64,000 nt of DNA from Cupriavidus necator (GTDB lineage Bacteria; Pseudomonadota; Gammaproteobacteria; Burkholderiales; Burkholderiaceae), in assembly GCA_022041995.1 (NCBI GenBank), contig CP074381.1:1426001-1490000 (forward strand), given 5' to 3'. A program made the position numbers and the translations under genes. This document shows, one piece after another, positions 1 through 64,000 of the stretch. How positions within the stretch are numbered: position 1 is the first letter of the stretch; each line of letters begins with the position of its first letter. The notes below the pieces were generated by a model. The model was not told the origin of the DNA, did not search any database, and saw only the letters and a program-made list of their open reading frames with translations.

Positions 1-285
1 GGATAAACTCCTGTATAGGTGTTGAGATCTAATGTAGGGAGCCGGCCGCCATATGGTCAAGAAAAAATAGGATTACTCAGAGAAAACCACTACTCCAACA
101 GTGAAAGTCCTATATATAAGTTTGTTGACATCGGTCCGGCCGCTGTCTATCGTCATGACAACGGCGATGTTGTCAGCGCCGGAGCATCGACGCAGTGAAT
201 CAACGGAGAAGGCGGACATGAACGTTGTGTCACACAAGGAGAAGACGCGAAGCTGCAGGCCCTGCGTGCACGCCTGGATCCGCTG
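1..285. other. Gene-poor, AT-richer left edge
   Basis: This stretch is visibly richer in A and T than the rest of the window and contains no frame with high third-position GC until about position 244. From 244 to about 318 one forward frame looks coding-like (residues LQALRARLDPLEDFGLWFWAG), but it is in a different frame from the oxidoreductase remnant that follows and has no start with a ribosome binding site. It may be decayed gene sequence or the edge of an old insertion; I cannot assign it. Confidence 0.4.
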
Positions 286-565
286 GAGGATTTCGGCCTG
301 TGGTTCTGGGCAGGCATGCCAGATCGACCTGGCGCAGCTCTGGCTCAAGCGCCTGCAGCTGATCGGCGTGACCTTCCGCACCCGCACGGAACAGGAGCGG
401 CTGGAGTGCATCCAGGCCTGCGCGCGCGACATGCTGCCCCTTTTGCGCGCGGGCCGCGTGCGCCTGCCGATCGACCGGACCTTTGCCATGACCGACATCG
501 ACGCCGCGCATGCGTACATGAAGCAAGACCAGCACGTCGGCAAGATTGTGTTGCTGGTCGACTGA
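286..565 (+). pseudogene. C-terminal remnant of a zinc-type quinone oxidoreductase
   Basis: About 85 codons read like the C-terminal end of a medium-chain NAD(P)H:quinone oxidoreductase or zinc-binding alcohol dehydrogenase. Two family-typical stretches are visible: IDLAQLWLKRLQLIGVTFRT, and the end in which an alanine-histidine-alanine run is followed by GKIVL and an acidic last residue. The N-terminal catalytic domain and the glycine-rich nucleotide-binding motif are missing, and the upstream sequence is unrelated and low in GC. An open frame runs back to about 101 but nothing before about 310 resembles the family. I therefore read it as a 5'-truncated, non-functional gene. It ends about 30 bases before the dioxygenase start. 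Confidence 0.6.
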
Positions 566-596
566 TTCCGCAGAGAAGCCTTAAATTAGAGGAGAC

Positions 597-1394
597 ATGA
601 TGACAATCCAGATCAAGCCGCTGACCGGCTCCGTGGCCGCAGCCGTGACCGGTGTCGACCTGAGCCAGCCGCTCGACGACGCCAGCTTCGAGATCCTGCA
701 CCGGGCGTTCCTGGAGCATGGCGTGCTGGTGTTCCGCGGCCAGCAGCTGCAGCCGGCCGCGCAGGTCGCGTTCGCCCGGCGCTGGGGCAAGCCGGTGCAG
801 GGCAACCCGCTGCTCAAGGGCCTGACCGAGTTCCCGGAACTGGCCCAGGTCACCAAGATCCCCAAGGAGACCGCTTCGACCGAGGCATGGCATTCGGACT
901 CGATCTATACCGAGGTGCCGCCGAAGATCTCGATCCTCTCGGCGGTGACCATCCCCATCGGCGGTGACACCATGTGGTGCAACCAGTATGTCTCGTACGA
1001 CCGCTTGTCGCCGGCGATGCAGCGCATGATCGAAGGGCTGCGGGTCCGCTTCTCAGGCGCGCGGCTGGCAAAGATGACGGGTTCGGACAAGGTGCCGACA
1101 GCGGTGCACCCGATCGTGCGCACGCACCCGGAGACCGGGCGCAAGGCGCTCTATGTCGGCCACCCCGACACCGCGCAGTGCATCGAAGGCATGACCGAAG
1201 CGGAGAGCCGCCCGCTGCTCGACTTCCTGTATGAGCACTCGGTGGCGCCGGACAACGTCTACCGCCATATGTGGCAAGAGGGCGATGTGGTGATGTGGGA
1301 CAACCGCTGCACCATGCACTACGCCGTGCACGACTATGGCAATGCCGACCGCGTGCTGAACCGCGTCACGCTGGAAGGGGAAGTGCCACGCTGA
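597..1394 (+). CDS. TauD/TfdA family Fe(II)/2-oxoglutarate dioxygenase
   Basis: This 265-residue protein is a full-length member of the TauD/TfdA family of non-haem iron dioxygenases, which couple decarboxylation of 2-oxoglutarate to hydroxylation of a substrate such as taurine, an aryloxyalkanoate or a carnitine-type compound. The iron-binding HxD pair is visible at H99 and D101 (WHSDSIY). The distal histidine lies in DNRCTMH near residue 244 and the 2-oxoglutarate-binding arginine in RVLNR near the end. A GGAGA ribosome binding site precedes two adjacent ATG codons (597 and 600). The substrate cannot be read from the sequence. The gene lies just upstream of the transhydrogenase operon with about 115 bases between, so it may be transcribed separately. 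Confidence 0.9.
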   Translation: MMTIQIKPLTGSVAAAVTGVDLSQPLDDASFEILHRAFLEHGVLVFRGQQLQPAAQVAFARRWGKPVQGNPLLKGLTEFPELAQVTKIPKETASTEAWHSDSIYTEVPPKISILSAVTIPIGGDTMWCNQYVSYDRLSPAMQRMIEGLRVRFSGARLAKMTGSDKVPTAVHPIVRTHPETGRKALYVGHPDTAQCIEGMTEAESRPLLDFLYEHSVAPDNVYRHMWQEGDVVMWDNRCTMHYAVHDYGNADRVLNRVTLEGEVPR

Positions 1395-1510
1395 GCTGTT
1401 CCGCCAAAACCGGCGCCGCGCCTTGCCCGTTGAACCGGCATGCGGCGCCCGGCACACAGGTTGCCCGTCCACCCCGACGCACGGAATGCACGGGAACAAA
1501 GGAGATTGAA

Positions 1511-2629
1511 ATGCAGATAGGGATCCCGACTGAGACGCGGGCGGGGGAGGCGCGCGTTGCGGCAACGCCGGAGACCGTGAAGAAATACGTGGCACAGGGC
1601 CACCAGGTGGTATTGCAGGCTGGCGCCGGCGTGCGTGCCAGCCAGACAGACAGCGCCTATGAGGCCGCGGGTGCGCGCATCGGCAGCGCGGCCGAGGCGC
1701 TGGGCGCGCAGTTGGTGCTGAAGGTGCGCGCGCCGGACGAAGCCGAGCTGGCGCAGATGAAGCCGGGCGCCGTGCTGGTCGGCATGCTCAATCCCTTCGA
1801 CGCCGAGAACAACGCGCGCATGTCCGCCGCGAACATCACCGCCTTTGCCCTGGAAGCCGCGCCGCGCACCACGCGCGCGCAGAGCATGGACGTGCTGTCG
1901 TCGCAGGCCAACATCGCCGGCTACAAGGCCGTGCTGATGGCAGCGCACCACTATCAGCGCTTCATGCCGATGCTGATGACCGCCGCCGGCACCGTCAAGG
2001 CCGCACGCGTGCTGATCCTGGGCGCGGGCGTCGCCGGCCTGCAGGCCATCGCCACGGCCAAGCGGCTGGGCGCGGTGATCGAGGCCTCCGATGTGCGCCC
2101 CGCGGTCAAGGAGCAGATCGAATCGCTCGGCGCCAAGTTCCTCGACGTGCCCTTCCTCACCGATGAAGAGCGCGAGATCGCCCAGGGCGTGGGCGGCTAT
2201 GCCCGCCCGATGCCGCCGGACTGGATGAAGCGCCAGGCCGAGCTGGTGCACCAGCGCGCCGTCCAGGCCGACATCGTCATCACCACCGCGCTGATCCCGG
2301 GCCGCAAGGCGCCCACGCTGCTCCACGAAGCGACGGTGCAGCAGATGAAGCCGGGCTCCGTGGTGGTCGACCTGGCCGCCGCGCAGGGCGGCAACTGCCC
2401 GCTGACGCTGGCCGACGAAGTGGTCGAACGCCACGGCGTCGTGCTGATCGGACACACCAACCTGGCCAGCATGGTCGCGGCGGACGCTTCGGCGCTCTAT
2501 GCCCGCAACGTGCTGGACTTCCTCAAGCTGGTCGTCGACAAGGACGGCCAGTTCACGCTGAACCTGGAAGACGACATCGTCGCCGCCTGCCTGATGACGC
2601 GGCGCGAAGAACTGGCGCTGGCCAGCTGA
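1511..2629 (+). CDS. pntAA: NAD(P) transhydrogenase subunit alpha 1 (domain I)
   Basis: This is the soluble NAD(H)-binding domain I of the proton-translocating nicotinamide nucleotide transhydrogenase, 372 residues. The N-terminus ([20 protein letters not shown]) and the Rossmann motif [19 protein letters not shown] are typical of the alanine dehydrogenase/PntA fold. The ATG at 1511 follows an AAAGGAGAT ribosome binding site; the frame stays open about 240 bases upstream but that part does not resemble the family. The three-gene form (pntAA, pntAB, pntB), rather than the two-gene form of E. coli, is the arrangement known from Rhodospirillum and many betaproteobacteria. The complex sits at the inner membrane and makes NADPH from NADH using the proton gradient. 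Confidence 0.96.
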
Positions 2630-2651
2630 ACCGGCAATCAAGGAGATCTCG

Positions 2652-3002
2652 ATGGAAATGGTTAGCCACACGGTGATCAACCTGATCATCTTTGTACTGG
2701 CGATCTACGTGGGCTACCACGTGGTCTGGACAGTCACGCCCGCGCTGCATACGCCGCTGACGGCGGTGACCAATGCGATCTCGGCCATCATCATCGTCGG
2801 CGCCATGCTGGCCGCCGGCCTGACCGAGGGCTATGTTGGCCGCGCGATGGGCACGCTGGCGGTGGCGCTGGCGGCGGTCAATGTGTTCGGCGGCTTCCTG
2901 GTCACGCAGCGCATGCTGGAGATGTTCAGGAAGAAGGCACCCAAGGCGCAGCCCGAAGCCAAGGGGCAGCCTGGCGGCAAACTGGCGGAGGCAGCGCAAT
3001 GA
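2652..3002 (+). CDS. pntAB: NAD(P) transhydrogenase subunit alpha 2 (membrane)
   Basis: A 116-residue membrane protein carrying the first part of the transhydrogenase proton channel (domain II). Three hydrophobic segments are visible: [19 protein letters not shown], an [12 protein letters not shown] region, and [19 protein letters not shown]. The C-terminal tail is charged and rich in lysine, alanine and glutamine. It starts 22 bases after pntAA behind an AAGGAGAT site. Its stop overlaps the pntB start by four bases (ATGA), which implies translational coupling in one operon. Confidence 0.95.
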
Positions 3003-4465
3003 ATGGCCTGTCGATGAATATGGTGACGCTGTCCTACCTGGGCGCGTCGGTGTGCTTTATCCAGGCGCTCAAGGGCCTGTCACACCCGACCACGGCGCGG
3101 CGCGGCAATACCTTCGGCATGGCCGGCATGGTGGTCGCGGCACTCACCACAGTGGCGCTGATCTTCAAGCTGAAGAGCGAGTTGTTGTCCGGCGGGACGG
3201 ACCCGTCCGCGCCGGGCACCGGCCTGGCGCTGATCCTGGCCGCGCTGGTGGTGGGCGGCGGCATCGGTGCCTATGTGGCGAAGAAGGTGCAGATGACCAA
3301 GATGCCCGAGCTGGTCGCGGCGATGCACTCGCTGATCGGCCTGGCGGCGGTGTTTATTTCCGTGGCGGCAGTGGCCGAGCCCGCTGCCTTCGGCATCACG
3401 GCTGCCGGTTCGCATGACATTCCGCTGGGCAACCGCATCGAGCTCTTCATCGGCTGCTTCGTCGGTGCCATTACCTTCTCCGGCTCGGTGATCGCCTTCG
3501 GCAAGCTGGCCGGACGCTACAAGTTCCGCCTGTTCCAGGGCGCGCCGGTGGTGTTCGCCGGGCAGCACTGGCTGAACCTGCTGCTGGCGGTGGCGATGGT
3601 GGGCTTTGGCATCGCGTTCTTCCTGACGCAGGCGTGGATGCCGTTCCTGGTCATGCTGGCGCTCGCCTTCGTGCTGGGCGTGCTGATCATCATCCCGATC
3701 GGCGGTGCCGACATGCCGGTGGTGGTGTCGATGCTGAACTCGTATTCGGGCTGGGCCGCGGCGGGCATCGGCTTCTCGCTGAACAACCCGATGCTGATCA
3801 TCGCGGGCTCGCTGGTAGGCTCCTCCGGCGCGATCCTGTCGTACATCATGTGCCGGGCGATGAACCGCTCATTCTTCAACGTGATCCTGGGCGGCTTCGG
3901 CAGCGACGCCGCCGCGAGCGGTCCGGCAGGGCAGACGCAGCGCAACGTGAAGTCGGGTTCGGCTGACGACGCTGCCTTCCTGATGGGCAACGCCGAGACG
4001 GTCATCATCGTGCCGGGCTACGGCCTGGCCGTTGCGCGCGCCCAGCACGCGCTGAAAGAACTCACCGAAGCGCTCACGGAGAAGGGCGTGACTGTGAAAT
4101 ACGCGATCCACCCCGTAGCAGGCCGCATGCCCGGCCATATGAACGTGCTGCTGGCCGAGGCCGAGGTGCCGTACGACCAGGTCTTCGAGATGGAAGACAT
4201 CAACAGCGAGTTCGGCCAGGCCGACGTGGTGCTGGTGCTGGGCGCCAACGACGTGGTCAACCCGGCGGCCAAGAACGACCCCCAGTCGCCGATTGCCGGC
4301 ATGCCGATCCTGGAGGCGTACAAGGCCAAGACCATCATCGTCAACAAGCGCTCGATGGCTGCCGGCTATGCCGGGCTGGACAACGAGCTGTTCTACATGG
4401 ACAAGACCATGATGGTGTTCGGCGACGCCAAGAAGGTGGTCGAGGACATGCTCAAGGCCGCCTGA
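2999..4465 (+). CDS. pntB: NAD(P) transhydrogenase subunit beta
   Basis: This 488-residue protein holds the rest of the membrane domain II (about residues 1-300, eight or nine hydrophobic helices) and the NADP(H)-binding domain III at the C-terminus. The domain III fingerprint [10 protein letters not shown], the segment [18 protein letters not shown], the [10 protein letters not shown] loop and [10 protein letters not shown] are all present. Length matches the family. The start overlaps the pntAB stop. Together the three subunits form an inner-membrane proton-pumping hydride-transfer complex that feeds NADPH to biosynthesis, which in a polyhydroxybutyrate-making Cupriavidus would include acetoacetyl-CoA reduction (an inference). 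Confidence 0.96.
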
Positions 4466-4496
4466 GCCCCTGAGCCCAATGCAGCGGAGACAAGCA

Positions 4497-5284
4497 ATGA
4501 ACCAGCAAGAACGCCACCTCGGCCTGTTTGCCGATCTGGAGGGCAAGGTGGCCCTGGTGACCGGGGCCTTTGGCGGCCTGGGCCTGCATTTTGCGCAAAC
4601 GCTGGCGCGCGCCGGCTGCAAGGTGGTACTGGCGGGGCGGCGCGTGGCCGAAGGCGAGGCCGTGCTGGCGGAACTGCGCAGGCAGGGCGGGCAAGGCTGC
4701 GTCGTTGCGCTCGACGTCAGGGACCCTGCGTCGGTTGGTGCGGCGTTCGAGGCAGCGCGCCAACAGCTCGGCCGGTCCAGGTGGTCGTCAACAGCGCCGG
4801 CATCGCCACCACCGGGCCGGCCATGGAGGTCGACGAGGCAGCCTGGCAAGGCGTGATCGACACCAACCTGAACGGCGCCTGGCGCGTGGCGCAATGCGCG
4901 GCGCGGATGATGCGCGAGGCCGGCAGCGGCGGCAGCATCGTTAATATCGCGTCGATCCTCGGCCTGCGTGTGGCGCAGCAGGTCCCGGCCTACACCGCCG
5001 CGAAGGCGGGCCTGATCCACCTGACGCGCTCGCTGGCGCTGGAATGGGCGCGGCAGGGGATCCGCGTCAACGCGCTGGCACCGGGCTACTTCGAGACTGA
5101 CATCAACCGCAGCTTCTTCGAGACCGACAGCGGCCGGGCCATGATCGGGCGCATTCCGCAGCGCCGGCTCGGCCAGCCTCGCCAGCTCGACTGCGCGCTG
5201 CTGCTGCTGGCCTCGGATGCTTCCGACTACATCACCGGTACGGTGCTGCCCGTGGACGGCGGCCACGCGGTCAGCTCGCTCTGA
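4497..5284 (+). pseudogene. SDR family oxidoreductase, frameshifted near 4777
   Basis: Two overlapping frames together give a complete classical short-chain dehydrogenase of about 262 residues. The N-terminal part carries the nucleotide-binding motif TGAFGGLGLHFAQTLARAG. After a one-base loss near 4777 (in CAGCTCGGCCGGTCC), the frame continues with VVVNSAGIATTG, the catalytic YTAAKAG region and the end TGTVLPVDGGHAVSSL. Adding one base restores the whole family-length frame with no other defect. It lies about 30 bases after pntB with a GCGGAG-type site. It could be a true recent pseudogene, but five other genes in the window carry the same kind of error, so a sequencing deletion is more likely. 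The substrate is unknown; the phosphotransferase next door suggests acyl-CoA or hydroxyacyl metabolism. Confidence 0.75.
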
Positions 5285-5313
5285 GCCCACCCGCAATCGA
5301 GGAGAGCGATCCT

Positions 5314-6374
5314 ATGCAACCAGCCCTTGCAGTTCCCGCCGCCACCGGCGGTTCCGGTTTCGACAGCGCAGCCCTGGCGGGGCTGCTGCATGCAGAAGGC
5401 CTGATCGAGCGGCCCGAACTGACCCTGGAGCGCCTTGCCGGCGGCCAGTCCAATCCGACCTACCGGCTGGCCTGCGGCGCGCAGCAATATGTGCTGCGCA
5501 CCAAGCCGCCGGGAGAGTTGTTGTCGTCCGCCCATGCCATCGACCGCGAGTACCGCGTGATGCACGGGCTGCGCGACAGCGACGTGCCGGTGCCCCCGGT
5601 CTACCTGTACAGCGAAGACACCGCGATCCTTGGCACGCCCTTCTACCTGATGGGATTCATGGAGGGCCGCGTCATCTATGACCAGTCCCTGCCGGGCCAG
5701 TCCCCGCAACAGCGCGCCGCGATCTACCGCGAGATGAACCGCGTAATCGGCGCCTTGCACCGGGTGGACTACCGCGCCGCAGGCCTGGCGGACTACGGCA
5801 GGAGCGGCGGCTATGTGGCGCGCCAGGTCGCCCGCTGGGCGGCCAGTGCCGCGACACCGGCATGGACGACAACCGGGCGCTGGCGGCGCTGGCCGAATGG
5901 CTGCCGCAGCACGTCCCGGACGCGGAGCAGACCAGCGTGGTGCATGGCGACTACCGCATGGACAACCTCGTCTTCCATCCCACCGAGCCCCGCGTCATTT
6001 GCGTGCTCGACTGGGAGCTGTCCACGCTCGGCCACCCGCTCGCGGACCTGGCCTACCACTGCATGAGCTGGCATATTCCGGCCGACCTGTGGCGCGGCAT
6101 CGGCGGGCTCGACCTGCAGGTGCTGGGCATTCCGGATATGGCGACCTACCTGCGCTGGTACGGCGAGACCAACGGCACGCACGCGCTCGAGCACTGGGAC
6201 TTCTATCTCGCCTACAACTTCTTCCGGCTGGCGGCGATCATGCACGGCATCGGGCAGCGTGCCAGGAGCGGCAACGCCGCCGCGGCGGATGCCGTCGAGA
6301 CCGGCAGGAAGGCGGTGCCGCTGGCCGAACTAGGGTGGCAATTTGCCATGCGCTACCGCGCGGCAGGGCGCTAG
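5314..6374 (+). pseudogene. APH-family phosphotransferase, frameshifted near 5840
   Basis: The combined product of about 353 residues belongs to the aminoglycoside phosphotransferase-like kinases found beside acyl-CoA dehydrogenases (the ACAD10/11 N-terminal type). The first frame has the nucleotide-binding lobe: LAGGQSNPTYRL, VLRTKPPGELL and the conserved lysine region. The second frame has the catalytic loop VVHGDYRMDNLVFHP and the metal-binding segment VLDWELSTLGHPLADLAY. The switch lies in CGCTGGGCGGCCAGTGC and needs exactly one added base. It starts 29 bases after the SDR behind GAGGAGAG, so the two genes look co-transcribed. The family is thought to phosphorylate 4-hydroxyacyl-CoA or related groups, known from the mammalian proteins; the role here is inferred. 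The frameshift is probably a consensus error. Confidence 0.75.
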
Positions 6375-6579
6375 CGTCGGCGCACGGTATGGCGCCAGCC
6401 GGATCGAAGTCTCCGCAGGTGACGGAGTCTGCCCTGGGTTCCTTATCGGGAATCAAAATTTGCCTTCCGATCCGGCCTGGCTTAAAGATAGGAAGGGGAG
6501 ATGGGGCCCGCGGATTCATGGCCGCATCGGAACCGGTTACCCCAGGCTGTCTGGCATCCCGAGGCTTCAGGAGACGTCA

Positions 6580-6834
6580 ATGAGTGTGCTGATGCTAACG
6601 AATATCGACGCGACGACCACCGACGAGGAAATCCAGGAATTCATCGGTCGCTACGGCTTCCCGGCCTTCGATGAAATCGAGCGCCTGCCGGGAGACGGCA
6701 CCCGCCCGGCCGTGTCGCTGCATTTCAACGCGGTCGAGGATGCCGCGCTGCGGCTCCTGCAGCCGCGCATCAACCACCTGTTCTGGAAGCAGCGCAAGGT
6801 GGACGCGACGGTGCTCACCGAGCGCTTCGAATAG
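6580..6834 (+). CDS. Small conserved hypothetical protein (84 aa)
   Basis: An 84-residue protein with the pattern of an RNA-recognition-like small fold: an N-terminal beta strand (SVLMLTNIDATT), a helix with acidic residues (DEEIQEFIGRYGFPAFDEIERL), a second strand (PAVSLHFN) and a helix ending in basic residues (HLFWKQRKVD). The ATG at 6580 follows a CAGGAGAC site. I do not recognise a named family with certainty, and no partner is obvious. About 200 non-coding bases precede it, so it probably has its own promoter. Confidence 0.65.
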   Translation: MSVLMLTNIDATTTDEEIQEFIGRYGFPAFDEIERLPGDGTRPAVSLHFNAVEDAALRLLQPRINHLFWKQRKVDATVLTERFE

Positions 6835-6920
6835 GCCGCTGCCGCGGCTGGCGGGCATGCGGGTCCGGTGCTTCCTCGCTTGCCCGCCTCGGGGCATGCC
6901 GTGGCGGGGGAAGAGGCGAG

Positions 6921-7325
6921 ATGAACAGGCGATACACGATCCTGCACGCGCTGGCGTGCAGTGCCGCAATGCTTGCGGGTGCAATACCGGCAGCGCCGGC
7001 CGTTGCCTATTTTGACCACTACCTTGGCGGCACCATCGTCGGCACGCTTACCCAGGACCAGCTCACGGCGTTGACGGATGTCTTCCGCAGGACCCTGGAG
7101 CAGGGCGCCGACGGCGCCCGCGTGCCGTTCAGGCTGCCACCTGACACGCGGGGGCGGCAGGTCGAAGGCTCCTTCACGTCATTGCAATCCCGGCGGGACC
7201 ACGGCGACCGGTGCCGGCAACTGCGCAGTGAATTCCGCCGGGCTGGCGAAACCGAAGCCTGGACCGGGTGGTACTGCAAGGAGAATGACGGGAGCTGGAA
7301 GTCGCGCAAGCTGCCGAAGAAGTAG
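6921..7325 (+). CDS. Exported hypothetical protein, surface-antigen-like C-terminus
   Basis: A 134-residue protein with a clear signal peptide (basic MNRR, a hydrophobic stretch, then AAPAVA as cleavage region). The mature part begins with a tyrosine- and glycine-bearing segment (YFDHYLGGTIVG). It ends with a pair of cysteines in CRQLRSEF and WYCKENDGSW, a layout like the small C-terminal domain of 17-kDa surface-antigen-type proteins, where the two cysteines would form a disulphide. A GGGGAAGAGGCG site lies just before the ATG. Periplasmic or outer-membrane location is inferred from the signal peptide. It faces the convergent ppk2 gene with only 14 bases between stops. Confidence 0.65.
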   Translation: MNRRYTILHALACSAAMLAGAIPAAPAVAYFDHYLGGTIVGTLTQDQLTALTDVFRRTLEQGADGARVPFRLPPDTRGRQVEGSFTSLQSRRDHGDRCRQLRSEFRRAGETEAWTGWYCKENDGSWKSRKLPKK

Positions 7326-7339
7326 GGGCTCCGGGCGGA

Positions 7340-8221
7340 CTAGTACCGCTCTTCGACATACCGATACGGATAGTCGGGCTCCCGGTATCCGCCCGCCTTC
7401 TGCCTGGCAGGCAGCTTGACTGGCTTGCGTTCGATCGCCTTGTACGGGATCTGTTCCAGCAGGTGCGTGATGATGTTCAGGCGCGCCCGGCGCTTGTCAT
7501 TGGAATTGGCCACATGCCACGGGGCAAAGTCGGTATCGGATGCGGCAAACATGGCGTCGCGCGCGCGTGAATAGTCGTGCCAGCGACTGTACGAGCGCAA
7601 GTCCATGTCAGTGAGCTTCCAGAGCTTGCGGCCGTCCTTGATGCGCCCCTGCAGGCGGCGGGTCTGCTCCTCCGGGCTGACTTCGAGCCAGTACTTGATC
7701 AGGATGATGCCGGAATGCACGATGGCGCGTTCGACCAGTGGGACGGCGCGCAGAAACTCGTCGGCCTGCGCTTCGGTGCAGAATCCCATCACGCGTTCGA
7801 CGCCGGCGCGGTTGTACCAGCTCCGGTCGAAGATGACGATCTCTCCCGCGGCGGGCAGGTGCGGCAGGTAGCGCTGCACGTACATCTGGCTCTTTTCGCG
7901 GTCGGTCGGCGCGGGCAGGGCGATCACGCGGAAAATACGCGGGCTGACGCGTTCCGTGATGGCCTTGATGGTGCCGCCCTTGCCGGCACCGTCGCGCCCT
8001 TCGAACACCACGCAGACCTTGCTGCCGCTGGCCTGCACCCATTGCTGCAGCTTGACGAGCTCGACATGAAGGGCGAAGAGCGCCTTCTGGTATGCCTTCT
8101 CCGACATGCGCTCGCGTTGCTGCTGGTCCGGCTTTTCGTCGAGGTTGTCAGCCGCGTCTGGTTCGCGCGGCGGCTCCGTCCGGCTCCCGTTGTCGTGGCG
8201 CTTCCCTTTTCGCCTGGCCAT
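7340..8221 (-). CDS. ppk2: Polyphosphate kinase 2 (PPK2)
   Basis: This 293-residue protein is a one-domain PPK2 family enzyme, which moves phosphate between polyphosphate and nucleoside diphosphates or monophosphates. The Walker A loop is GRDGAGKGGT (residues 75-84) and Walker B is IFDRSWYNRAG (about 130-140), followed by the VERVMGFC segment and the lid region with several arginines. The start at 8221 was chosen because GCGGAGGAAG lies five bases upstream of the ATG; an upstream ATG at 8263 lacks such a site. The first 40 residues are charged and probably disordered. Whether it prefers GDP, ADP or AMP cannot be told from sequence alone. It is convergent with the exported-protein gene to its left. 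Confidence 0.92.
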   Translation of the reverse strand: MARRKGKRHDNGSRTEPPREPDAADNLDEKPDQQQRERMSEKAYQKALFALHVELVKLQQWVQASGSKVCVVFEGRDGAGKGGTIKAITERVSPRIFRVIALPAPTDREKSQMYVQRYLPHLPAAGEIVIFDRSWYNRAGVERVMGFCTEAQADEFLRAVPLVERAIVHSGIILIKYWLEVSPEEQTRRLQGRIKDGRKLWKLTDMDLRSYSRWHDYSRARDAMFAASDTDFAPWHVANSNDKRRARLNIITHLLEQIPYKAIERKPVKLPARQKAGGYREPDYPYRYVEERY

Positions 8222-8571
8222 GATCTTCCTCCGCTGAGATACCGGTGACTTGAGTCCGGTCATGCGCTTTCAAACCTGGGGGTACCGCCTGCATGCGCAC
8301 AGGCGGCTCGTTTCTACGATAGAAACAAAATCGGGGGAAATCCTCATGCCGATCCATTTTCCTGTCGAAACGCTTGCCGGCCGGCCTGCCGGACGGCAAC
8401 CGGAATTCGGTTGAATTTCAATGTGTTCCGTACTACCTTCGTATCGCGTATGGAGCAATATCCGCTCCGTATATCGGCTGGCAATGGCGCGCGGCAGGAG
8501 AACATCCTCCAGCCCGGCGCGCTGCCCCAGTACGCCTCGGATGGCTCCGTCACCGGCTGCGAGGAGGGAAC
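8222..8571. other. Divergent promoter region ppk2 / DUF3300
   Basis: No gene is seen in these 350 bases, which separate two divergent genes. They contain a 17-bp perfect palindrome at 8310-8326 and an imperfect inverted repeat (TATGGAGC and GCTCCGTATA, 8449-8473). The second half is richer in A and T (TTGAATTTCAATGTG near 8411), as expected for a promoter of the rightward gene. Confidence 0.5.
8310..8326. promoter_or_regulatory. Operator-like palindrome GTTTCTA-CGA-TAGAAAC
   Basis: A perfect 7-3-7 inverted repeat lies 89 bases upstream of the ppk2 start and about 245 bases upstream of the DUF3300 start. Its form fits a dimeric helix-turn-helix repressor site. No cognate regulator gene is next to it, so the assignment is from symmetry only. 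Confidence 0.4.
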
Positions 8572-9975
8572 ATGGCCTTTCTGGTCAGGCGGCTGCTTCA
8601 GTCCGGCTGCGCGTGGCTGTTTGTCGCGCTGGTGGCGGGAGCGGGCGGCGCCGCCGCCCAAGACGTACAGAACCCGCCAGCCACCTTCAAGCCCGAGGAG
8701 CTTGAGGCGCTGGTCGCGCCGATCGCGCTCTATCCCGATTCCGTGTTGTCGCAGGTGCTGATGGCCTCCACCTATCCGCTGGAGATCGTGCACGCGGCGC
8801 GCTGGGTCAAGGCCAATCCCAAGGTCAAGGGCGACGCCGCGGTCAAGGCCGTGGCCGACCAGCCCTGGGATGTCAGCGTGAAGTCGCTGGTGGCCTTCCC
8901 GCAGGTGCTTGAGCCGATGAATGACAAGCTCGACTGGACGCAGAAGCTGGGCGATGCCTTCCTGGCCCAGGAGAAAGACGTGCTCGCCGCGGTCCAGCGG
9001 CTGCGCAACAAGGCCCAGCAATCCGGCAATCTCAAGACCACCGAACAGCAGAAGGTCATTGTCGAGCCCGCGACCACGGCGGCGCTAGGCGTGCAGACCG
9101 TGGTGCGCATCGAACCGGCCGACCCGCAGGTCATCTACGTCCCGGCCTACAACCCCACCGTGGTCTACGGTTCCTGGGGTTATCCGTCTTACCCGCCGTA
9201 CTACTGGCCGCCTTATCCCGCCTACTATCCGGGCGCCGCGCTGGCCACGGGCCTTGCCTGGGGCGTCGGGCTGGCCGCCGCCGGGGCGATCTTCGGCAAC
9301 GCCAACTGGGGCGGCGGCGACGTGAACATCAATGTCAACCGGGCCACCAATATCGACCGCAACTTTGACCGCAGCAAGGTACAGGCGGGCGGGCGCTGGC
9401 AGCACGACGCCAGTCACCGGCAGGGCGTGGCCTACCGCGACAATGCCACCCGCGAGAAATTCTCCCGCGATGTGCCAGGCGGGGACCGGCGCAATGAGTT
9501 CCGGGGCCGCGAGGGTGGTGCCGGCGGGTCTGACCGCGCGGCGGCGCGCGACCGGGCCGGCGGGCAGGACCGGGCGGGTGCCGGAGATCGGGCCGGAGAC
9601 CGGGCGGGCAATCGGGCGGGAGACCGCGCCGGAGACCGGGGCGGTGATCGCGCTGGCGAACGGGGCGGTGATCGGGCCGGGGTCTCTGACCGGGCCGGTG
9701 TATCGGACCGCGCAGGGGCCGCCGACCGGTCACGGGGCGGCGGTGAACGGGCCACCACCGTAGCCGACCGCGGCGGTGGCGGGCGGGACAACGCATTCCA
9801 GGGCGTGGGCGGCGGCGCGGCGTCGCAGCGCGACTTTGATCGCGGACGCTCCAGCATGCAGTCGGCCGGTGGCCACGCAGGCGGCGGCTTCAGCGGCGGC
9901 GGCGGGGGCCGTGGCGGCGGCGGCTTCAGCGGCGGAGGGGGCCGTGGCGGCGGCGGACGCGGTGGCAGGCGCTAG
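8572..9975 (+). CDS. DUF3300 exported protein with Gly/Arg/Asp-rich repeat tail
   Basis: A 467-residue secreted or envelope protein. The signal peptide (MAFLVRRLLQ to GGAAAQ) is followed by the DUF3300 domain (about residues 35-200) with the typical segments LVAPIALYPDSVLSQVLMAS, YPLEIVHAARW and VIYVPAYNPTVVYG. A tyrosine/proline-rich stretch (YPSYPPYYWPPYPAYYPG) and a glycine-rich hydrophobic segment come next. The last 170 residues are low complexity: repeats of DRAG/DRGG/ERGG, then [15 protein letters not shown] ending in RGGRR. The start at 8572 has GAGGAGGGAAC upstream. The next gene, a DUF2950 protein 21 bases on, is a frequent partner of DUF3300. The function of the family is unknown; the arginine- and glycine-rich tail could bind nucleic acid or polyanions. 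Confidence 0.88.
   Translation: MAFLVRRLLQSGCAWLFVALVAGAGGAAAQDVQNPPATFKPEELEALVAPIALYPDSVLSQVLMASTYPLEIVHAARWVKANPKVKGDAAVKAVADQPWDVSVKSLVAFPQVLEPMNDKLDWTQKLGDAFLAQEKDVLAAVQRLRNKAQQSGNLKTTEQQKVIVEPATTAALGVQTVVRIEPADPQVIYVPAYNPTVVYGSWGYPSYPPYYWPPYPAYYPGAALATGLAWGVGLAAAGAIFGNANWGGGDVNINVNRATNIDRNFDRSKVQAGGRWQHDASHRQGVAYRDNATREKFSRDVPGGDRRNEFRGREGGAGGSDRAAARDRAGGQDRAGAGDRAGDRAGNRAGDRAGDRGGDRAGERGGDRAGVSDRAGVSDRAGAADRSRGGGERATTVADRGGGGRDNAFQGVGGGAASQRDFDRGRSSMQSAGGHAGGGFSGGGGGRGGGGFSGGGGRGGGGRGGRR
9523..9735 (+). repeat. Intragenic DRAG-type codon repeat
   Basis: Within the DUF3300 gene, a run of about 12-base units (GACCGGGCGGGC and variants) encodes tandem DRAG, DRGG, ERGG and VSDRAG units. 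The unit length varies between 12 and 18 bases and always keeps frame. Such a tract is prone to slippage, so the tail length should differ between strains. Confidence 0.8.
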
Positions 9976-9996
9976 CGGACCAGGGAGCCCTCGATC

Positions 9997-10914
9997 ATGA
10001 CGTCACCACTAAGCCTTGCCCGATCCCTGTCTGGCCGCCTGGCCTGCGCGCTGGCGCTTGCGCTCGCGCTGACCGTTGCCGGCATGCACGCCGCGCACGC
10101 GCAGAAGCCCTTCAAAACCCCCGAGGCCGCCATGAACGCCTTTGGCGAGGCGGTCGCCGCCAGCGACGACGATGCCATGAAGGGGCTGCTGGGCGCAAAG
10201 TTCCACGACCTGATCCCGCCAGTCGGCGCCGACATCCGGTACCGCTTTCTCGAGGCCTGGCGGATCTCGCATGCGGTCCAGCCAGAGGGCGACAGCCATG
10301 CCCGCATCGCCGTAGGCAATGACGGCTGGACCCTGCCAGTGCCGCTGGTGAAGACATCGAAGGGCTGGCAGTTCGACACGCGTACCGGGGTCGACGAGAT
10401 GCGCATACGCCGCATCGGCCGCAATGAACTCGCGGTGATCCAGGCCATGCTCGCGGTCTATGACGCCCAGCGCGAATACGCCCGGACCGACCATGACGGC
10501 GACGGCCTGCTGGCCTACGCAGGCAAGCTCGCGAGTACGCCGGGCAAGCAGGACGGGCTGTACTGGCCGACATCGGAGGGCAAGCCGCCCAGCCCGCTCG
10601 GGGCCGCATTCCTGACCGCCGGCAAGCGCAACCCGGGGCAGGGCGGCTACTACGGCTATCACTACAAGCTGCTGACCGCGCAGGGGCCCAACGCACCCGG
10701 CGGCGCGTACGACTATGTCGTCAATGGCAAGCTGTTCGGCGGTTTCGCCGTGCTGGCCTGGCCAGTGCGGTATGGCGATACCGGCGTGAAGAGCTTCATG
10801 GTCAGCCACGATGGCCAGGTCTATGAGCGCGACCTGGGGCCCGACAGCGCCGGCAAGGCCGCGGCGACCAAGACCTTCGATCCCGGCCCTGGCTGGACCA
10901 AGGTGACACCATGA
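9997..10914 (+). CDS. DUF2950 exported protein with EF-hand-like loop
   Basis: A 305-residue protein with a signal peptide (to about residue 36, ending AAHAQ) and a DUF2950 domain. Family-typical stretches are FKTPEAAMNAF, GWQFDTRTGVDEM, RIGRNELAVIQAMLAVYDAQREYA and the end segment in which SFMV is followed by an aspartate-glycine turn and VYERDLGP. At residues 165-172 the sequence DHDGDGLL has the spacing of a calcium-binding EF-hand loop. It starts 21 bases after the DUF3300 gene and its stop overlaps the lipoprotein start by four bases (ATGA), so the three genes form one operon. Periplasmic location is inferred; the function of DUF2950 is not known. Confidence 0.88.
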   Translation: MTSPLSLARSLSGRLACALALALALTVAGMHAAHAQKPFKTPEAAMNAFGEAVAASDDDAMKGLLGAKFHDLIPPVGADIRYRFLEAWRISHAVQPEGDSHARIAVGNDGWTLPVPLVKTSKGWQFDTRTGVDEMRIRRIGRNELAVIQAMLAVYDAQREYARTDHDGDGLLAYAGKLASTPGKQDGLYWPTSEGKPPSPLGAAFLTAGKRNPGQGGYYGYHYKLLTAQGPNAPGGAYDYVVNGKLFGGFAVLAWPVRYGDTGVKSFMVSHDGQVYERDLGPDSAGKAAATKTFDPGPGWTKVTP

Positions 10915-11278
10915 AGCATGGGCTCGGGCTCCTGGCGGGCGTTGCCGTGTTCGCCGCCGTGCCGGTGCTGACGGCATGCTATCCCTACCCTTACCCGCCG
11001 AGGTGGTTCCGACCACCTACCCGGGGCTGCAGCCCAGCCGCTACGACCGCGCCTTTGCCGCTGCCGCCGGCGCCATGCGCGACCAGGGCGTGGCGATCAG
11101 CACGGAGGATGCCGTGGCCGGCACGGTGGAAGGAACCCGCAACAACCTGCCGGTGAGGGCCAGCGTGCGCCGCCAGGCCGACGGCACGGTGCGGGTGCAG
11201 TTCGACGGCACCGACCCGTCGGATCCCCGCCTGCTCGAGCGCATCTCGCGCAGCTACGACGCGCGCATGGGTCGCTGA
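10911..11278 (+). pseudogene. Small lipoprotein, frameshifted near 11003
   Basis: The N-terminal frame gives a lipoprotein signal (MKHGLGLLAGVAVF, lipobox LTAC with the cysteine at 23) and the tract YPYPYP. After a one-base loss in CCTTACCCGCCGAGG the other frame continues with VPTTYPGLQPSRYDRAFAAAA and the conserved end RASVRRQADGTVRVQFDGTD. Restoring one base gives a single 122-residue protein. The lipobox predicts attachment to a membrane from the periplasmic side. It is the last gene of the DUF3300-DUF2950 operon. I consider the frameshift a likely sequencing deletion rather than real decay. Confidence 0.7.
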
Positions 11279-11532
11279 GCCGCGCTGGCTGGCGCACTGG
11301 CACCCGGAGGAACAGCTTTTCGTTTGGCGCGATGCAAGACATGCACGCCCGCCAGGAGCGCCTCGGCGCCCCCGTCAGGCAACGCGCTGCGCCGCCCCTG
11401 CCAGGGCAAGCCTCCTCATTTTTTTATCCGCTCACCGGCTATCGCCGGCGTCGGCCCAGGTGCCGGCCAGCGCAGCGATGCAGCGCCAGCATGTTGCTTT
11501 GAAGCGGCATCATGCGCAGATGCACTGAGGGC

Positions 11533-13539
11533 TCACCGTGACCCCACGCAGCGTTCAAGAAGCGCCTGGCCGCTGGTCACGGGTGCGGTACAGGTGCGAT
11601 GTCGGCACACATAGGCTGCCGGCCGGCCGTCGACCGGGAGCCGCCCCTGGCCGACCGGAACGTCTTCGGCGAATGCCAGCACGCGTGCCGGAAGATAGGT
11701 GCGGTGAACGCTTTCCACCAAGGTGGCGGCCGCCGCCTTGTCGCCGGCAAGAATGATCCCGAACGCGCCGCGCTGTGCGAAGTCCGCCGCGGCCAGGAGG
11801 TGCACGAAGCCGGCCGGAGCCGCGGTGGCGGCAGCCCGGTAGCGCTGGATTTCGTGCTCGGCGAGGTCACGATAGCGATCCTCGCCTGTGAATTCATGCC
11901 AGCGCAGGAAGGACAACACGCTGGCTGAAATGCCAGACGGCCAGGCGCCGTCGTACGGCGCGCGAGGCCTGTGTACCAATGGCTCGCCATCATTGGGTGT
12001 GAAATACAGCCCGTCGTCCCAGAAGTTATCGATGATGAGCGCCACGAGTTCGGCTGCGCGATCAAGGTATTGCTTGTCGAAGCAGGACTCGTAGAGGTCG
12101 ATCAGCGCGTTAGCCAGGAAGGCATAGTCTTCCAGGAACCCTGGCACCTTGACTGTGCCGTTGTTCCAGTACCGATACACACCGCCGTCCGGCATGGTGA
12201 GCTGGTCCCGGATAAAGCTGGCGGCACGCCTTGCGGCGGCGAGGTGTGCGGGGTTGCCCGTTGCCTGGTAAGCCGCGCAGAGTCCCTGGATCATGAGACC
12301 GTTCCACCCGGCGAGAATGTTGTCGTCGCGGCCGGGGCGCACGCGCCGGCCGCGTGCTGCCAACAGCCGCTCGCGCCAGCCTTCCAGCCGTGCCTCCTCC
12401 AGAGGCGTCAGCGTGACGGCACGGTGGAGCACCGATCTGCCAGGTTCAAAGTTCCCGCCTTCGGTCACGCCGTAAGCGCGACACGCCAGGGCGCCCTCGG
12501 ATTCGCCCAGGACTGCCTTCACCTCGGCCGCTGTCCAGACATAAAAGCGGCCTTCCTCGCCTTCGCTGTCGGCATCCTCGCCGGCATAGAAGCCGCCGTC
12601 GGGGTGTGTCATGTCTCGCACAATGTACGCGATAGTTCCCTCGAAGACACGGCGCCAGGCTTCCTTTCCGGTCAGGCGGTAGGCGTTGGCGTAGAGTGCG
12701 GCGAGCTGGCCGTTGTCGTAAAGCATTTTTTCGAAGTGGGGCACGGCCCAGCGTTCGTCGATACTGTAGCGGGCAAAGCCACCGCCGAGCTGATCATGGA
12801 TGCCGCCGGCCGCCATGCCGTCGAGCGTGCGCTCCAGCGCATCAAGCAGCGCGGGTTCATGCGTTCGCTGACAGATGCGCAGCATGAGGTCATACGCGCT
12901 TGCGTTGGGAAACTTGGGCGCTCCGCCCAGGCCGCCATGGGTCGGGTCCGTGTTGCGCGCGAGGGCGAGGGCTGTCCGCGCGGGCAGGTCCTGGACTTGC
13001 GCGGCGTCTTCCGCGTCTTCACGGCTCAGGACCGCTTCGTCCAGCTGCCGGAACCCCTGTCGGAACTGCCCGATGGTATTGCGCAGTTCCTGGCGGCGAT
13101 GTGTCCAGGCTTCGCTCAGGCTCAGCAGCACGCGCTCGAGCCCAGGGCGGCCGTAGCGGTCGTCCGGCGGAAAGTAGGTGCCACCGTAGAAAGGCTCTCC
13201 TTGCGGCGTCAGGAACACCGTCAGCGGCCAGCCGCCGTCCTGTCCCATCATCTGGGGGACTTTCTGGTAAATGTCGTCGAGGTCGGGTCGCTCCTGCCGG
13301 TCGACCTTGATGCTGATGAACCGTTCGTTCATCAGGCCGGCGATCCGGGGATTCTCGAACGATTCGTGCGCCATGACGTGGCACCAATGGCAGGTGGCGT
13401 AGCCAACCGAAAGCAGGACCGGCTTGTCGTCGTCGCGCGCGCGGCGAAACGCCTGTTCGCACCACGGATACCAGTCGACCGGATTCTCCGCGTGTTGCCG
13501 CAGGTAAGGCGAAGTTTCTGTGGCGAGCCGGTTTGTCAT
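11533..13539 (-). CDS. Thioredoxin-fold DUF255 protein (YyaL/SPATA20 family)
   Basis: A 668-residue cytosolic protein. The N-terminal DUF255 domain (about residues 1-165) has the thioredoxin-like fold with a CHWC motif (C50, C53) in [15 protein letters not shown] and the typical KVDREERP-like segment [14 protein letters not shown]. The rest is an (alpha/alpha)6 barrel like N-acyl-glucosamine epimerases and cellulases, with [27 protein letters not shown] and FYVWTAAEV. The ATG at 13539 was preferred to the one at 13542 because GGAGA then has a five-base spacing. Members are widespread, but the reaction is not established. It is convergent with the lipoprotein operon; the 254 bases between hold no gene I can support. 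Confidence 0.9.
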
Positions 13540-13618
13540 CATGGTCTCCAGCCTGGGCCGGTGGGACAACTGTGGCGCAGAACAGGGCGCGCGGCAAGCG
13601 CGTGGCTCGTTTGCGGCA

Positions 13619-13912
13619 TCAGGCCACCCCAACCCCTTGTGACCAGTGCTGGTATCGCCAGGTAAAGCCATCGCGCGGTGGCATGGTGCCGGTCGGCGCC
13701 CCGCCGCCACGATAGGCGAAGGTGTACAGCACCAGCGCCGTGCGCCGCGAAGAATACCTGTCCCGCAGAGGCATGGCCTCCCTTGCCGGCCACCAGCGCG
13801 GTGCAAGCAGCGCGCCGCTGACATAGGCCAGGCCGCAGTGCCCCCACCCGGCGGCCGACAGCTGCCACAGCCAGCGGTAGCCCGCGTCGGGAGGGCGTGA
13901 GCGAGCGCGCAT
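13619..13912 (-). CDS. Hypothetical protein (97 aa) with strong ribosome site
   Basis: A 97-residue frame starting with basic residues, followed by a tryptophan-rich region ([22 protein letters not shown]) that could be membrane-associated. It is preceded by AAGGAG four bases before the ATG, the best evidence that it is translated. I recognise no family. It lies between the DUF255 gene and an empty region, on the same strand as the DUF255 gene and about 80 bases upstream of it. It could be a small operon partner or a chance frame in GC-rich DNA. Confidence 0.4.
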
Positions 13913-14457
13913 GCGACTCCTTGTTTCAGTCCGGATCAGGTACCGCTCTGATCCGATCCGTCCACTTTTGCATTTCCGGACGGTTTGCCGGCCAGGGACA
14001 GTGATCGGTTAAGGAGACTGTGGCAAAAAAAGCTGCCCGGGGCAATGAAGGTTACAGTGCCTGCCGGCACGTCACCAGCAGGACGTCTCATTCCTGCCCC
14101 GCTCAGATTCGGCAACCCGAATCGCTCGATGGCGGCGCCGGCGAGGCGAGTGGTCAACGTCGCCCTGTATGCCGCCAATAAAAAGAGCACCTTCTACAGG
14201 TGCTCAGCGCTTCCAACTATGGGGGGCGTCCGAACCGGGTCAGCACTTATGATCCGGTCCGGACCTGCAGGCATATGTGGCCTGCACGATCACGCTTCAT
14301 CTGGCAAATCAGCCAGGAAACATGATCGTTTCGCTGACCTACCTTCGCTTTACTCAAGCGTGTCTCAGTCAGCACTTCGAGTATAGGGCAGCCGACGATC
14401 AGGTCAACCTGAATCTGGCTGTGCCGCCGCGCGGGCAGCCTGATCCATCGATCTGCG
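13913..14457. other. Gene-poor intergenic region
   Basis: No convincing gene is seen on either strand in these 545 bases. The only structured element is a hairpin followed by a T-run on the minus strand at 14175-14205, described separately. Base composition is lower in GC than the neighbours between about 14160 and 14400. It may hold remnants of decayed genes. Confidence 0.5.
14175..14205 (-). terminator. Rho-independent terminator (minus strand)
   Basis: Read on the minus strand, an 8-bp stem (GAGCACCT / AGGTGCTC) with a five-base loop is followed by TTTTTATT. It lies about 250 bases downstream of the GYD gene stop and would end that transcript. Confidence 0.65.
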
Positions 14458-14745
14458 CTACAGGGCCGCGATGAACTCGTCCCACGGCGTCCCTTGCAGC
14501 GTCTCGGTCGCGGCGTGTCCATAGCCTCGGATGATCAACGCCGCCCGCTCGAGTTGCTTCAGGTCGTCCGTCTCAACAATGTCCACGACATCAAAGCGCC
14601 CGAGTGTCAGATAGCTGTCCTTCCAGGTGACAGCAGGGCATTCGGCCTTGATTTTCTCGGCCACCGTGGCGGCGAGCTTCTTCATGTCCTTGGGATCCGT
14701 GAACGCGTCAGGAGCGAGACGGCTGAGGATGACGTATGTAGTCAT
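14458..14745 (-). CDS. GYD domain protein
   Basis: A 95-residue protein matching the GYD domain family (small alpha/beta ferredoxin-like dimers). Typical stretches are the N-terminal strand TTYVILSRLAPDAF, the helix MKKLAATVAEKIKAECP, the central YLTLGRFDVVDIVETDD (the GxYDVV-type core, here GRFDVV), and the closing RGYGHAATETLQG. GGAGG lies five bases upstream of the ATG. The role of GYD proteins is not established. It is probably monocistronic, with a terminator downstream. Confidence 0.85.
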   Translation of the reverse strand: MTTYVILSRLAPDAFTDPKDMKKLAATVAEKIKAECPAVTWKDSYLTLGRFDVVDIVETDDLKQLERAALIIRGYGHAATETLQGTPWDEFIAAL

Positions 14746-14905
14746 GGCATACCTCCGTGCAAGAAATGGCTCCGCAAACCGGCACGGCAGTCATGCGGGA
14801 ACAACCGGCCGCAGTCTTTCAGTCTATGTCATCGCCGCTCGCCTGCTGCGGCGTGTCCCAGAACCCGGTGGGCCATCAGCGAACTCCCCGCGGCCATGGC
14901 TTTGA

Positions 14906-15934
14906 TCAGCAATGCGCCTGCGCATGCAGTTCCACCACGTCTCGATCGGCTACCGGATGATCGGCGCCCACCTGCTGGCCGCTGAACTTGCCACTCCCCC
15001 AGATGCGGGCGAACCTGAACGTACGCGCGAGATCAGGGTGCACCTGCAAGGCGACATCCAGCACGGTGTCGCCGCGGCGCATCGCAAATGGCCGACGCTG
15101 GTCGACGGGTTTCCCGGGTGCCTTGGTGTAGACACGCACGATGCCCAGAGCCCTGAAAAGGAACGGACCGACCTCGTCCAGTCCTCGCCCACCGCTTGCC
15201 GAGGTTGCGAGCGCCGGAAAGCGTACACCGAGCAGGTCTTCGAGCACGGCCGCGTCTTCCGGGTTGGCGAGATCAGTCTTGTTGGCCAGCAGCAGCGCAG
15301 GGAGCTGAATACTGAACGGGTCAGCCGCCGGCTCCGCCGTCGCCCCAGGGCTGTCGGCCTGACCCGGCCAGCGCTCCGACAGAAATATCCTTGCCTCGGC
15401 GAGCCGCCGCAGAATCAGCGCCAACTGTTCCGTACAGTCTGGCGCGCTCAGATCGACCACGAGCAGTACGCCGTCTGTCGCCCGCAATATGTCAGTGAGC
15501 CCCGGTTGCATGAATTCGACGGATACAGGTGGCAGATCCACCAGCTGAAAAGCAATGTCGTCGAACGGCAACATGCCGGGGACCGGAAACTGCGTAGGGT
15601 GGGGGTAGGGCCCGACCTCGCTGGCCGATCCTGTCAGCCTTGCGTGCAGGCTGGATTTTCCCGCGCCGGGCGGGCCGATCAGACAGAGCTGGGCCGCCCC
15701 TTCGGGATGCACCGCATGTGCCGGCGCTCTGTGAGCGGCCTTCCCGTGGCCCGCGGATGCCTGGGTGAGTTCCCTGATCCGCGACTTGATATCGGCCTGC
15801 AGACGCTCCGTCCCCTTGTGCTTCGGCATGACACGGAGCATCTCCTTCAGGCATTCGAGCTGCTCGCGTGGCTGGCGTGCCAGCCGATAGGCTTGTTCGG
15901 CCTGCTTGTACTCTGGAGTGAGGTTTGCTGGCAT
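14906..15934 (-). CDS. Obg/DRG-like GTPase with TGS domain
   Basis: A 342-residue protein in three parts: an N-terminal charged helical region (residues 1-65), a P-loop GTPase domain (about 80-260) and a TGS domain at the C-terminus (about 265-342, ending in VADRDVVELHAQ). The G1 motif is GPPGAGKSS (87-95) and the G4 motif NKTD (218-221). The G3 position reads DLPP (133-136) instead of the usual DxxG, so the catalytic-water loop is altered. The start at 15934 (MPANLTPEYK) was chosen on homology-like content; the frame is open to 15982. DRG/Obg proteins act on ribosomes; this short divergent subgroup has no defined role that I know of. Confidence 0.8.
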   Translation of the reverse strand: MPANLTPEYKQAEQAYRLARQPREQLECLKEMLRVMPKHKGTERLQADIKSRIRELTQASAGHGKAAHRAPAHAVHPEGAAQLCLIGPPGAGKSSLHARLTGSASEVGPYPHPTQFPVPGMLPFDDIAFQLVDLPPVSVEFMQPGLTDILRATDGVLLVVDLSAPDCTEQLALILRRLAEARIFLSERWPGQADSPGATAEPAADPFSIQLPALLLANKTDLANPEDAAVLEDLLGVRFPALATSASGGRGLDEVGPFLFRALGIVRVYTKAPGKPVDQRRPFAMRRGDTVLDVALQVHPDLARTFRFARIWGSGKFSGQQVGADHPVADRDVVELHAQAHC

Positions 15935-16084
15935 GGGCTGTCGCCAGAGTTTCAGCGTCCGGAATCCGAAAGAGCGATCCAATCGGCAAAGGGCAGTTTC
16001 ATTCTAGTCTGTCATCCGCGCTGCTAATGGCGGGCAGGACAGGCAGTGGCGCCGCCGTAGCCGGTCTCCAGCCCGACCTTTTGC

Positions 16085-16240
16085 TCAGCACGCAAGGCAG
16101 CCCCGCCCCTGCATGGTGTTGACCCCGCACAGCAGGCCCAGCCCGACGACGAAGTAGCTGCCGGTGACCCGCAGCGCCTGCGGCCGCGCATCGTTCCAGT
16201 CGCAGGACACTGCATCGCAATCCCACGGTCTACCGCGCAT
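16085..16240 (-). CDS. Possible small membrane protein (51 aa)
   Basis: A 51-codon frame with strongly GC-biased third positions. It encodes a polar N-terminus with two cysteines (DCDAVSCDWND), a hydrophobic segment long enough to cross a membrane (GSYFVVGLGLLCGV) and a short tail with two more cysteines. No good ribosome site precedes the ATG; a GTG lies five codons further upstream. It sits in the gap between the divergent GTPase and pirin genes. It may be a real micro-protein or the surviving end of a lost membrane protein. Confidence 0.3.
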   Translation of the reverse strand: MRGRPWDCDAVSCDWNDARPQALRVTGSYFVVGLGLLCGVNTMQGRGCLAC

Positions 16241-16312
16241 CGGTTGCGGCACCTACCATTGGCCCATGGATCATTGCCTGCCACTATTGGTCGGCATACT
16301 CGGAGAACAGAC

Positions 16313-17188
16313 ATGAAGCGCATTCTGGGCGTCTACAGCGCACCGCGTCAGCACTGGGTCGGAGATGGCTTTCCGGTGCGCTCGATGTTTTCGTACATGA
16401 GCCACGGCAAGCAGCTGAGCCCGTTCCTGCTGCTGGACTACGCCGGGCCGGCCCACTTTACGCCGACGCAGCGCCCGCGCGGGGTTGGCCAGCATCCGCA
16501 CCGCGGTTTCGAGACCGTGACCATCGTCTACAAGGGCGAGGTCGCGCATCGCGACTCGACCGGGCAGGGCGGCGTGATCGGCCCCGGCGACGTGCAGTGG
16601 ATGACTGCGGGCGCCGGCATCCTGCATGAGGAATTCCACTCGCCGGACTTTACGCAAAGCGGCGGCGCGCTGGAAATGGTGCAGCTGTGGGTCAACCTGC
16701 CGGCCCGCGACAAGATGACCACGCCCGGCTACCAGGCAATCGTCGACCGCGATATCCCGGCGGTGCCGATGCCCGATGGCGCGGGCACGGTGCGAGTGAT
16801 CGCCGGCGAGTACGCGGGCAAGGCCGGTCCGGCGCGCACCTTCACGCCGATGCATGTGTGGGATATGCGCCTGAACCAGGGGGCTGGCACGCGGCTGGCG
16901 CTGCCGCAGGGCTGGCATACCGCGCTGGTGGTGCTGCGCGGCAAGATCACGGTCAACGCGGAGGCGACGGTGCGGGATGCCGAGATGGTGGTGCTGGACG
17001 GTGCCGGCGAGGATGTGAACATCGAAGCCAGCACCGACGCGGTGGTGCTGCTGCTCAGCGGCGAGCCGATCGACGAGCCGATCGTCGGCCATGGCCCGTT
17101 CGTGATGAACACTGAAGAGCAGATCGCCGATGCCTTCCGCGACTTCAGCAGCGGTCGCTTCGGCAGCATCGCGGCGGGCGGCCGGTAG
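16313..17188 (+). CDS. Pirin family protein
   Basis: A 291-residue bicupin. The four predicted metal ligands of the N-terminal cupin are visible: H61 and H63 (HPHRGFETVT), H105 and E107 (ILHEEFH). The C-terminal half carries the second, degenerate cupin (GTRLALPQGWHTALVVL). Bacterial pirins include quercetin 2,3-dioxygenase-like enzymes and regulators of pyruvate metabolism, so the exact role is open. The start at 16313 is the first ATG that gives the family N-terminus (KRILGVYSAPRQHWVGDGFPV). A hairpin follows the stop. It appears monocistronic. Confidence 0.9.
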   Translation: MKRILGVYSAPRQHWVGDGFPVRSMFSYMSHGKQLSPFLLLDYAGPAHFTPTQRPRGVGQHPHRGFETVTIVYKGEVAHRDSTGQGGVIGPGDVQWMTAGAGILHEEFHSPDFTQSGGALEMVQLWVNLPARDKMTTPGYQAIVDRDIPAVPMPDGAGTVRVIAGEYAGKAGPARTFTPMHVWDMRLNQGAGTRLALPQGWHTALVVLRGKITVNAEATVRDAEMVVLDGAGEDVNIEASTDAVVLLLSGEPIDEPIVGHGPFVMNTEEQIADAFRDFSSGRFGSIAAGGR

Positions 17189-17193
17189 GCGAA

Positions 17194-17218
17194 GGGGGCT
17201 CGCCAACGCGAGCCCCCG
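17194..17218 (+). terminator. GC-rich hairpin after pirin
   Basis: A 10-bp perfect stem (GGGGGCTCGC / GCGAGCCCCC) with a four-base loop starts five bases after the pirin stop. It has no T-run, so it may need help to terminate, or may protect the 3' end. Confidence 0.5.
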
Positions 17219-17235
17219 CTTCGGTGCGGCCGGAC

Positions 17236-17289
17236 TTACTGCACGTTGCCGGCGACCGCGATCACCTGGCCGGTGATGTAGTTGGAATC
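17236..17289 (-). pseudogene. C-terminal remnant of an SDR gene
   Basis: The last 17 codons of a short-chain dehydrogenase survive on the minus strand: SNYITGQVIAVAGNVQ and a stop, matching the family end ITGQxIxVDGG. Everything upstream (to the right) is replaced abruptly by the lyase remnant on the other strand. Confidence 0.6.
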
Positions 17290-17704
17290 CGGCGAGCAGC
17301 TCGAGCACGCGCTGCTGGCGCGCGCCAAGGCCGACATGGTGGCCGCGGCGCTGGCCAACGGCATCGTGCCGGCGCACAACGCCTGCCTGAACCTGAAGGA
17401 TGCCGAGGTGATCGGCGGCGATGCCACGCGCGCGCGCAATCAGTTCGGCTTCCTGCGCATGTGGAGCATCTATCCGGCGCAGATCCTGCCCATCGTCAAT
17501 GCCATGCGTCCCGATTTCACCGAGGTGGAGGACGCGGCCGGCATCCTGTGCGCGGCGCAGGATGCGGACTGCGGCCCGATCCAGTACCAGGGCGAGCTGC
17601 ATGACCGCGCCACCTATCGCTATTTCTGGGGCGTGCTGGAGAAGGCCAAGGTCACCGGCATGACGGTGCCGGCCGAAGCCGACAAGCGCTTCTTCGCGGC
17701 CTGA
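17287..17704 (+). pseudogene. C-terminal remnant of a HpcH/HpaI-type lyase
   Basis: About 139 codons resemble the C-terminal half of the CoA-ester lyase family (citrate lyase beta subunit, malyl-CoA lyase): GIVPAHNACLNLKDAEVI, the RNQFGFLRMWSIYPAQILPI stretch and a helical tail ending in ADKRFFAA. The N-terminal barrel half with the metal and CoA sites is missing, and there is no start codon with a ribosome site; the frame opens at a TTG at 17282 inside the SDR remnant. The two remnants point away from each other, as expected if one deletion removed the 5' halves and shared promoter of a divergent gene pair. Confidence 0.65.
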
Positions 17705-17814
17705 GCCGCGTGCTCCCGGGGCGCGGCGCCGCTTGCCTTACAATGCGCGGACCCATTTTCATGGAGCGGCCCCGGGGCCAGTTCATCGCCATGCGCAAGC
17801 ACCGGTGGCTCCTG

Positions 17815-17970
17815 GCGGGGTTGGGCGCTGAGCCGGGTTCGGCCGGCCTGCGGCTGGTCCGCCATTACAAGGACGCGCAGGGCAGGATCCTGGAGATCAC
17901 CGACACGATCTATCCGGCGGACCGGGTCACCGTGGCGTTCCAGCTCAAGCGCAGCCGGGTTCAGGTCTAG
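17815..17970 (+). pseudogene. C-terminal remnant of a GntR/HutC (UTRA) regulator
   Basis: About 50 codons match the end of the UTRA ligand-binding domain of HutC-type GntR regulators: AEPGSAGLRLVRHYKDAQGR, EITDTIYPADRVTVAFQL and a basic tail. The DNA-binding half and most of the UTRA domain are absent, and the sequence before about 17815 does not resemble the family. It is the third gene remnant in 750 bases. Confidence 0.5.
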
Positions 17971-18226
17971 GCCGCGGTTGTCTCCGTTATCTCTGGTCTG
18001 TGCATGAGGTGCCGCGAGTACTGCCGATCATAAGCAGGGGCTTGCGTTCGAAATTACCAGTTGGGGGATTCGCAGGTGAGGTGCCCATCGCCAGAGGCTC
18101 TGCCTGATTCATCTTCCTTCGCGGCGCTCCTGAAGCGCCTGTCCGTGTGAGGCAGTGCATACCGGATGCTTGGGGCGACCGCTACAATCCACGATGGGAC
18201 ATTTATGAACATGGCAAGAAGGATCG

Positions 18227-18985
18227 ATGACTTACATCGTTGAAGCGGTGGACGAAGCGCTGGGTTTGCTGATGCTGGTGGCCGAGCATCCGTCGCTGGG
18301 CGTGACCGAGCTGGCCAGGCGAGCCGGGCTGACCAAGGCGCGCGCCTTCCGCCTGCTAACCACGCTGGAGCACCGCGGCCTGATCGCGCGCGAGTCGCCG
18401 GCGGCGGTCTACAAGCTCAGCTACAACGCGCTGCTGGTGGGCAATGCCGCGCGCGAGCAGTTCGACCTGGTCAAGCTGGTGGCGCCGCGGCTGGCGGCGA
18501 TCGGCGCGGCCTGCGGCGAGAACGTGATCGTGCGCGTGCGCGACGGGCTGGAGTCGGTGTGCGTGGCGCGGCATGAGTCGACGCAATCGGTGCGCGTGCA
18601 TACCGAGATCGGCAACCGGCGGCCGCTGCATGTGGGGGCCTCTGGCAAGCTGCTGCTTGCCTTCGCTGCGCCCGAGGTGCTGGACGCCGTGCTGGACCAC
18701 CAGCTTGAACGCTTCACCGCCAAGACCATCATCGAACCCCAAGCCCTGCGCGACGAGCTCGCGGCGATCCGCGCCGCCGGCTATGCCGTATCGCTCGGCG
18801 AGCGCGATGCCGATGCCGTTTCTGCCGCCGCGCCGCTGCGCGACCACAGCGGGGTGGCAGTGGCGTCGCTGAGCATCGCCAGCCCGGCCAGCCGGACCAC
18901 GCAAGAGGCGCTGGACCGGCATGTGGCGATGGTGGTGGCGGAGGCCGCCGCGCTGTCCCGGGTGCTTGGCTACACGGGCGGCTGA
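18227..18985 (+). CDS. IclR family transcriptional regulator
   Basis: A 252-residue regulator with an N-terminal winged helix-turn-helix (about residues 5-65: LGVTELARRAGLTKARAFRLLTTL) and the IclR effector domain (about 75-250), with the usual GASGKLLLAFA and GYAVSLGERD segments. The start is MTYIVEAV at 18227 behind AAGAAGGATCG. A TACAAT -10-like box lies at 18183-18188. It is followed by a terminator and then by a large palindromic repeat, so it is transcribed apart from the ABC transporter genes, which are its most likely targets (inferred from position). Confidence 0.92.
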   Translation: MTYIVEAVDEALGLLMLVAEHPSLGVTELARRAGLTKARAFRLLTTLEHRGLIARESPAAVYKLSYNALLVGNAAREQFDLVKLVAPRLAAIGAACGENVIVRVRDGLESVCVARHESTQSVRVHTEIGNRRPLHVGASGKLLLAFAAPEVLDAVLDHQLERFTAKTIIEPQALRDELAAIRAAGYAVSLGERDADAVSAAAPLRDHSGVAVASLSIASPASRTTQEALDRHVAMVVAEAAALSRVLGYTGG

Positions 18986-19031
18986 GTACAACCAGGCGCG
19001 GCTGGCCCGCGCGAGTCTTCCAGATTCCATG

Positions 19032-19055
19032 GCGGCGCTTCGGCGCCGCTTTTTG
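19032..19055 (+). terminator. Rho-independent terminator after the IclR gene
   Basis: A 7-bp perfect stem (GCGGCGC / GCGCCGC) with a TTCG loop is followed by TTTTTG, 47 bases after the IclR stop. Confidence 0.85.
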
Positions 19056-19078
19056 TTGGATCTTCGGGGATATGCGGC

Positions 19079-19892
19079 GGGTGGGCTTTGGGGGGTGTTT
19101 GGCCTGTTGTCGTCATGCGGTCGGTTGTCGTTCTTGGCGGGCGTGGGCTGTTTCGCCGGCGCAGCCGGCGAGTCACTTCTTGTCCGAGCGACAAGAAGTA
19201 ACCAAGAAACGCGTCGCCTATGCGGCTGGCAATCCATTCCTCGGCGTTGGTGGTTCGGGCGGCGGTGATTTCCGTTCGATGTGGTTGCCCGTTCGAGCCT
19301 GCTACGCCATGTGAGTCAGGGATCGTGCCTGCGTTAACCCACTATTGAACGATCCCCATGCAGGGCGTAGGCCGCCTGCTGCCGACCGTATCGCGGGGAC
19401 GCCTACGGCTGCGCTGCGCGCCGGCCCTAAGCAGAGCGACCGTCCGACCACTTCCTGACCGCGTTGGGTTCGGCATCATCCGCGACCACGCGGTGCGAGC
19501 GCAGCGATGCACTCCGTGCCCGTGCCTCCGACCTGAGATGCTGCGTGCGCGCAGCGCAGCCGAAGGCGTCCCACCGATAACCTGGTTAGCAGGCTGCCAA
19601 CAACCTAAAGTCGGGTTCGTCCAATAGTCCGTCGACGCAGGCACCGGACAGGGAGCGTAGCTGGCTCGAACCACCAATCACATCAGCGGAAATCACCACC
19701 GCCCGAACCACCAACGCCGATGACTTTATTGCCAGCCGCATAGGCGACGCGTTCCTTGGTTACTTTCTGTCGCTCGGACAGAAAGTGACTCGCCGGCTAC
19801 GCCGGCGAAACAGCCCACGCCCGCCAAGAGCCACAAGCCGCCCGCAAGGCTGCAACAGGCCAAACACCACCCCGCCAAGAGCCCACCGCAAG
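19079..19892. repeat. Large palindromic repeat, copy A (about 0.8 kb)
   Basis: The left part (19079 to about 19421) is mirrored on the opposite strand by the right part (about 19548-19892). Best-conserved blocks are the outer TTGGCGGGCGTGGGCTGTTT, CGCGTCGCCTATGCGGCTGG, CGGCGTTGGTGGTTCGGGCG and the inner GACGCCTACGGCTGCGCTGC. A core of about 126 bases (19422-19547) is not mirrored. Each arm carries two small hairpins: a GCCGGCG-type one and an ACTT...AAGT one with loop CGAGC or GCTCG. The same element occurs at 31701-32444 in opposite orientation. Frames of about 110 codons inside it lack ribosome sites and recur only because the repeat recurs, so I call no gene here. Confidence 0.9.
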
Positions 19893-19962
19893 CGCAACCC
19901 TCGCATCCCTGGCAGGGGGTAAACCCTGCCTATCGATATCAACCTCGATGTCTTATTCTTCG

Positions 19963-19975
19963 ATACGCGGTATCA
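19963..19975. promoter_or_regulatory. Operator-like palindrome GATAC-GCG-GTATC
   Basis: A perfect 13-bp palindrome lies about 40 bases upstream of the chosen start of the ABC binding-protein gene, in AT-richer sequence that looks like a promoter. IclR-type regulators bind such short palindromes, and an IclR gene lies upstream, so it is a candidate site for that regulator. Confidence 0.4.
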
Positions 19976-20015
19976 CTGAATGAAACAGCGTCTCGAGAAA
20001 CGAACCAGAATCACC

Positions 20016-21653
20016 ATGCCTTGCCTTGCTGTCCACCTGATTGCCCATGTTGTCCGTCTTGCTGCGACGGCCCTTGCCGCCATAGCGCTGCTTGCCGGCC
20101 CCCACGCCGTACACGCCGCCGACCTGCGCATCGGCTACAAGGCCGAGATCAGCGCTGCCGACCCCCACGTCCTGGACGCCGCCGGCCGCAACCTGTGGGG
20201 CCACGTGTATGAGACCCTGGTCGGCCTGGACAATGCACTGCGCCCGGTGCCCCAGCTGGCCACCGCATGGCGCCAGCTGGACGACCGCAACTGGGAATTC
20301 CAGCTGCGCCCAGGCGTGCGTTTCAACAACGGTGAGCCATTCACCGCCGAGGACGCACACTACTCGATCGAGCGCGCCATGACGTTGCCCGGTGCGCGCA
20401 CCTTCCGCACTTACCTGAAGTCGGTTGCAGCAGTAGAGGTGACGGGGCCGCTGACGCTGCGCGTGCGCACGCGCTCGCCCAACCCGGTGCTGCCGCAGAA
20501 CATCGGCATGGTGGCGATGCTGCCGCGCTCGTTGGGCAAGGCCGTGCGCGAGGCCGACTTTGCCCATGGCAGTGCCAGCATCGGCACCGGCCCTTACCGG
20601 CTGGTGGCCTGGGAGCACGGCCAGGAGCTGACGCTGGCGCGCAATCCAGGCTACTGGGGCGGACCGCAGCCGTGGGAGCGCGTGGTGTTCCAGTTCATCC
20701 CGAAAGAGCCGGCGCGGGCCTCGGCGCTGCTGTCGGGGCTGGTGGATGTGATCGACGCCTCGTCGGCCAGCATCGCCGAAGCCTTTGCACGCACCAACGG
20801 CCGCATCCGCACCGTATCGGCCACCTCGTACATGCTGAACTACCTGCAGCTGGACCAGGCGCGCGCGGTGTCGCCATATGTGCAGGACAACGCCGGCCAG
20901 CCGCTGGCGGCCAACCCGTTGCGCGATGCCCGGGTGCGCCAGGCCATCAGCCTGGCCATCGACCGCGACCTGATCGCGGCGCGCGTGACCAAGGGCGATT
21001 CCGTGCCGGCCGGGCAGATGGTGCCGCAGGGCTTCTTCGGCTTTGCCCCGGCCGTGCCGGCGCCGCGTGCCGATGCCGCGCGGGTGCGCCGCCTGCTGGC
21101 CGAAGCCGGCTATCCCGAGGGCTTCCGCCTGACGCTGCATTGCCCCAACGACCGCTACCTGAACGACGCCAAGACCTGCGAGGCGGTGGGGCAGATGCTG
21201 ACCCGCGCCGGCATCCGCACCGAGGTGCGCACGCTGCCGTACTCGGTCTATATCACCCGCGCCACGTCGGGCGGCGAGGGGGGCAAGCCTGAGTTCAGCG
21301 CCTTCCTGCTGGGCATCGGCGCGGTCAGCGGCGATTCGCTGGAGCCGCTGGTGGCGGTGGCGCATGCGCAGGACAAGGCCGCCGGGCTGGGCGCCAACAA
21401 CCGCAGCGGCTATGCCAACGCGACGGTGGATGCCCTGATCGAGAAAGCGATGCACACCATGGCGCCGGTGCCGCGCGACCTGGCGCAGCAGCGCGCCGCC
21501 GAACGGCTGGCGGCCGACGCCGGCATCGTCCCGCTGCATCACCTGCGCGCCGCGTGGGCCTATCGCGACGGGCTTGCCGTGCAGCCGCGCAGCGATGGCT
21601 TCACCTATGCCGGCAATATCCGCCCGGCGCCGCCGGCCGCCCCGCAACGCTGA
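20016..21653 (+). CDS. Peptide/nickel-type ABC transporter substrate-binding protein
   Basis: A family-5 solute-binding protein of 545 residues. The signal peptide (MPCLAVHLIAHVVRLAATAL to AVHAAD) is followed by the DppA/OppA-type fold: ADPHVLDAAGRNLWGHVYETL, LRPGVRFNNGEPFTAEDAHYS, IGTGPYRLVAWEHGQELTL and VRQAISLAIDRDLIAARV. A second ATG lies upstream at 19980 in the same frame. I prefer 20016 because it gives a normal signal peptide and leaves room for a promoter around the palindrome at 19963. It is the first of five ABC genes in one operon. The ligand is not readable; di- or oligopeptides or N-acyl amino acids fit the neighbours. Confidence 0.9.
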   Translation: MPCLAVHLIAHVVRLAATALAAIALLAGPHAVHAADLRIGYKAEISAADPHVLDAAGRNLWGHVYETLVGLDNALRPVPQLATAWRQLDDRNWEFQLRPGVRFNNGEPFTAEDAHYSIERAMTLPGARTFRTYLKSVAAVEVTGPLTLRVRTRSPNPVLPQNIGMVAMLPRSLGKAVREADFAHGSASIGTGPYRLVAWEHGQELTLARNPGYWGGPQPWERVVFQFIPKEPARASALLSGLVDVIDASSASIAEAFARTNGRIRTVSATSYMLNYLQLDQARAVSPYVQDNAGQPLAANPLRDARVRQAISLAIDRDLIAARVTKGDSVPAGQMVPQGFFGFAPAVPAPRADAARVRRLLAEAGYPEGFRLTLHCPNDRYLNDAKTCEAVGQMLTRAGIRTEVRTLPYSVYITRATSGGEGGKPEFSAFLLGIGAVSGDSLEPLVAVAHAQDKAAGLGANNRSGYANATVDALIEKAMHTMAPVPRDLAQQRAAERLAADAGIVPLHHLRAAWAYRDGLAVQPRSDGFTYAGNIRPAPPAAPQR

Positions 21654-21683
21654 CCACGCCACCCGCATCCCGCCTTCCTCATC

Positions 21684-22655
21684 ATGCTTGAAACCCTACT
21701 CAAACGGCTGCTGCAGAGCCTTGCGGTGCTGTGGCTCATGTCGGTGCTGACCTTCTGCGCCGTCAACCTGATCGGCGACCCGGTGCACCTGCTGGTCAGC
21801 CCCACCGCCACCGAACAGGAGATCACCGAGGCGCGCCACGCGCTCGGCCTGGACCTGCCCATGCCGCAGCAATACCTGCGCTTCCTGCAGGGCGCCCTGC
21901 ACGGTGACCTGGGCGATTCCTTCATCTACAACCGGCCGGCGATCGAGCTGATCGTCAGCCGCGTGCCGGCCACGCTGGAACTGGCCGTGACGGCGCTGCT
22001 GCTGTCGCTGGGCATCGGCATCCCGATGGGCGTGTTTGCTGGCCTCAAGCCGCATAGCCGGCTGGCGCGGATGCTGATGGCGTGCTCGCTCGGCGGCGTG
22101 ATCATGCCGACGTTCTGGATCGGCATGATCGGCATCCTGGTGTTCTCGGTGAACCTGGGCTGGCTGCCTTCGGGCGGGCGCGGGCCGGTCAGCACGGTGC
22201 TGGGCGTGCCGCTGTCGGTGACCAGCTGGGAGGGCATCCGCTTCCTGCTGCTGCCGGCGCTGACGCTGTCGCTGTTCAAGATTTCGCTGGTCGCGCGCCT
22301 CACTGAGGCCGGCACGCGCGAAGTGGCGGGTCAGGAGTACATCAAGTTTGCCCGCGCCAAGGGCGTGGGCGGCGCGCGGCTGGTGCTGCGCCATGTGGTG
22401 CCCAATGTGCTGATCCCGATCGTCACGGTGGTCGGCCTGGAGTTCGGCCACCTGATCGCGTTCTCGGTGGTGACCGAGTCGGTGTTCTCCTGGCCTGGCA
22501 TGGGCAAGCTGATCATCGATTCGGTGCTGGCGCTGGACCGTCCGGTGGTGGTGGCCTACCTGCTGGTCACGCTGGTGCTGTTCGTGGTGCTGAACCTGGT
22601 GGTCGACCTGCTCTACGTGGTGCTCGATCCGCGCCTGCGGCACAAGCCGGCCTAG
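21684..22655 (+). CDS. ABC transporter permease (DppB/OppB type)
   Basis: A 323-residue inner-membrane protein with six hydrophobic segments and the BPD permease coupling motif GQEYIKFARAKGVGGARLVLRHVVPN (about residues 217-242). The N-terminus (LLKRLLQSLAVLWLMSVLTF) and the PTATEQEITEARHALGLDLP loop are typical of DppB-type permeases. It begins 30 bases after the binding-protein gene and pairs with the next permease. Confidence 0.93.
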   Translation: MLETLLKRLLQSLAVLWLMSVLTFCAVNLIGDPVHLLVSPTATEQEITEARHALGLDLPMPQQYLRFLQGALHGDLGDSFIYNRPAIELIVSRVPATLELAVTALLLSLGIGIPMGVFAGLKPHSRLARMLMACSLGGVIMPTFWIGMIGILVFSVNLGWLPSGGRGPVSTVLGVPLSVTSWEGIRFLLLPALTLSLFKISLVARLTEAGTREVAGQEYIKFARAKGVGGARLVLRHVVPNVLIPIVTVVGLEFGHLIAFSVVTESVFSWPGMGKLIIDSVLALDRPVVVAYLLVTLVLFVVLNLVVDLLYVVLDPRLRHKPA

Positions 22656-22707
22656 ACACCGCGTCCGCTGCCGCATTTTCCCCCTGCAAAAGAACGAGAC
22701 TGAACCG

Positions 22708-23663
22708 ATGTCCCTGCCTGTATCTGAAGCCGACACCGCCGTGCCCGCGCTTGCGCCGGCCGCGGCGGAACCGGCGCCTGCCGCCGCGCCGCCTGCGGCA
22801 CGGCCCTCGCTGCTGCGGCGCTTTTGCGCCAACCGCGTCTCTGCCGCCGCGCTGGCATTGCTGGTGACGCTGCTGCTGGTGGCCGCGCTCGCCCATGTGA
22901 TCAGCCCGCAGAATCCCTATGACCTCGCCACGGTCTCGGTGATCGATTCCGAACTGCCGCCGGGCAGCATCGGCTACGAAGGCCAGTCGCACTACTGGCT
23001 GGGCACCGACGGCGCCGGGCGCGACCTGCTCAGCGCCATCTTCTATGGCATCCGCATCAGCGTGGGCGTGGGCGTGATCAGCGCGGTGGTGGCGCTGATG
23101 GTGGGTAGCGCCGTGGGCCTGGCCGCGGCGTACTTCGGCGGGGTAGCGGATGCCGCCATCATGCGCGTGGTCGACCTGCAGCTGAGCCTGCCCGCGGTGC
23201 TGGTGGCGCTGATCCTGCTGGCGGTGCTGGGGCAGGGCGTGGACAAGACCTTGCTGGCGCTGGTGATCGTGCAGTGGGCCTACTTTGCCCGCACCGTGCG
23301 CGGCGCGGCGCAGGTGGAGCGGCGCAAGGAATATGTCGAGGCCGCACTTGGCCAGGGTTTGCCGGCGCTGCGCGTGATGTTCGGCCATATCCTGCCCAAC
23401 TGCATGGCGCCGCTGGTGGTGGCCGGCACACTGCAGATCGCGCATGCGATCACGCTTGAGGCCACCATGAGCTTTCTCGGCATCGGGCTGCCGCGCACGC
23501 AGCCGTCGCTGGGCATGCTGATTGCCAATGGCTTCGAATACATGCTGTCGAACAAATACTGGATCAGCATCTTCCCGGCGTGGCCCTGGTGCTGCTGATC
23601 GGCTCGATCAACCTGGTGGGCGACCGCCTGCGCCGCGTGCTCAATCCGCGGCTGGAAGGGTAA
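22708..23663 (+). pseudogene. ABC transporter permease (DppC/OppC type), frameshifted near 23578
   Basis: A permease of about 318 residues with an alanine/proline-rich cytosolic N-terminus, the DppC-type segment SHYWLGTDGAGRDLLSAIFYGIRIS, and the coupling motif RRKEYVEAALGQGLPALRVMFGHILPN written here in parts as seen: EYVEAALGQG followed by HILPN. At CCCGGCGTGG near 23578 one base is missing, so the frame ends early in WPWCC. With one added base it continues as VALVLLIGSINLVGDRLRRV and LNPRLEG to the stop at 23663, ten bases before the next gene. Because the rest of the operon is intact, the frameshift is most likely a consensus error and the gene is functional in the cell. Confidence 0.85.
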
Positions 23664-23673
23664 GGAGCCCGGC

Positions 23674-24636
23674 ATGGCACTACTGGAAGTTACCGGCCTG
23701 AGCACCAGCTTCGCGTTCGCGCGCGGGGCGGTGAAGGCGGTGGATGGCGTGTCGTTTGCGCTGGAGCCGGGCGAGATCCTCGGCATCGTCGGCGAGTCCG
23801 GCTCGGGCAAGTCGGTGACGGCGTTTTCGCTGATGAACCTGCTGGACCCGCCCGGGCGCGTCACTGGCGGCTCGGTCCGCTTCAAGGGACAGGAGCTGCT
23901 GGCGGGTTCGCCGCGCCAGTGGCAGGCGCTGCGCGGCGACCGCATCGCGATGGTGTTCCAGGATCCGATGATGTCGCTCAACCCGGTGATGCGCGTGGGC
24001 GACCAGCTGGCCGAGACCGTGCTGGTGCATCACCGCCGCACCCGCGCGCAGGCGCAGGCGCAGGCAGTCGACGCGCTGACGCGCGTGGGCATCCCGGCGC
24101 CGCAGGAGCGCATGCGCGCCTATCCGCACGAGCTGTCGGGCGGCATGCGCCAGCGCGTGGCGATCGCCAATGCGCTGATTAACCGCCCGGACCTGATCAT
24201 TGCCGACGAGCCCACCACCGCGCTTGACGTCACCATCCAGGCGCAGATCCTCTACGAGATGAAGCAGCTGGTGCGCGAGACCGGTGCCGCCGCGATCTGG
24301 ATCAGCCATGACCTGGCCGTGGTCAAGGACCTGGTCGACCGCGTCTGCGTCATGTACGCCGGCAGGGTGGTGGAGCAGGGCCCGGTCGCCGACCTGATCG
24401 AGCGGCCGCTGCATCCGTACACGCGCGGGCTGCTGGATTCGCTGCCCACGCCGGCCATGCGCGGCGCAACGCTGCGCGCGATCCCGGGCGCGGCACCGGC
24501 GCTGGCCGCGCTGCCGCCAGGCTGCGCCTTTGCGCCGCGCTGCCCGCGCGCGCAGGACGCATGCCGCCAGGCGCCCGCCGAAACCACCGTGCGCGGCCGG
24601 GCGCTGCGCTGCTTTTATCCCCTGGAGGCGGCATGA
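23674..24636 (+). CDS. ABC transporter ATP-binding protein (DppD/OppD type)
   Basis: A 320-residue ATPase. Walker A is GESGSGKS (about residues 45-52), the signature is [12 protein letters not shown], Walker B is [12 protein letters not shown], followed by the H-loop ISHDLAVV. The C-terminal oligopeptide/dipeptide extension has the iron-sulphur-type cysteines (CAFAPRCP and a later cysteine) found in this family. Its stop overlaps the next start by four bases (ATGA). Confidence 0.94.
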
Positions 24637-25592
24637 CAGTCATGCTTGAAGCGCGCAACCTGCAGAAACGCTTCTCCATGAAGCCCGGCCTGCTGGGACG
24701 CATGTCTGGCAAGCCGGTGCAGGCGGTTTATGCCGTCAATGATGTCTCGCTGCAGGTGCGCAAGGGCGAGGTCCTGGGCGTGGTCGGCGAGTCCGGCTGC
24801 GGCAAGTCCACGCTGGGCCGCATGCTGGCCGGGCTGCTGCCGCAGACGGGCGGCGAGATCGCCTGGGAAGGCAAGCGCGCCGATATCGCGTCCGCCGGCT
24901 ATCACCGCGGCGTGCAGATGGTGTTCCAGAACCCCTATGCCTCGCTCAACCCGCGGCTGCGCATCGGCCCGGCCATTACCGAAGGCGCTGTCTACCACGG
25001 CATGGTCAAGCGTGCGCGCGCCGCGTCGTTCGCTGGCGAACTGCTGCAGCAGGTGGGGCTCGATCCCAGCTACGCCGGGCGCTTCCCGCATGAGTTCTCC
25101 GGCGGCCAGCGCCAGCGCGTGGCCATCGCCCGCGCACTGGCGCTGCGCCCGCGCCTGCTGATCTGCGATGAGGCCGTGTCCGCCCTTGACGTTTCGGTGC
25201 AGGCGCAGATCATCAACCTGTTCATGCAATTGCGGCGCGAGCACGCACTGACCTATGTCTTCATCAGCCACAACCTGGCTGTGGTGGAGCATATGTCGGA
25301 CCGCGTGGTGATCATGTATTTGGGCCGCATAGTCGAGAGCGGCGCTGCGCGTGACGTGTTCGCCGCGCCCAACCATCCCTATACCCGGGCCCTGCTGGCC
25401 GACGCGCCGCGCCTGGGCGCCAGCCCGCCCGCGCACCAGCCGATCCGCGGCGAGCTGCCCAGCCCGCTGGCGCCGCCCACGGGCTGCGCCTTCCATCCGC
25501 GCTGCCCGCATGCGAGCGCGCGTTGCGCGGCCGAAGTACCGGTGCTGCGCGATATCGGCGGACGGCTGTCCGCCTGCCATCTGAATGACTAG
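24633..25592 (+). CDS. ABC transporter ATP-binding protein (DppF/OppF type)
   Basis: A 319-residue ATPase, the partner of the previous one. Walker A is GESGCGKST, the signature [12 protein letters not shown], Walker [13 protein letters not shown] and the H-loop ISHNLAVV. The C-terminal extension again carries the CAFHPRCP cysteines. The start overlaps the preceding stop and is preceded by CTGGAGGCGGC. An inverted repeat spans its stop codon. Confidence 0.94.
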
Positions 25593-25649
25593 TCCACTGA
25601 ATCATTGACATGGCAGGCACCGACCAATTTCAGTGATTCAGCGGACTAG
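25589..25649. repeat. Inverted repeat spanning the end of the ABC operon
   Basis: Two 16-base arms, CTAGTCCACTGAATCA (25589-25604) and TGATTCAGCGGACTAG (25634-25649), pair with one mismatch around a 29-base loop. The left arm includes the stop codon of the last ABC gene. No T-run follows, so it is more a processing or stability hairpin, or a protein site, than a simple terminator. Confidence 0.7.
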
Positions 25650-25816
25650 ATAGCCGCCGCCCGGCGCGGCCAGCCCACGCTCCCCTGTGCATCGATGCCA
25701 TCCCGCCCCGCGCGGCGGGCGGGGACCGTGCGCGCTGCGCGGGCAGATCACGCGGCATTCGGGACCACCCGAGGGGGACCTGTGCGTTGGCACACAACAA
25801 GAGAGGGAGCAGAAGC

Positions 25817-26854
25817 ATGAAGAGTATCCAGACCAAGAGCGCGCTCAAACGCGCCTGCATCGGCGGCGCGCTGGCGCTGCTGTCGGCCGCGGCCGACGCA
25901 TCGGTGACGCTGTATGGACGGCTTGACACCGATATCGAATACCAGAAGGGGCCGGATGGTGGGGCCACGCAGATGACCGACAACGCCTCGCGCTGGGGCA
26001 TGCGCGGCAGCGAAGACCTGGGCGGGGGCTTGCGCGCCGCGTTCGGGCTGGAGCAGGGCTTTGCCGCCGACAGCGGCACGGCCACCAACCCGCAGTTCCG
26101 CAATGCCTTTGTCGGCCTGCAGGGCGGCTTCGGCGCGATCGCGCTGGGGCGGCTGGATTCGGCGACGATCGTGGGTTCGCCGATCTATTCGCAGGTGACG
26201 CAGAACATCGACTTCGCCATCCATGATGCGGGCGCCACCGCCATCGGCACCAAGGTGCTGAACGCGCGCAACCGCGTGTCGAACGCGCTGGGCTACATGA
26301 CGCCGGAACTTGGCGGCTTTTCCGTGCGGGCGCGCGTGAACCTGGCGGGACCCGATCCGGCCACGCCCAACGCCAGGTCGCCGGTGCAGGCCGAGGACGA
26401 TTTCCGCCAGTACGATCTTGGCCTCAATTACGCCGCCGGCAATTTTGCCGCGGGCGTGGGCTATGCGCGCGATGCCAAGGCTGGCGGGCTGGTGGCCAAT
26501 GATTTCCGCGACAAGGTGCAGGCCGCGGCGTCGTACGACTTTACCGTGGTCAACATCTATGGCATCTACGGGCGCGACCGCTACGCAGGCACCGCCGCCA
26601 CGCGCACCGACGTGCCTTACTGGCTGGTCGGCTTCACCGTGCCCTATGGCGCCCACAAGCTCACCGTGAACTACATGGAGCGCGCAGTGCAGCGCGACCC
26701 GCAAGGCCGGCTCAAGAAGGTGCAGGCCGGCTACGGCTACAGCCTGAGCAAACGCACCATGCCCTACGTTTTCTTCGATCGCGAGGATCCTAACTCGCAC
26801 AAGCCCGGTGACACCGTGACCACGGTCGGCATCGGCATCCAGCACAAATTCTGA
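25817..26854 (+). CDS. Gram-negative porin (OmpC-like)
   Basis: A 345-residue outer-membrane porin of the betaproteobacterial type. The signal peptide (MKSIQTKSALKRA to AAADA) leads to the hallmark first strand SVTLYGRLDTDIEY, then SRWGMRGSEDLGGGLRAAFGLEQGF, NAFVGLQGGFGAIALGRLDS and the aromatic C-terminal strand VTTVGIGIQHKF ending in phenylalanine. GAGAGGGAGCAG precedes the ATG at 25817. It lies between the ABC operon and the amidohydrolase with only two bases to the latter, so it probably admits the substrate of that system to the periplasm (inferred). Confidence 0.93.
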   Translation: MKSIQTKSALKRACIGGALALLSAAADASVTLYGRLDTDIEYQKGPDGGATQMTDNASRWGMRGSEDLGGGLRAAFGLEQGFAADSGTATNPQFRNAFVGLQGGFGAIALGRLDSATIVGSPIYSQVTQNIDFAIHDAGATAIGTKVLNARNRVSNALGYMTPELGGFSVRARVNLAGPDPATPNARSPVQAEDDFRQYDLGLNYAAGNFAAGVGYARDAKAGGLVANDFRDKVQAAASYDFTVVNIYGIYGRDRYAGTAATRTDVPYWLVGFTVPYGAHKLTVNYMERAVQRDPQGRLKKVQAGYGYSLSKRTMPYVFFDREDPNSHKPGDTVTTVGIGIQHKF

Positions 26855-26856
26855 TA

Positions 26857-27705
26857 ATGGCCCTTCCTTATTCGCTGACCGAACCGGCTGGCGCGGCACT
26901 GCCGCTGGTGGTGGACTCCCCGCACAGCGGGCTGGTGCATGCCGAGACCCTGCCGCTGGCGGCGCCCCCCGAAGCCCTGCTGACGGGCTGGGACGCCTAT
27001 GTCGACCAGTTGTTCGCGCATGTGCCGATGGTGGGCGGCACGCTGCTATGCGCGGGCTTTCCGCGCTGGATGGTGGATGTCAATCGCGCCCGCGATGACA
27101 TCGATCCCGCGCTGATCGACGGTGCCATGCCCTATCCCGTGCAGCCCAGCGACAAGTCCGGGCGCGGCATGGGCGTGCTGCGCCGGCTGGCGCTGCCGGG
27201 CGTGCCGGTGTACGCCGCGCCGCTGTCGCCGGACATGGCAGAGTATCTGCTGAAGACCTACTACGATCCCTACCACGCCGCGCTGTCCGGCCTGCTGGCG
27301 CAGCGCCATGCGCGTGCGGGCGCGGTGTGGCACATCGACTGCCATTCGATGAAGTCGCGCGGCAATGCGATGAACGTGGACAATGGTGCGGGGCGGCCTG
27401 ACTTTGTGATCAGCAACGGCGATGGCGCCACCTGCTCGGATGCGTTTATCGACCTGGTGGCGCAGTGCCTGCGCGGCTACGGCTACCGGGTGGGCATCAA
27501 CTGGCCGTACAAGGGCGCGGAGCTGATCCGTGCCTATGGCGACCCGGCGCACGGCCGCCACAGCCTGCAGATCGAAATCAACCGCGCGCTCTATATGGAC
27601 GAGGCAAGTTTCTCGCCGCACGGCGGCTTCGCGGCGCTGCGCGGCCACCTCGACCAGTTGCTGGAGGAGGTGGCGGCATATATCCGCGCGGCACTGGCGC
27701 GATGA
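26857..27705 (+). CDS. N-formylglutamate amidohydrolase family protein
   Basis: A 282-residue member of the N-formylglutamate amidohydrolase family, zinc enzymes that release formate or another acyl group from N-acyl amino acids. The family motifs are LVVDSPHSG near the start, FPRWMVDVNRARDDID, the metal-binding and catalytic HIDCHSM, and SLQIEINRALYMDE. It begins two bases after the porin stop, so the two are co-transcribed. No other histidine-degradation gene (hutH, hutU, hutI) is present, so the substrate may be a different N-formyl or N-acyl compound brought in by the porin and the ABC importer. Confidence 0.88.
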   Translation: MALPYSLTEPAGAALPLVVDSPHSGLVHAETLPLAAPPEALLTGWDAYVDQLFAHVPMVGGTLLCAGFPRWMVDVNRARDDIDPALIDGAMPYPVQPSDKSGRGMGVLRRLALPGVPVYAAPLSPDMAEYLLKTYYDPYHAALSGLLAQRHARAGAVWHIDCHSMKSRGNAMNVDNGAGRPDFVISNGDGATCSDAFIDLVAQCLRGYGYRVGINWPYKGAELIRAYGDPAHGRHSLQIEINRALYMDEASFSPHGGFAALRGHLDQLLEEVAAYIRAALAR

Positions 27706-27718
27706 TGGCGCGGCGTGC

Positions 27719-29137
27719 TCAGATCACCTTGCCCGGATTCATCAGCCCCTGCGGATCGAGTGCGCCCTTGATCGCGCGCATCATGGCCAGCTCGACCTCG
27801 CTCTTGTAGAGCCGGTTTTCCTCGCGCTTGAGCTGGCCCAGCCCGTGCTCGGCGGAAATCGAGCCGTTATGCGAGCGCACGCTGTCGTGCACGATGCGGT
27901 TGACCTGGTCCTGGTGCGCCAGGAAGGCGTCATGGTCGACGCCTTCCGGCGGCGACACGTTGTAGTGCAGGTTGCCGTCGCCGAGGTGGCCGAAGGTCAC
28001 CATGCGCGCGCCCGGGAAGGCGTTCTGCAGCAGCGCGTCGGTGGTCTCGATAAAGTCCGCCACGCGCGACACCGGCACGGCGATATCGTGCTTGATGTTC
28101 TTGCCGTCTTCCACCTGCGCCAGCGGGATATGCTCGCGCAGGTTCCAGAAGTCGCGCGACTGCTGCACCGATTCCGCCACCACCGCGTCGGTGGCCACGC
28201 CGGCATCGAAGGCGGCCGACATCATGGTTTCAAAGATGCCGCGCGCATGGGCTTCGCTTTCGCTGTCGGACAGTTCCAGCAGCACCAGCTGCGGGTGGAT
28301 GTCTGCGAACGGATAGCGCAGCTGCGGGAAGTGCCGCGTCACCAGCGTCATGCTGAGCGCGGACATCAGCTCGAACCCGGTCAGCATGGCGCCCGCATGC
28401 GATTGTGCGATGGCCAGCAGCGCCAGCGCGGCGCGCGGGCTCTGCACCGCGGCCAGCGCGGTGACCGAGGCGCGGGGCAGCGGGAACAGCTTCATCACCG
28501 CCGCGGTGATGATGCCCAGCGTGCCCTCGGCGCCGATAAAAAGGTCGCGCAGGTCGTAGCCGGTGTTGTCCTTGCGCAGCCCGCGCAGGCCGTGCCAGAT
28601 CTCGCCCGAGGGCGTCACCACTTCCAGGCCCAGGCACAGCTCACGCGTGTTGCCGTAGCGCAGCACCGCGGTGCCGCCGGCATTGGTCGACAGATTGCCG
28701 CCGATGGTGCAGCTGCCTTCGGCCGCCAGGCTCAGCGGAAACAGCCGGCCGTGCTCGCGCGCCACGTCCTGCAGGTGCTGCAGCACCACGCCGGCCTCGA
28801 CCGTGATGGTGTTGTTGAGCGGATCCACCTGGCGGATGCGGTGCAGCCGCTGCAGCGAGACCACCACCTGGTCCTGCCCGGCCACCGGCGTGGCACCGCC
28901 GCACAGGCCGGTGTTGCCGCCTTGCGGCACCACGGCGAGCTTGTGGGCATGGCAGGCATGGACTACCTCTGCGACCTCCTCGGTGGTGCCGGGGCGCAGC
29001 ACTGCCAACGCCTCGCCGCGATAGCGCTTGCGCCAGTCGGTCAGGTAGGGTGCCTTGTCGGCTGCATCGGTCAGCACGTGCTGCGCACCCAGCGCGGCGC
29101 GGCACAGTGCGAGGAAGGAGTCTTGAGGCGAGGTCAT
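27719..29137 (-). CDS. FAD-linked 2-hydroxyacid dehydrogenase (GlcD/DLD type)
   Basis: A 472-residue flavoprotein of the vanillyl-alcohol oxidase/PCMH fold. The FAD-binding segment VVPQGGNTGLCGGATPV, GSCTIGGNLSTNAGG and LGLEVVTPSGEIWHGL are visible. The C-terminal cap domain ends with GHLGDGNLHYNVSPPEG, the metal-site HGLGQLKREEN and a final PQGLMNPGKVI. This fits D-2-hydroxyglutarate, D-lactate or glycolate dehydrogenases; the exact substrate cannot be fixed. It is convergent with the amidohydrolase (13 bases) and 19 bases downstream of the DUF2069 gene. Confidence 0.92.
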   Translation of the reverse strand: MTSPQDSFLALCRAALGAQHVLTDAADKAPYLTDWRKRYRGEALAVLRPGTTEEVAEVVHACHAHKLAVVPQGGNTGLCGGATPVAGQDQVVVSLQRLHRIRQVDPLNNTITVEAGVVLQHLQDVAREHGRLFPLSLAAEGSCTIGGNLSTNAGGTAVLRYGNTRELCLGLEVVTPSGEIWHGLRGLRKDNTGYDLRDLFIGAEGTLGIITAAVMKLFPLPRASVTALAAVQSPRAALALLAIAQSHAGAMLTGFELMSALSMTLVTRHFPQLRYPFADIHPQLVLLELSDSESEAHARGIFETMMSAAFDAGVATDAVVAESVQQSRDFWNLREHIPLAQVEDGKNIKHDIAVPVSRVADFIETTDALLQNAFPGARMVTFGHLGDGNLHYNVSPPEGVDHDAFLAHQDQVNRIVHDSVRSHNGSISAEHGLGQLKREENRLYKSEVELAMMRAIKGALDPQGLMNPGKVI

Positions 29138-29156
29138 GGCGATGGCGGAATGGGGG

Positions 29157-30304
<1,148 letters not shown>

Positions 30305-30341
30305 TTATCCGTCAGAACCAGATCCAGGAGGTTGTTTGCGC

Positions 30342-31688
30342 ATGATTGGACCCCGCGTTGCCCGCCTGCGCCGGGAATGGAACCTGCAGAAGGTTCGCGC
30401 CCTGGCGCGCTATGCGCTGCGCCGCGCCGGCGAAGACCGGCTGCCGCAGGTTTCTGCCAGCCTGACCTTCACCACCGTGCTGGCCGTGGTGCCGGTGCTG
30501 ACCGTGGCATTCGCGCTGCTGGCCGCGTTCCCGGTGTTCCGCGACTTCCGCAACGCCATCGAGGCGTTCCTGTTCCAGAACCTGATCCCGGGCAACGTCA
30601 GTGAATCGATCCAGCGCTACCTCGGCATGTTCGCCAAGAGCGCGCGCGGGCTGACCGCAATGGGCCTGGGCGGGCTGATGGTCACCTCGGTGCTGACCAT
30701 GCTGACCGTGGAAGACGCGCTCAATGCGATCTGGCGCGTCAAGCAGCGTCGCCCGCTGGCGCAGCGGGTGCTGGTGTTCTGGGCGGTGCTGACCTTCGGG
30801 CCGGTGCTGATCGGCGCGAGCCTGTCGATCAGCTCTTACCTGATCTCGATCTCGGCGGGCTATGTCGGCACCATGCCGGTGGGGCTGGGGCTGCTGGTGA
30901 GCGCGACGCCGGTGCTGCTGTCGGCGCTGGCCTTCGCCTTCCTGTACACGGCGGTGCCCAATGCCTATGTCGAATGGCGCGATGCCATCGTGGCCGGCCT
31001 GGTGGCGGCGATCGCGTTCGAGTTTGCCAAGCGCGGCTTCGGCTATTTCATCACGCATATCCCGACTTACACGGCGGTCTACGGCACCTTTGCGGCCCTG
31101 CCGATCTTCTTGCTGTGGATCTACCTGAGCTGGCTGGTGACGCTGCTGGGCGCTGCCATTGCCGCCAACCTGCCGGTAATCCGGCAAGGCTACTGGCGCC
31201 GCCGCACCTTTGCCGGCAGCGAGTTCTTCGATGCGCTTGGCGTGCTGCTGCTGCTCTACCGCGCGCGCGACGAGGTGCCGCGCAGCGTTGGCGAACTGGA
31301 CCTGGGCCGCAAGCTGCGGGTCGAGGCCGATTACCTGTCGGGCCTGCTGGGCAAGCTCAAGGCCATGCATCTGATCGGGCGCCTGCAGCAGGAGCGCGGC
31401 CAGGCTCACTGGGCGCTGCTGTGCGATCCGTCGCAGGTGACGCTGCGCACGCTGCATGACCGGTTGGTACTGAACCTGCCGCGCCTGCCGCGCACCGCGC
31501 TGGCACAGCATCTGCGCGGTGCCGATGCGCTCAAGTCGGTCCTGGACAATCCGCAGCTGGATCAGACGCTGGAGGAGGTGTTCCGGCAGCAGCCGGCCGA
31601 TCTGCCGCCGACGAAGGGGGATGGGGATGGGCAGCGGCAGCGGCGTACGCTGGAGGTTGTGCCACCGGGGTGGCATGGGCAGGTTTGA
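30342..31688 (+). CDS. YihY/BrkB (UPF0761) family membrane protein
   Basis: A 448-residue inner-membrane protein. Six hydrophobic segments lie in the first 290 residues, with the family stretches LPQVSASLTFTTVLAVVPVL, PVFRDFRNAIEAFLFQNLIPG and FIYLSWLVTLLGAAI-like WIYLSWLVTLLGAAI. The C-terminal 150 residues are cytosolic and winged-helix-like. GGAGG precedes the ATG at 30342; a TTG two codons upstream is a possible alternative. The name BrkB is historical, and no nuclease or resistance role is established for this family. It is convergent with the DUF962 gene across the second palindromic repeat. Confidence 0.9.
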   Translation: MIGPRVARLRREWNLQKVRALARYALRRAGEDRLPQVSASLTFTTVLAVVPVLTVAFALLAAFPVFRDFRNAIEAFLFQNLIPGNVSESIQRYLGMFAKSARGLTAMGLGGLMVTSVLTMLTVEDALNAIWRVKQRRPLAQRVLVFWAVLTFGPVLIGASLSISSYLISISAGYVGTMPVGLGLLVSATPVLLSALAFAFLYTAVPNAYVEWRDAIVAGLVAAIAFEFAKRGFGYFITHIPTYTAVYGTFAALPIFLLWIYLSWLVTLLGAAIAANLPVIRQGYWRRRTFAGSEFFDALGVLLLLYRARDEVPRSVGELDLGRKLRVEADYLSGLLGKLKAMHLIGRLQQERGQAHWALLCDPSQVTLRTLHDRLVLNLPRLPRTALAQHLRGADALKSVLDNPQLDQTLEEVFRQQPADLPPTKGDGDGQRQRRTLEVVPPGWHGQV

Positions 31689-31700
31689 GGATTTTTGGGG

Positions 31701-32444
31701 GCTTGGGGTTTTGCGGTTGGGTGTCGTGCTTGGTGGGCGTGGGCTGTTTCGCCGGCGTAGCCGGCGACCTACTTCTTGTCCGAGCGACAAGAAGTAGGCA
31801 AGAAGCGCGTCGCCTGGGCGGCTGGCCATAAATTGCTCGGCGTTGGTGGTTCGGGCGGTGGTGATTTCCGCTGATGTGATTGGTGGTTCGAGCCAGCTAC
31901 GCTCCCTGTCTGGTGCCTGCGTCCACGGACTATTGGACGAACCCGACTTTAGGTTGTTGGCAGCCTGCTAACCAGGTTATCGGTGGGACGCCTACGGCTG
32001 CGCTGCGCGCACGCATCATCGTAGGTCGGAGGCCCGGGCACGGAGTGCATCGCTGCGCTCGCACCGCGTGGTCGCGGATGATGCCGAACCCAACGCGGTC
32101 AGGAAGTGGTCGGACGGTCGCTCTGCTTGGGGCCGGCGCGCAGCGCAGCCGTAGGCGTCCCCCGATACCGGTCTTAGCAGGCTGCCAATCCCCTAAAGTC
32201 GGGTTCGTCCAATAGTCCGTGGACGCAGGCACCGGACAGGGGGCGTAGCCGGGTCGAACGGGCACACCATCGAACGGAAATCACCGCCGCCCGCACTACC
32301 AACGCCGAGGAATGGATTGCCAGCCGCATAGGCGACGCGTTCTTTGGTTACTTTCTGTCGCTCGGACAGAAAGTGACTCGCCGGCTACGCCGGCGAAACA
32401 GCCCACGCCCGCCAAGCACGACACCCAACCGCAAAACCCCAAGC
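31701..32444. repeat. Large palindromic repeat, copy B (about 0.74 kb)
   Basis: The left arm (31701 to about 32010) and right arm (about 32135-32444) are inverted repeats of each other over nearly their whole length, starting with GCTTGGGGTTTTGCGGTTGG on the left and its complement on the right. A core of about 124 bases is unpaired. Read on the minus strand, the inner 500 bases are collinear with copy A read on the plus strand and nearly identical in the core. Outside the shared part, each copy has its own outer arm sequence, and that sequence is matched between the two arms of the same copy. It lies between two convergent genes and could end transcription from both sides. Confidence 0.9.
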
Positions 32445-32457
32445 CAATCCAGCCCCC

Positions 32458-32775
32458 TCAGAACGCAATCCTCCCCCGCCAGATATCGGCATACATCACC
32501 CAATCCCCCATCAGGCTATAGACCGGATGCCGAAACGTAGCCGGCCGGTTCTTCTCAAATCCGAAGTGCCCGACCCAGGCAAAAGCATAGCCTGCGACCA
32601 CCGCGGCAAGCAGCCACCAGGCATTGCCAGTCACCGCCATCGCCACAAGGCACAGTAGCGCCACCGTCGACCCGGCAAAATGCAGCCGCCGGCAGGTACG
32701 GTTTTGGTGTTCGTTCAGGTAATAGGGATAAAAGGCCGCGAAGTTCTCGAACTCGCGCGCGCGGGCGTGGGCCAT
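32458..32775 (-). CDS. DUF962/Mpo1-like membrane protein
   Basis: A 105-residue protein of the DUF962 (yeast Mpo1/YGL010w) family. The typical N-terminus FENFAAFYPYYLNEHQNRTCRRLHFAG, two hydrophobic segments (STVALLCLVAMAVTG, WWLLAAVVAGYAFAWVGHFGFEKN) and the closing HPVYSLMGDWVMYADI are visible. Histidines conserved in the family are proposed iron ligands; yeast Mpo1 is a dioxygenase acting on 2-hydroxy fatty acids. The start at 32775 gives the family N-terminus; the frame is open to 32865. Confidence 0.88.
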   Translation of the reverse strand: MAHARAREFENFAAFYPYYLNEHQNRTCRRLHFAGSTVALLCLVAMAVTGNAWWLLAAVVAGYAFAWVGHFGFEKNRPATFRHPVYSLMGDWVMYADIWRGRIAF

Positions 32776-32877
32776 AGCTGTCTCCGGCAGGTCTTGCTTT
32801 GTGCAGTGTAGACCGTCTGCGCCGAGGGGTCGGATGGCTGGCAGCCGGCGTGGCCGGCCAGCCATCCGCGGCCAGAC

Positions 32878-33702
32878 TCAGCCGGCCGCGACCACCTTGC
32901 GCGCAAAGTCCGCCAGCGCGTCCAGCACTTCATCCGGGCGTTCGCCCATCAGCGCGTGGCCGCACGGCACCGTGACCAGGCTGGTCTTGGCCATCTTGCC
33001 GGCGAGCGCCTGGGCCGCCTTGGGTGACGTCATCATGTCCTTGGTGCCGGTGATGAACAGCGCGGGGCAGGCAACCGCGGCCGCGGCCTCTTCGCCATGG
33101 GCGTAGGCATTGCAGGCCGAGAAGTCATTGTGGAACACATGGGCCTGCGGGTTGTTGCGCGACACGCGCTCCATCAGCCGCTGGCTGCCGCCATGCATCC
33201 ACGCTCCCGGCCCGGGCGAAGACGGCTTGTTGGCCAGGCTCGAATGCGACCAGGTGTTGACCATGGCGATGGCCTCGCCCTCGCGGTTGAGCGAGGCGTC
33301 CAGCAGCGCGTCCGAGACCTTCATCGGGTAGGCCGTCGCCAGCAGGCCGATGCCGCGCACGGCCTGCGGATGCCGCGCCGCGCATTCCAGCGCGATCAGC
33401 GAGCCCATGCTGTGGCCGAACACGAAGGACGGCGCCTTGACGCCGGCGGCCGCCACCAGCGCCATGATCCAGTCGGCCATGGCCTCGACGGTGGCCAGCG
33501 GCGCGCCCTTGCTGCGGTTGTGGCCTGGCAGGTCCACCGCCAGCACCGAGAAGCCGTGGTTGGCAAACCAGCGCGTCTGCAGGGCCCACACGCTGTGGTC
33601 GTTCTGCGCGCCGTGGACGAACACGGCACAGGGCAGGGCGGGATCGAACGGTTTGCCGCCGGTATAGGCGTAGGCCGGCTGGCCTGCAATGGTCAGTTCC
33701 AT
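32878..33702 (-). CDS. Alpha/beta hydrolase
   Basis: A 274-residue alpha/beta hydrolase. The oxyanion region is FVHGAQNDHSVW, the nucleophile elbow GHSMGS with serine 98, and the catalytic histidine sits in VPCGHALMGERPDEV near the end. The substrate is unknown. The start codon overlaps the metY stop by one base (TGATG), so the two are translated together, which suggests a link with sulphur amino acid or homoserine ester metabolism, though no known homoserine acyltransferase motif is seen. Confidence 0.88.
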   Translation of the reverse strand: MELTIAGQPAYAYTGGKPFDPALPCAVFVHGAQNDHSVWALQTRWFANHGFSVLAVDLPGHNRSKGAPLATVEAMADWIMALVAAAGVKAPSFVFGHSMGSLIALECAARHPQAVRGIGLLATAYPMKVSDALLDASLNREGEAIAMVNTWSHSSLANKPSSPGPGAWMHGGSQRLMERVSRNNPQAHVFHNDFSACNAYAHGEEAAAAVACPALFITGTKDMMTSPKAAQALAGKMAKTSLVTVPCGHALMGERPDEVLDALADFARKVVAAG

Positions 33703-35024
33703 CAGGCTTGCCCTCCCTTATGACCAGTCCCCGCGCTCATCGCCTTCTCGGCCGCCTTCAGGCCGCGCTTGAGATCGTCGATCAGGTCATCCGGGTCTTC
33801 CAGCCCGATCGACAGCCGGATCGTGCCCTCGGTGATGCCGGCCGACTGCAGCGCCGCCGCGTCCATGCGGAAGTGCGTGGTCGAGGCCGGGTGGATCACC
33901 AGCGAGCGCGCGTCGCCCACGTTGGCCAGGTGCGAGAACAGCGACATGCTCTCGATAAAGCGCTGGCCGGCCACGCGGTTGCCCTTCAGGTTGAAGCTGA
34001 ACACCGCGCCGCAGCCGCGCGGCAGCAGGCGCTTGGCCAGTTCGTAGTCCGGGTGCGATTCCAGTTCCGGATAGGATACCGATTCCACCATCGGGTGCGA
34101 GGCCAGGAACTGCACCACCTTGCGGGTGTTGTCGACATGACGGCTCATGCGCAGCGGCAGCGTCTCCACGCCCTGCAGCAGCTGCCAGGCGGCCATCGGG
34201 TTCATGCAGGCGCCGAAGTCGCGCAGGCCCTCGCGGCGCGCGCGCAGCAGGAAGGGCGCCACCGTGCTTTCCTCGGTGAACACCATGTTGTGGAAGCCTT
34301 CATACGGCTCGGACAGCTCCGGGAAGCGCCCGGAGGCCTCGAAGTCGAAAGTGCCGCCTTCCACCAGCACGCCGCCGATGGTGGTGCCGTGGCCGCCCAG
34401 GAACTTGGTGGCGGAATGGTAGAGCAGGCCGGCGCCGTGGTCGAACGGGCGCAGCAGGTAGGGTGTGGTGAAGGTGGAATCCACCAGCAACGGGATGCCG
34501 TTGTCCTGGCCCAGTTGCGCGAGCGTCGGGATGTCCAGTACGTCGAGCCCCGGATTGCCCAGGGTCTCGCCGAACAGCAGCCGGGTATTGGGCCGGATCG
34601 CCGCGCGCCAGGCGTCGATGTCGCGCGCCTTGACAAAGGTGGTTTCGATGCCGAAGCGGCGCAGCGTGTAGTGCAGCAGGTTGTGCGAGCCGCCGTACAG
34701 CGCCGACGAGGCCACCACGTGCGAGCCCGCGCCCATCAGCGTGGCCACCGCCAGGTGCAGCGCGGCCTGGCCCGAGGCCGTGGCGATGGCGCCGGCGCCG
34801 TTCTCCAGCGCGGCGATGCGTTCTTCCAGCACGGCCACGGTGGGATTGGATATACGGGAGTAGACGTGCCCCGCGCGCTCCATGTTGAACAGCGACGCGG
34901 CGTGCTCGCTGTCGCGGAACACGAAGGACGTAGTCAGGTGGATGGGGGTGGCGCGGGCCCCGGTGGCGGGGTCTGGCGCGGCGCCGGCGTGCAGCGCCAG
35001 CGTGTCGAATCGGGTTCCGGACAT
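33702..35024 (-). CDS. metY: O-acetylhomoserine aminocarboxypropyltransferase (sulfhydrylase)
   Basis: A 440-residue PLP enzyme of the Cys/Met metabolism class. The Schiff-base lysine is K207 in YHSATKFLGGHGTTIGG. The phosphate-binding SGQAALHLA and the long insertion GRFPELSEPYEGFHNM are typical of the MetY group rather than MetB or MetZ. It joins O-acetylhomoserine and sulphide to give homocysteine. The start MSGTRFDTLALHAG at 35024 was chosen over an upstream in-frame ATG at 35057 because the family begins there. No SAM riboswitch was recognised in the 238 bases upstream. Confidence 0.92.
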   Translation of the reverse strand: MSGTRFDTLALHAGAAPDPATGARATPIHLTTSFVFRDSEHAASLFNMERAGHVYSRISNPTVAVLEERIAALENGAGAIATASGQAALHLAVATLMGAGSHVVASSALYGGSHNLLHYTLRRFGIETTFVKARDIDAWRAAIRPNTRLLFGETLGNPGLDVLDIPTLAQLGQDNGIPLLVDSTFTTPYLLRPFDHGAGLLYHSATKFLGGHGTTIGGVLVEGGTFDFEASGRFPELSEPYEGFHNMVFTEESTVAPFLLRARREGLRDFGACMNPMAAWQLLQGVETLPLRMSRHVDNTRKVVQFLASHPMVESVSYPELESHPDYELAKRLLPRGCGAVFSFNLKGNRVAGQRFIESMSLFSHLANVGDARSLVIHPASTTHFRMDAAALQSAGITEGTIRLSIGLEDPDDLIDDLKRGLKAAEKAMSAGTGHKGGQA

Positions 35025-35101
35025 GGTGAGTCGCCTTGAGTTGTCTCCGGCCAGCATCGTAGCACCGTGCGCCCGCCGACGCCCGCAAACCGGCCTCCCG
35101 C

Positions 35102-35131
35102 TTTACTTTGACGGCGGGTTTGGGCTAGGAT
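35102..35131 (+). promoter_or_regulatory. Possible promoter of the CBS gene
   Basis: TTTACT (35102-35107) and TAGGAT (35126-35131) are 18 bases apart, in the intergenic region between metY and the CBS gene. The match to sigma-70 boxes is moderate. Confidence 0.3.
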
Positions 35132-35262
35132 CGGCCAACGGGGCGCCGTGATGCAGCGAGCGCCCGCACACCCATAGACAGATAACAATGTGACCGGTAT
35201 CGCCTCCTGTGCCCCCGGCCGGAGCGATGCCCTCAGTTTGAGCGCAGGCAGCGGAGACCAAC

Positions 35263-35709
35263 ATGAAAGTCAGCGACATCCTCCAGATCAAGGGCAATGC
35301 GCTCTATACCGTGACGCCTGACACCTCCTTGCTGGTAGCCGTCCACACCATGGCCGAGCACGATATCGGCTCGCTGGTGGTGATGGAATACGGCGATCTG
35401 GTTGGCATGCTGACCTTCCGCGAGATCATCGAGACGCTGGCCCGCAATCACGGCAACGTCGGCACTACCAGCATCCGCAAGGTGATGGACGATGCGCCGC
35501 TGACCTGCACCATGGAGACCGACGTCAACGAGGTCCGCCGCATGATGCTGGAGCGTCACACCCGCTACCTGCCGGTGCTCGACAACCGCACGCTGATGGG
35601 CGTGATCTCCTTCTACGACGTGGCCAAGGCCGTGGTCGAGGACCAGAGCTTCGAGAACAAGATGCTCAAGGCCTATATCCGCGACTGGCCGGAAGAGCGC
35701 GCCGAGTGA
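35263..35709 (+). CDS. Tandem CBS domain protein
   Basis: A 148-residue cytosolic protein made of two CBS domains (about residues 8-62 and 78-135). Typical stretches are VTPDTSLLVAVHTMAEHDIGSLVV, GDLVGMLTFREIIE, RHTRYLPVLDNRTLMGVISFYDV. Such stand-alone pairs bind adenosine nucleotides and act as energy sensors on partner proteins; no partner is evident here. CAGCGGAGACC precedes the ATG. The gene appears monocistronic. Confidence 0.92.
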   Translation: MKVSDILQIKGNALYTVTPDTSLLVAVHTMAEHDIGSLVVMEYGDLVGMLTFREIIETLARNHGNVGTTSIRKVMDDAPLTCTMETDVNEVRRMMLERHTRYLPVLDNRTLMGVISFYDVAKAVVEDQSFENKMLKAYIRDWPEERAE

Positions 35710-35859
35710 TCGCGCCGGGCCGCCCGGCCTGAAGCTTCCTTCGGAAATACCCTCGGTTGGCGCCACGCGGCCGTGGCGGGGTGGCGGCCGAACGCCGGCT
35801 CCGGCACACTAGCCGGCGTTCCCATTTCCGCGGCGGTCCCCTGACCGACCGGCCCACCC

Positions 35860-37758
35860 ATGAGCCAACACAGCCAGTTCCGACTGCTCGGCCTGCGCCG
35901 CTTCGCCCCGTTCTTCTGGACCCAGTTCCTGGGGGCGATGAACGACAACGTCTTCAAGGTCGCTTTCACCTCGCTGGTGACCTACCACACGGCGCTGTTC
36001 GAGGGCGTGGACGCGCGCAGCGCGGCTTTCCTGATCTCGGCCATCTTTATCGCGCCGTTCGTGCTGTTCTCGGCCACCAGCGGGCAGATTGCCGACAAGC
36101 TGGAGAAGTCGCGCCTGATCCGGCTGGTCAAGTCACTGGAAATCGCCATCATGGTGCTGGGCCTGGCCGGCTTTGCCTGGCACAGCGCGCCGCTGCTGTA
36201 CGCCGGCACCTTCCTGATGGGTCTGCATTCCACGCTGTTCGGGCCGGTCAAGTTTGCCTACCTGCCGCAGCACCTGGATGAAAGCGAGCTGGTCGGCGGC
36301 AACGGGATGGTGGAGATGGGCACCTTTGTCGCGATCCTGATCGGGACCCTGATCGGCGGCGAGCTGGCCGGGCTGCAGCAGGGCGGCACGATCGTGGGGC
36401 CGATGTACGTGGGTGCGGTGTGCGTGGTGATCGCCGTGGCGGGGCGGCTGGTGTCGGGCCGCATCCCGGTCTCGCCGGCGCCGCAGCCGGACCTGCGCAT
36501 CAACTGGAACCCGTTCTCCGAGACCTGGCGCAACCTGGTGCTGGCGCGCGGCAACCGCACGGTATTCCTGAGCCTGCTCGGCATTTCGTGGCTGTGGTTC
36601 CTGGGCGCCACCTTCCTGACCTCGTTCTTCAGCTATGCCAAGGATGTGCTGGGCGGCGACCAGAACGTAGTGACGCTGCTGCTGGCGGTGTTCTCGCTGG
36701 GCATCGGCACCGGGTCACTGCTGTGTGAGCGTTTGTCCGGGCGCCATGTCGAGATCGGCCTGGTGCCGTTCGGCTCGATCGGCATGACGGTGTTCGCGGT
36801 CGACCTGTACTTTGCCAGCCAGGGGCAGGCGCCGGCCGCGCTCAGTGGCATTGGCGGCTTCCTGGCGGAACCGCATCACTGGCGCGTGCTGGTCGACCTG
36901 TTCCTGCTGGCCATGTTCGGCGGCTTCTACAGCGTGCCGCTGTACGCGCTGATCCAGAGCCGCAGCGCGCCCACGCACCGCGCCCGCATCATCGCCGCCA
37001 ACAACATCCTGAACAGCTTCTTCATGATTGCCGCGTCGCTGCTGGGCGTGGCGATGACGCAGGCGGGCTACAGCATCCCGCAGCTGTTCCTGGTGGTGGG
37101 GCTGCTCAATGCGGTGGTGGCGGTCTACATTTACTCGCTGGTGCCGGAATTCTTGCTGCGCTTTATCGCGTGGATCCTGGTCCATACGCTCTACCGGCTG
37201 CACCGCGTCAACGCCGAGCGCATTCCCGCCGACGGCCCGGCCGTCCTGGTCTGCAACCACGTCAGCTTTGCCGACGCGGTGGTGCTGATGGCCTGCAGCC
37301 CACGCCCGGTGCGCTTCCTGATGGACCACAACATCTTCAGGGTGCCGCTGCTGTCGTGGTTCTTCCGCCAGGCCCGCGCCATCCCGATCGCGCCAGCGCA
37401 TGAGAATCCGGACATGCTCAAGCGTGCCTATGACAGCGTGGCGCAGGCGCTGGGCGATGGGGATCTGGTCTGCATCTTCCCGGAAGGCAAGATCACCGCC
37501 ACCGGCGAGATCAACCCGTTCAAGCAGGGCGTGCAGCAGATCATCCGGCGCACGCCGGTGCCGGTGGTGCCGATGGCGCTGCGCGGGCTGTGGGGCAGCT
37601 TCTTCTCGCGCAAGGGGGCGCCGGCAATGTCGCGGCCGTTCCGACGCGGCATCCTGAACCGGCTGGAACTGGTGGTGGGCGAGCCCGTGCCGCCCGAGGC
37701 CGCCACCCCGGAAGGGCTGCAGCAGATGGTGCAGGCCCTGCGTGGCGACTGGCGTTAA
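35860..37758 (+). CDS. MFS transporter fused to a PlsC-type acyltransferase
   Basis: A 632-residue protein in two parts. Residues 1 to about 425 form a 12-helix MFS carrier like the lysophospholipid flippase LplT (RRFAPFFWTQFLGAMNDNVFKVAF; PVKFAYLPQHLDESELVGGNG). Residues 435-632 are a 1-acyl-glycerol-3-phosphate acyltransferase domain with the HX4D motif in NHVSFADAVVLM and the second motif FPEGKITATGEINPF. In E. coli the same jobs are done by LplT and Aas; here the AMP-binding part of Aas is missing. The probable role is to bring lysophospholipid back across the inner membrane and re-acylate it (inferred from the parts). No break is seen between the domains. Confidence 0.9.
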   Translation: MSQHSQFRLLGLRRFAPFFWTQFLGAMNDNVFKVAFTSLVTYHTALFEGVDARSAAFLISAIFIAPFVLFSATSGQIADKLEKSRLIRLVKSLEIAIMVLGLAGFAWHSAPLLYAGTFLMGLHSTLFGPVKFAYLPQHLDESELVGGNGMVEMGTFVAILIGTLIGGELAGLQQGGTIVGPMYVGAVCVVIAVAGRLVSGRIPVSPAPQPDLRINWNPFSETWRNLVLARGNRTVFLSLLGISWLWFLGATFLTSFFSYAKDVLGGDQNVVTLLLAVFSLGIGTGSLLCERLSGRHVEIGLVPFGSIGMTVFAVDLYFASQGQAPAALSGIGGFLAEPHHWRVLVDLFLLAMFGGFYSVPLYALIQSRSAPTHRARIIAANNILNSFFMIAASLLGVAMTQAGYSIPQLFLVVGLLNAVVAVYIYSLVPEFLLRFIAWILVHTLYRLHRVNAERIPADGPAVLVCNHVSFADAVVLMACSPRPVRFLMDHNIFRVPLLSWFFRQARAIPIAPAHENPDMLKRAYDSVAQALGDGDLVCIFPEGKITATGEINPFKQGVQQIIRRTPVPVVPMALRGLWGSFFSRKGAPAMSRPFRRGILNRLELVVGEPVPPEAATPEGLQQMVQALRGDWR

Positions 37759-37785
37759 ATCCGTTGTGCGGAACCCGAAACCACG

Positions 37786-38507
37786 ATGATCACCCTCTAT
37801 ACCTTTGGCCCCGCCTTCGGGCTGCCCGACGCCAGCCCCTTCGTCACCAAGGCCGAGATGCTGCTCAAGCTGGCCGGCCTGCCTTACCAGGCGCGCCGCG
37901 GCAGCCTGCGGCGCGCGCCCAAGGGCAAGCTGCCCTACCTGGACGACATGGGCCGGATCGTGGCGGATTCCACCATGATCCGCTGGCATATCGAGAAGAC
38001 CTACCACATCGACTTCGATGCCGGCCTGAGCGCGGCCGAGCGAGGCATCGCCTGGGCTGCCGAGAAGCTGATGGAAGACCACCTGTACTGGGCGGTGGCG
38101 CGGGTGCGCTGGCTGGACCAGGCCAACTTCGACAAGGGGCCGGCCCAGTTCTTCCGCGGCGTGCCGGCGCCGGTGCGCGGCCTGGCCGAGCGGCTGGTGC
38201 GCTACAAGGTGCGCAAGACGCTGTGGGGCAGGGCCTGGGCCGGCATAGCGAAGAAGACCTGGTGGCGCTGGCCAGCAAGGGCGTGACCTCGATCGCCGAC
38301 ATCCTGGGCGACAAGCCCTACCTGATGGGTAACCAGCCATGTGGGGCCGACGCCACGCTGTTTGCCTTTGCCGGCAGCCTGCTGTGCCCCGTATTCGACA
38401 CTCCGATCCGCACCGCGGCCGAGGGGCACGCCAACCTGGTGGCCTATATGGCGCGGATGCGCGCCGAGTTCTACCCCGAGCTGGCGCTGGAAAGGGCCGC
38501 CGCCTGA
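37786..38507 (+). pseudogene. Glutathione S-transferase family protein, frameshifted near 38227
   Basis: With one added base this gives a 240-residue GST of the Tom37/failed-axon-connections type. The thioredoxin-like N-terminal part reads LYTFGPAFGLPDASPFVTKAE with KGKLPYLDDMGRIVADSTMI. The helical C-terminal part continues in another frame as SEEDLVALASKGVTSIADIL and [19 protein letters not shown]. The switch is in TGTGGGGCAGGGCCTGG; one missing C would restore LWGQGLGRHSEEDL. Since everything else is intact, a consensus deletion is more likely than a real pseudogene. The substrate is unknown. It starts 27 bases after the acyltransferase fusion. Confidence 0.78.
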
Positions 38508-38592
38508 GCCTGTCGGGCCGTCCTGCGGCCGCCCGCGGCCCGCCATTGGCCTTACAATGGAGACCTTCCCCAATTCCTGTGCGGTTTCCATC

Positions 38593-39702
38593 ATGTCCGG
38601 CAACACCCTTGGCCTGCTTTTCACTGTTACCACCTTCGGCGAATCGCACGGGCCCGCCATCGGCGCGGTGGTGGACGGCTGCCCGCCGGGCATGGCGCTG
38701 ACCGAGGCCGACATCCAGGGCGACCTGGACCGCCGCCGGCCCGGCACCTCGCGCCATGTCACGCAACGCCAGGAACCCGACCAGGTCGAGATCCTGTCTG
38801 GCGTGTTCGAGGGCAAGACCACCGGCACCCCGATCTGCCTGCTCATCCGCAATACCGACCAGCGCAGCAAGGACTACGGCAATATCGTCGAGACCTTCCG
38901 CCCGGGCCATGCCGATTACACCTACTGGCAGAAATACGGCATCCGCGACCATCGCGGCGGCGGCCGCTCGTCGGCGCGCCTGACCGCGCCGGTGGTGGCG
39001 GCCGGGGCGGTGGCCAAGAAGTGGCTGCGCGAGCAGTACGGCACTGAGATCCGGGGCTACATGTCGCAGCTGGGCGAAATCGCCGTGCCGTTCACGGACT
39101 GGTCGCATGTGCCGCAGAACCCGTTCTTCGCGGCCAATGCCGACGTCATTCCTGAACTGGAAACCTATATGGACGCGCTGCGCCGCGATGGCGACTCCGT
39201 CGGCGCGCGCATCGAGGTGGTGGCCAGCAAGGTGCCGGTCGGCCTGGGCGAGCCGCTGTTCGACAGGCTCGACGCCGACATCGCCCACGCCATGATGGGC
39301 ATCAACGCGGTCAAGGGCGTGGAGATCGGCGCCGGCTTCGACAGCGTGGCCCAGCGCGGCAGCGTCCATGGCGACGAGCTGACCGCCGAGGGCTTCCGCA
39401 CCAACAATTCCGGCGGCGTGCTGGGCGGCATTTCCACCGGCCAGGACGTCACCGTGTCGCTGGCGATCAAGCCGACGTCTTCCATCCGTACCCCGCGCGA
39501 ATCGATCGACAAGGCAGGCAATGCCGCCACCGTCGAGACCTTCGGCCGCCACGACCCCTGCGTCGGCATCCGTGCCACGCCGATCGCCGAGGCCATGCTG
39601 GCGCTGGTGCTGATCGACCACGCCCTGCGCCATCGTGCCCAGTGCGGCGACGTCAAGGTCGATACGCCGCGCATTCCCGCGCAGGCCGGCCAGACGCCTT
39701 GA
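38593..39702 (+). CDS. aroC: Chorismate synthase
   Basis: A 369-residue chorismate synthase, the last enzyme of the shikimate pathway, which turns EPSP into chorismate with reduced FMN. The signatures are [27 protein letters not shown] written in the N-terminal 35 residues (key residues GESHG), RRPG in the EPSP loop, [15 protein letters not shown], and GGISTGQDV with the final [18 protein letters not shown]. The ATG at 38593 gives the family start MSGNTLG. A TACAAT box lies at 38553-38558. Confidence 0.97.
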
Positions 39703-39714
39703 GCTGACGTCGCG

Positions 39715-40989
39715 TTGGCCACGTCTTTTGCGGGCGGCGGCGCCACCGGCGCCGGCCGCCCCGATTACGCCCGTTTCGGGCTCTTCTACCTTGGCTACTA
39801 CGGCTACGTCGGCCTGATTTCGCCGTACGTCAGCCTGTATTTCGCCGACCGCGGCTTCAACCCGGTGCAGATCGGCGTGCTGATGGCGAGCTTCCAGGTC
39901 AGCCGCATCGTCGGGCCCTACCTGTGGGGCTGGCTGTCCGACGTGATGCACACGCGCGTGCGCATCCTGCGCGTGAGCGCGTTCACCTCGTTGCTGGCCT
40001 TCCTGATGCTGCCGGGTGTCGGCAGCTACGGCGGCATGATGGCGATGATGCTGACGCTGAGCCTGTTGACCAGCGCGATGTCGCCGCTGGGCGATGCCCT
40101 GAGCATCTCCACGCTGCGCCGCTACGGCGCCTTCGACCATAGCTACGGCCGCATCCGCATGTTCGGCTCGGTCGGCTTTATCGGCGCGGTGCTGGCCGGC
40201 GGGGCGCTGTTCGAAGCGGTCGGCATGCGCGCCTTCCCGTGGGTGGCCAGCACGCTGCTGGCGATCCTGGCAGGGGTGGTGCTGACCATGCGCGACGCCG
40301 CCGACGACGGCCCGCACACGGCGCCGCCGCGCGCCTTGCCGCTGTTGCGCCGCCCGGACGTGGCCTGGTTCCTGGCATCAGCCTTCCTGATGATGTTCGC
40401 GCACGCCGCGCTCTATGTGTTCTATTCGCTGTGGCTGGCACAGCTGGGCTACAGCAAGTTCGCCATTGGCGTGATGTGGACCATCGGCGTGGTCGCCGAG
40501 ATCGTTTTCTTCTACTACCAGGGCCTGCTGTTCGCGCGCTACCCGCTGCGCACCATCCTGGCCGGCACCTTTGTGCTGGCGGCGCTGCGCTTCGGCCTGA
40601 CCGGCTACCTTGCCCAGTTTGCCTGGCTCATGGCGCTGGTGCAGGTGCTGCATGCGGCGACCTTTGCCGCGCACCACAGCGCCAGCCTGAAGCGGCTGCA
40701 GGCGTGGTTTGCCGGGCCGCTGCAGGGGCGCGGGCAGGCGCTGTACACGGGCATTTCCTACGGCGTCGGCGGCACGCTGGGCGGGCTGGCGATGGGCTGG
40801 ACCTGGAACGCGCTGGCGCCCGAGCATACCTTCGGGCTGGCCGCCATTGCCGCGGCGGCCGGCGCGTTCTGTGCGGTAATGAGCTTTCGCGCGGAAGGCG
40901 ATGGCGCGGCTCAGGCCAGCGCCGCGCAGACCCGCTCGGCGATCGCCAGCGACGAGGTCAGCCCCGGCGACTCGATGCCGAACAGGTGA
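39715..40989 (+). CDS. MFS transporter (HcaT/PPP-like group)
   Basis: A 424-residue 12-helix carrier. The N-terminus ([26 protein letters not shown]) and [23 protein letters not shown] are typical of the phenylpropionate/nucleoside permease-like MFS group. The only available start before the first helix is a TTG at 39715, 12 bases after the aroC stop. The last 26 codons overlap the 3' end of the FAD oxidoreductase gene on the other strand by 79 bases. The substrate is unknown. Confidence 0.85.
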
Positions 40990-42017
40990 ACCAGCCCCGG
41001 CACGCCATGCACGGCGGGGCCGTCGATGCGGAAGTCCGCCGCCGCTTCATGCGGGCCGCTGATCTTGGGGCGGATGCCGGCATAGCCCGGCTGCAGCGCG
41101 CCGTCGGCCAGCCCCGGCCAGTAGCGGCGCACCTCGTCATAGAAGCCGTCGGCGTCGGCCGGGTCCACGCCGTATTCGATCTCGTCGATCCAGCGCACAT
41201 TGGGTCCGAAACGCGCCTGGCCGCCCAGGTCGATGGTCAGGTGCACGCCCAGGCCGGCGGCCTCGGGCACCGGGTAGATCAGCCGTGAGAACGGCGCCCG
41301 CCCGGCCAGCGTGAAATAGCAGCCCTTGGCGTAGTACTGCGGCGGGATATGGGCCTCGGGCATGCCGTCGATGCGGCGCGCCAGTTCCGGCGCGGTCAGC
41401 CCGGCCGAGTTCACCACAGTGCGCGCCAGCAGCGTGGTGGCGCTGCCATCCTCGTTGCCGATCTCCAGCCGGATGCCGTCCGGCGTCACCGCGCCGCCCA
41501 GCACCGGCGACTGCACCGCCAGCATCGCACCGGCGTTTTCCGCCTCGCCCAGCAGCGCGGTCATCAGGCCGTGGCTGTCGACAATGCCGGTCGACGGCGA
41601 CAGCAGCGCGGCATGGCACTGCAGTTGTGGCTCCAGCGCCTGCGCCTCGGCGCGGCTGACCAGGCGCAGGTCGTCCACGCCGTTGGCCGCCGCCTTGGCG
41701 CGGATGCCTTCGAGCGTGGCCACCTGGGCTTCGCTGGTAGCCACGATCAGCTTGCCGCAGCGCTGGTGCGCCACGTGGTGGCTGGCGCAGTAGTCGTACA
41801 GCATGGCCTTGCCGCGCACGCACAGCTGCGCCTTGAGCGAGCCGGCCGGATAGTAGATGCCGGCGTGGATGACCTCGCTGTTGCGCGCGCTGGTGATGGT
41901 GCCGAAGGCGTTCTCGGCTTCCAGGATGATCACTTCGCGGCCCTGCAGCGCGAGCGTGCGCGCTGCCGCCAGTCCTACCACGCCGGCGCCGATGACGACG
42001 CAATCCACTGTTTCCAT
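40911..42017 (-). CDS. FAD-dependent oxidoreductase (L-2-hydroxyglutarate oxidase-like)
   Basis: A 368-residue flavoprotein of the DAO family, close to L-2-hydroxyglutarate dehydrogenase/oxidase. The FAD-binding motif [20 protein letters not shown] lies at residues 6-25, followed by [20 protein letters not shown] and, later, [17 protein letters not shown] and a C-terminal [15 protein letters not shown]. The ATG at 42017 is preceded by AAGGAACAACC. The frame runs on upstream through the end of the GntR gene only because that gene carries a frameshift, so an apparent fusion protein should not be believed. The gene is probably controlled by that GntR regulator. Confidence 0.9.
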
Positions 42018-42054
42018 GGTTGTTCCTTGCTCCAATGTCCTGTTTATTCGGGGC

Positions 42055-42767
42055 TCAGGCCGGCAGGCCGAGGCGGGCGGCGGCAGCCGCAAGGTGTTGT
42101 TGCGCGGCGCTGCGGGCGGCCGTGGCGTCGCCGGTGGCAATGGCTTCGGCCAGTGCCGCATGCTCCTGGTCGGCGGCGCGCGGGCCCCGGTCGCGACGCT
42201 TAGCCGGGCGGTGTTCTCCCAGGCGCGCTGGCGCGCGGCCAGCATCTGCTGGCTGACGAAATCGGTCAGGCCGGTAAAGCAGGGGTTGTGCGCGGCTTGC
42301 GCAATGGCATGGTGGAAGGCCATGTCGGCCGCCGCCGCGCTGGCCATGTCGCCCTGGCCGTCGGCCTGTGCCTGCATTGCCGCCAGTGCGCTGCGGACGG
42401 CATCGATATCGGCATCCGTGCGCCGCTGTGCGGCCATTTCGGCGCAGGCGGTCTCAACCACCCGGCGCAGTTCGAACAGCTGCGCCAGCGTCGGGCCGCC
42501 GTCGGGCGCGCTGGCCACGCGCCAGGCCTGGCCGCCCGGCGTCTGCGACACATAAGCGCCCGAGCCCTTGCGCGTCACCAGCACGCCATCGGCCTTCAGT
42601 TGGGCCATGGCCTCGCGCACGATCGGCCGGCTCACGCCAAAGGTATCGGCCAGGCTGGCCTCCGCCGGCAGGCGCGCGCCAGCGCCGTAGCGGCCGGCGA
42701 GGATGTCGTCGTGCAGGGTCTGGGCGATGCGGCTGGCGAGGGAGGCCGGGCGGGGCAGAATGGTCAT
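42055..42767 (-). pseudogene. GntR/FadR-type (FCD) regulator, frameshifted near 42200
   Basis: A 237-residue regulator once one base is restored. The winged helix is in residues 1-75 ([39 protein letters not shown]), and the FCD ligand domain follows ([30 protein letters not shown]). Near 42200, in CGGCTAAGCGTCGCG on the coding strand, one base is missing. The other frame continues as [20 protein letters not shown] and ends in LGLPA. Without the fix the frame runs into the next gene. FCD regulators respond to carboxylates such as lactate or glycolate, in line with a 2-hydroxyacid oxidase as target. A matching palindrome lies just upstream. Confidence 0.82.
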
Positions 42768-42783
42768 GGTTTTGATATGTCAG

Positions 42784-42796
42784 GCTGTCAGACAGC
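42784..42796. promoter_or_regulatory. FadR-type operator candidate GCTGTCAGACAGC
   Basis: A perfect 13-bp palindrome 17 bases upstream of the GntR gene start, with the TGTCAGACA core that resembles the T-GT-N-AC-A pattern of FadR-subfamily GntR sites. It would allow autoregulation of the regulator and control of the oxidoreductase gene. Confidence 0.5.
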
Positions 42797-43008
42797 TTTT
42801 GCGGATTTTCGGCGTAACTTTGCGGCGCGTCAAGGCTTCCGTAGGGGTCGAATGCTACACATGCGGCCTTAGTCAATCGCCGAGTGCTTAATTTCGCCGC
42901 GCCGGCGCCGATAGAAGCCTGATACAGGTGGCGGATCCTGCGCGTCAGCTCCGCCCAAGGCTTGCCATGCCCCGTGGCGTCCAATGCCGGGGCCTACTGC
43001 GAACAGCC

Positions 43009-43896
43009 ATGATCCAGCTCACACCTAACGATCTTCCCGTCGGATACCCGCTGCCCTGGTCATTGCTCGATGGCGAGGGCAACCTGGTGCTCGGCAGCGG
43101 CAGTGTCATTCCCGATGAACGCGACCTGGCACTGGTGTTCCGCCATGGCGTGGTCTGCCGCGACGATGGCCACGACGATGCCGATGACGAACTGCGTCCG
43201 GTCACCGGGCCGCTCGGCCTGCAGGTCGGCACGCTGCTGCATGTCAAGCACGAGGGCGAGGCCGCGCGCCCGGCCGCCAGCCGCCTGATCGGTTTTATCG
43301 AGCAGGGCCTGTTTGTCACCTGGCCGCAGCTCGGCGGGCGCGACCTGCCGCTGCAGGCGGGCGATGCCGTGCTGCTGCGCGGCTTCTCCGGACAGGCCAT
43401 CCACAGCTTTACCTCGACCATCACCGCCGTCTGCCGCAGTCCGTTCCGCTACCTGGTGCTGTCGGCGCCGGTGCAGAAGCACGCAACGCCGGTACGCAAG
43501 GCCGCGCGCGTGCCGACGCGGCTGGCCGCCTACCTGACCGAGCCTGGCGATGACGACGGCATCGACACCGGCGCGGCGCGGCTGGCGCTGCTGTCCGACC
43601 TCAGCACCGGTGGCGCGCTGGTGCAGACCACCGCGCCGGCGCCGGCGCCAGGCAGCCGCGTGCGGCTGCGCTTCAAGATGCGCACGGCGTCACTGGACAG
43701 CGAGGTCGCCATCGATGGCTGGATCCGCCTAGCGCCCCCCGGCGCGGCCAGCGACGATGCCGACTTCCCGGCCTTCGGCGTGGCCTTCGACGTGCTGGCC
43801 GAGCGCGAGCTGACGCTGCTGCAGTGCTACATCTACGAACAGCTGCTTTCCAGCACCCGCATGCCCTTGCAGCCCGCAGCTGTAGCGGCCGTTTAG
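43009..43896 (+). CDS. PilZ domain protein (YcgR-like)
   Basis: A 295-residue protein with an N-terminal YcgR-like region (about residues 60-150, GTLLHVKHEGEA and SRLIGFIEQGLFVTWPQL) and a C-terminal PilZ domain (about 165-285). The c-di-GMP-binding signature is partly visible: RKAARVPTRLAAYL (the RxxxR element) and LSDLSTGGALV (the D/NxSxxG element). Proteins of this kind slow the flagellar motor or control exopolysaccharide when c-di-GMP is high. The ATG at 43009 is in the family-consistent place, but no strong ribosome site is seen. It stands alone between the GntR and ETF-QO genes. Confidence 0.85.
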   Translation: MIQLTPNDLPVGYPLPWSLLDGEGNLVLGSGSVIPDERDLALVFRHGVVCRDDGHDDADDELRPVTGPLGLQVGTLLHVKHEGEAARPAASRLIGFIEQGLFVTWPQLGGRDLPLQAGDAVLLRGFSGQAIHSFTSTITAVCRSPFRYLVLSAPVQKHATPVRKAARVPTRLAAYLTEPGDDDGIDTGAARLALLSDLSTGGALVQTTAPAPAPGSRVRLRFKMRTASLDSEVAIDGWIRLAPPGAASDDADFPAFGVAFDVLAERELTLLQCYIYEQLLSSTRMPLQPAAVAAV

Positions 43897-44065
43897 AGGG
43901 AGTCCGCTAATGTTTTGATTGTCTCCCCGGGCTGGCCCGTCTTTACTGCTTCCAACATAAAAAGACCCCAGGCCTTCGGCAATCCCGCCGAGGCGCCGCA
44001 GGCCGAGGTGGTCGACAAGGCGATGGCCGCGCGCCGGCAGGCACGATAGCCGCGCCGCATCGGCC

Positions 44066-44097
44066 CAAGAAAAACGGCACCGGGTTTCCGGTGCCGT
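44066..44097 (-). terminator. Rho-independent terminator of the ETF-QO gene
   Basis: On the minus strand a perfect 10-bp stem (ACGGCACCGG / CCGGTGCCGT) with an AAAC loop is followed by TTTTCTT, about 30 bases after the gene stop. Confidence 0.85.
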
Positions 44098-44127
44098 CTT
44101 CACATGTCAGCCGCTGGCGCGGCCGCC

Positions 44128-45816
44128 TTACATCCCGACGTAGTTCGGACCGCCGCCGCCTTCCGGCGTCACCCAGACGATGTTCTGGGTCGGATCCTTG
44201 ATATCGCAGGTCTTGCAGTGCACGCAGTTCTGCGCGTTGATCTGCAGGCGTTCCTTGCCCGACGTCTCATCTTGCACGAACTCATACACACCTGCCGGGC
44301 AGTAGCGCGACTCGGGGCCGGCGTACTTGTCCCAGTTGATGTTGACCGGCACGCTGGCATCCTTGAGCGTCAGGTGCGCCGGCTGGTTCTCTTCATGGTT
44401 GGTGTTGCTGATGAACACCGAGCTGAGGCGGTCGAAGGTCAGCTTGCCGTCCGGCTTCGGGTACTCGATCTTCTGGCACTCGGCCGCGGGCTTCAGGTAC
44501 ACATGGTCCGGCTTCACGCGGTGGATGGTCCACGGCGGGTTGCGGATGCCCAGCTTGGGCAGCAGCCATTGCTCGATGCCGGTCATCAGCGTGGCGGTGG
44601 TGCGGCCCTTCTTGAACCACTGCTTGAAATTCTTGGCCTGCAGCAGTTCCTTGTGCAGCCAGCTCTGCTCGAACGCAGCCGGGTAGGCGGCCAGCTCGTC
44701 GTGCTGGCGGCCGGACTGCAGCGCGTCATAGGCGGCCTCGGCGGCCATCATGCCGGTCTTGATGGCGGCGTGGCTGCCCTTGATGCGCGACGCATTCAGG
44801 TAGCCAGCGTCGCAGCCGACCAGCGCGCCGCCCGGGAACACGGTCTTGGGCAGCGACAGCAGGCCGCCGGCGGTGATGGCGCGCGCGCCGTAGGAGAGGC
44901 GCTTGCCGCCCTCGAAGTACTGGCGGATTTCCGGGTGCGTCTTGAAACGCTGGAATTCCTCGAACGGCGACAGCCACGGGTTGGTGTAGTCCAGGCCGAC
45001 CACAAAGCCGACCGCGACCTTGTTGTCTTCCATGTGGTACAGGAACGAGCCGCCGTAGGTGGCAGGGTCCAGCGGCCAGCCGGCGGTGTGCACCACCAGG
45101 CCGGGCTTGTGCTTGGCCGGGTCGATCTCCCACAGTTCCTTCAGGCCGATGCCGTAGCTCTGCGGATCCTTGCCGGTGTCGAGGCCGAATTTCTCGATCA
45201 GCTGCTTGCCCAGGTGGCCGCGCGCGCCTTCGGCGAAGATGGTGTACTTGGCATGCAGCTCCATGCCCAGCTGGAAGTTCTCGGTGGGCTCGCCTTCCTT
45301 GTTGATGCCCATATTGCCGGTGGCCACGCCCTTGACCGAGCCGTCTTCGTTGTAGAGCACTTCGGCGGCGGGGAAGCCAGGGAAGATTTCAACGCCCAGC
45401 GCCTCGGCCTGCTGGCCCAGCCAGCGCACGAAGTTCGACAGGCTGATGATGTAGTTGCCTTCGTTGTGGAAGCACTCGGGCAGCAGCGCGGGCGGCGTGC
45501 CCTTGGAGCCGGACTCGTTCAGGAACAGGAACTTGTCTTCGGTGACCGCCTGGTTCAGCGGCGCGCCCAGTTCCTTCCAGTTCGGGATCAGCTCATTGAG
45601 GGCGCGCGGATCCATAATGGCGCCTGACAGAATGTGGGCGCCGGGCTCGGAGCCCTTTTCCAGTACGCACACGTTGACGTCGGCGCCTTTCTCCTGCGCG
45701 AGTTGCTTCAGGCGGATGGCGGTGGCCAGGCCGGCGGGGCCGCCGCCGACGATGACCACGTCGTATTCCATCGCTTCGCGCGGGCCGAACTGCTCCAGGA
45801 GCTGTTGCTGATCCAT
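44128..45816 (-). CDS. etfD: Electron transfer flavoprotein-ubiquinone oxidoreductase
   Basis: A 562-residue inner-membrane-associated iron-sulphur flavoprotein that passes electrons from ETF (fed by acyl-CoA dehydrogenases) to ubiquinone. The FAD motif VVIVGGGPAGLATAIRLKQL starts at about residue 19. The GAHILSGAIMDPRAL and GCDAGYLNASRIKGSHAAIKTG stretches are typical. The 4Fe-4S cysteines lie in the last 60 residues (CPAGVYEF and NCVHCKTCDIKDP). Length equals the family's. It ends at a strong terminator and is divergent from an SDR gene with a TetR-type palindrome between. Confidence 0.95.
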   Translation of the reverse strand: MDQQQLLEQFGPREAMEYDVVIVGGGPAGLATAIRLKQLAQEKGADVNVCVLEKGSEPGAHILSGAIMDPRALNELIPNWKELGAPLNQAVTEDKFLFLNESGSKGTPPALLPECFHNEGNYIISLSNFVRWLGQQAEALGVEIFPGFPAAEVLYNEDGSVKGVATGNMGINKEGEPTENFQLGMELHAKYTIFAEGARGHLGKQLIEKFGLDTGKDPQSYGIGLKELWEIDPAKHKPGLVVHTAGWPLDPATYGGSFLYHMEDNKVAVGFVVGLDYTNPWLSPFEEFQRFKTHPEIRQYFEGGKRLSYGARAITAGGLLSLPKTVFPGGALVGCDAGYLNASRIKGSHAAIKTGMMAAEAAYDALQSGRQHDELAAYPAAFEQSWLHKELLQAKNFKQWFKKGRTTATLMTGIEQWLLPKLGIRNPPWTIHRVKPDHVYLKPAAECQKIEYPKPDGKLTFDRLSSVFISNTNHEENQPAHLTLKDASVPVNINWDKYAGPESRYCPAGVYEFVQDETSGKERLQINAQNCVHCKTCDIKDPTQNIVWVTPEGGGGPNYVGM

Positions 45817-46050
45817 TGTCTCTAACCCTCTGTTTCTTTGCTGCTTGCTTGCAATTGTGGGAAATGCGGTGATCGTTTTGCCGAGAACCGGGCCTGCGCG
45901 CGGACGGGAACCGCGGGTGGGTGAGTTGGCAGCGATTTGGGATCCAAAGACGCCGGGATCACGCGTTTTCCCTCTTTCCCTTTGCTGGCCAAGTTCTTAG
46001 AATCTCCGGCATTGTCCGGGACTCGCCACCCACAGGCAAGGATTTTTTTG

Positions 46051-46062
46051 GAACGGTCGTTC
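46051..46062. promoter_or_regulatory. TetR-type operator candidate GAACGGTCGTTC
   Basis: A perfect 12-bp palindrome flanked on both sides by T-runs, in the intergenic region between the divergent ETF-QO and SDR genes and 66 bases upstream of the SDR start. Palindromes with an AACG...CGTT core are common for TetR-family regulators of fatty-acid genes. No TetR gene is in the window. Confidence 0.5.
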
Positions 46063-46127
46063 TTTTTTTTGATATGCTGCCTTCTGCTCCCGAACAGGCC
46101 GGAGGAGCTCCCGCACAAGAGGTAATC

Positions 46128-46913
46128 ATGGGTTTGTCGATCAATCTGGAAGGCAAGGTCGCGCTGGTCACCGGCGCTTCAAGCGGGCTGGGCTCGCGAT
46201 TCGCCACGGTGCTGGCCGCCGCCGGCGCCAAGGTGGTGCTGGCCTCGCGCCGCACCGAGCGGCTCAAGGAACTGCGCGCCGCGATCGAGGCCGAGGGCGG
46301 CAGCGCCCATGTGGTACGCCTGGACGTCACCGACCCGGACAGCATCCGCGCCGCGGTGGCGCATGCCGAGACGGAGGCGGGCTCGATCGACATCCTGGTC
46401 AACAACTCCGGCGTGTCGACCACGCAGAAGCTGACCGATGTGACCGCCGACGATTTCGATTTCGTCTTCGACACCAATACCCGCGGCGCCTTCTTCGTCG
46501 CCCAGGAAGTGGCCAAGCGCATGATCGCGCGCGCCAAGGGCGCCGAGCGCAACGGCAGCCCGCTGCCGCAGGCGCGCATCGTCAATATCGCCTCGGTGGC
46601 CGGGCTCAAGGTGCTGTCGCAGATCGGTGTCTATTGCATGAGCAAGGCGGCTGTGGTGCACATGACCAAGGCCATGGCGCTGGAATGGGCGCGCCACGGC
46701 ATCAATACCAACGCCATCTGCCCGGGCTATATCGACACCGATATCAACCACCACCACTGGGACTCGGACGCGGGGCAGAAGCTGATCCAGATGCTGCCGC
46801 GCAAGCGCCTGGGCAAGCCAGAAGACCTCGACGGCCTGTTGCTGCTGCTGGCATCCGACCAGTCGCAATTCATCAATGGGGCTGTCATCACCGCCGACGA
46901 CGGCATGGTCTGA
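46128..46913 (+). CDS. SDR family oxidoreductase
   Basis: A 261-residue classical short-chain dehydrogenase. The cofactor motif is TGASSGLGSRFATVLAAAG (15-33), the NNSG motif at 92-95, catalytic S156, Y169 and K173 (YCMSK). The presence of R41 and R42 after the second strand suggests NADPH preference. The ATG at 46128 was chosen as the family start MGLSINLEGKVALVTG with AAGAGGTAATC before it. The substrate is unknown; the shared regulatory region with ETF-QO suggests a role in acyl or hydroxyacyl metabolism. Confidence 0.9.
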   Translation: MGLSINLEGKVALVTGASSGLGSRFATVLAAAGAKVVLASRRTERLKELRAAIEAEGGSAHVVRLDVTDPDSIRAAVAHAETEAGSIDILVNNSGVSTTQKLTDVTADDFDFVFDTNTRGAFFVAQEVAKRMIARAKGAERNGSPLPQARIVNIASVAGLKVLSQIGVYCMSKAAVVHMTKAMALEWARHGINTNAICPGYIDTDINHHHWDSDAGQKLIQMLPRKRLGKPEDLDGLLLLLASDQSQFINGAVITADDGMV

Positions 46914-47180
46914 CCGCCTGATCGCTGACCGGGGGCGCAAGGCTCCCTGCATTCCGGCTGGGCGCCAAAAGCGCCGCGAGATGCCGGATTGCACACCCGG
47001 GGCTTATCCGGTCCCCCTTGGGTGCGCCGTCCTCAGCACACATTCAACATCAGAAAATTCGTGCGTGGCGGGCCAGTCTTGGCATAATCCGCCATGTCTG
47101 CAGATTAAGTCTTTACATACAAGTAAAAAAACGCCGCGGTGGCCGCATGGCCCGAGCGGCCCGGACCGGAGGCCGGGGAG

Positions 47181-47783
47181 ATGGAGCAACAAGAAGAGGC
47201 ACGGCGCAACGCCGTGCCGCAACACGTCGTCGATTCCGCGGTGATCCCGCAGGCCGCCGACGAAGCGCAGGACGCTGAATTCCGGGTATCGCCCCGCCTC
47301 GAGGACTGGATTGGCGTGATCGTGATGGTGCTGCTGGTCGGCATTACCTTCGCCAACGTGGTGGTCCGCTATTTCACCGATGAGTCGTTTGCCTGGACCG
47401 AGGAGTTCTCGGTCTTCCTGATGATCGTGCTGGCGCTGGTCGCCGGCAGCGCGGCGGTGGCGCGCGACCGCAATATCCGCATCGAATTCTTCTTCGAGCG
47501 CGGCAGCGCGGCCCGGCAGCGGCGCCTGGCGATCCTGTCGGCGCTGGGCGTGGCGGTGATGTTCATCGCGCTGGCGGTGCTGGGCGCGCGCATCACCTGG
47601 GACGAATACACCTTTGGCGAGACCTCGCCGGGCATCGGCGTGCCAAGCTGGTGGTACTCGGTCTGGCTGCCGGTGCTGTCGGCCGGCATCGCGCTGCGTG
47701 CGCTGGGGCTGGTGCTGCGCAACGTGCGCGCGCTCAAGGCGCTGCATGCAGCCAGGGCAGGCACGACGGAGGCGACGCAGTGA
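47181..47783 (+). CDS. dctQ: TRAP transporter small permease (DctQ)
   Basis: A 200-residue inner-membrane protein with four hydrophobic segments (DWIGVIVMVLLVGITFANVVV, FSVFLMIVLALVAGSAAVA, LAILSALGVAVMFIALAVLGA, YSVWLPVLSAGIALRALGLVL). The small-permease hallmark FAWTEEFSVFLMI is present. The ATG at 47181 has GGAGG eight bases upstream; a GTG at 47139 in the same frame lacks one. The charged first 45 residues are longer than usual. Its stop overlaps the start of the large permease gene. Confidence 0.9.
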   Translation: MEQQEEARRNAVPQHVVDSAVIPQAADEAQDAEFRVSPRLEDWIGVIVMVLLVGITFANVVVRYFTDESFAWTEEFSVFLMIVLALVAGSAAVARDRNIRIEFFFERGSAARQRRLAILSALGVAVMFIALAVLGARITWDEYTFGETSPGIGVPSWWYSVWLPVLSAGIALRALGLVLRNVRALKALHAARAGTTEATQ

Positions 47784-49084
47784 CTCTAGTCGCCATTATC
47801 CTGTTCGTGGTCTTTATCGGCCTGATGCTGCTGGGCGTGCCCATCGGCGTGTCGCTGGGCCTGGGTGGCCTGGTTGCCATCGGCCTGTCCAATCTCGACA
47901 CCCAGATGTTCGGCCTGCTGGCCGTGCCGCAGAACTTCTATGCGGGGCTGGCCAAGTATCCGCTGCTGGCGATCCCGATGTTCGTGCTGGTGGGGTCGAT
48001 CTTCGACCGCTCCGGCGTGGCGCAGCGGCTGGTGACCTTTGCCATCGCCATCGTTGGCCGCGGCCCGGGCATGCTGCCGCTGGTGGCGATCCTGGTGGCG
48101 ATGTTCCTCGGCGGCATCTCAGGCTCCGGCCCGGCCAACGCGGCCGCGGTGGGGGGCGTGATGATCGCGGCGATGTCGCGCGCCGGCTATCCCGGCTCAT
48201 ACAGCGCCGCCGTGGTCGGCGCGGCCGCCGCGACCGACATCCTGATCCCGCCCTCGGTGGCCTTCATCATCTACAGCGTGCTGGTGCCCGGCGCGTCCGT
48301 GCCGGCGCTGTTCGCGGCCGGCATGATCCCGGGTGTGCTGGCCGGGGTCGCGCTGATCGTTCCGGCGGTGTGGCTGGCGCGCAAGCACAACATGGGCGCG
48401 ATCGAGGCCGGGCTGCCGCGCCCGCCGTTCTGGAAGAGCCTGCGCGAGGCCGCGTGGGGCCTGGTGGCGCCGTTCCTGATCCTGGGCGGCATGCGCGCCG
48501 GCTGGTTCACGCCGACCGAGGCCGCGGTGGTGGCGGTGGTCTACGGCCTCTTTGTCGGCATGGTGGTGTACCGCAGCATCGGCATGCGCGACCTGTTCAC
48601 CATTTTCCAGGAGGCGGCCGAGACCTCGGCGGTGATCCTGCTGGTGGTGGCGCTGGCCGGCATCTTTGCCTATGCGCTGTCGACGCTGGGCGTGATCGAC
48701 CCGCTCGCGCATGCCATTTCCAATTCCGGCCTGGGCGAGTATGGCGTGCTGGCGCTGATCGTGCTGCTGCTGATGACGGTGGGCATGTTCCTGGACGGCA
48801 TCTCGATCTTCCTGATCTTCGTGCCGCTGCTGCTGCCGATCGCCAATGCCTTCCACTGGAACCCGGTGTGGTTCGGCGTGGTGCTGACGCTGAAGGTGGC
48901 GCTGGGCCAGTTCACGCCGCCGCTGGCCGTGAACCTGATGGTGTCGTGCCGGATTGCCCGCGTGCGCATGGAAGAGACCGTGCCCTGGGTGATCTGGATG
49001 CTGCTGGCGATGTTTATCGCCATGCTGATGGTGCTGGCCTATCCGCCGCTGGCGACCTGGCTGCCGGAGTACCTCGGCTACTGA
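47780..49084 (+). CDS. dctM: TRAP transporter large permease (DctM)
   Basis: A 434-residue membrane protein of 11-12 helices, the ion-coupled channel of a tripartite TRAP importer. Typical stretches are LLGVPIGVSLGLGG, PLLAIPMFVLVGSIFDRSGV, MFLGGISGSGPANAAAVGGVM and GMFLDGISIFLIFVPLLLPIA. It starts with GTG at 47780, overlapping the dctQ stop by four bases. Confidence 0.94.
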   Translation: MTLVAIILFVVFIGLMLLGVPIGVSLGLGGLVAIGLSNLDTQMFGLLAVPQNFYAGLAKYPLLAIPMFVLVGSIFDRSGVAQRLVTFAIAIVGRGPGMLPLVAILVAMFLGGISGSGPANAAAVGGVMIAAMSRAGYPGSYSAAVVGAAAATDILIPPSVAFIIYSVLVPGASVPALFAAGMIPGVLAGVALIVPAVWLARKHNMGAIEAGLPRPPFWKSLREAAWGLVAPFLILGGMRAGWFTPTEAAVVAVVYGLFVGMVVYRSIGMRDLFTIFQEAAETSAVILLVVALAGIFAYALSTLGVIDPLAHAISNSGLGEYGVLALIVLLLMTVGMFLDGISIFLIFVPLLLPIANAFHWNPVWFGVVLTLKVALGQFTPPLAVNLMVSCRIARVRMEETVPWVIWMLLAMFIAMLMVLAYPPLATWLPEYLGY

Positions 49085-49133
49085 TGTTCCGCATTCACAA
49101 ACAAGAATTGATGCTTTCCCGAGAGGAGATGAA

Positions 49134-50162
49134 ATGAAACGTCGTGCCCTGATGCTCGCAACGGCTGCCGCCATTGCCGCTTCCGCCTTCGCCCCCGCCG
49201 GCGCGATGGCCCAGACCTACAAGTCCGAGTACAAGATGTCGCTGGTGCTCGGCCCGGCCTTCCCGTGGGGCAAGGGCGGCGAGATCTGGGCCGACTTGGT
49301 GAAGCAACGCACCAGCGGCCGCATCAATATCAAGCTGTACCCGGGCACCTCGCTGGTGGCCGGCGACCAGACCCGCGAATTCTCGGCGATCCGCCAGGGC
49401 GTGATCGACATGGCGGTGGGCTCGACCATCAACTGGTCGCCGCAGGTCAGGGAACTGAACCTGTTCTCGCTGCCGTTCCTGATGCCCGACTACAAGGCGC
49501 TGGACGCGCTCACGCAGGGCGAAGTCGGCAAGTCGCTCTTCACCACGCTGGAAAAGGCCGGCGTGGTGCCGCTGGCCTGGGGCGAGAACGGCTTCCGCGA
49601 AGTGTCCAACTCCAAGCGCGAAATCCGCAAGCCGGAAGACCTCAAGGGCATGAAGCTGCGCGTGGTCGGTTCGCCGCTGTACATTGAGACCTTCAACGCG
49701 CTGGGCGCCAACCCGACCCAGATGAGCTGGGCCGACGCGCAGCCGGCGATGGCCTCGGGCGCGGTCGACGGGCAGGAGAACCCGCAGTCGGTGTTCGCCG
49801 CCGCCAAGCTGTACACGGTGGGCCAGAAGTTCGTCACCACCTGGGGCTACGTGGCTGACCCGCTGATCTTCGTGGTCAACAAGCAGATCTGGGAAAGCTG
49901 GACCCCGGCCGACCGCGAGATCGTCAGGCAGGCCGCCATCGATGCCGGCAAGCAGGAAATCGCGTTGGCCCGCAAGGGCCTGGTGGAGCCGGGCGCGCCG
50001 GCCTGGAAGGACATGGAGGCGCACGGCGTCAAGGTCACGCACCTGACGCCGGCCGAGCATGACAGCTTCCGCAAGGCCACCGCCAAGGTCTACGACAAGT
50101 GGAAGAAGCAGATCGGCGCCGACCTGGTGACCAAGGCCGAAGGCGCGATCGCCAAGCGCTAA
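49134..50162 (+). CDS. dctP: TRAP transporter substrate-binding protein (DctP)
   Basis: A 342-residue periplasmic binding protein with a signal peptide (MKRRALMLATAAAIAASAFA to GAMAQ). Family features are GKGGEIWADLVKQRTSGRINIKLYPG, the conserved carboxylate-binding arginine in KLRVVGSPLYIETFNALGANP and WADAQPAMASGAVDGQENP. The ligand should be a carboxylate, such as a dicarboxylate or an organic acid. GAGAGGAG lies just before the ATG. It is the third gene of the TRAP operon and ends at a hairpin. Confidence 0.93.
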   Translation: MKRRALMLATAAAIAASAFAPAGAMAQTYKSEYKMSLVLGPAFPWGKGGEIWADLVKQRTSGRINIKLYPGTSLVAGDQTREFSAIRQGVIDMAVGSTINWSPQVRELNLFSLPFLMPDYKALDALTQGEVGKSLFTTLEKAGVVPLAWGENGFREVSNSKREIRKPEDLKGMKLRVVGSPLYIETFNALGANPTQMSWADAQPAMASGAVDGQENPQSVFAAAKLYTVGQKFVTTWGYVADPLIFVVNKQIWESWTPADREIVRQAAIDAGKQEIALARKGLVEPGAPAWKDMEAHGVKVTHLTPAEHDSFRKATAKVYDKWKKQIGADLVTKAEGAIAKR

Positions 50163-50170
50163 GCCACGCA

Positions 50171-50203
50171 GAGGGCCCGCCAGACCCGGCGGGCCTCTTC
50201 CTT
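50171..50203 (+). terminator. Terminator-like hairpin after dctP
   Basis: An 8-bp stem (GGCCCGCC / GGCGGGCC) followed by TCTTCCTTT lies nine bases after the dctP stop. The next gene starts right behind it, so read-through is possible. Confidence 0.6.
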
Positions 50204-50214
50204 TGGAGGCTGTG

Positions 50215-50616
50215 ATGAAGCACGTCTACACGGTGGTCATGCCGATCCGCTGGGGCGACATGGATGCCATGGGCCATGTCAACAACACCGTCTACTTCCA
50301 GTACCTGGAGCAGGCGCGCATCGAGTGGTTCGCGTCGCTGGGCCGCGGCGGCAAGGACGCGAGCGGGCAGGGCCCGGTCATCATCAATGCGCATATGACC
50401 TTCCTGAAGCAGCTGCGCTACCCGGGCGACATCGAGTGCCGTGTCTACGCCGGCCAGCTCGGCCGCACCAGCTTCGAGACCCGCATGGAAATCCGCCGCA
50501 CCGACCTGCCCGACGTGGTCTGGGCCGAGGGCGGGGCCAAGGTGGTGTGGTGCGATTACACGCAGGAGAAATCGGTGCCGGTGCCTGCCGAGATCCGCGC
50601 GATCATCGAGGGCTGA
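50215..50616 (+). CDS. Acyl-CoA thioesterase (4HBT family)
   Basis: A 133-residue hot-dog-fold thioesterase. The catalytic aspartate lies in RWGDMDAMGHVNNTVYFQYLEQAR, the YbgC/4-hydroxybenzoyl-CoA thioesterase signature. It hydrolyses an acyl-CoA whose identity cannot be told here. GGAGG lies just upstream of GTGATGAAG; I take the ATG at 50215, with TTG and GTG codons four and one positions upstream as alternatives. It may be co-transcribed with the TRAP genes by read-through. Confidence 0.92.
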   Translation: MKHVYTVVMPIRWGDMDAMGHVNNTVYFQYLEQARIEWFASLGRGGKDASGQGPVIINAHMTFLKQLRYPGDIECRVYAGQLGRTSFETRMEIRRTDLPDVVWAEGGAKVVWCDYTQEKSVPVPAEIRAIIEG

Positions 50617-50631
50617 CGCCCGCCACGGGGC

Positions 50632-51177
50632 TCAGTGGTTGACCAGCCGCTGCACCAGGTCCACCGAGGTACTGGCCCCGTACTTCTTCATCAGCCGCGC
50701 CCGGTAGATGTCCACCGTGCGCGGGCTGATCGCCAGCAACTTGCCGATCTGCTTGCTGGTCTTCCCCTCCACCAGCTGCGCCGCGATCTCGCGTTCGCGC
50801 GCGGTCAGCTCGGCGGTGACCTGGCGCTTCTGCGACAGGTCCTCGAAAGTCCAGATCCCGGCGCCCAGCGGTTGCGTGCGGTCCAGCGCGCGCCCGGTGA
50901 CATGGCACCAGAACAATTCCCCGCCGGCGCGCTTCATGATGCGCTCGTCCGAGTACATGCCGCGCGTGCCCATGATCGGCGCAATGCGCGCACCGGTGCG
51001 CTCGAACTCGTCTGCGGTGGGGTAAAGCACCTGGAACGACTGGCCAAGCAGCGCCTCGCGCGTGGTGCCGAAAATGCGGCAGACCTCCTCGTTGCAGTCT
51101 TCGATCACGCGTTCGCGTGACAGCACCAGGCCCACGGGGGCGAGCTGGAAGGCGGTCTGGTAGTCGATGGCGGGCAT
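50632..51177 (-). CDS. PAS-LuxR family transcriptional regulator
   Basis: A 181-residue regulator with one PAS domain (about residues 5-110, [38 protein letters not shown]) and a C-terminal LuxR helix-turn-helix (about 118-180, [42 protein letters not shown]). There is no receiver domain. The start at 51177 begins the PAS domain properly; the frame stays open upstream. It is divergent from scoAB with 182 bases between, and is the likely regulator of those genes. Confidence 0.9.
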
Positions 51178-51191
51178 CTGCTTATGTATTT

Positions 51192-51287
51192 TTACGTAAT
51201 GGCGTAGCCGGCTGCGCTTGCGTATGCTGTCGGTCGGACGAGTTGCGGCGACTGTCGCCCGCCTGTTGCCGATTGTACCGTTACAAT
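51192..51287. promoter_or_regulatory. Regulatory region between the PAS-LuxR gene and scoAB
   Basis: The palindrome TTACGTAA lies at 51192-51199 in an AT-rich patch near the regulator start. A second inverted repeat, ATTGTA-CCGT-TACAAT, lies at 51272-51287, and its right half TACAAT could serve as the -10 box of scoA. Either could be the regulator's site. Confidence 0.35.
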
Positions 51288-51359
51288 TTCCCTGCGTCGC
51301 CCGCCGCACAACCCGGCGGCGGGAAGAGCGACAGGGAACCACCGAGGAAGGAGCGAAGC

Positions 51360-52061
51360 ATGAACAAGGTCTACGCCAGCGCCGAAGAAGCGCTTGCAGG
51401 CGTCGTCCGCGACGGCCAGACGATCGCCGTTGGCGGTTTCGGCCTGTGCGGCATCCCCGAGGCGCTGATTGCCGCGCTGCGCGACAGCGGCGCCAAGCAG
51501 CTGACCTGCATCTCCAACAACGCCGGCGTCGATGGCTTCGGCCTGGGCCTGCTGCTGGCCACGCGCCAGATCAGGAAGATGATCTCGTCCTACGTGGGCG
51601 AGAACAAGGAGTTCGAGCGCCAGTACCTGGCGGGCGAACTGGAGCTGGAATTCACCCCGCAGGGCACGCTGGCCGAAAAGCTGCGCGCCGGCGGCTCGGG
51701 CATCCCGGCCTTCTTCACCAAGACCGGTGTCGGCACCATCGTCGCCGAAGGCAAGGAAATCCGCGAATTCGACGGCGAGCAGTACGTGATGGAGCGTTCG
51801 CTGACCGCCGACGTGGCGCTGGTCAAGGCATACAAGGCCGACAAGGCCGGCAACCTGGTGTTCCGCCGCACCGCGCGCAACTTCAACCCGATGTGCGCCA
51901 TGGCGGGCAAGGTCACCATCGCCGAGGTCGAGCATATCGTCGAGACCGGCGAGCTGGACCCGGACGAAATCCACCTGGCCGGCATCTTCGTGAAGCGCCT
52001 GGTGCTGAACACCACCCCCGAGAAACGCATCGAGCAGCGCACCGTGCGCGCGGCCAGCTGA
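51360..52061 (+). CDS. scoA: 3-oxoacid CoA-transferase subunit A
   Basis: A 233-residue CoA-transferase alpha subunit. The CoA-site motif is [16 protein letters not shown] near residue 22, and the segment [14 protein letters not shown] matches the succinyl-CoA:3-ketoacid group. With the beta subunit it activates acetoacetate to acetoacetyl-CoA using succinyl-CoA. AAGGAG precedes the ATG. It sits in a cluster with bdhA, so the two steps of 3-hydroxybutyrate use are encoded close together. Confidence 0.94.
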
Positions 52062-52072
52062 GGAGACCCATC

Positions 52073-52711
52073 ATGGCATGGACACGTGACGAAATGGCCG
52101 CGCGCGCCGCGACCGAGCTGCAGGACGGTTTCTACGTCAACCTGGGCATCGGCCTGCCAACGCTGGTGGCCAACTGGGTGCCGGAAGGCATGGAAGTGTG
52201 GCTGCAGTCCGAGAACGGCCTGCTGGGCATCGGCCCGTTCCCGACCGAGGACGAAGTCGACGCCGACATGATCAACGCCGGCAAGCAGACCGTGACGACG
52301 CTGCCGGGCTCGTCGATCTTCTCTTCGGCGGACTCGTTCGGGATGATCCGCGGCGGCCATATCAACCTGGCGATCCTGGGTGCAATGCAGGTCAGCGAGA
52401 AGGGCGACCTGGCCAACTGGATGATCCCGGGCAAGATGGTCAAGGGCATGGGCGGCGCAATGGACCTGGTGGCTGGCGTCGGCCGCGTGGTGGTGCTGAT
52501 GGAACACACCGCCAAGAAGAAGGACGGCACCGAGGACATCAAGATCCTGAAGGATTGCAACCTGCCGCTGACTGGCGTGGGCGTGGTCAACCGCATCATC
52601 ACCGACCTGGGCGTGATCGACGTGACCGAGGCCGGGCTGAAGCTGGTGGAAACCGCCCCGGGCGTCAGCCGCGAGGAAATCCAGGCCAAGACCGGCGCAC
52701 CGCTGCTGTAA
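52073..52711 (+). CDS. scoB: 3-oxoacid CoA-transferase subunit B
   Basis: A 212-residue beta subunit. The active-site glutamate that forms the CoA thioester is in [10 protein letters not shown], and [13 protein letters not shown] and [20 protein letters not shown] are family-typical. It starts 11 bases after scoA behind GAGGAGACC, and a perfect hairpin terminator follows. Confidence 0.95.
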
Positions 52712-52734
52712 GCGGCAGCCGGCCTCCGGAAAGG

Positions 52735-52770
52735 AAAAAGCCCCGCCGGTTGGCACCGGCGGGGCTTTTT
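52735..52770. terminator. Bidirectional terminator scoB / DUF411
   Basis: A perfect 16-bp stem (AAAAAGCCCCGCCGGT and its complement) with a TGGC loop gives a T-run on both strands. It serves the convergent scoB and DUF411 genes. Confidence 0.92.
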
Positions 52771-52789
52771 CCATCCATGAATATGACTC

Positions 52790-53272
52790 TCAGCCGCGCG
52801 CCTTGTTATAGCTGGCAAACACCGAGGCGGCGCCATCGGCCTTGACCAGCAGCACGTCGAACGGGTCCTTGCGCGGGCCCTGTTCCATGCCGGGCGAACC
52901 GACCGGCATGCCCGGCACGGCCAGGCCGACGGCCTTGGGCTTTGCGGCCAGCAGCTTGCGGATATCGGCTGCCGGCACATGGCCCTCGATGACGTAGCCG
53001 CCGATGTGCCCGGTATGGCAGGAGCCGAAGCGTTCCGGCATGCCGAAGCGCTGCCGGTACACGCCGGTGTCTTCGACGTCATGCACCGTCACGGTGAAGC
53101 CGTTGCTGCGCAGGTGCTTGACCCAATCCTCGCAGCAGCCGCACAGCGGGCTCTTGTAGACGTCGATGGCAAGCGGCCTGGTGGCTTGCGCCAGCGCGCC
53201 GGCCACCGGTGCCAGCGCGCCGGCCGAGGCCGCGCCCAGCGCCAGCGCGCGCAGGAAACTGCGTCGTTGCAT
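52790..53272 (-). CDS. DUF411 family metal-binding periplasmic protein
   Basis: A 160-residue exported protein. The N-terminus has twin arginines (MQRRSFLRALALGAASAGAL), suggesting Tat export. The mature DUF411 domain has the motif KSPLCGCCEDWVKHL and, later, CHTGHIGGYVIEGHVPA, with cysteines and histidines suited to bind copper or a similar metal. The start at 53272 is followed directly by this signal. It lies 10 bases downstream of bdhA on the same strand, an odd partner whose link to ketone-body use is unclear. Confidence 0.88.
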   Translation of the reverse strand: MQRRSFLRALALGAASAGALAPVAGALAQATRPLAIDVYKSPLCGCCEDWVKHLRSNGFTVTVHDVEDTGVYRQRFGMPERFGSCHTGHIGGYVIEGHVPAADIRKLLAAKPKAVGLAVPGMPVGSPGMEQGPRKDPFDVLLVKADGAASVFASYNKARG

Positions 53273-53282
53273 CGCTTGCTCC

Positions 53283-54059
53283 TTACTGCGCGACCCAGCC
53301 GCCGTCCATGTTCCAGATCGCGCCGCGGACCTGGCGGGCCGCTTCGGAGGACAGGAACACGGCCAGCGCGCCCAGCTCATCGGGCGTGACAAACTGGCCC
53401 GAGGGCTGCTTCTCCAGCACCAGCTCGCGCTTGGCCTGTTCCACCGGAATGCCTTCCTTCTGCGCGCGGGCTTCGACCTGCTTCTGCACCAGTGGCGTCA
53501 GCACCCAGCCCGGGCAGATCGCGTTGGCGGTGACGCCGGTCTGCGCGGTTTCCAGCGCGGTCACCTTGGTGAAGCCGACGATGCCGTGCTTGGCCGCCAC
53601 GTAGGCGGATTTCTGCGCCGAGGCCACCAGCCCGTGGGTGGAGGCGACATTGATGATGCGGCCCCAGTCCTTCTGCTTCATGCCGGGCAGCGCCAGGCGG
53701 GTGGTGTGGAAAGCAGAGGTCAGGTTGATGGCGAGGATTGCGTCCCAGCGCTCGGGCGGGAAATCCTCGATCGCGGCCACGTGCTGGATGCCGGCGTTAT
53801 TGACCAGGATGTCGGCGCCGCCGAAGTCGGACTGCGCGTAGCGCATCATGTCTTCGATCTCGGCCGCCTTGCTCATGTCGGCGCCGTGGTAGCCGACCCG
53901 GATTCCCTGGCCGGCCTGCGCGATCTCTGCCTTTGCGGCGTCCGCGTCACCAAAGCCATTGACGATGATGTTGGCGCCCTGGGCCGCCAGCGCTTTCGCG
54001 ATGCCGAGCCCGATGCCGCTGGTCGAGCCAGTCACCAGTGCGGTCTTGCCGTTGAGCAT
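53283..54059 (-). CDS. bdhA: 3-hydroxybutyrate dehydrogenase
   Basis: A 258-residue SDR that oxidises D-3-hydroxybutyrate to acetoacetate with NAD. The cofactor motif is TGSTSGIGLGIAKAL, catalytic S140, Y153 and K157 (YVAAKHG), and the family-specific C-terminal region CPGWVLTPLVQKQVEARAQK and RQVRGAIWNMDGGWVAQ. It is needed to use the monomer of the storage polymer polyhydroxybutyrate. GGAGGC precedes the ATG. It is divergent from a hydrolase gene with overlapping promoters. Confidence 0.95.
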   Translation of the reverse strand: MLNGKTALVTGSTSGIGLGIAKALAAQGANIIVNGFGDADAAKAEIAQAGQGIRVGYHGADMSKAAEIEDMMRYAQSDFGGADILVNNAGIQHVAAIEDFPPERWDAILAINLTSAFHTTRLALPGMKQKDWGRIINVASTHGLVASAQKSAYVAAKHGIVGFTKVTALETAQTGVTANAICPGWVLTPLVQKQVEARAQKEGIPVEQAKRELVLEKQPSGQFVTPDELGALAVFLSSEAARQVRGAIWNMDGGWVAQ

Positions 54060-54155
54060 GTAAGCCTCCGTCGAGAGAAAGGGATGCCACAGAAGGAATG
54101 CCACAGGGTTGGCGGAGCGCGGCCGCGCATGCGGGCGCTGACACTGTGCTGTGGC

Positions 54156-54179
54156 ATTGTACCCGCTGCGGCGTACAAT
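54156..54179. promoter_or_regulatory. Overlapping divergent -10 boxes bdhA / hydrolase
   Basis: ATTGTA (54156-54161, TACAAT on the minus strand) and TACAAT (54174-54179) form an inverted repeat 12 bases apart. They suit the -10 boxes of bdhA and of the hydrolase gene, so the two promoters would overlap and exclude each other. The -35 boxes are weak. Confidence 0.4.
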
Positions 54180-54248
54180 CCAGCTTTGCTTAACCTCCGG
54201 CAGCGCCGTCTTTTTGCGGTCCGCGGTCCGGTTCGCCAGGGAGTCCAG

Positions 54249-55130
54249 ATGTCTGCCAGTCCGCGTCTCGGTTTTGTCCAGTGCATCAGTCCGGCGGGCC
54301 TGCACCGCATGGCCTACCACGAGTGGGGCGACCCCGCCAATCCGCGCGTGCTGGTGTGCGCGCATGGGCTGACGCGCACCGGCCGCGACTTCGACGCCGT
54401 CGCCAGCGCGCTGTGCGGCGACTACCGCGTGGTCTGCCCCGATATGGCCGGGCGCGGCCGCTCGGAATGGCTGGCCGATGCCAACGGCTACGTGGTGCCG
54501 CAGTATGTGTCCGACATGGTCACACTGATTGCGCGGCTCAATGTGGAGAAGGTGGACTGGTTCGGCACTTCGATGGGCGGGCTGATCGGCATGGGCCTGG
54601 CCGGGCTGCCGAAGTCGCCGGTGCGCAAGCTGCTGCTCAACGACGTGGGCCCGAAGCTGGCGCCCTCGGCGGTGGAACGGATCGGCGCCTACCTGGGGCT
54701 GCCGGTGCGCTTCAAGACCTTCGAGGAAGGCCTGGCCTACCTGCAGACCATCAGCGCATCGTTCGGGCGCCATGCGCCCGAGCAGTGGCGCGAGCTCAAC
54801 GCCGCCATCCTGAAGCCGGTGCAGGGCACCGACGGCCTGGAATGGGGCTTGCATTACGATCCGCAGCTGGCGGTGCCGTTCCGCAAGTCCACGCCCGAGG
54901 CCATTGCTGCCGGCGAGGCCGCGCTCTGGCGCAGCTTCGAGGCCATCGAAGGCCCGGTGCTGGTGGTGCGCGGCGCGCAGTCGGACCTGCTGCTGCGCGA
55001 GACCGTGGCCGAAATGGTGGCGCGCGGCAAGCATGTGAGCTCGGTGGAAGTGCCCGATGTGGGCCATGCCCCGACCTTTGTCGATCCGGCGCAGATTGCG
55101 ATCGCCCGGCAGTTCTTTACCGGGGCCTGA
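54249..55130 (+). CDS. Alpha/beta hydrolase
   Basis: A 293-residue alpha/beta hydrolase with the oxyanion segment CAHGLTRTGRDFD, the nucleophile elbow GTSMGG (S108) and the catalytic histidine in VPDVGHAPTFVDP. This resembles the 3-oxoadipate enol-lactonase / proline-iminopeptidase-like group. In its position opposite bdhA it could be an oligomer hydrolase of 3-hydroxybutyrate, but this is only suggested by context. The start at 54249 (MSASPRLGFVQ) is chosen with GGGAGTCC before it. Confidence 0.88.
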   Translation: MSASPRLGFVQCISPAGLHRMAYHEWGDPANPRVLVCAHGLTRTGRDFDAVASALCGDYRVVCPDMAGRGRSEWLADANGYVVPQYVSDMVTLIARLNVEKVDWFGTSMGGLIGMGLAGLPKSPVRKLLLNDVGPKLAPSAVERIGAYLGLPVRFKTFEEGLAYLQTISASFGRHAPEQWRELNAAILKPVQGTDGLEWGLHYDPQLAVPFRKSTPEAIAAGEAALWRSFEAIEGPVLVVRGAQSDLLLRETVAEMVARGKHVSSVEVPDVGHAPTFVDPAQIAIARQFFTGA

Positions 55131-55174
55131 CTGCAACGCATGCCGGCCTTGTTTTTATCAGTCAACGCATTGTC

Positions 55175-55537
55175 ATGAGTAACCTTGAACTGAAGCGCGC
55201 CCACGTGGGCAAGCGGTTGTCCGAATACGCGGTCTATAACGGCGTGGTGTATCTCGCCGGTCAGGTGCCCGAGGTCGATCCCAAGGCCGATATCCGCGGC
55301 CAGACGCGCGAGGTCCTCGGCCATATCGAGCGCCTGCTGGCCGAGGCCGGCAGCGACAAGACCCGCATCCTGTCGTGCCAGATCTTCCTGACCAATGTCG
55401 ACCAGATCGGCGAGATGAACGAGGTCTGGGACGCCTGGGTGCCGCAAGGCAACACGCCCCCGCGCGCCACCGTCGAAGCCCGCCTGGCCAATCCCGATTA
55501 CCTGATCGAAGTGGTGGTGACCGCTGCGCTCAACTGA
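55175..55537 (+). CDS. RidA family protein (YjgF/UK114)
   Basis: A 120-residue trimeric Rid-family protein. Typical features are YNGVVYLAGQVPEVD, TREVLGHIERLLAEAGSDKTRIL and the arginine-bearing PPRATVEARLANPDYLIEV; the arginine is the residue that in RidA hydrolyses reactive enamines. Some subgroups lack this activity, so deaminase function is probable but not certain. It lies 15 bases upstream of relA. Confidence 0.92.
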   Translation: MSNLELKRAHVGKRLSEYAVYNGVVYLAGQVPEVDPKADIRGQTREVLGHIERLLAEAGSDKTRILSCQIFLTNVDQIGEMNEVWDAWVPQGNTPPRATVEARLANPDYLIEVVVTAALN

Positions 55538-55552
55538 TGCAGGCGTTGTGAC

Positions 55553-57772
55553 ATGGTGACGTCCACCGACCTGACCGGTCGGGTCGCGGGCATTCCGGAT
55601 GCCGAACTGGTCGAGCGCGCACTGGCCTACGTGCGCGAGCAGGGTGCCGAGGTCGCGCTGCCCACCGGCGAGACCGTGCTGTCGCACGCGCAGGGCATGC
55701 TGCGCATCCTCGACGGCCTGCGCGTCGACGACGCCGCGCGCGCCGCTGCCTGCCTGTTCGGCCTGGTGGCGTTCGTGCCCGGCACCGAGGCCGAGATCGC
55801 GCCGCGCTTTGGCGACGAGGTGGCGCGGCTGGTCGACGGTGTGCGGCAGTTGCTGCGCATCGGTGCCATCGCCGGCAGCCGCCCCGATGCCGAGCCCTCG
55901 AAGAACGAAGCGCAGGCGCGCCATGAGCAGGTCGAGGCGCTGCGCAAGATGCTGCTGGCGTTTGCGCAGGATATCCGCGTGGTGCTGGTGCGCCTGGCCT
56001 CGCGGCTGCAGACCCTGCGCTGGCTGGCCGAGACCAAGCAGGCGCCGCTGCCCGGCGTTGCGCGCGAAACGCTGGACATCTACGCGCCGCTGGCGAACCG
56101 CCTCGGCATCTGGCAGATGAAGTGGGAGCTGGAGGACCTGGCGTTCCGCTTCGAGCAGCCGGATACCTACAAGCGCATCGCCAGGCTGCTGGATGAAAAA
56201 CGCATCGAGCGCGAAGGCTATATCTCCAGCGCCATCGAACGGCTGCAGTCCGAGCTGGCGACCGCCGGCATCCGTGCCGAGGTCAGCGGGCGGCCCAAGC
56301 ATATCTTCAGCATCTGGAAGAAGATGCGCGGCAAGGAACTGGATTTTGCCGACCTGTACGATGTGCGGGCCTTCCGCGTGATCGTCGACGATATCAAGGA
56401 CTGCTACACGGTGCTGGGTATCGTCCACCATATCTGGCAGCCGATCCCGCGCGAGTTCGACGACTATATCTCGCGGCCCAAGGCCAATGGCTACAAGTCG
56501 CTGCATACGGTGGTGATCGGCGATGACGGGCGCGCCTTCGAGGTGCAGATCCGCACCCATGAGATGCACCACTTTGCCGAATACGGCGTGGCCGCGCACT
56601 GGCGCTACAAGGAGGCGGGCAGCCGCGGCTATGCCGGGCAGTTTTCCGCCAGCGAGCGCTATGACGAGAAGATAGCCTGGCTGCGCCAGCTGCTGGCGTG
56701 GAAGGATGATGCCGACCACAGCGTGGCGCATGACGAGTCGTGGGAGCAGATCAAGCATGCCGCGATCGACGACCACATCTACGTGCTGACGCCGCAGGCG
56801 CGCGTGGTGGCGCTGCCGCAGGGCGCCACCGCGGTGGACTTTGCCTACTACCTGCACAGCGATCTCGGCCACCGCTGCCGCGGCGCGCGTGTGGACGGCA
56901 CCATGGTGCCGCTGAACACGCCGCTGAAGAACGGCCAGACCGTGGAGATCATCGCGGTCAAGCAGGGCGGACCGTCGCGCGACTGGCTCAACGCGGACCT
57001 GGGCTACCTGGCCAGCAACCGCGCGCGGGCCAAGGTGCGGGCCTGGTTCAATGCGCTCGATTCACAGGAGACCATCGCCCAGGGCCGCGTGCTGATCGAC
57101 AAGACGCTTCAGCGCGAAGGCAAGACCGCGGTCAAGCTGGAAGAGCTGGCCACGCGGCTGGGCTTCAAGACGCCGGAGGACCTGTTCGCGGCGGTGGCCA
57201 AGGACGAGTTCAGCCTGCGCCACGTTGAGCATGCGCTGCGCCACCCGGAGGGCGAGGTCCAGGCGCCGCTGAGCGAGGAAGACGCTGTCACCAAGAAGAG
57301 CCGCGCCACCAGCGTGGCGCGCGGCGCCAAGAGCGGCGTGCTGGTGGTGGGGGTGGATTCGCTGATGACGCAGATGTCGCGCTGCTGCAAGCCGGCGCCG
57401 CCGGACGACATCGTCGGCTTTGTCACGCGGGGGCGCGGGGTGTCGATCCATCGGCGCAGCTGCCACACCTTCCAGCAACTGGCCGGGCGCGCGCCGGAGC
57501 GGGTGATCCAGACCGAGTGGGGCCAGAAGAGCCACGCCGCGGTCTACCCGGTCGATATCCATGTCGAGGCGATCGATCGCCAGGGGCTGCTGCGCGATAT
57601 CTCCGAAGTGCTGTCGCGCGAGAAGATCAACGTCACCGGCGTCAAGACGCTCTCCAGCAAGGGTGTCGCGCGCATGCAGTTCACTGCCGAAGTGTCCGAG
57701 GCCACGCAGCTGCAGCGCGCGCTGCAGTTGATCGAAGACGTCCAGGGGGTGTTGCAGGCGAAAAGAAAGTGA
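55553..57772 (+). CDS. relA: (p)ppGpp synthetase RelA
   Basis: A 739-residue RelA/SpoT-homologue. The N-terminal HD hydrolase domain is degenerate: where SpoT has the HDxxED motif, this protein has LFGLVAFVPG, so it should be synthetase-only, as in E. coli RelA. The synthetase domain (about residues 225-370) shows GRPKHIFSIWKKM, DLYDVRAFRVIVDDIKDCY, RPKANGYKSLHTVV and VQIRTHEMHHFAEYGVAAHW. A TGS domain (about 400-465) and a C-terminal ACT domain (about 660-739) follow. It binds stalled ribosomes and makes the stringent-response alarmone. The tRNA-Val promoter overlaps its 3' end. Confidence 0.95.
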   Translation: MVTSTDLTGRVAGIPDAELVERALAYVREQGAEVALPTGETVLSHAQGMLRILDGLRVDDAARAAACLFGLVAFVPGTEAEIAPRFGDEVARLVDGVRQLLRIGAIAGSRPDAEPSKNEAQARHEQVEALRKMLLAFAQDIRVVLVRLASRLQTLRWLAETKQAPLPGVARETLDIYAPLANRLGIWQMKWELEDLAFRFEQPDTYKRIARLLDEKRIEREGYISSAIERLQSELATAGIRAEVSGRPKHIFSIWKKMRGKELDFADLYDVRAFRVIVDDIKDCYTVLGIVHHIWQPIPREFDDYISRPKANGYKSLHTVVIGDDGRAFEVQIRTHEMHHFAEYGVAAHWRYKEAGSRGYAGQFSASERYDEKIAWLRQLLAWKDDADHSVAHDESWEQIKHAAIDDHIYVLTPQARVVALPQGATAVDFAYYLHSDLGHRCRGARVDGTMVPLNTPLKNGQTVEIIAVKQGGPSRDWLNADLGYLASNRARAKVRAWFNALDSQETIAQGRVLIDKTLQREGKTAVKLEELATRLGFKTPEDLFAAVAKDEFSLRHVEHALRHPEGEVQAPLSEEDAVTKKSRATSVARGAKSGVLVVGVDSLMTQMSRCCKPAPPDDIVGFVTRGRGVSIHRRSCHTFQQLAGRAPERVIQTEWGQKSHAAVYPVDIHVEAIDRQGLLRDISEVLSREKINVTGVKTLSSKGVARMQFTAEVSEATQLQRALQLIEDVQGVLQAKRK

Positions 57773-57781
57773 TGCTATACT
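57752..57781 (+). promoter_or_regulatory. Promoter of tRNA-Val
   Basis: TTGCAG (57752-57757) and TATACT (57776-57781) are 18 bases apart; transcription would begin about six bases before the tRNA. The -35 box lies inside the relA coding end. Confidence 0.6.
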
Positions 57782-57793
57782 TGCGGCTTCGCT

Positions 57794-57870
57794 AGGCTCG
57801 TAGCTCAGCTGGTTAGAGCACCACCTTGACATGGTGGGGGTCGTTGGTTCGAGTCCAATCGAGCCTACCA
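57794..57870 (+). tRNA. tRNA-Val (anticodon GAC)
   Basis: A 77-base cloverleaf: acceptor stem AGGCTCG / CGAGCCT, D-arm with AGCTCAGCTGGTTAGAGC, anticodon stem CCACC / GGTGG enclosing TTGACAT with anticodon GAC, T-arm GTTGG-TTCGAGT-CCAAT, discriminator A and an encoded CCA end (57868-57870). It reads valine codons GUC and GUU. Confidence 0.97.
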
Positions 57871-58231
57871 ACGAATTGCAGTAAAGCAGTAAAAAGAAGT
57901 GCGGCAAGTCCGATTCAACCCCATACGGAACGGAAGGGCATCATGGTTATGACACCGCGAACTACTACCGCTGGCAAGCGACAGTAGTCGAGGTGCGCCT
58001 TCGACCCGGTTGGATCGGGTTTGACAAAGAGAAACGCGGCCTTGGCCGCGTTTTTTTTCGTCTGTCGCCTGCCAGCGCCCTGATAAGCTGCCGCCTTTCC
58101 GGTGCGGCAGAGCAGGGCGGTAAAGAATGAATCGCCAGTCCCGCAGGCATGCGGGGGCCGGTGCCACAAGATGCAGTTTGATCCGCTCAGGCGATGCGCA
58201 AGGCGCAGCCGGCGGAACCTGGAGAGTCGAA
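57871..58231 (+). other. Long leader between tRNA-Val and thrS
   Basis: No protein gene is seen in these 361 bases. The first 160 bases after the tRNA form a short transcribed-looking unit ending at a strong terminator (58033-58058). Then comes a thrS leader with a hairpin CTGCCGC / GCGGCAG near 58088-58114 and no clear Shine-Dalgarno until GGAGAG before thrS. The segment 57900-58030 could be a small RNA cut from the tRNA transcript. Confidence 0.45.
58033..58058 (+). terminator. Rho-independent terminator before thrS
   Basis: A 9-bp stem (AACGCGGCC / GGCCGCGTT) with a two-base TT gap as loop is followed by eight T. It ends the tRNA-Val transcript or acts as an attenuator for thrS. Confidence 0.85.
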
Positions 58232-60139
58232 ATGATCGCAATCACGCTGCCGGATGGGTCCCGCCGCGAGTTTCCCGGCCCGGTGACGGTTGCCGAAGTG
58301 GCGCAGAGCATCGGCGCCGGCCTGGCCAAGGCCGCGCTGGCCGGCAAGGTGGACGGCCAACTGGTCGACACGAGCTACAAGATCGACCGCGATGCCGGGC
58401 TGGCCATCGTCACGGACAAGGACGCCGATGGCGTCGACGTGATCCGCCACTCCACGGCGCACTTGCTGGCCTATGCCGTCAAGGAGCTCTATCCGGAAGC
58501 ACAGGTGACGATCGGGCCGGTGATTGAAAACGGCTTCTACTACGACTTTGCCTACAAGCGTCCCTTCACGCCCGAAGACCTGGCCGCCATCGAGAAGAAG
58601 ATGACGGACCTCGCCCGCAAGGACGAGAAGGTCGTGCGCGAAGTGTGGAACCGCGACGAGGCGGTGGCGCTGTTCGAGTCGATGGGCGAGAAGTACAAGG
58701 CCGAGATCATCGGCTCGATCCCGGCTGACCAGGAAATCGGCCTGTACCGCGAAGGCAATTTCGTCGACCTGTGCCGCGGCCCGCACGTGCCGTCCACGGG
58801 CAAGCTGAAGGTCTTCAAGCTGATGAAGGTGGCCGGCGCCTACTGGCGCGGCGACGCCAACAACGAGATGCTCCAGCGCATCTACGGCACGGCCTGGGCG
58901 AAGAAGGAAGACCAGGAAGCCTACCTGCACATGCTGGAAGAGGCCGAGAAGCGCGACCACCGCAGGCTCGGCAAGACGCTTGACCTGTTCCACCTGCAGG
59001 AAGAAGCGCCCGGCATGGTGTTCTGGCATCCGAAGGGCTGGCAGGTGTGGCAGGCGGTCGAGCAATATATGCGCGGCCGCCTGACGGACGCCGGCTACGA
59101 TGAAGTCCGCACGCCGCAGGTGATGGATCGTTCGCTTTGGGAAAAGTCCGGCCACTGGCAGAATTACAAGGAGAACATGTTCGTCACGGAGTCGGAGAAG
59201 CGGGACTACGCGATCAAGCCGATGAACTGCCCCGGCCATGTGCAGATCTTCAACCACGGTCTGCGTTCGTACCGCGACCTGCCGCTGCGCCTGGCTGAGT
59301 TTGGCGCCTGCCACCGCAACGAGCCGTCGGGCGCGCTGCACGGGCTGATGCGCGTGCGCGGCTTTGTGCAGGATGATGCGCACATCTTCTGCACGGAAGA
59401 GCAGATCGTGGCGGAGGCCAAGGCCTTCAACGAACTGGCGTTCTCGGTCTACGACGACTTTGGCTTCAAGGATGTGAAGGTCAAGCTGTCGCTGCGCCCG
59501 GACCAGCGTGCCGGCTCGGACGAGGTCTGGGATCACGCCGAAGAGGGCCTGCGCCTGGCGCTGCGCGCCTGCGGCGTGGATTGGGAGGAGCTGCCGGGTG
59601 AGGGTGCCTTCTACGGCCCCAAGGTCGAGTACCACATCAAGGACGCGATCGGCCGCTCGTGGCAGTGCGGCACGCTGCAGCTTGACCTGGTGCTGCCGGA
59701 GCGCCTGGATGCCGAATACGTCTCCGAGGACAACTCGCGCAAGCGCCCGGTGATGCTGCACCGCGCCATCCTGGGTTCGTTCGAGCGTTTCCTGGGCATC
59801 CTGCTGGAAAACCACGCCGGCGCGCTGCCGGCCTGGCTGGCCCCGGAGCAGGTGGTGGTCATGAATATTGCGGATTCGCAGGCGGAATACGCCGAAAGCG
59901 TCGTGCAATTGCTGCAAAAACAAGGGTTTAGGGCCAAGGCCGATTTGCGTAACGAGAAAATTACGTATAAAATCCGCGAGCATTCGCTTCAAAAGGTTCC
60001 CTACCTGCTGGTAGTGGGCGACAAGGAGCGGGATGCCAGTCAAGTGGCCGTGCGTGCCCGTGGCAACGTGGATCTGGGTGTGATGCCTGTCTCCGCGTTT
60101 GTTGAGCGTCTGCAAAACGACGTCGCCAGCAAAGCCTGA
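58232..60139 (+). CDS. thrS: Threonyl-tRNA synthetase
   Basis: A 635-residue class II synthetase. The N-terminal TGS domain (1-60, [23 protein letters not shown]) is followed by the editing domain with [16 protein letters not shown]. The catalytic core has [20 protein letters not shown] and the motif 2 region [22 protein letters not shown], and the anticodon-binding domain closes the protein. Zinc-binding cysteine and histidines are in place. The ATG at 58232 has GGAGAG upstream. It heads the thrS-infC-rpmI-rplT-pheST cluster conserved in many proteobacteria. Confidence 0.97.
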
Positions 60140-60187
60140 TGGGTGGTGAGCACGGCTTGTTTTTTTGTCTTCTTGAGGTAACGCAAC

Positions 60188-60709
60188 ATCGCTACGGACA
60201 AAGGTCATCGCATCAACCGGGAAATCAGCGCGCCTGAGCTGCGCCTGGTAGGGGTTGATAACGAACAGCTCGGCATCGTCAAGTTCATGGACGCGCTCCG
60301 GCTGGCTGAAGATAAGGACTTGGACCTGGTGGAGATCGCGCCGAACGCGGTTCCGCCCGTCGCCCGGATCATGGATTACGGGAAGTTCAAGTACGAAGAA
60401 GCCAAGCGCGCCCACGAGGCGAAGCTGAAGCAGAAGATCATCCAGGTCAAGGAAGTCAAGTTCCGGCCGGGTACGGATGATGGCGACTACAACGTCAAGC
60501 TGCGCAACCTGAAGCGCTTCCTGGAAGACGGCGACAAGACCAAGATCACGCTGCGGTTCCGTGGTCGCGAGATGGCGCACCAGGAAATCGGCGCGCGGAT
60601 GCTCGAACGCCTGAAGGCGGACCTGGAAGAAATCGGCCAGGTCGAGCAGATGCCGAAGATGGAAGGGCGCCAGATGGTGATGGTGCTCGCCCCCAAGAAG
60701 AAGAAGTAA
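60188..60709 (+). CDS. infC: Translation initiation factor IF-3 (AUC start)
   Basis: A 173-residue IF-3. The N-terminal domain starts [20 protein letters not shown], and the C-terminal domain contains [20 protein letters not shown] and the end [11 protein letters not shown]. The initiation codon must be ATC at 60188: an in-frame TAA lies at 60179, the codons between are CGC and AAC, and TTGAGGT sits at ribosome-site distance. Later ATG codons (first at 60284) would remove the conserved N-terminus. A rare start codon that IF-3 itself rejects is the known means of infC autoregulation (AUU in E. coli). Confidence 0.93.
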
Positions 60710-60727
60710 TTCCTGCGCGGTGCAGCG

Positions 60728-60791
60728 GCCGGGATGTCAGGCATCCCGGCGTTGCTTCGTGCGGAAGTCGCGCGCGGCCCGCAAGGGCCGC
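60728..60791 (+). promoter_or_regulatory. Two hairpins in the infC-rpmI leader
   Basis: A 9-bp stem GCCGGGATG / CATCCCGGC (60728-60750) and a 7-bp stem GCGGCCC / GGGCCGC with a GCAA loop (60774-60791) lie between infC and rpmI. They could form part of an L20-binding autoregulatory leader or a weak attenuator; this is inferred from position. Confidence 0.4.
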
Positions 60792-60876
60792 TGTGCAACA
60801 ACAAGTGGATGCGGGTCTTGCAAGCGTCGGCGTGAGCCGTCCACCTGCATGCATGTCATATGAGCTGGAGTTTTTC

Positions 60877-61074
60877 ATGCCGAAGATGAAGACGAAGAAA
60901 AGCGCCTCCAAGCGCTTTACTGCACGTCCGAACGGTTCGTTCAAGCGTGGCCAGGCCTTCAAGCGTCACATCCTGACCAAGAAGACCACCAAGAACAAGC
61001 GTCAACTGCGCGGTACTCAGGACGTCCATGAGACGAACCTGAAGTCGGTGCGCGCGATGATGCCTTACGCATAA
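60877..61074 (+). CDS. rpmI: 50S ribosomal protein L35
   Basis: A 65-residue, very basic protein starting [20 protein letters not shown], with [23 protein letters not shown] and a methionine-rich end, the full L35 length. A GCTGGAG site lies ten bases upstream. It is followed by rplT after 28 bases. Confidence 0.97.
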
Positions 61075-61102
61075 CCCCTGACGAAAACGAAAGGAGAATT
61101 AC

Positions 61103-61459
61103 ATGCCTCGAGTAAAGCGTGGGGTCACTGCACGGGCCCGTCACAAGAAAGTCATCGATGCTGCCAAGGGTTACCGCGGCCGTCGCAATAATGTCTATCG
61201 CATCGCCAAGCAGGCGGTCATGCGTGCTGGCCAGTACGCGTACCGCGATCGCCGCAACAAGAAGCGCGTGTTCCGCGCGCTGTGGATTGCGCGTATCAAT
61301 GCCGCGACGCGTGAGCATGGCATGACCTACAGCGTGTTCATGAACGGTCTGAAGAAGGCCTCGATTGAACTGGACCGCAAGGTGCTGTCGGACATGGCTA
61401 TTCACGACAAGCCTGCCTTTGCCGCCATCGTCAACCAGGTGAAAGCCACCGTTGCCTGA
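61103..61459 (+). CDS. rplT: 50S ribosomal protein L20
   Basis: A 118-residue protein with the L20 start [18 protein letters not shown] and the conserved [16 protein letters not shown] and [18 protein letters not shown] stretches. L20 is an early assembly protein and in other bacteria represses the rpmI-rplT messenger. AAAGGAGAA precedes the ATG. Confidence 0.97.
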
Positions 61460-61536
61460 TGCCGGCTGCGGCAGCGCGTAAGCGCTGCCGGGCAAGCACC
61501 GACCGCAAGGTCGACCGCCGACCGCAAGGTCTGCTG

Positions 61537-61567
61537 AAACGGGGCTCCTCACCGAGCCCCGTTTTTA
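61537..61567 (+). terminator. Rho-independent terminator or attenuator rplT / pheS
   Basis: A perfect 11-bp stem (AAACGGGGCTC / GAGCCCCGTTT) with a CTCACC loop is followed by TTATTT. It lies 78 bases after rplT and 130 bases before pheS. No leader peptide rich in phenylalanine codons was found upstream of it, so a plain terminator is more likely than a pheS attenuator. Confidence 0.85.
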
Positions 61568-61697
61568 TTTCGAATGCCGTTTCAGTTGCCGGAATCCGGT
61601 CGCCGAGACCGCATTCGAAACGAACACCGCACGTAGTGCCAACCCACGTCGGACCGGTGCGTACCGGCCCGACGCCAAAAGTCCCACGACCGCCGCC

Positions 61698-62741
61698 ATG
61701 TCTCAGGATCTGGATCAAATTGTCGCCGATGCCCAGGCCGCCTTCGCTGCTGCCAACGACAACGCCACGCTGGAAAACGAAAAGGCCCGCTTCCTGGGCA
61801 AGACCGGCGCGCTGACCGAATTGCTCAAGGGCCTCGGCAAGCTCGACCCGGAAACCCGCAAGACGGAAGGCGCCCGTATCAACCAGATCAAGCAGCAAGT
61901 TGAAGCCGCCCTGCAGGCACGCCGCCAGGCGCTGGCCGATGCGCTGATGAACGCGCGCCTGGCCGCGGAGGCCATCGACGTCACGCTGCCTGGCCGTGCG
62001 GTCAGCCGCGGCAGCCTGCACCCGGTGATGCGCACGTGGGAGCGCGTCGAGCAGATCTTCGGCTCGATCGGTTTCGATGTGGCCGACGGCCCCGAGATCG
62101 AGACTGACTGGATGAACTTCACCGCGCTGAACAACCCGGACAACCACCCGGCGCGTTCGATGCAGGACACCTTCTATGTCGACGGCCGCGACAGCGACGA
62201 CAAGCTGCTGCTCCTGCGCACGCACACCAGCCCGATGCAGGTCCGCTACGCGAAGATGCATGTCGAGAAGTACGCCGGCAAGGCGATGCCGCCGATCAAG
62301 GTGATCTGCCCGGGCCGCACCTACCGTGTCGACAGCGATGCCACGCACTCGCCGATGTTCAACCAGGTCGAAGGCCTGTGGATCGGCGAGGATGTCAGCT
62401 TTGCCGACCTGAAGGGCGTGTACACCGATTTCCTGCGCAAGTTCTTCGAGCGCGATGACATCCAGGTGCGCTTCCGCCCGTCGTACTTCCCGTTCACCGA
62501 GCCGTCGGCAGAGATCGACATGGCCTTCGAGGATGGGAAAAATGCGGGCAAGTGGCTGGAGATCTCCGGTTCGGGCCAGGTGCATCCGAACGTGCTGCGC
62601 AACATGGGCCTCGATCCCGAGCGCTATATCGGCTTTGCGTTCGGCTCCGGCCTGGAGCGCCTGACCATGCTGCGCTATGGCATCAACGACCTGCGCCTGT
62701 TCTTCGAGGGTGACGTGCGCTTCCTGCGCCAGTTCGCCTGA
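61698..62741 (+). CDS. pheS: Phenylalanyl-tRNA synthetase alpha subunit
   Basis: A 347-residue class II synthetase subunit. An N-terminal coiled coil (residues 1-90) binds tRNA. The catalytic part has [19 protein letters not shown], the motif 2 region [26 protein letters not shown] and motif 3 [22 protein letters not shown]. No strong ribosome site is visible before the ATG at 61698, where an imperfect hairpin (61648-61673) lies instead. It forms a tetramer with PheT. Confidence 0.96.
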
Positions 62742-62798
62742 CGCGCCGCCGTCCCCTCGTCAACGACCACACAGAATACTTACCGGATCAGAAGCGCC

Positions 62799-64000
62799 AT
62801 GCAATTCTCGGAATCCTGGCTTCGCACCTTCGCCAACCCTGAAAAGATCTCCACCGACGCGCTGTCGCACACCCTGACCATGGCCGGCCTGGAAGTGGAA
62901 GAGGTGGGCTCGGTCGCGCCGCCGTTCGACAAGGTGGTGGTCGCGCGCGTGCTGTCGGCCGAGCGCCATCCCAACGCCGACCGCCTCAACGTGTGCCAGG
63001 TCGATGCCGGCACCGGCGAAACCCTGCAGATCGTCTGCGGCGCGCCCAACGTCAAGCCCGGCATCCTGGTGCCGTGCGCACTGGTTGGCGCCGTGCTGCC
63101 GCCGTCCGAGGACGGCGGCAAGCCGTTCGAGATCAAGGTCGGCAAGCTGCGCGGCGTGGACAGCTACGGCATGCTGTGCTCGGCACGCGAACTGAAGCTG
63201 TCGGAAGAGCATGGTGGCCTGCTGGTGCTGCCGGAAGACGCTCCGGTCGGCCAGAGCATCCGTGAATACCTCGAGCTGGATGACCAGGTCTTTGTCATCA
63301 AGCTGACGCCGAACAAGGCCGATTGCCTGTCGATCCACGGCGTGGCGCGCGAAGTGTCGGCGCTGACCGGCGCCGCGCTGACGCTGCCCGAGATGAAGCC
63401 GGTGGCGGTGACGATCCAGGACAAGCTGCCGGTCAAGGTGTCGGCGCCGGACCTGTGCGGCCGCTTCTCCGGCCGCGTGATCCGCGGCGTCAATGCGCGC
63501 GCGGCCACGCCGGCATGGATGGTGCAGCGCCTGGAGCGCTCGGGCCAGCGCAGTGTTTCCGCACTGGTCGATATCTCGAACTACGTGATGCTGGAACTTG
63601 GACGTCCGTCGCACGTGTTCGACCTGAGCAAGATCCACGGCGGCCTGGACGTGCGCTGGGGCCGCAAGGGCGAGCAGATCAAGCTGCTCAACGGCAACAC
63701 CATCGAGGTCGACGAGCAGGTCGGCGTGATCGCCGATGACAAGGAGATCGAAAGCCTGGCCGGCATCATGGGCGGCGACAGCACCGCCGTGACGCTGGAC
63801 ACCACGGATATCTATCTCGAAGCCGCATTCTGGTGGCCCGCTGCGATCCAGGGCCGCGGTCGCCGCTACAACTTCTCCACCGATGCCGGACACCGCTTCG
63901 AGCGCGGCGTGGACTACGCCACCACGGTCGAGCATATCGAGCGCATCACCGCGCTGATCCTCGAGATCTGCGGCGGCCAGGCCGGCCCGGTGGACGACCA
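62799..64000 (+). CDS. pheT: Phenylalanyl-tRNA synthetase beta subunit (partial, cut by window end)
   Basis: The first 400 codons of pheT; the frame is still open at the last base. Present are the start [19 protein letters not shown], the OB-fold tRNA-binding domain (about residues 40-150, with [21 protein letters not shown]), and the B3/B4 editing region (about 210-380, with [21 protein letters not shown] and [13 protein letters not shown]). The B5 and catalytic-like domains lie beyond the window. It begins 57 bases after pheS. Confidence 0.96.

Follow-up and report, generated by a model that had tools for sequence, protein, structure and literature searches.

Long palindromes are known fragile sites, and they have been studied largely as engineered inserts. 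In the available text of the reports on the closest described systems, REPs are 20-40 bp long with dimer spacers mostly of 20-100 bp (PMC3733652), a REPIN spans ~71 bp between its 16-mers (PMC3116915), and IS110 and other IS families use REPs as targets (PMC1525189). Work on SbcCD and RecA at interrupted palindromes engineered into the E. coli chromosome deals with the nuclease complex to which SbcD belongs (PMC3315005).

The element reported here was found in a 64,000-nucleotide stretch of Cupriavidus necator DNA (the window), where its copy A forms a long interrupted palindrome at 19079-19892. The own genome, G000, comprises 10 contigs and 9.6 Mb. The element resembles REP, BIME and REPIN sequences, the RAYT-linked palindromes with GTAG or CGTC tags, in being extragenic, multicopy and hairpin-forming, in its stem covariation, in lying often behind genes and in serving as an IS target. 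As a multicopy extragenic hairpin of inverted units it agrees with REPINs in form only; its unit of about 700-860 bp is several times larger, and no RAYT-type gene adjoins it at the three Y1 places of G000. An IS at one point of its end hairpin HP2 (two full-length matches listed) parallels the targeting of REPs by IS110-type elements, as far as the latter is described in the available text of PMC1525189. With MITEs and foldback elements it shares a non-coding, dispersed, inverted-repeat character, terminal inverted repeats and the occurrence of filled and empty sites, but a target-site duplication was not recognised by eye at its sites A and B, a partner transposase was not found and its outer limits are fuzzy. 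Like the palindromes engineered into the E. coli chromosome, it is a long interrupted palindrome in a host with SbcD and is expected to fold and be cut at replication. It differs from them in being natural, present in tens of copies and built of imperfect arms, and the available text on the engineered palindromes mentions no compositional halo (PMC3315005). No description of this repeat was recognised in the available text of the literature on palindromic or MITE-like Cupriavidus repeats, REP/REPIN families and HP2 sequences, and the words Cupriavidus, Ralstonia and Burkholderia are absent from the main text of PMC3733652 and PMC12306157. Copy A is best read as one copy of a dispersed, gene-less and apparently non-autonomous repeat. 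The repeat is a long interrupted palindrome whose ends are REP-like double hairpins, and it occupies more than 30 places per genome.

Structure of the palindromic element

The main features of copy A and its left neighbour are as follows.

19031..19050, + strand: host terminator-like hairpin of the iclR-type gene, adjoining copy A on the left (pattern match and relatives)
19056..19917, no strand: copy A including its degenerate outer tails; limits approximate, set by eye against empty sites in relatives
19079..19421, + strand: left arm (inverted-repeat pairing)
19154..19170, + strand: HP1, left end hairpin (CGCCGGC-loop-GCCGGCG)
19172..19202, + strand: HP2, left end hairpin with a covarying 13-pair stem
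19422..19547, + strand: core, the centre between the arms, 96% identical in copy B
19548..19892, + strand: right arm (inverted-repeat pairing)
19759..19789, - strand: HP2, right end
19791..19807, - strand: HP1, right end

From the outside inward, the element thus comprises a degenerate G/T-rich tail, HP1, HP2, an outer arm, an inner arm and the centre. A sequence-only reading of this DNA had described arms of about 340 bases as near-complements around a core of about 126 bases, and this description stands. Inverted-repeat blocks of 150, 60, 35, 32 and 30 nt, with identities of 91%, 78%, 83%, 81% and 83% respectively, join 19090-19421 to 19547-19872. The single-stranded DNA fold of 19079-19892 has a predicted energy of -347.6 kcal/mol, compared with a mean of -169.5 (sd 10.1) in 20 shuffles (z -17.7), and the arms therefore pair far beyond chance. 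The terminator-like hairpin pattern on the left is found once, as against 1.0 expected in shuffles; the hairpin and its T-run are also present in the closest empty relatives of site A.

The same reading had noted a nearly identical core in a second copy 12 kb away, and the core is indeed 96% identical over 126 nt in copy B (within 31689-32457). Its view that a special conservation of the core is the clue to function has to be given up. Among 19 copies, mean pairwise identity is lowest in the tails (0.46-0.52) and amounts to 0.91-0.93 in the hairpin ends, 0.81-0.98 in the arms (0.95-0.98 in their innermost parts) and 0.87 in the core, so the core is not the most conserved part of the element and is exceeded by the hairpin ends and the innermost arms. 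Nor is it a constant part: a short centre of ~35 nt replaces it in six two-armed and two one-armed copies, and in L039 the core lies in the opposite orientation to its arms, the expected outcome of recombination between arms.

Three ORFs overlapping copy A gave no Pfam match above cut-off, in agreement with the earlier statement that the element holds no gene with a ribosome site, and a coding role was rejected on the basis of these three. Rfam searches at the gathering threshold returned two matches in the window, neither inside the element, and a known structured RNA was likewise rejected. The Rfam family Bcj11 (Burkholderia RNA 11) is matched at 36530-36651 of the window with 64.9 bits.

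Covariation in the HP2 stem was analysed in 21 of the 32 distinct variants, the 11 of other lengths being left out. Pairing holds in 94.5% of cells. Changes on both sides occur in 7 of the 13 pairs (5.2 in shuffles, with this number reached in 14 of 500), and compensatory cells, in which both sides have changed, number 32 as against 11.0 in shuffles. The covariation score is 0.327 compared with 0.136 in shuffles, and slid versions of the stem yield 0 or 1 compensatory cell. The 8 further pair types do not exceed the number in shuffles (9.0), and in 11 of the 21 variants one pair fails to form. The left and right HP2 are unlike in 20 of the 21 copies compared, in one of these only outside the stem; since the two ends differ while their stems pair, it is the local hairpin that appears to be kept and not the arm-to-arm match. 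This covariation shows HP2 to be either constrained or corrected in its structure; quasi-palindrome correction at replication could have such an effect without selection.

Copy number, insertion sites and mobility

A whole-genome search of G000, with the best 40 of 112 candidates scored, identified at least 34 related places (L028-L061), where the sequence-only reading had counted two; copy B is real, and the family is far from being a pair. Both arms and the core are present at 19 of these places; one further place has an IS in an arm and another a broken end. Six others combine two arms with a short centre of about 35 nt (one of these with the same IS). The rest comprise two one-armed copies, also short-centred, a fragment that retains the core, and four remnants consisting of ends alone. 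The listed places are all on contigs C1 and C2; C3-C10, about a quarter of the genome, hold none of them. Genes next to the element were called by a codon-score method, longest-ORF calls being dropped as unreliable in this GC-rich genome, and 5 of 60 flanks stayed uncalled. The called flanks in G000 face a stop codon in 44 of 55 cases and a start in 11, and 25 of the 44 stops lie within 80 nt of HP1. Among the other genomes, 5 of 28 gene-towards calls are more than 580 nt away.

The end module is present in 28 of 60 genus genomes (own genome counted). At the site B locus, the 28 genomes that match G000 best are precisely these, and the element therefore marks one Cupriavidus clade. A 737-nt query matched 9 of 40 genomes, own counted (9 of 24 in the genus and 0 of 16 in other genera). 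The strict HP2 pattern occurs in 8 of 200 family genomes and in 1 of 25 genera; Paraburkholderia hairpins described below fall outside the pattern used in this count. Named orthologues that best match a gene near the element come from Cupriavidus. The element has no match in 80 betaproteobacterial loci that were fetched. Phage records, in which near relatives' records are possibly absent, gave no match, and plasmid records, with the same reservation, gave a single 48-nt match on a Vescimonas plasmid record. A phage or plasmid origin was rejected on this basis. With no Rfam or phage match, no plasmid match beyond these 48 nt and no transposase that could be linked to it, the core was not traced to a known transposon.

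Site A, the position of copy A, was compared in 23 loci (own counted), one of which (G048) is readable only on the transporter side. Only G000 is filled, and copy A is therefore, by this comparison, a young insertion. It lies between the terminator-like hairpin 3' of the iclR-type gene and the start region of the transporter gene. In the closest relatives the terminator T-run and GGGTAAACCC are both kept, some 15-35 nt apart. No target-site duplication was recognised by eye at site A or B, where the relatives compared are about 90% alike.

Copy B lies between two convergent genes and fills the interval from one stop codon to the other:

30246..31688: BrkB-type gene, convergent with the Mpo1-like gene
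31689..32457, - strand: copy B
32458..32865: Mpo1-like gene

Among 30 genomes examined at site B, 26 have both flanking genes usable (G002, G053, G074 and G003 were dropped). The palindrome is full in G000, G061 and G062, and G060 has a truncated form. G008, G014, G064 and G067 carry hollowed shells of 94-171 nt, in which the outer arms are kept and the centre is gone, as expected from central deletion of palindromes. Other hairpin repeats, of CCCTCTCCCGC type, stand in place of the palindrome in G015, G070 and G075 (L189, L194, L195). An end remnant is found in G068, an unrelated 139-nt gap in G018, and 15-62 nt in the other 13. The palindrome of G061 (L201) has left and right ends of two different types, which suggests recombination between subfamilies through HP2. 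Filled and empty orthologous sites at A and B support a mobile history for the element. From the structural, regulatory or mobile role proposed earlier, the mobile part is thereby backed and the end double hairpin looks structurally constrained; the conservation of the core, from which the proposal had started, is not the clue.

How the element would have moved is less clear. Movement by a RAYT transposase, as for a REPIN-like unit, or by an unseen DDE transposase, as for a MITE, is possible but rather doubtful. The palindromic, extragenic, multicopy unit, the hairpins near both ends and the filled and empty sites would all suit such movement. However, a significant element match adjoins 0 of the 3 Y1-transposase places in G000, Y1 domains occur in 59 of 60 genus genomes compared with 28 of 60 for the end module, the target-site duplication is unrecognised by eye at sites A and B, and a transposase lies between the arms only as a secondary IS in two copies. 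RAYT mobilisation was thus considered unsupported, with Y1 genes located away from the element and a distribution that does not match. No autonomous transposon with matching ends was seen among the matches listed. Two identical 1447-bp IS copies sit inside HP2 at the same point (L033:1194-2640 and L056:1122-2568), and they are the only full-length matches among the best 40 of 176 candidates scored. This IS, which we take to be of IS1111 type from its features, was regarded as a passenger and not as the mover of the element.

Strand asymmetry in the flanking DNA

On both sides of the element, the host strand that runs 5'->3' towards the palindrome has little C and much G and T, and this halo fades by ~300 bp. 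It was measured as keto skew (G+T-A-C, read towards the element) at 60 ends in G000 and at 40 ends in eight other Cupriavidus genomes (G060 7, G008 7, G014 6, G015 4, G053 4, G045 7, G074 3 and G055 2, chosen among the matches listed).

80-130 nt: +0.25 in G000 (positive at 54/60 ends); +0.27 in the other genomes (38/40)
100-150 nt: +0.18 (52/60); +0.25 (37/40)
150-200 nt: +0.12 (44/60); +0.18 (29/40)
200-300 nt: +0.05 (37/60); +0.07 (28/40)
300-450 nt: +0.01 (31/60); 0.00 (18/40)

The first ~80 nt outside are largely element tail, and much of the sequence beyond consists of host genes; near-end skew is accordingly in part that of the element's own tail. At the 60 G000 ends, the C content of the towards-strand is 0.34 at a large distance and drops to 0.24 at 100-150 nt. 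Both sides are positive at 100-200 nt in 23 of 26 elements, and one side only in 2. The skew at 80-150 nt is 0.25 for core-bearing copies (40 ends), 0.19 for short-centred copies (14) and 0.15 for remnants and fragments (6). Flanks whose gene reads away from the element show the same sign: +0.24 (10/11) in G000 and +0.17 (10/12) in other genomes at 80-130 nt, and +0.18 (9/11) and +0.21 (11/12) at 100-150 nt. In these small sets the skew is no longer significant at 200-300 nt.

The asymmetry reaches into coding sequence. In the last 100 nt of 30 adjacent G000 genes, third codon positions contain C 0.19 and T 0.19. The values are C 0.20 and T 0.19 in 20 adjacent genes of other genomes, where the far-bin baseline (400-900 nt) is C 0.51. 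Control genes, taken from the window only, have C 0.44 and T 0.07 (46 of 49 called window genes, those not beside the element). From far to near, fourfold sites in G000 change from C 0.46 to 0.16, G 0.48 to 0.67 and T 0.04 to 0.14, and two-fold pyrimidine sites from C 0.82 to 0.44. Codon positions 1 and 2 shift too (C 0.28 to 0.20). Plain cytosine deamination falls short as an explanation, because the gain of G at fourfold sites exceeds that of T.

Site B allows the same genes to be compared with and without the palindrome. The halo of copy B covers the gene ends on its two sides:

31584..31688, + strand: left halo, last 34 codons of the BrkB-type gene, C-poor third positions
32458..32562, - strand: right halo, last 34 codons of the Mpo1-like gene, C-poor third positions

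Third-position C in the last 34 BrkB codons is 0.03 in G000, 0.14 in 8 species with palindrome or shell and 0.26 in 14 without; the corresponding values for the Mpo1-like gene are 0.18, 0.19 and 0.47. The next 33 codons show no difference between groups in BrkB (0.22 vs 0.25) and hardly any in the Mpo1-like gene (0.34 vs 0.38). The 14 species without include the sister G045 and G068 (end remnant), G018 was left out, and the relatedness of the species leaves few independent contrasts. Low C is likewise seen in G015, G070 and G075, which have another repeat in place of the palindrome (BrkB 0.08, Mpo1 0.25). The sister G045, whose site is empty, has values in between (0.12 and 0.29, in the same order). 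These can be read as scars of lost elements. At site A, the skew in the flanks of G000 is within the range of empty relatives; most host DNA there lies beyond 100 nt and power is low.

A search for other palindromes covered the 80 betaproteobacterial loci, 76 of which were long enough, and found 13. As a set, the 13 have a positive skew in the 10-60 nt bin, with a mean of 0.16 (p 0.001). Beyond 60 nt, apart from one palindrome of 189 nt, the skew of the 11 shorter ones is weak or inconsistent, and short palindromes were rejected as a general cause. The two long ones (671 and 756 nt), both from Paraburkholderia, show strong skew at every distance tested; they lie at L083:18980-19650 and L082:19784-20539, respectively. 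These two are mutually related, at 87% over 115 nt; their best match to the Cupriavidus element has an E of 0.026, and their family is multicopy in both genomes (at least 141 and at least 110 matches). Their ends carry two hairpins, the second laid out like HP2 and, by eye, variable with the stem kept.

The Paraburkholderia halo reaches about 1 kb. Keto skew at 200-300 nt is +0.26 for these palindromes, with +0.27 (25/25 ends) and +0.23 (15/15) in the two genomes; at 450-700 nt it is +0.12 and +0.17. With long flanks, 24 and 12 ends have +0.38 and +0.33 at 120-200 nt, the values then drop to +0.06 and +0.11 at 700-1000 nt, and at 1000-1400 nt 22 and 11 ends have +0.03 and +0.06. Some flanks hold further element ends nearby, so that the nearest bins mix element and host and part of the near-end skew belongs to neighbouring elements. 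In adjacent genes, third-position C is 0.35 and 0.39 at 600-1200 nt and decreases to 0.13 and 0.21 over the final 150 nt, the genes being called with Cupriavidus codon scores, with both gene directions pooled and without control genes.

Possible origin of the asymmetry

We give an even chance to the reading that natural palindromes are chronically broken and repaired and that a mutational halo results, the breakage being inferred from base composition. The palindrome would fold during replication, a hairpin nuclease (SbcCD, for example) would cut it, and the broken ends would be resected and then re-copied. After 5' resection, the single strand on both sides is the one reading towards the break, which is the C-poor strand here; this 3'-ended strand would be single-stranded at each round and would mutate. 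The element would then be a chronic break site and the halo its scar. In a close variant, repair synthesis running towards the palindrome from both sides would leave a leading-strand-like composition. The excess of G over T at fourfold sites would have to be supplied by a GC-favouring background. The element folds strongly as single-stranded DNA (z -17.7) and its host encodes SbcD (186.6 bits), two properties expected of SbcCD-sensitive palindromes, and replication-dependent cleavage in vivo is predicted. SbcD is over the cut-off in 56 of 60 genus genomes, and loss of SbcCD was therefore rejected as the reason for tolerance of the element.

Several observations count against breakage. Recombination-dependent repair resects kilobases, and the Cupriavidus halo extends only ~300 bp. 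The C-poor site B species without a palindrome require a past loss of the element. The young copy A has no clear halo, as expected for its youth, with low power in its flanks. One genome that bears the element, G074, lacks an SbcD match.

Three other explanations were weighed. The skew may have come first, the element preferring G/T-rich, C-poor stretches behind genes so that the halo marks good targets. Some site choice does exist, with 44 of 55 called flanks being gene 3' ends, and the genes at site B can be skewed where no palindrome stands (G015, G070, G075 and partly G045); we nevertheless regard this order of events as unlikely. A skewed target was not needed at site A, which among the loci compared is filled only in G000 and where the flanks show no more skew than in empty relatives; third-position C of Mpo1 is ordinary (0.47) in the 14 species without a palindrome, and the smooth decay at synonymous sites (300 bp in Cupriavidus, ~1 kb in Paraburkholderia) is unlike a target motif.

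Selection at the nucleic-acid level would hold that C-poor, G/T-rich flanks help RNA or DNA near the hairpin, for example by avoiding Rho loading or unwanted pairing. This seems quite unlikely: both sides are affected whatever the gene direction, and coding shifts extend several hundred bp in Paraburkholderia, even though the G/T-rich element tails and the shift at codon positions 1 and 2 (C 0.28 to 0.20) would be in keeping with it. Transcription, with polymerase or R-loops stalling at the hairpin and the non-template strand exposed to damage, would fit the 44 of 55 neighbours that read towards the element, where the C-poor strand is the non-template one. The gene-away flanks (11 ends in G000 and 12 in other genomes) have the same sign and a similar size, which speaks against transcription as the cause and makes it quite unlikely.

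The breakage reading extends to a broader proposal, to which we give slightly less than an even chance. Natural long palindromes in bacteria would be chronic break sites. Their repeated repair would write a mutation gradient, symmetric yet strand-asymmetric, that extends hundreds of bases into adjoining genes, C being lost from the strand whose 3' end lies at the palindrome; past and present fragile sites would then be readable from composition. The available text of the literature on strand asymmetry beside palindromes and on natural palindromes and SbcCD contains no recognised description of such a halo. In two genera whose palindrome sequences are unrelated, dozens of natural palindromes per genome have a measurable mark in the genes beside them. 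Should this mark be a repair scar, it would offer a sequence-only readout of chronic breakage and single-strand exposure. An intergenic repeat can also accompany altered codon usage and altered first and second codon positions in adjoining genes. Genome G074, which bears the end module without an SbcD match, provides an interesting natural test of the breakage model.
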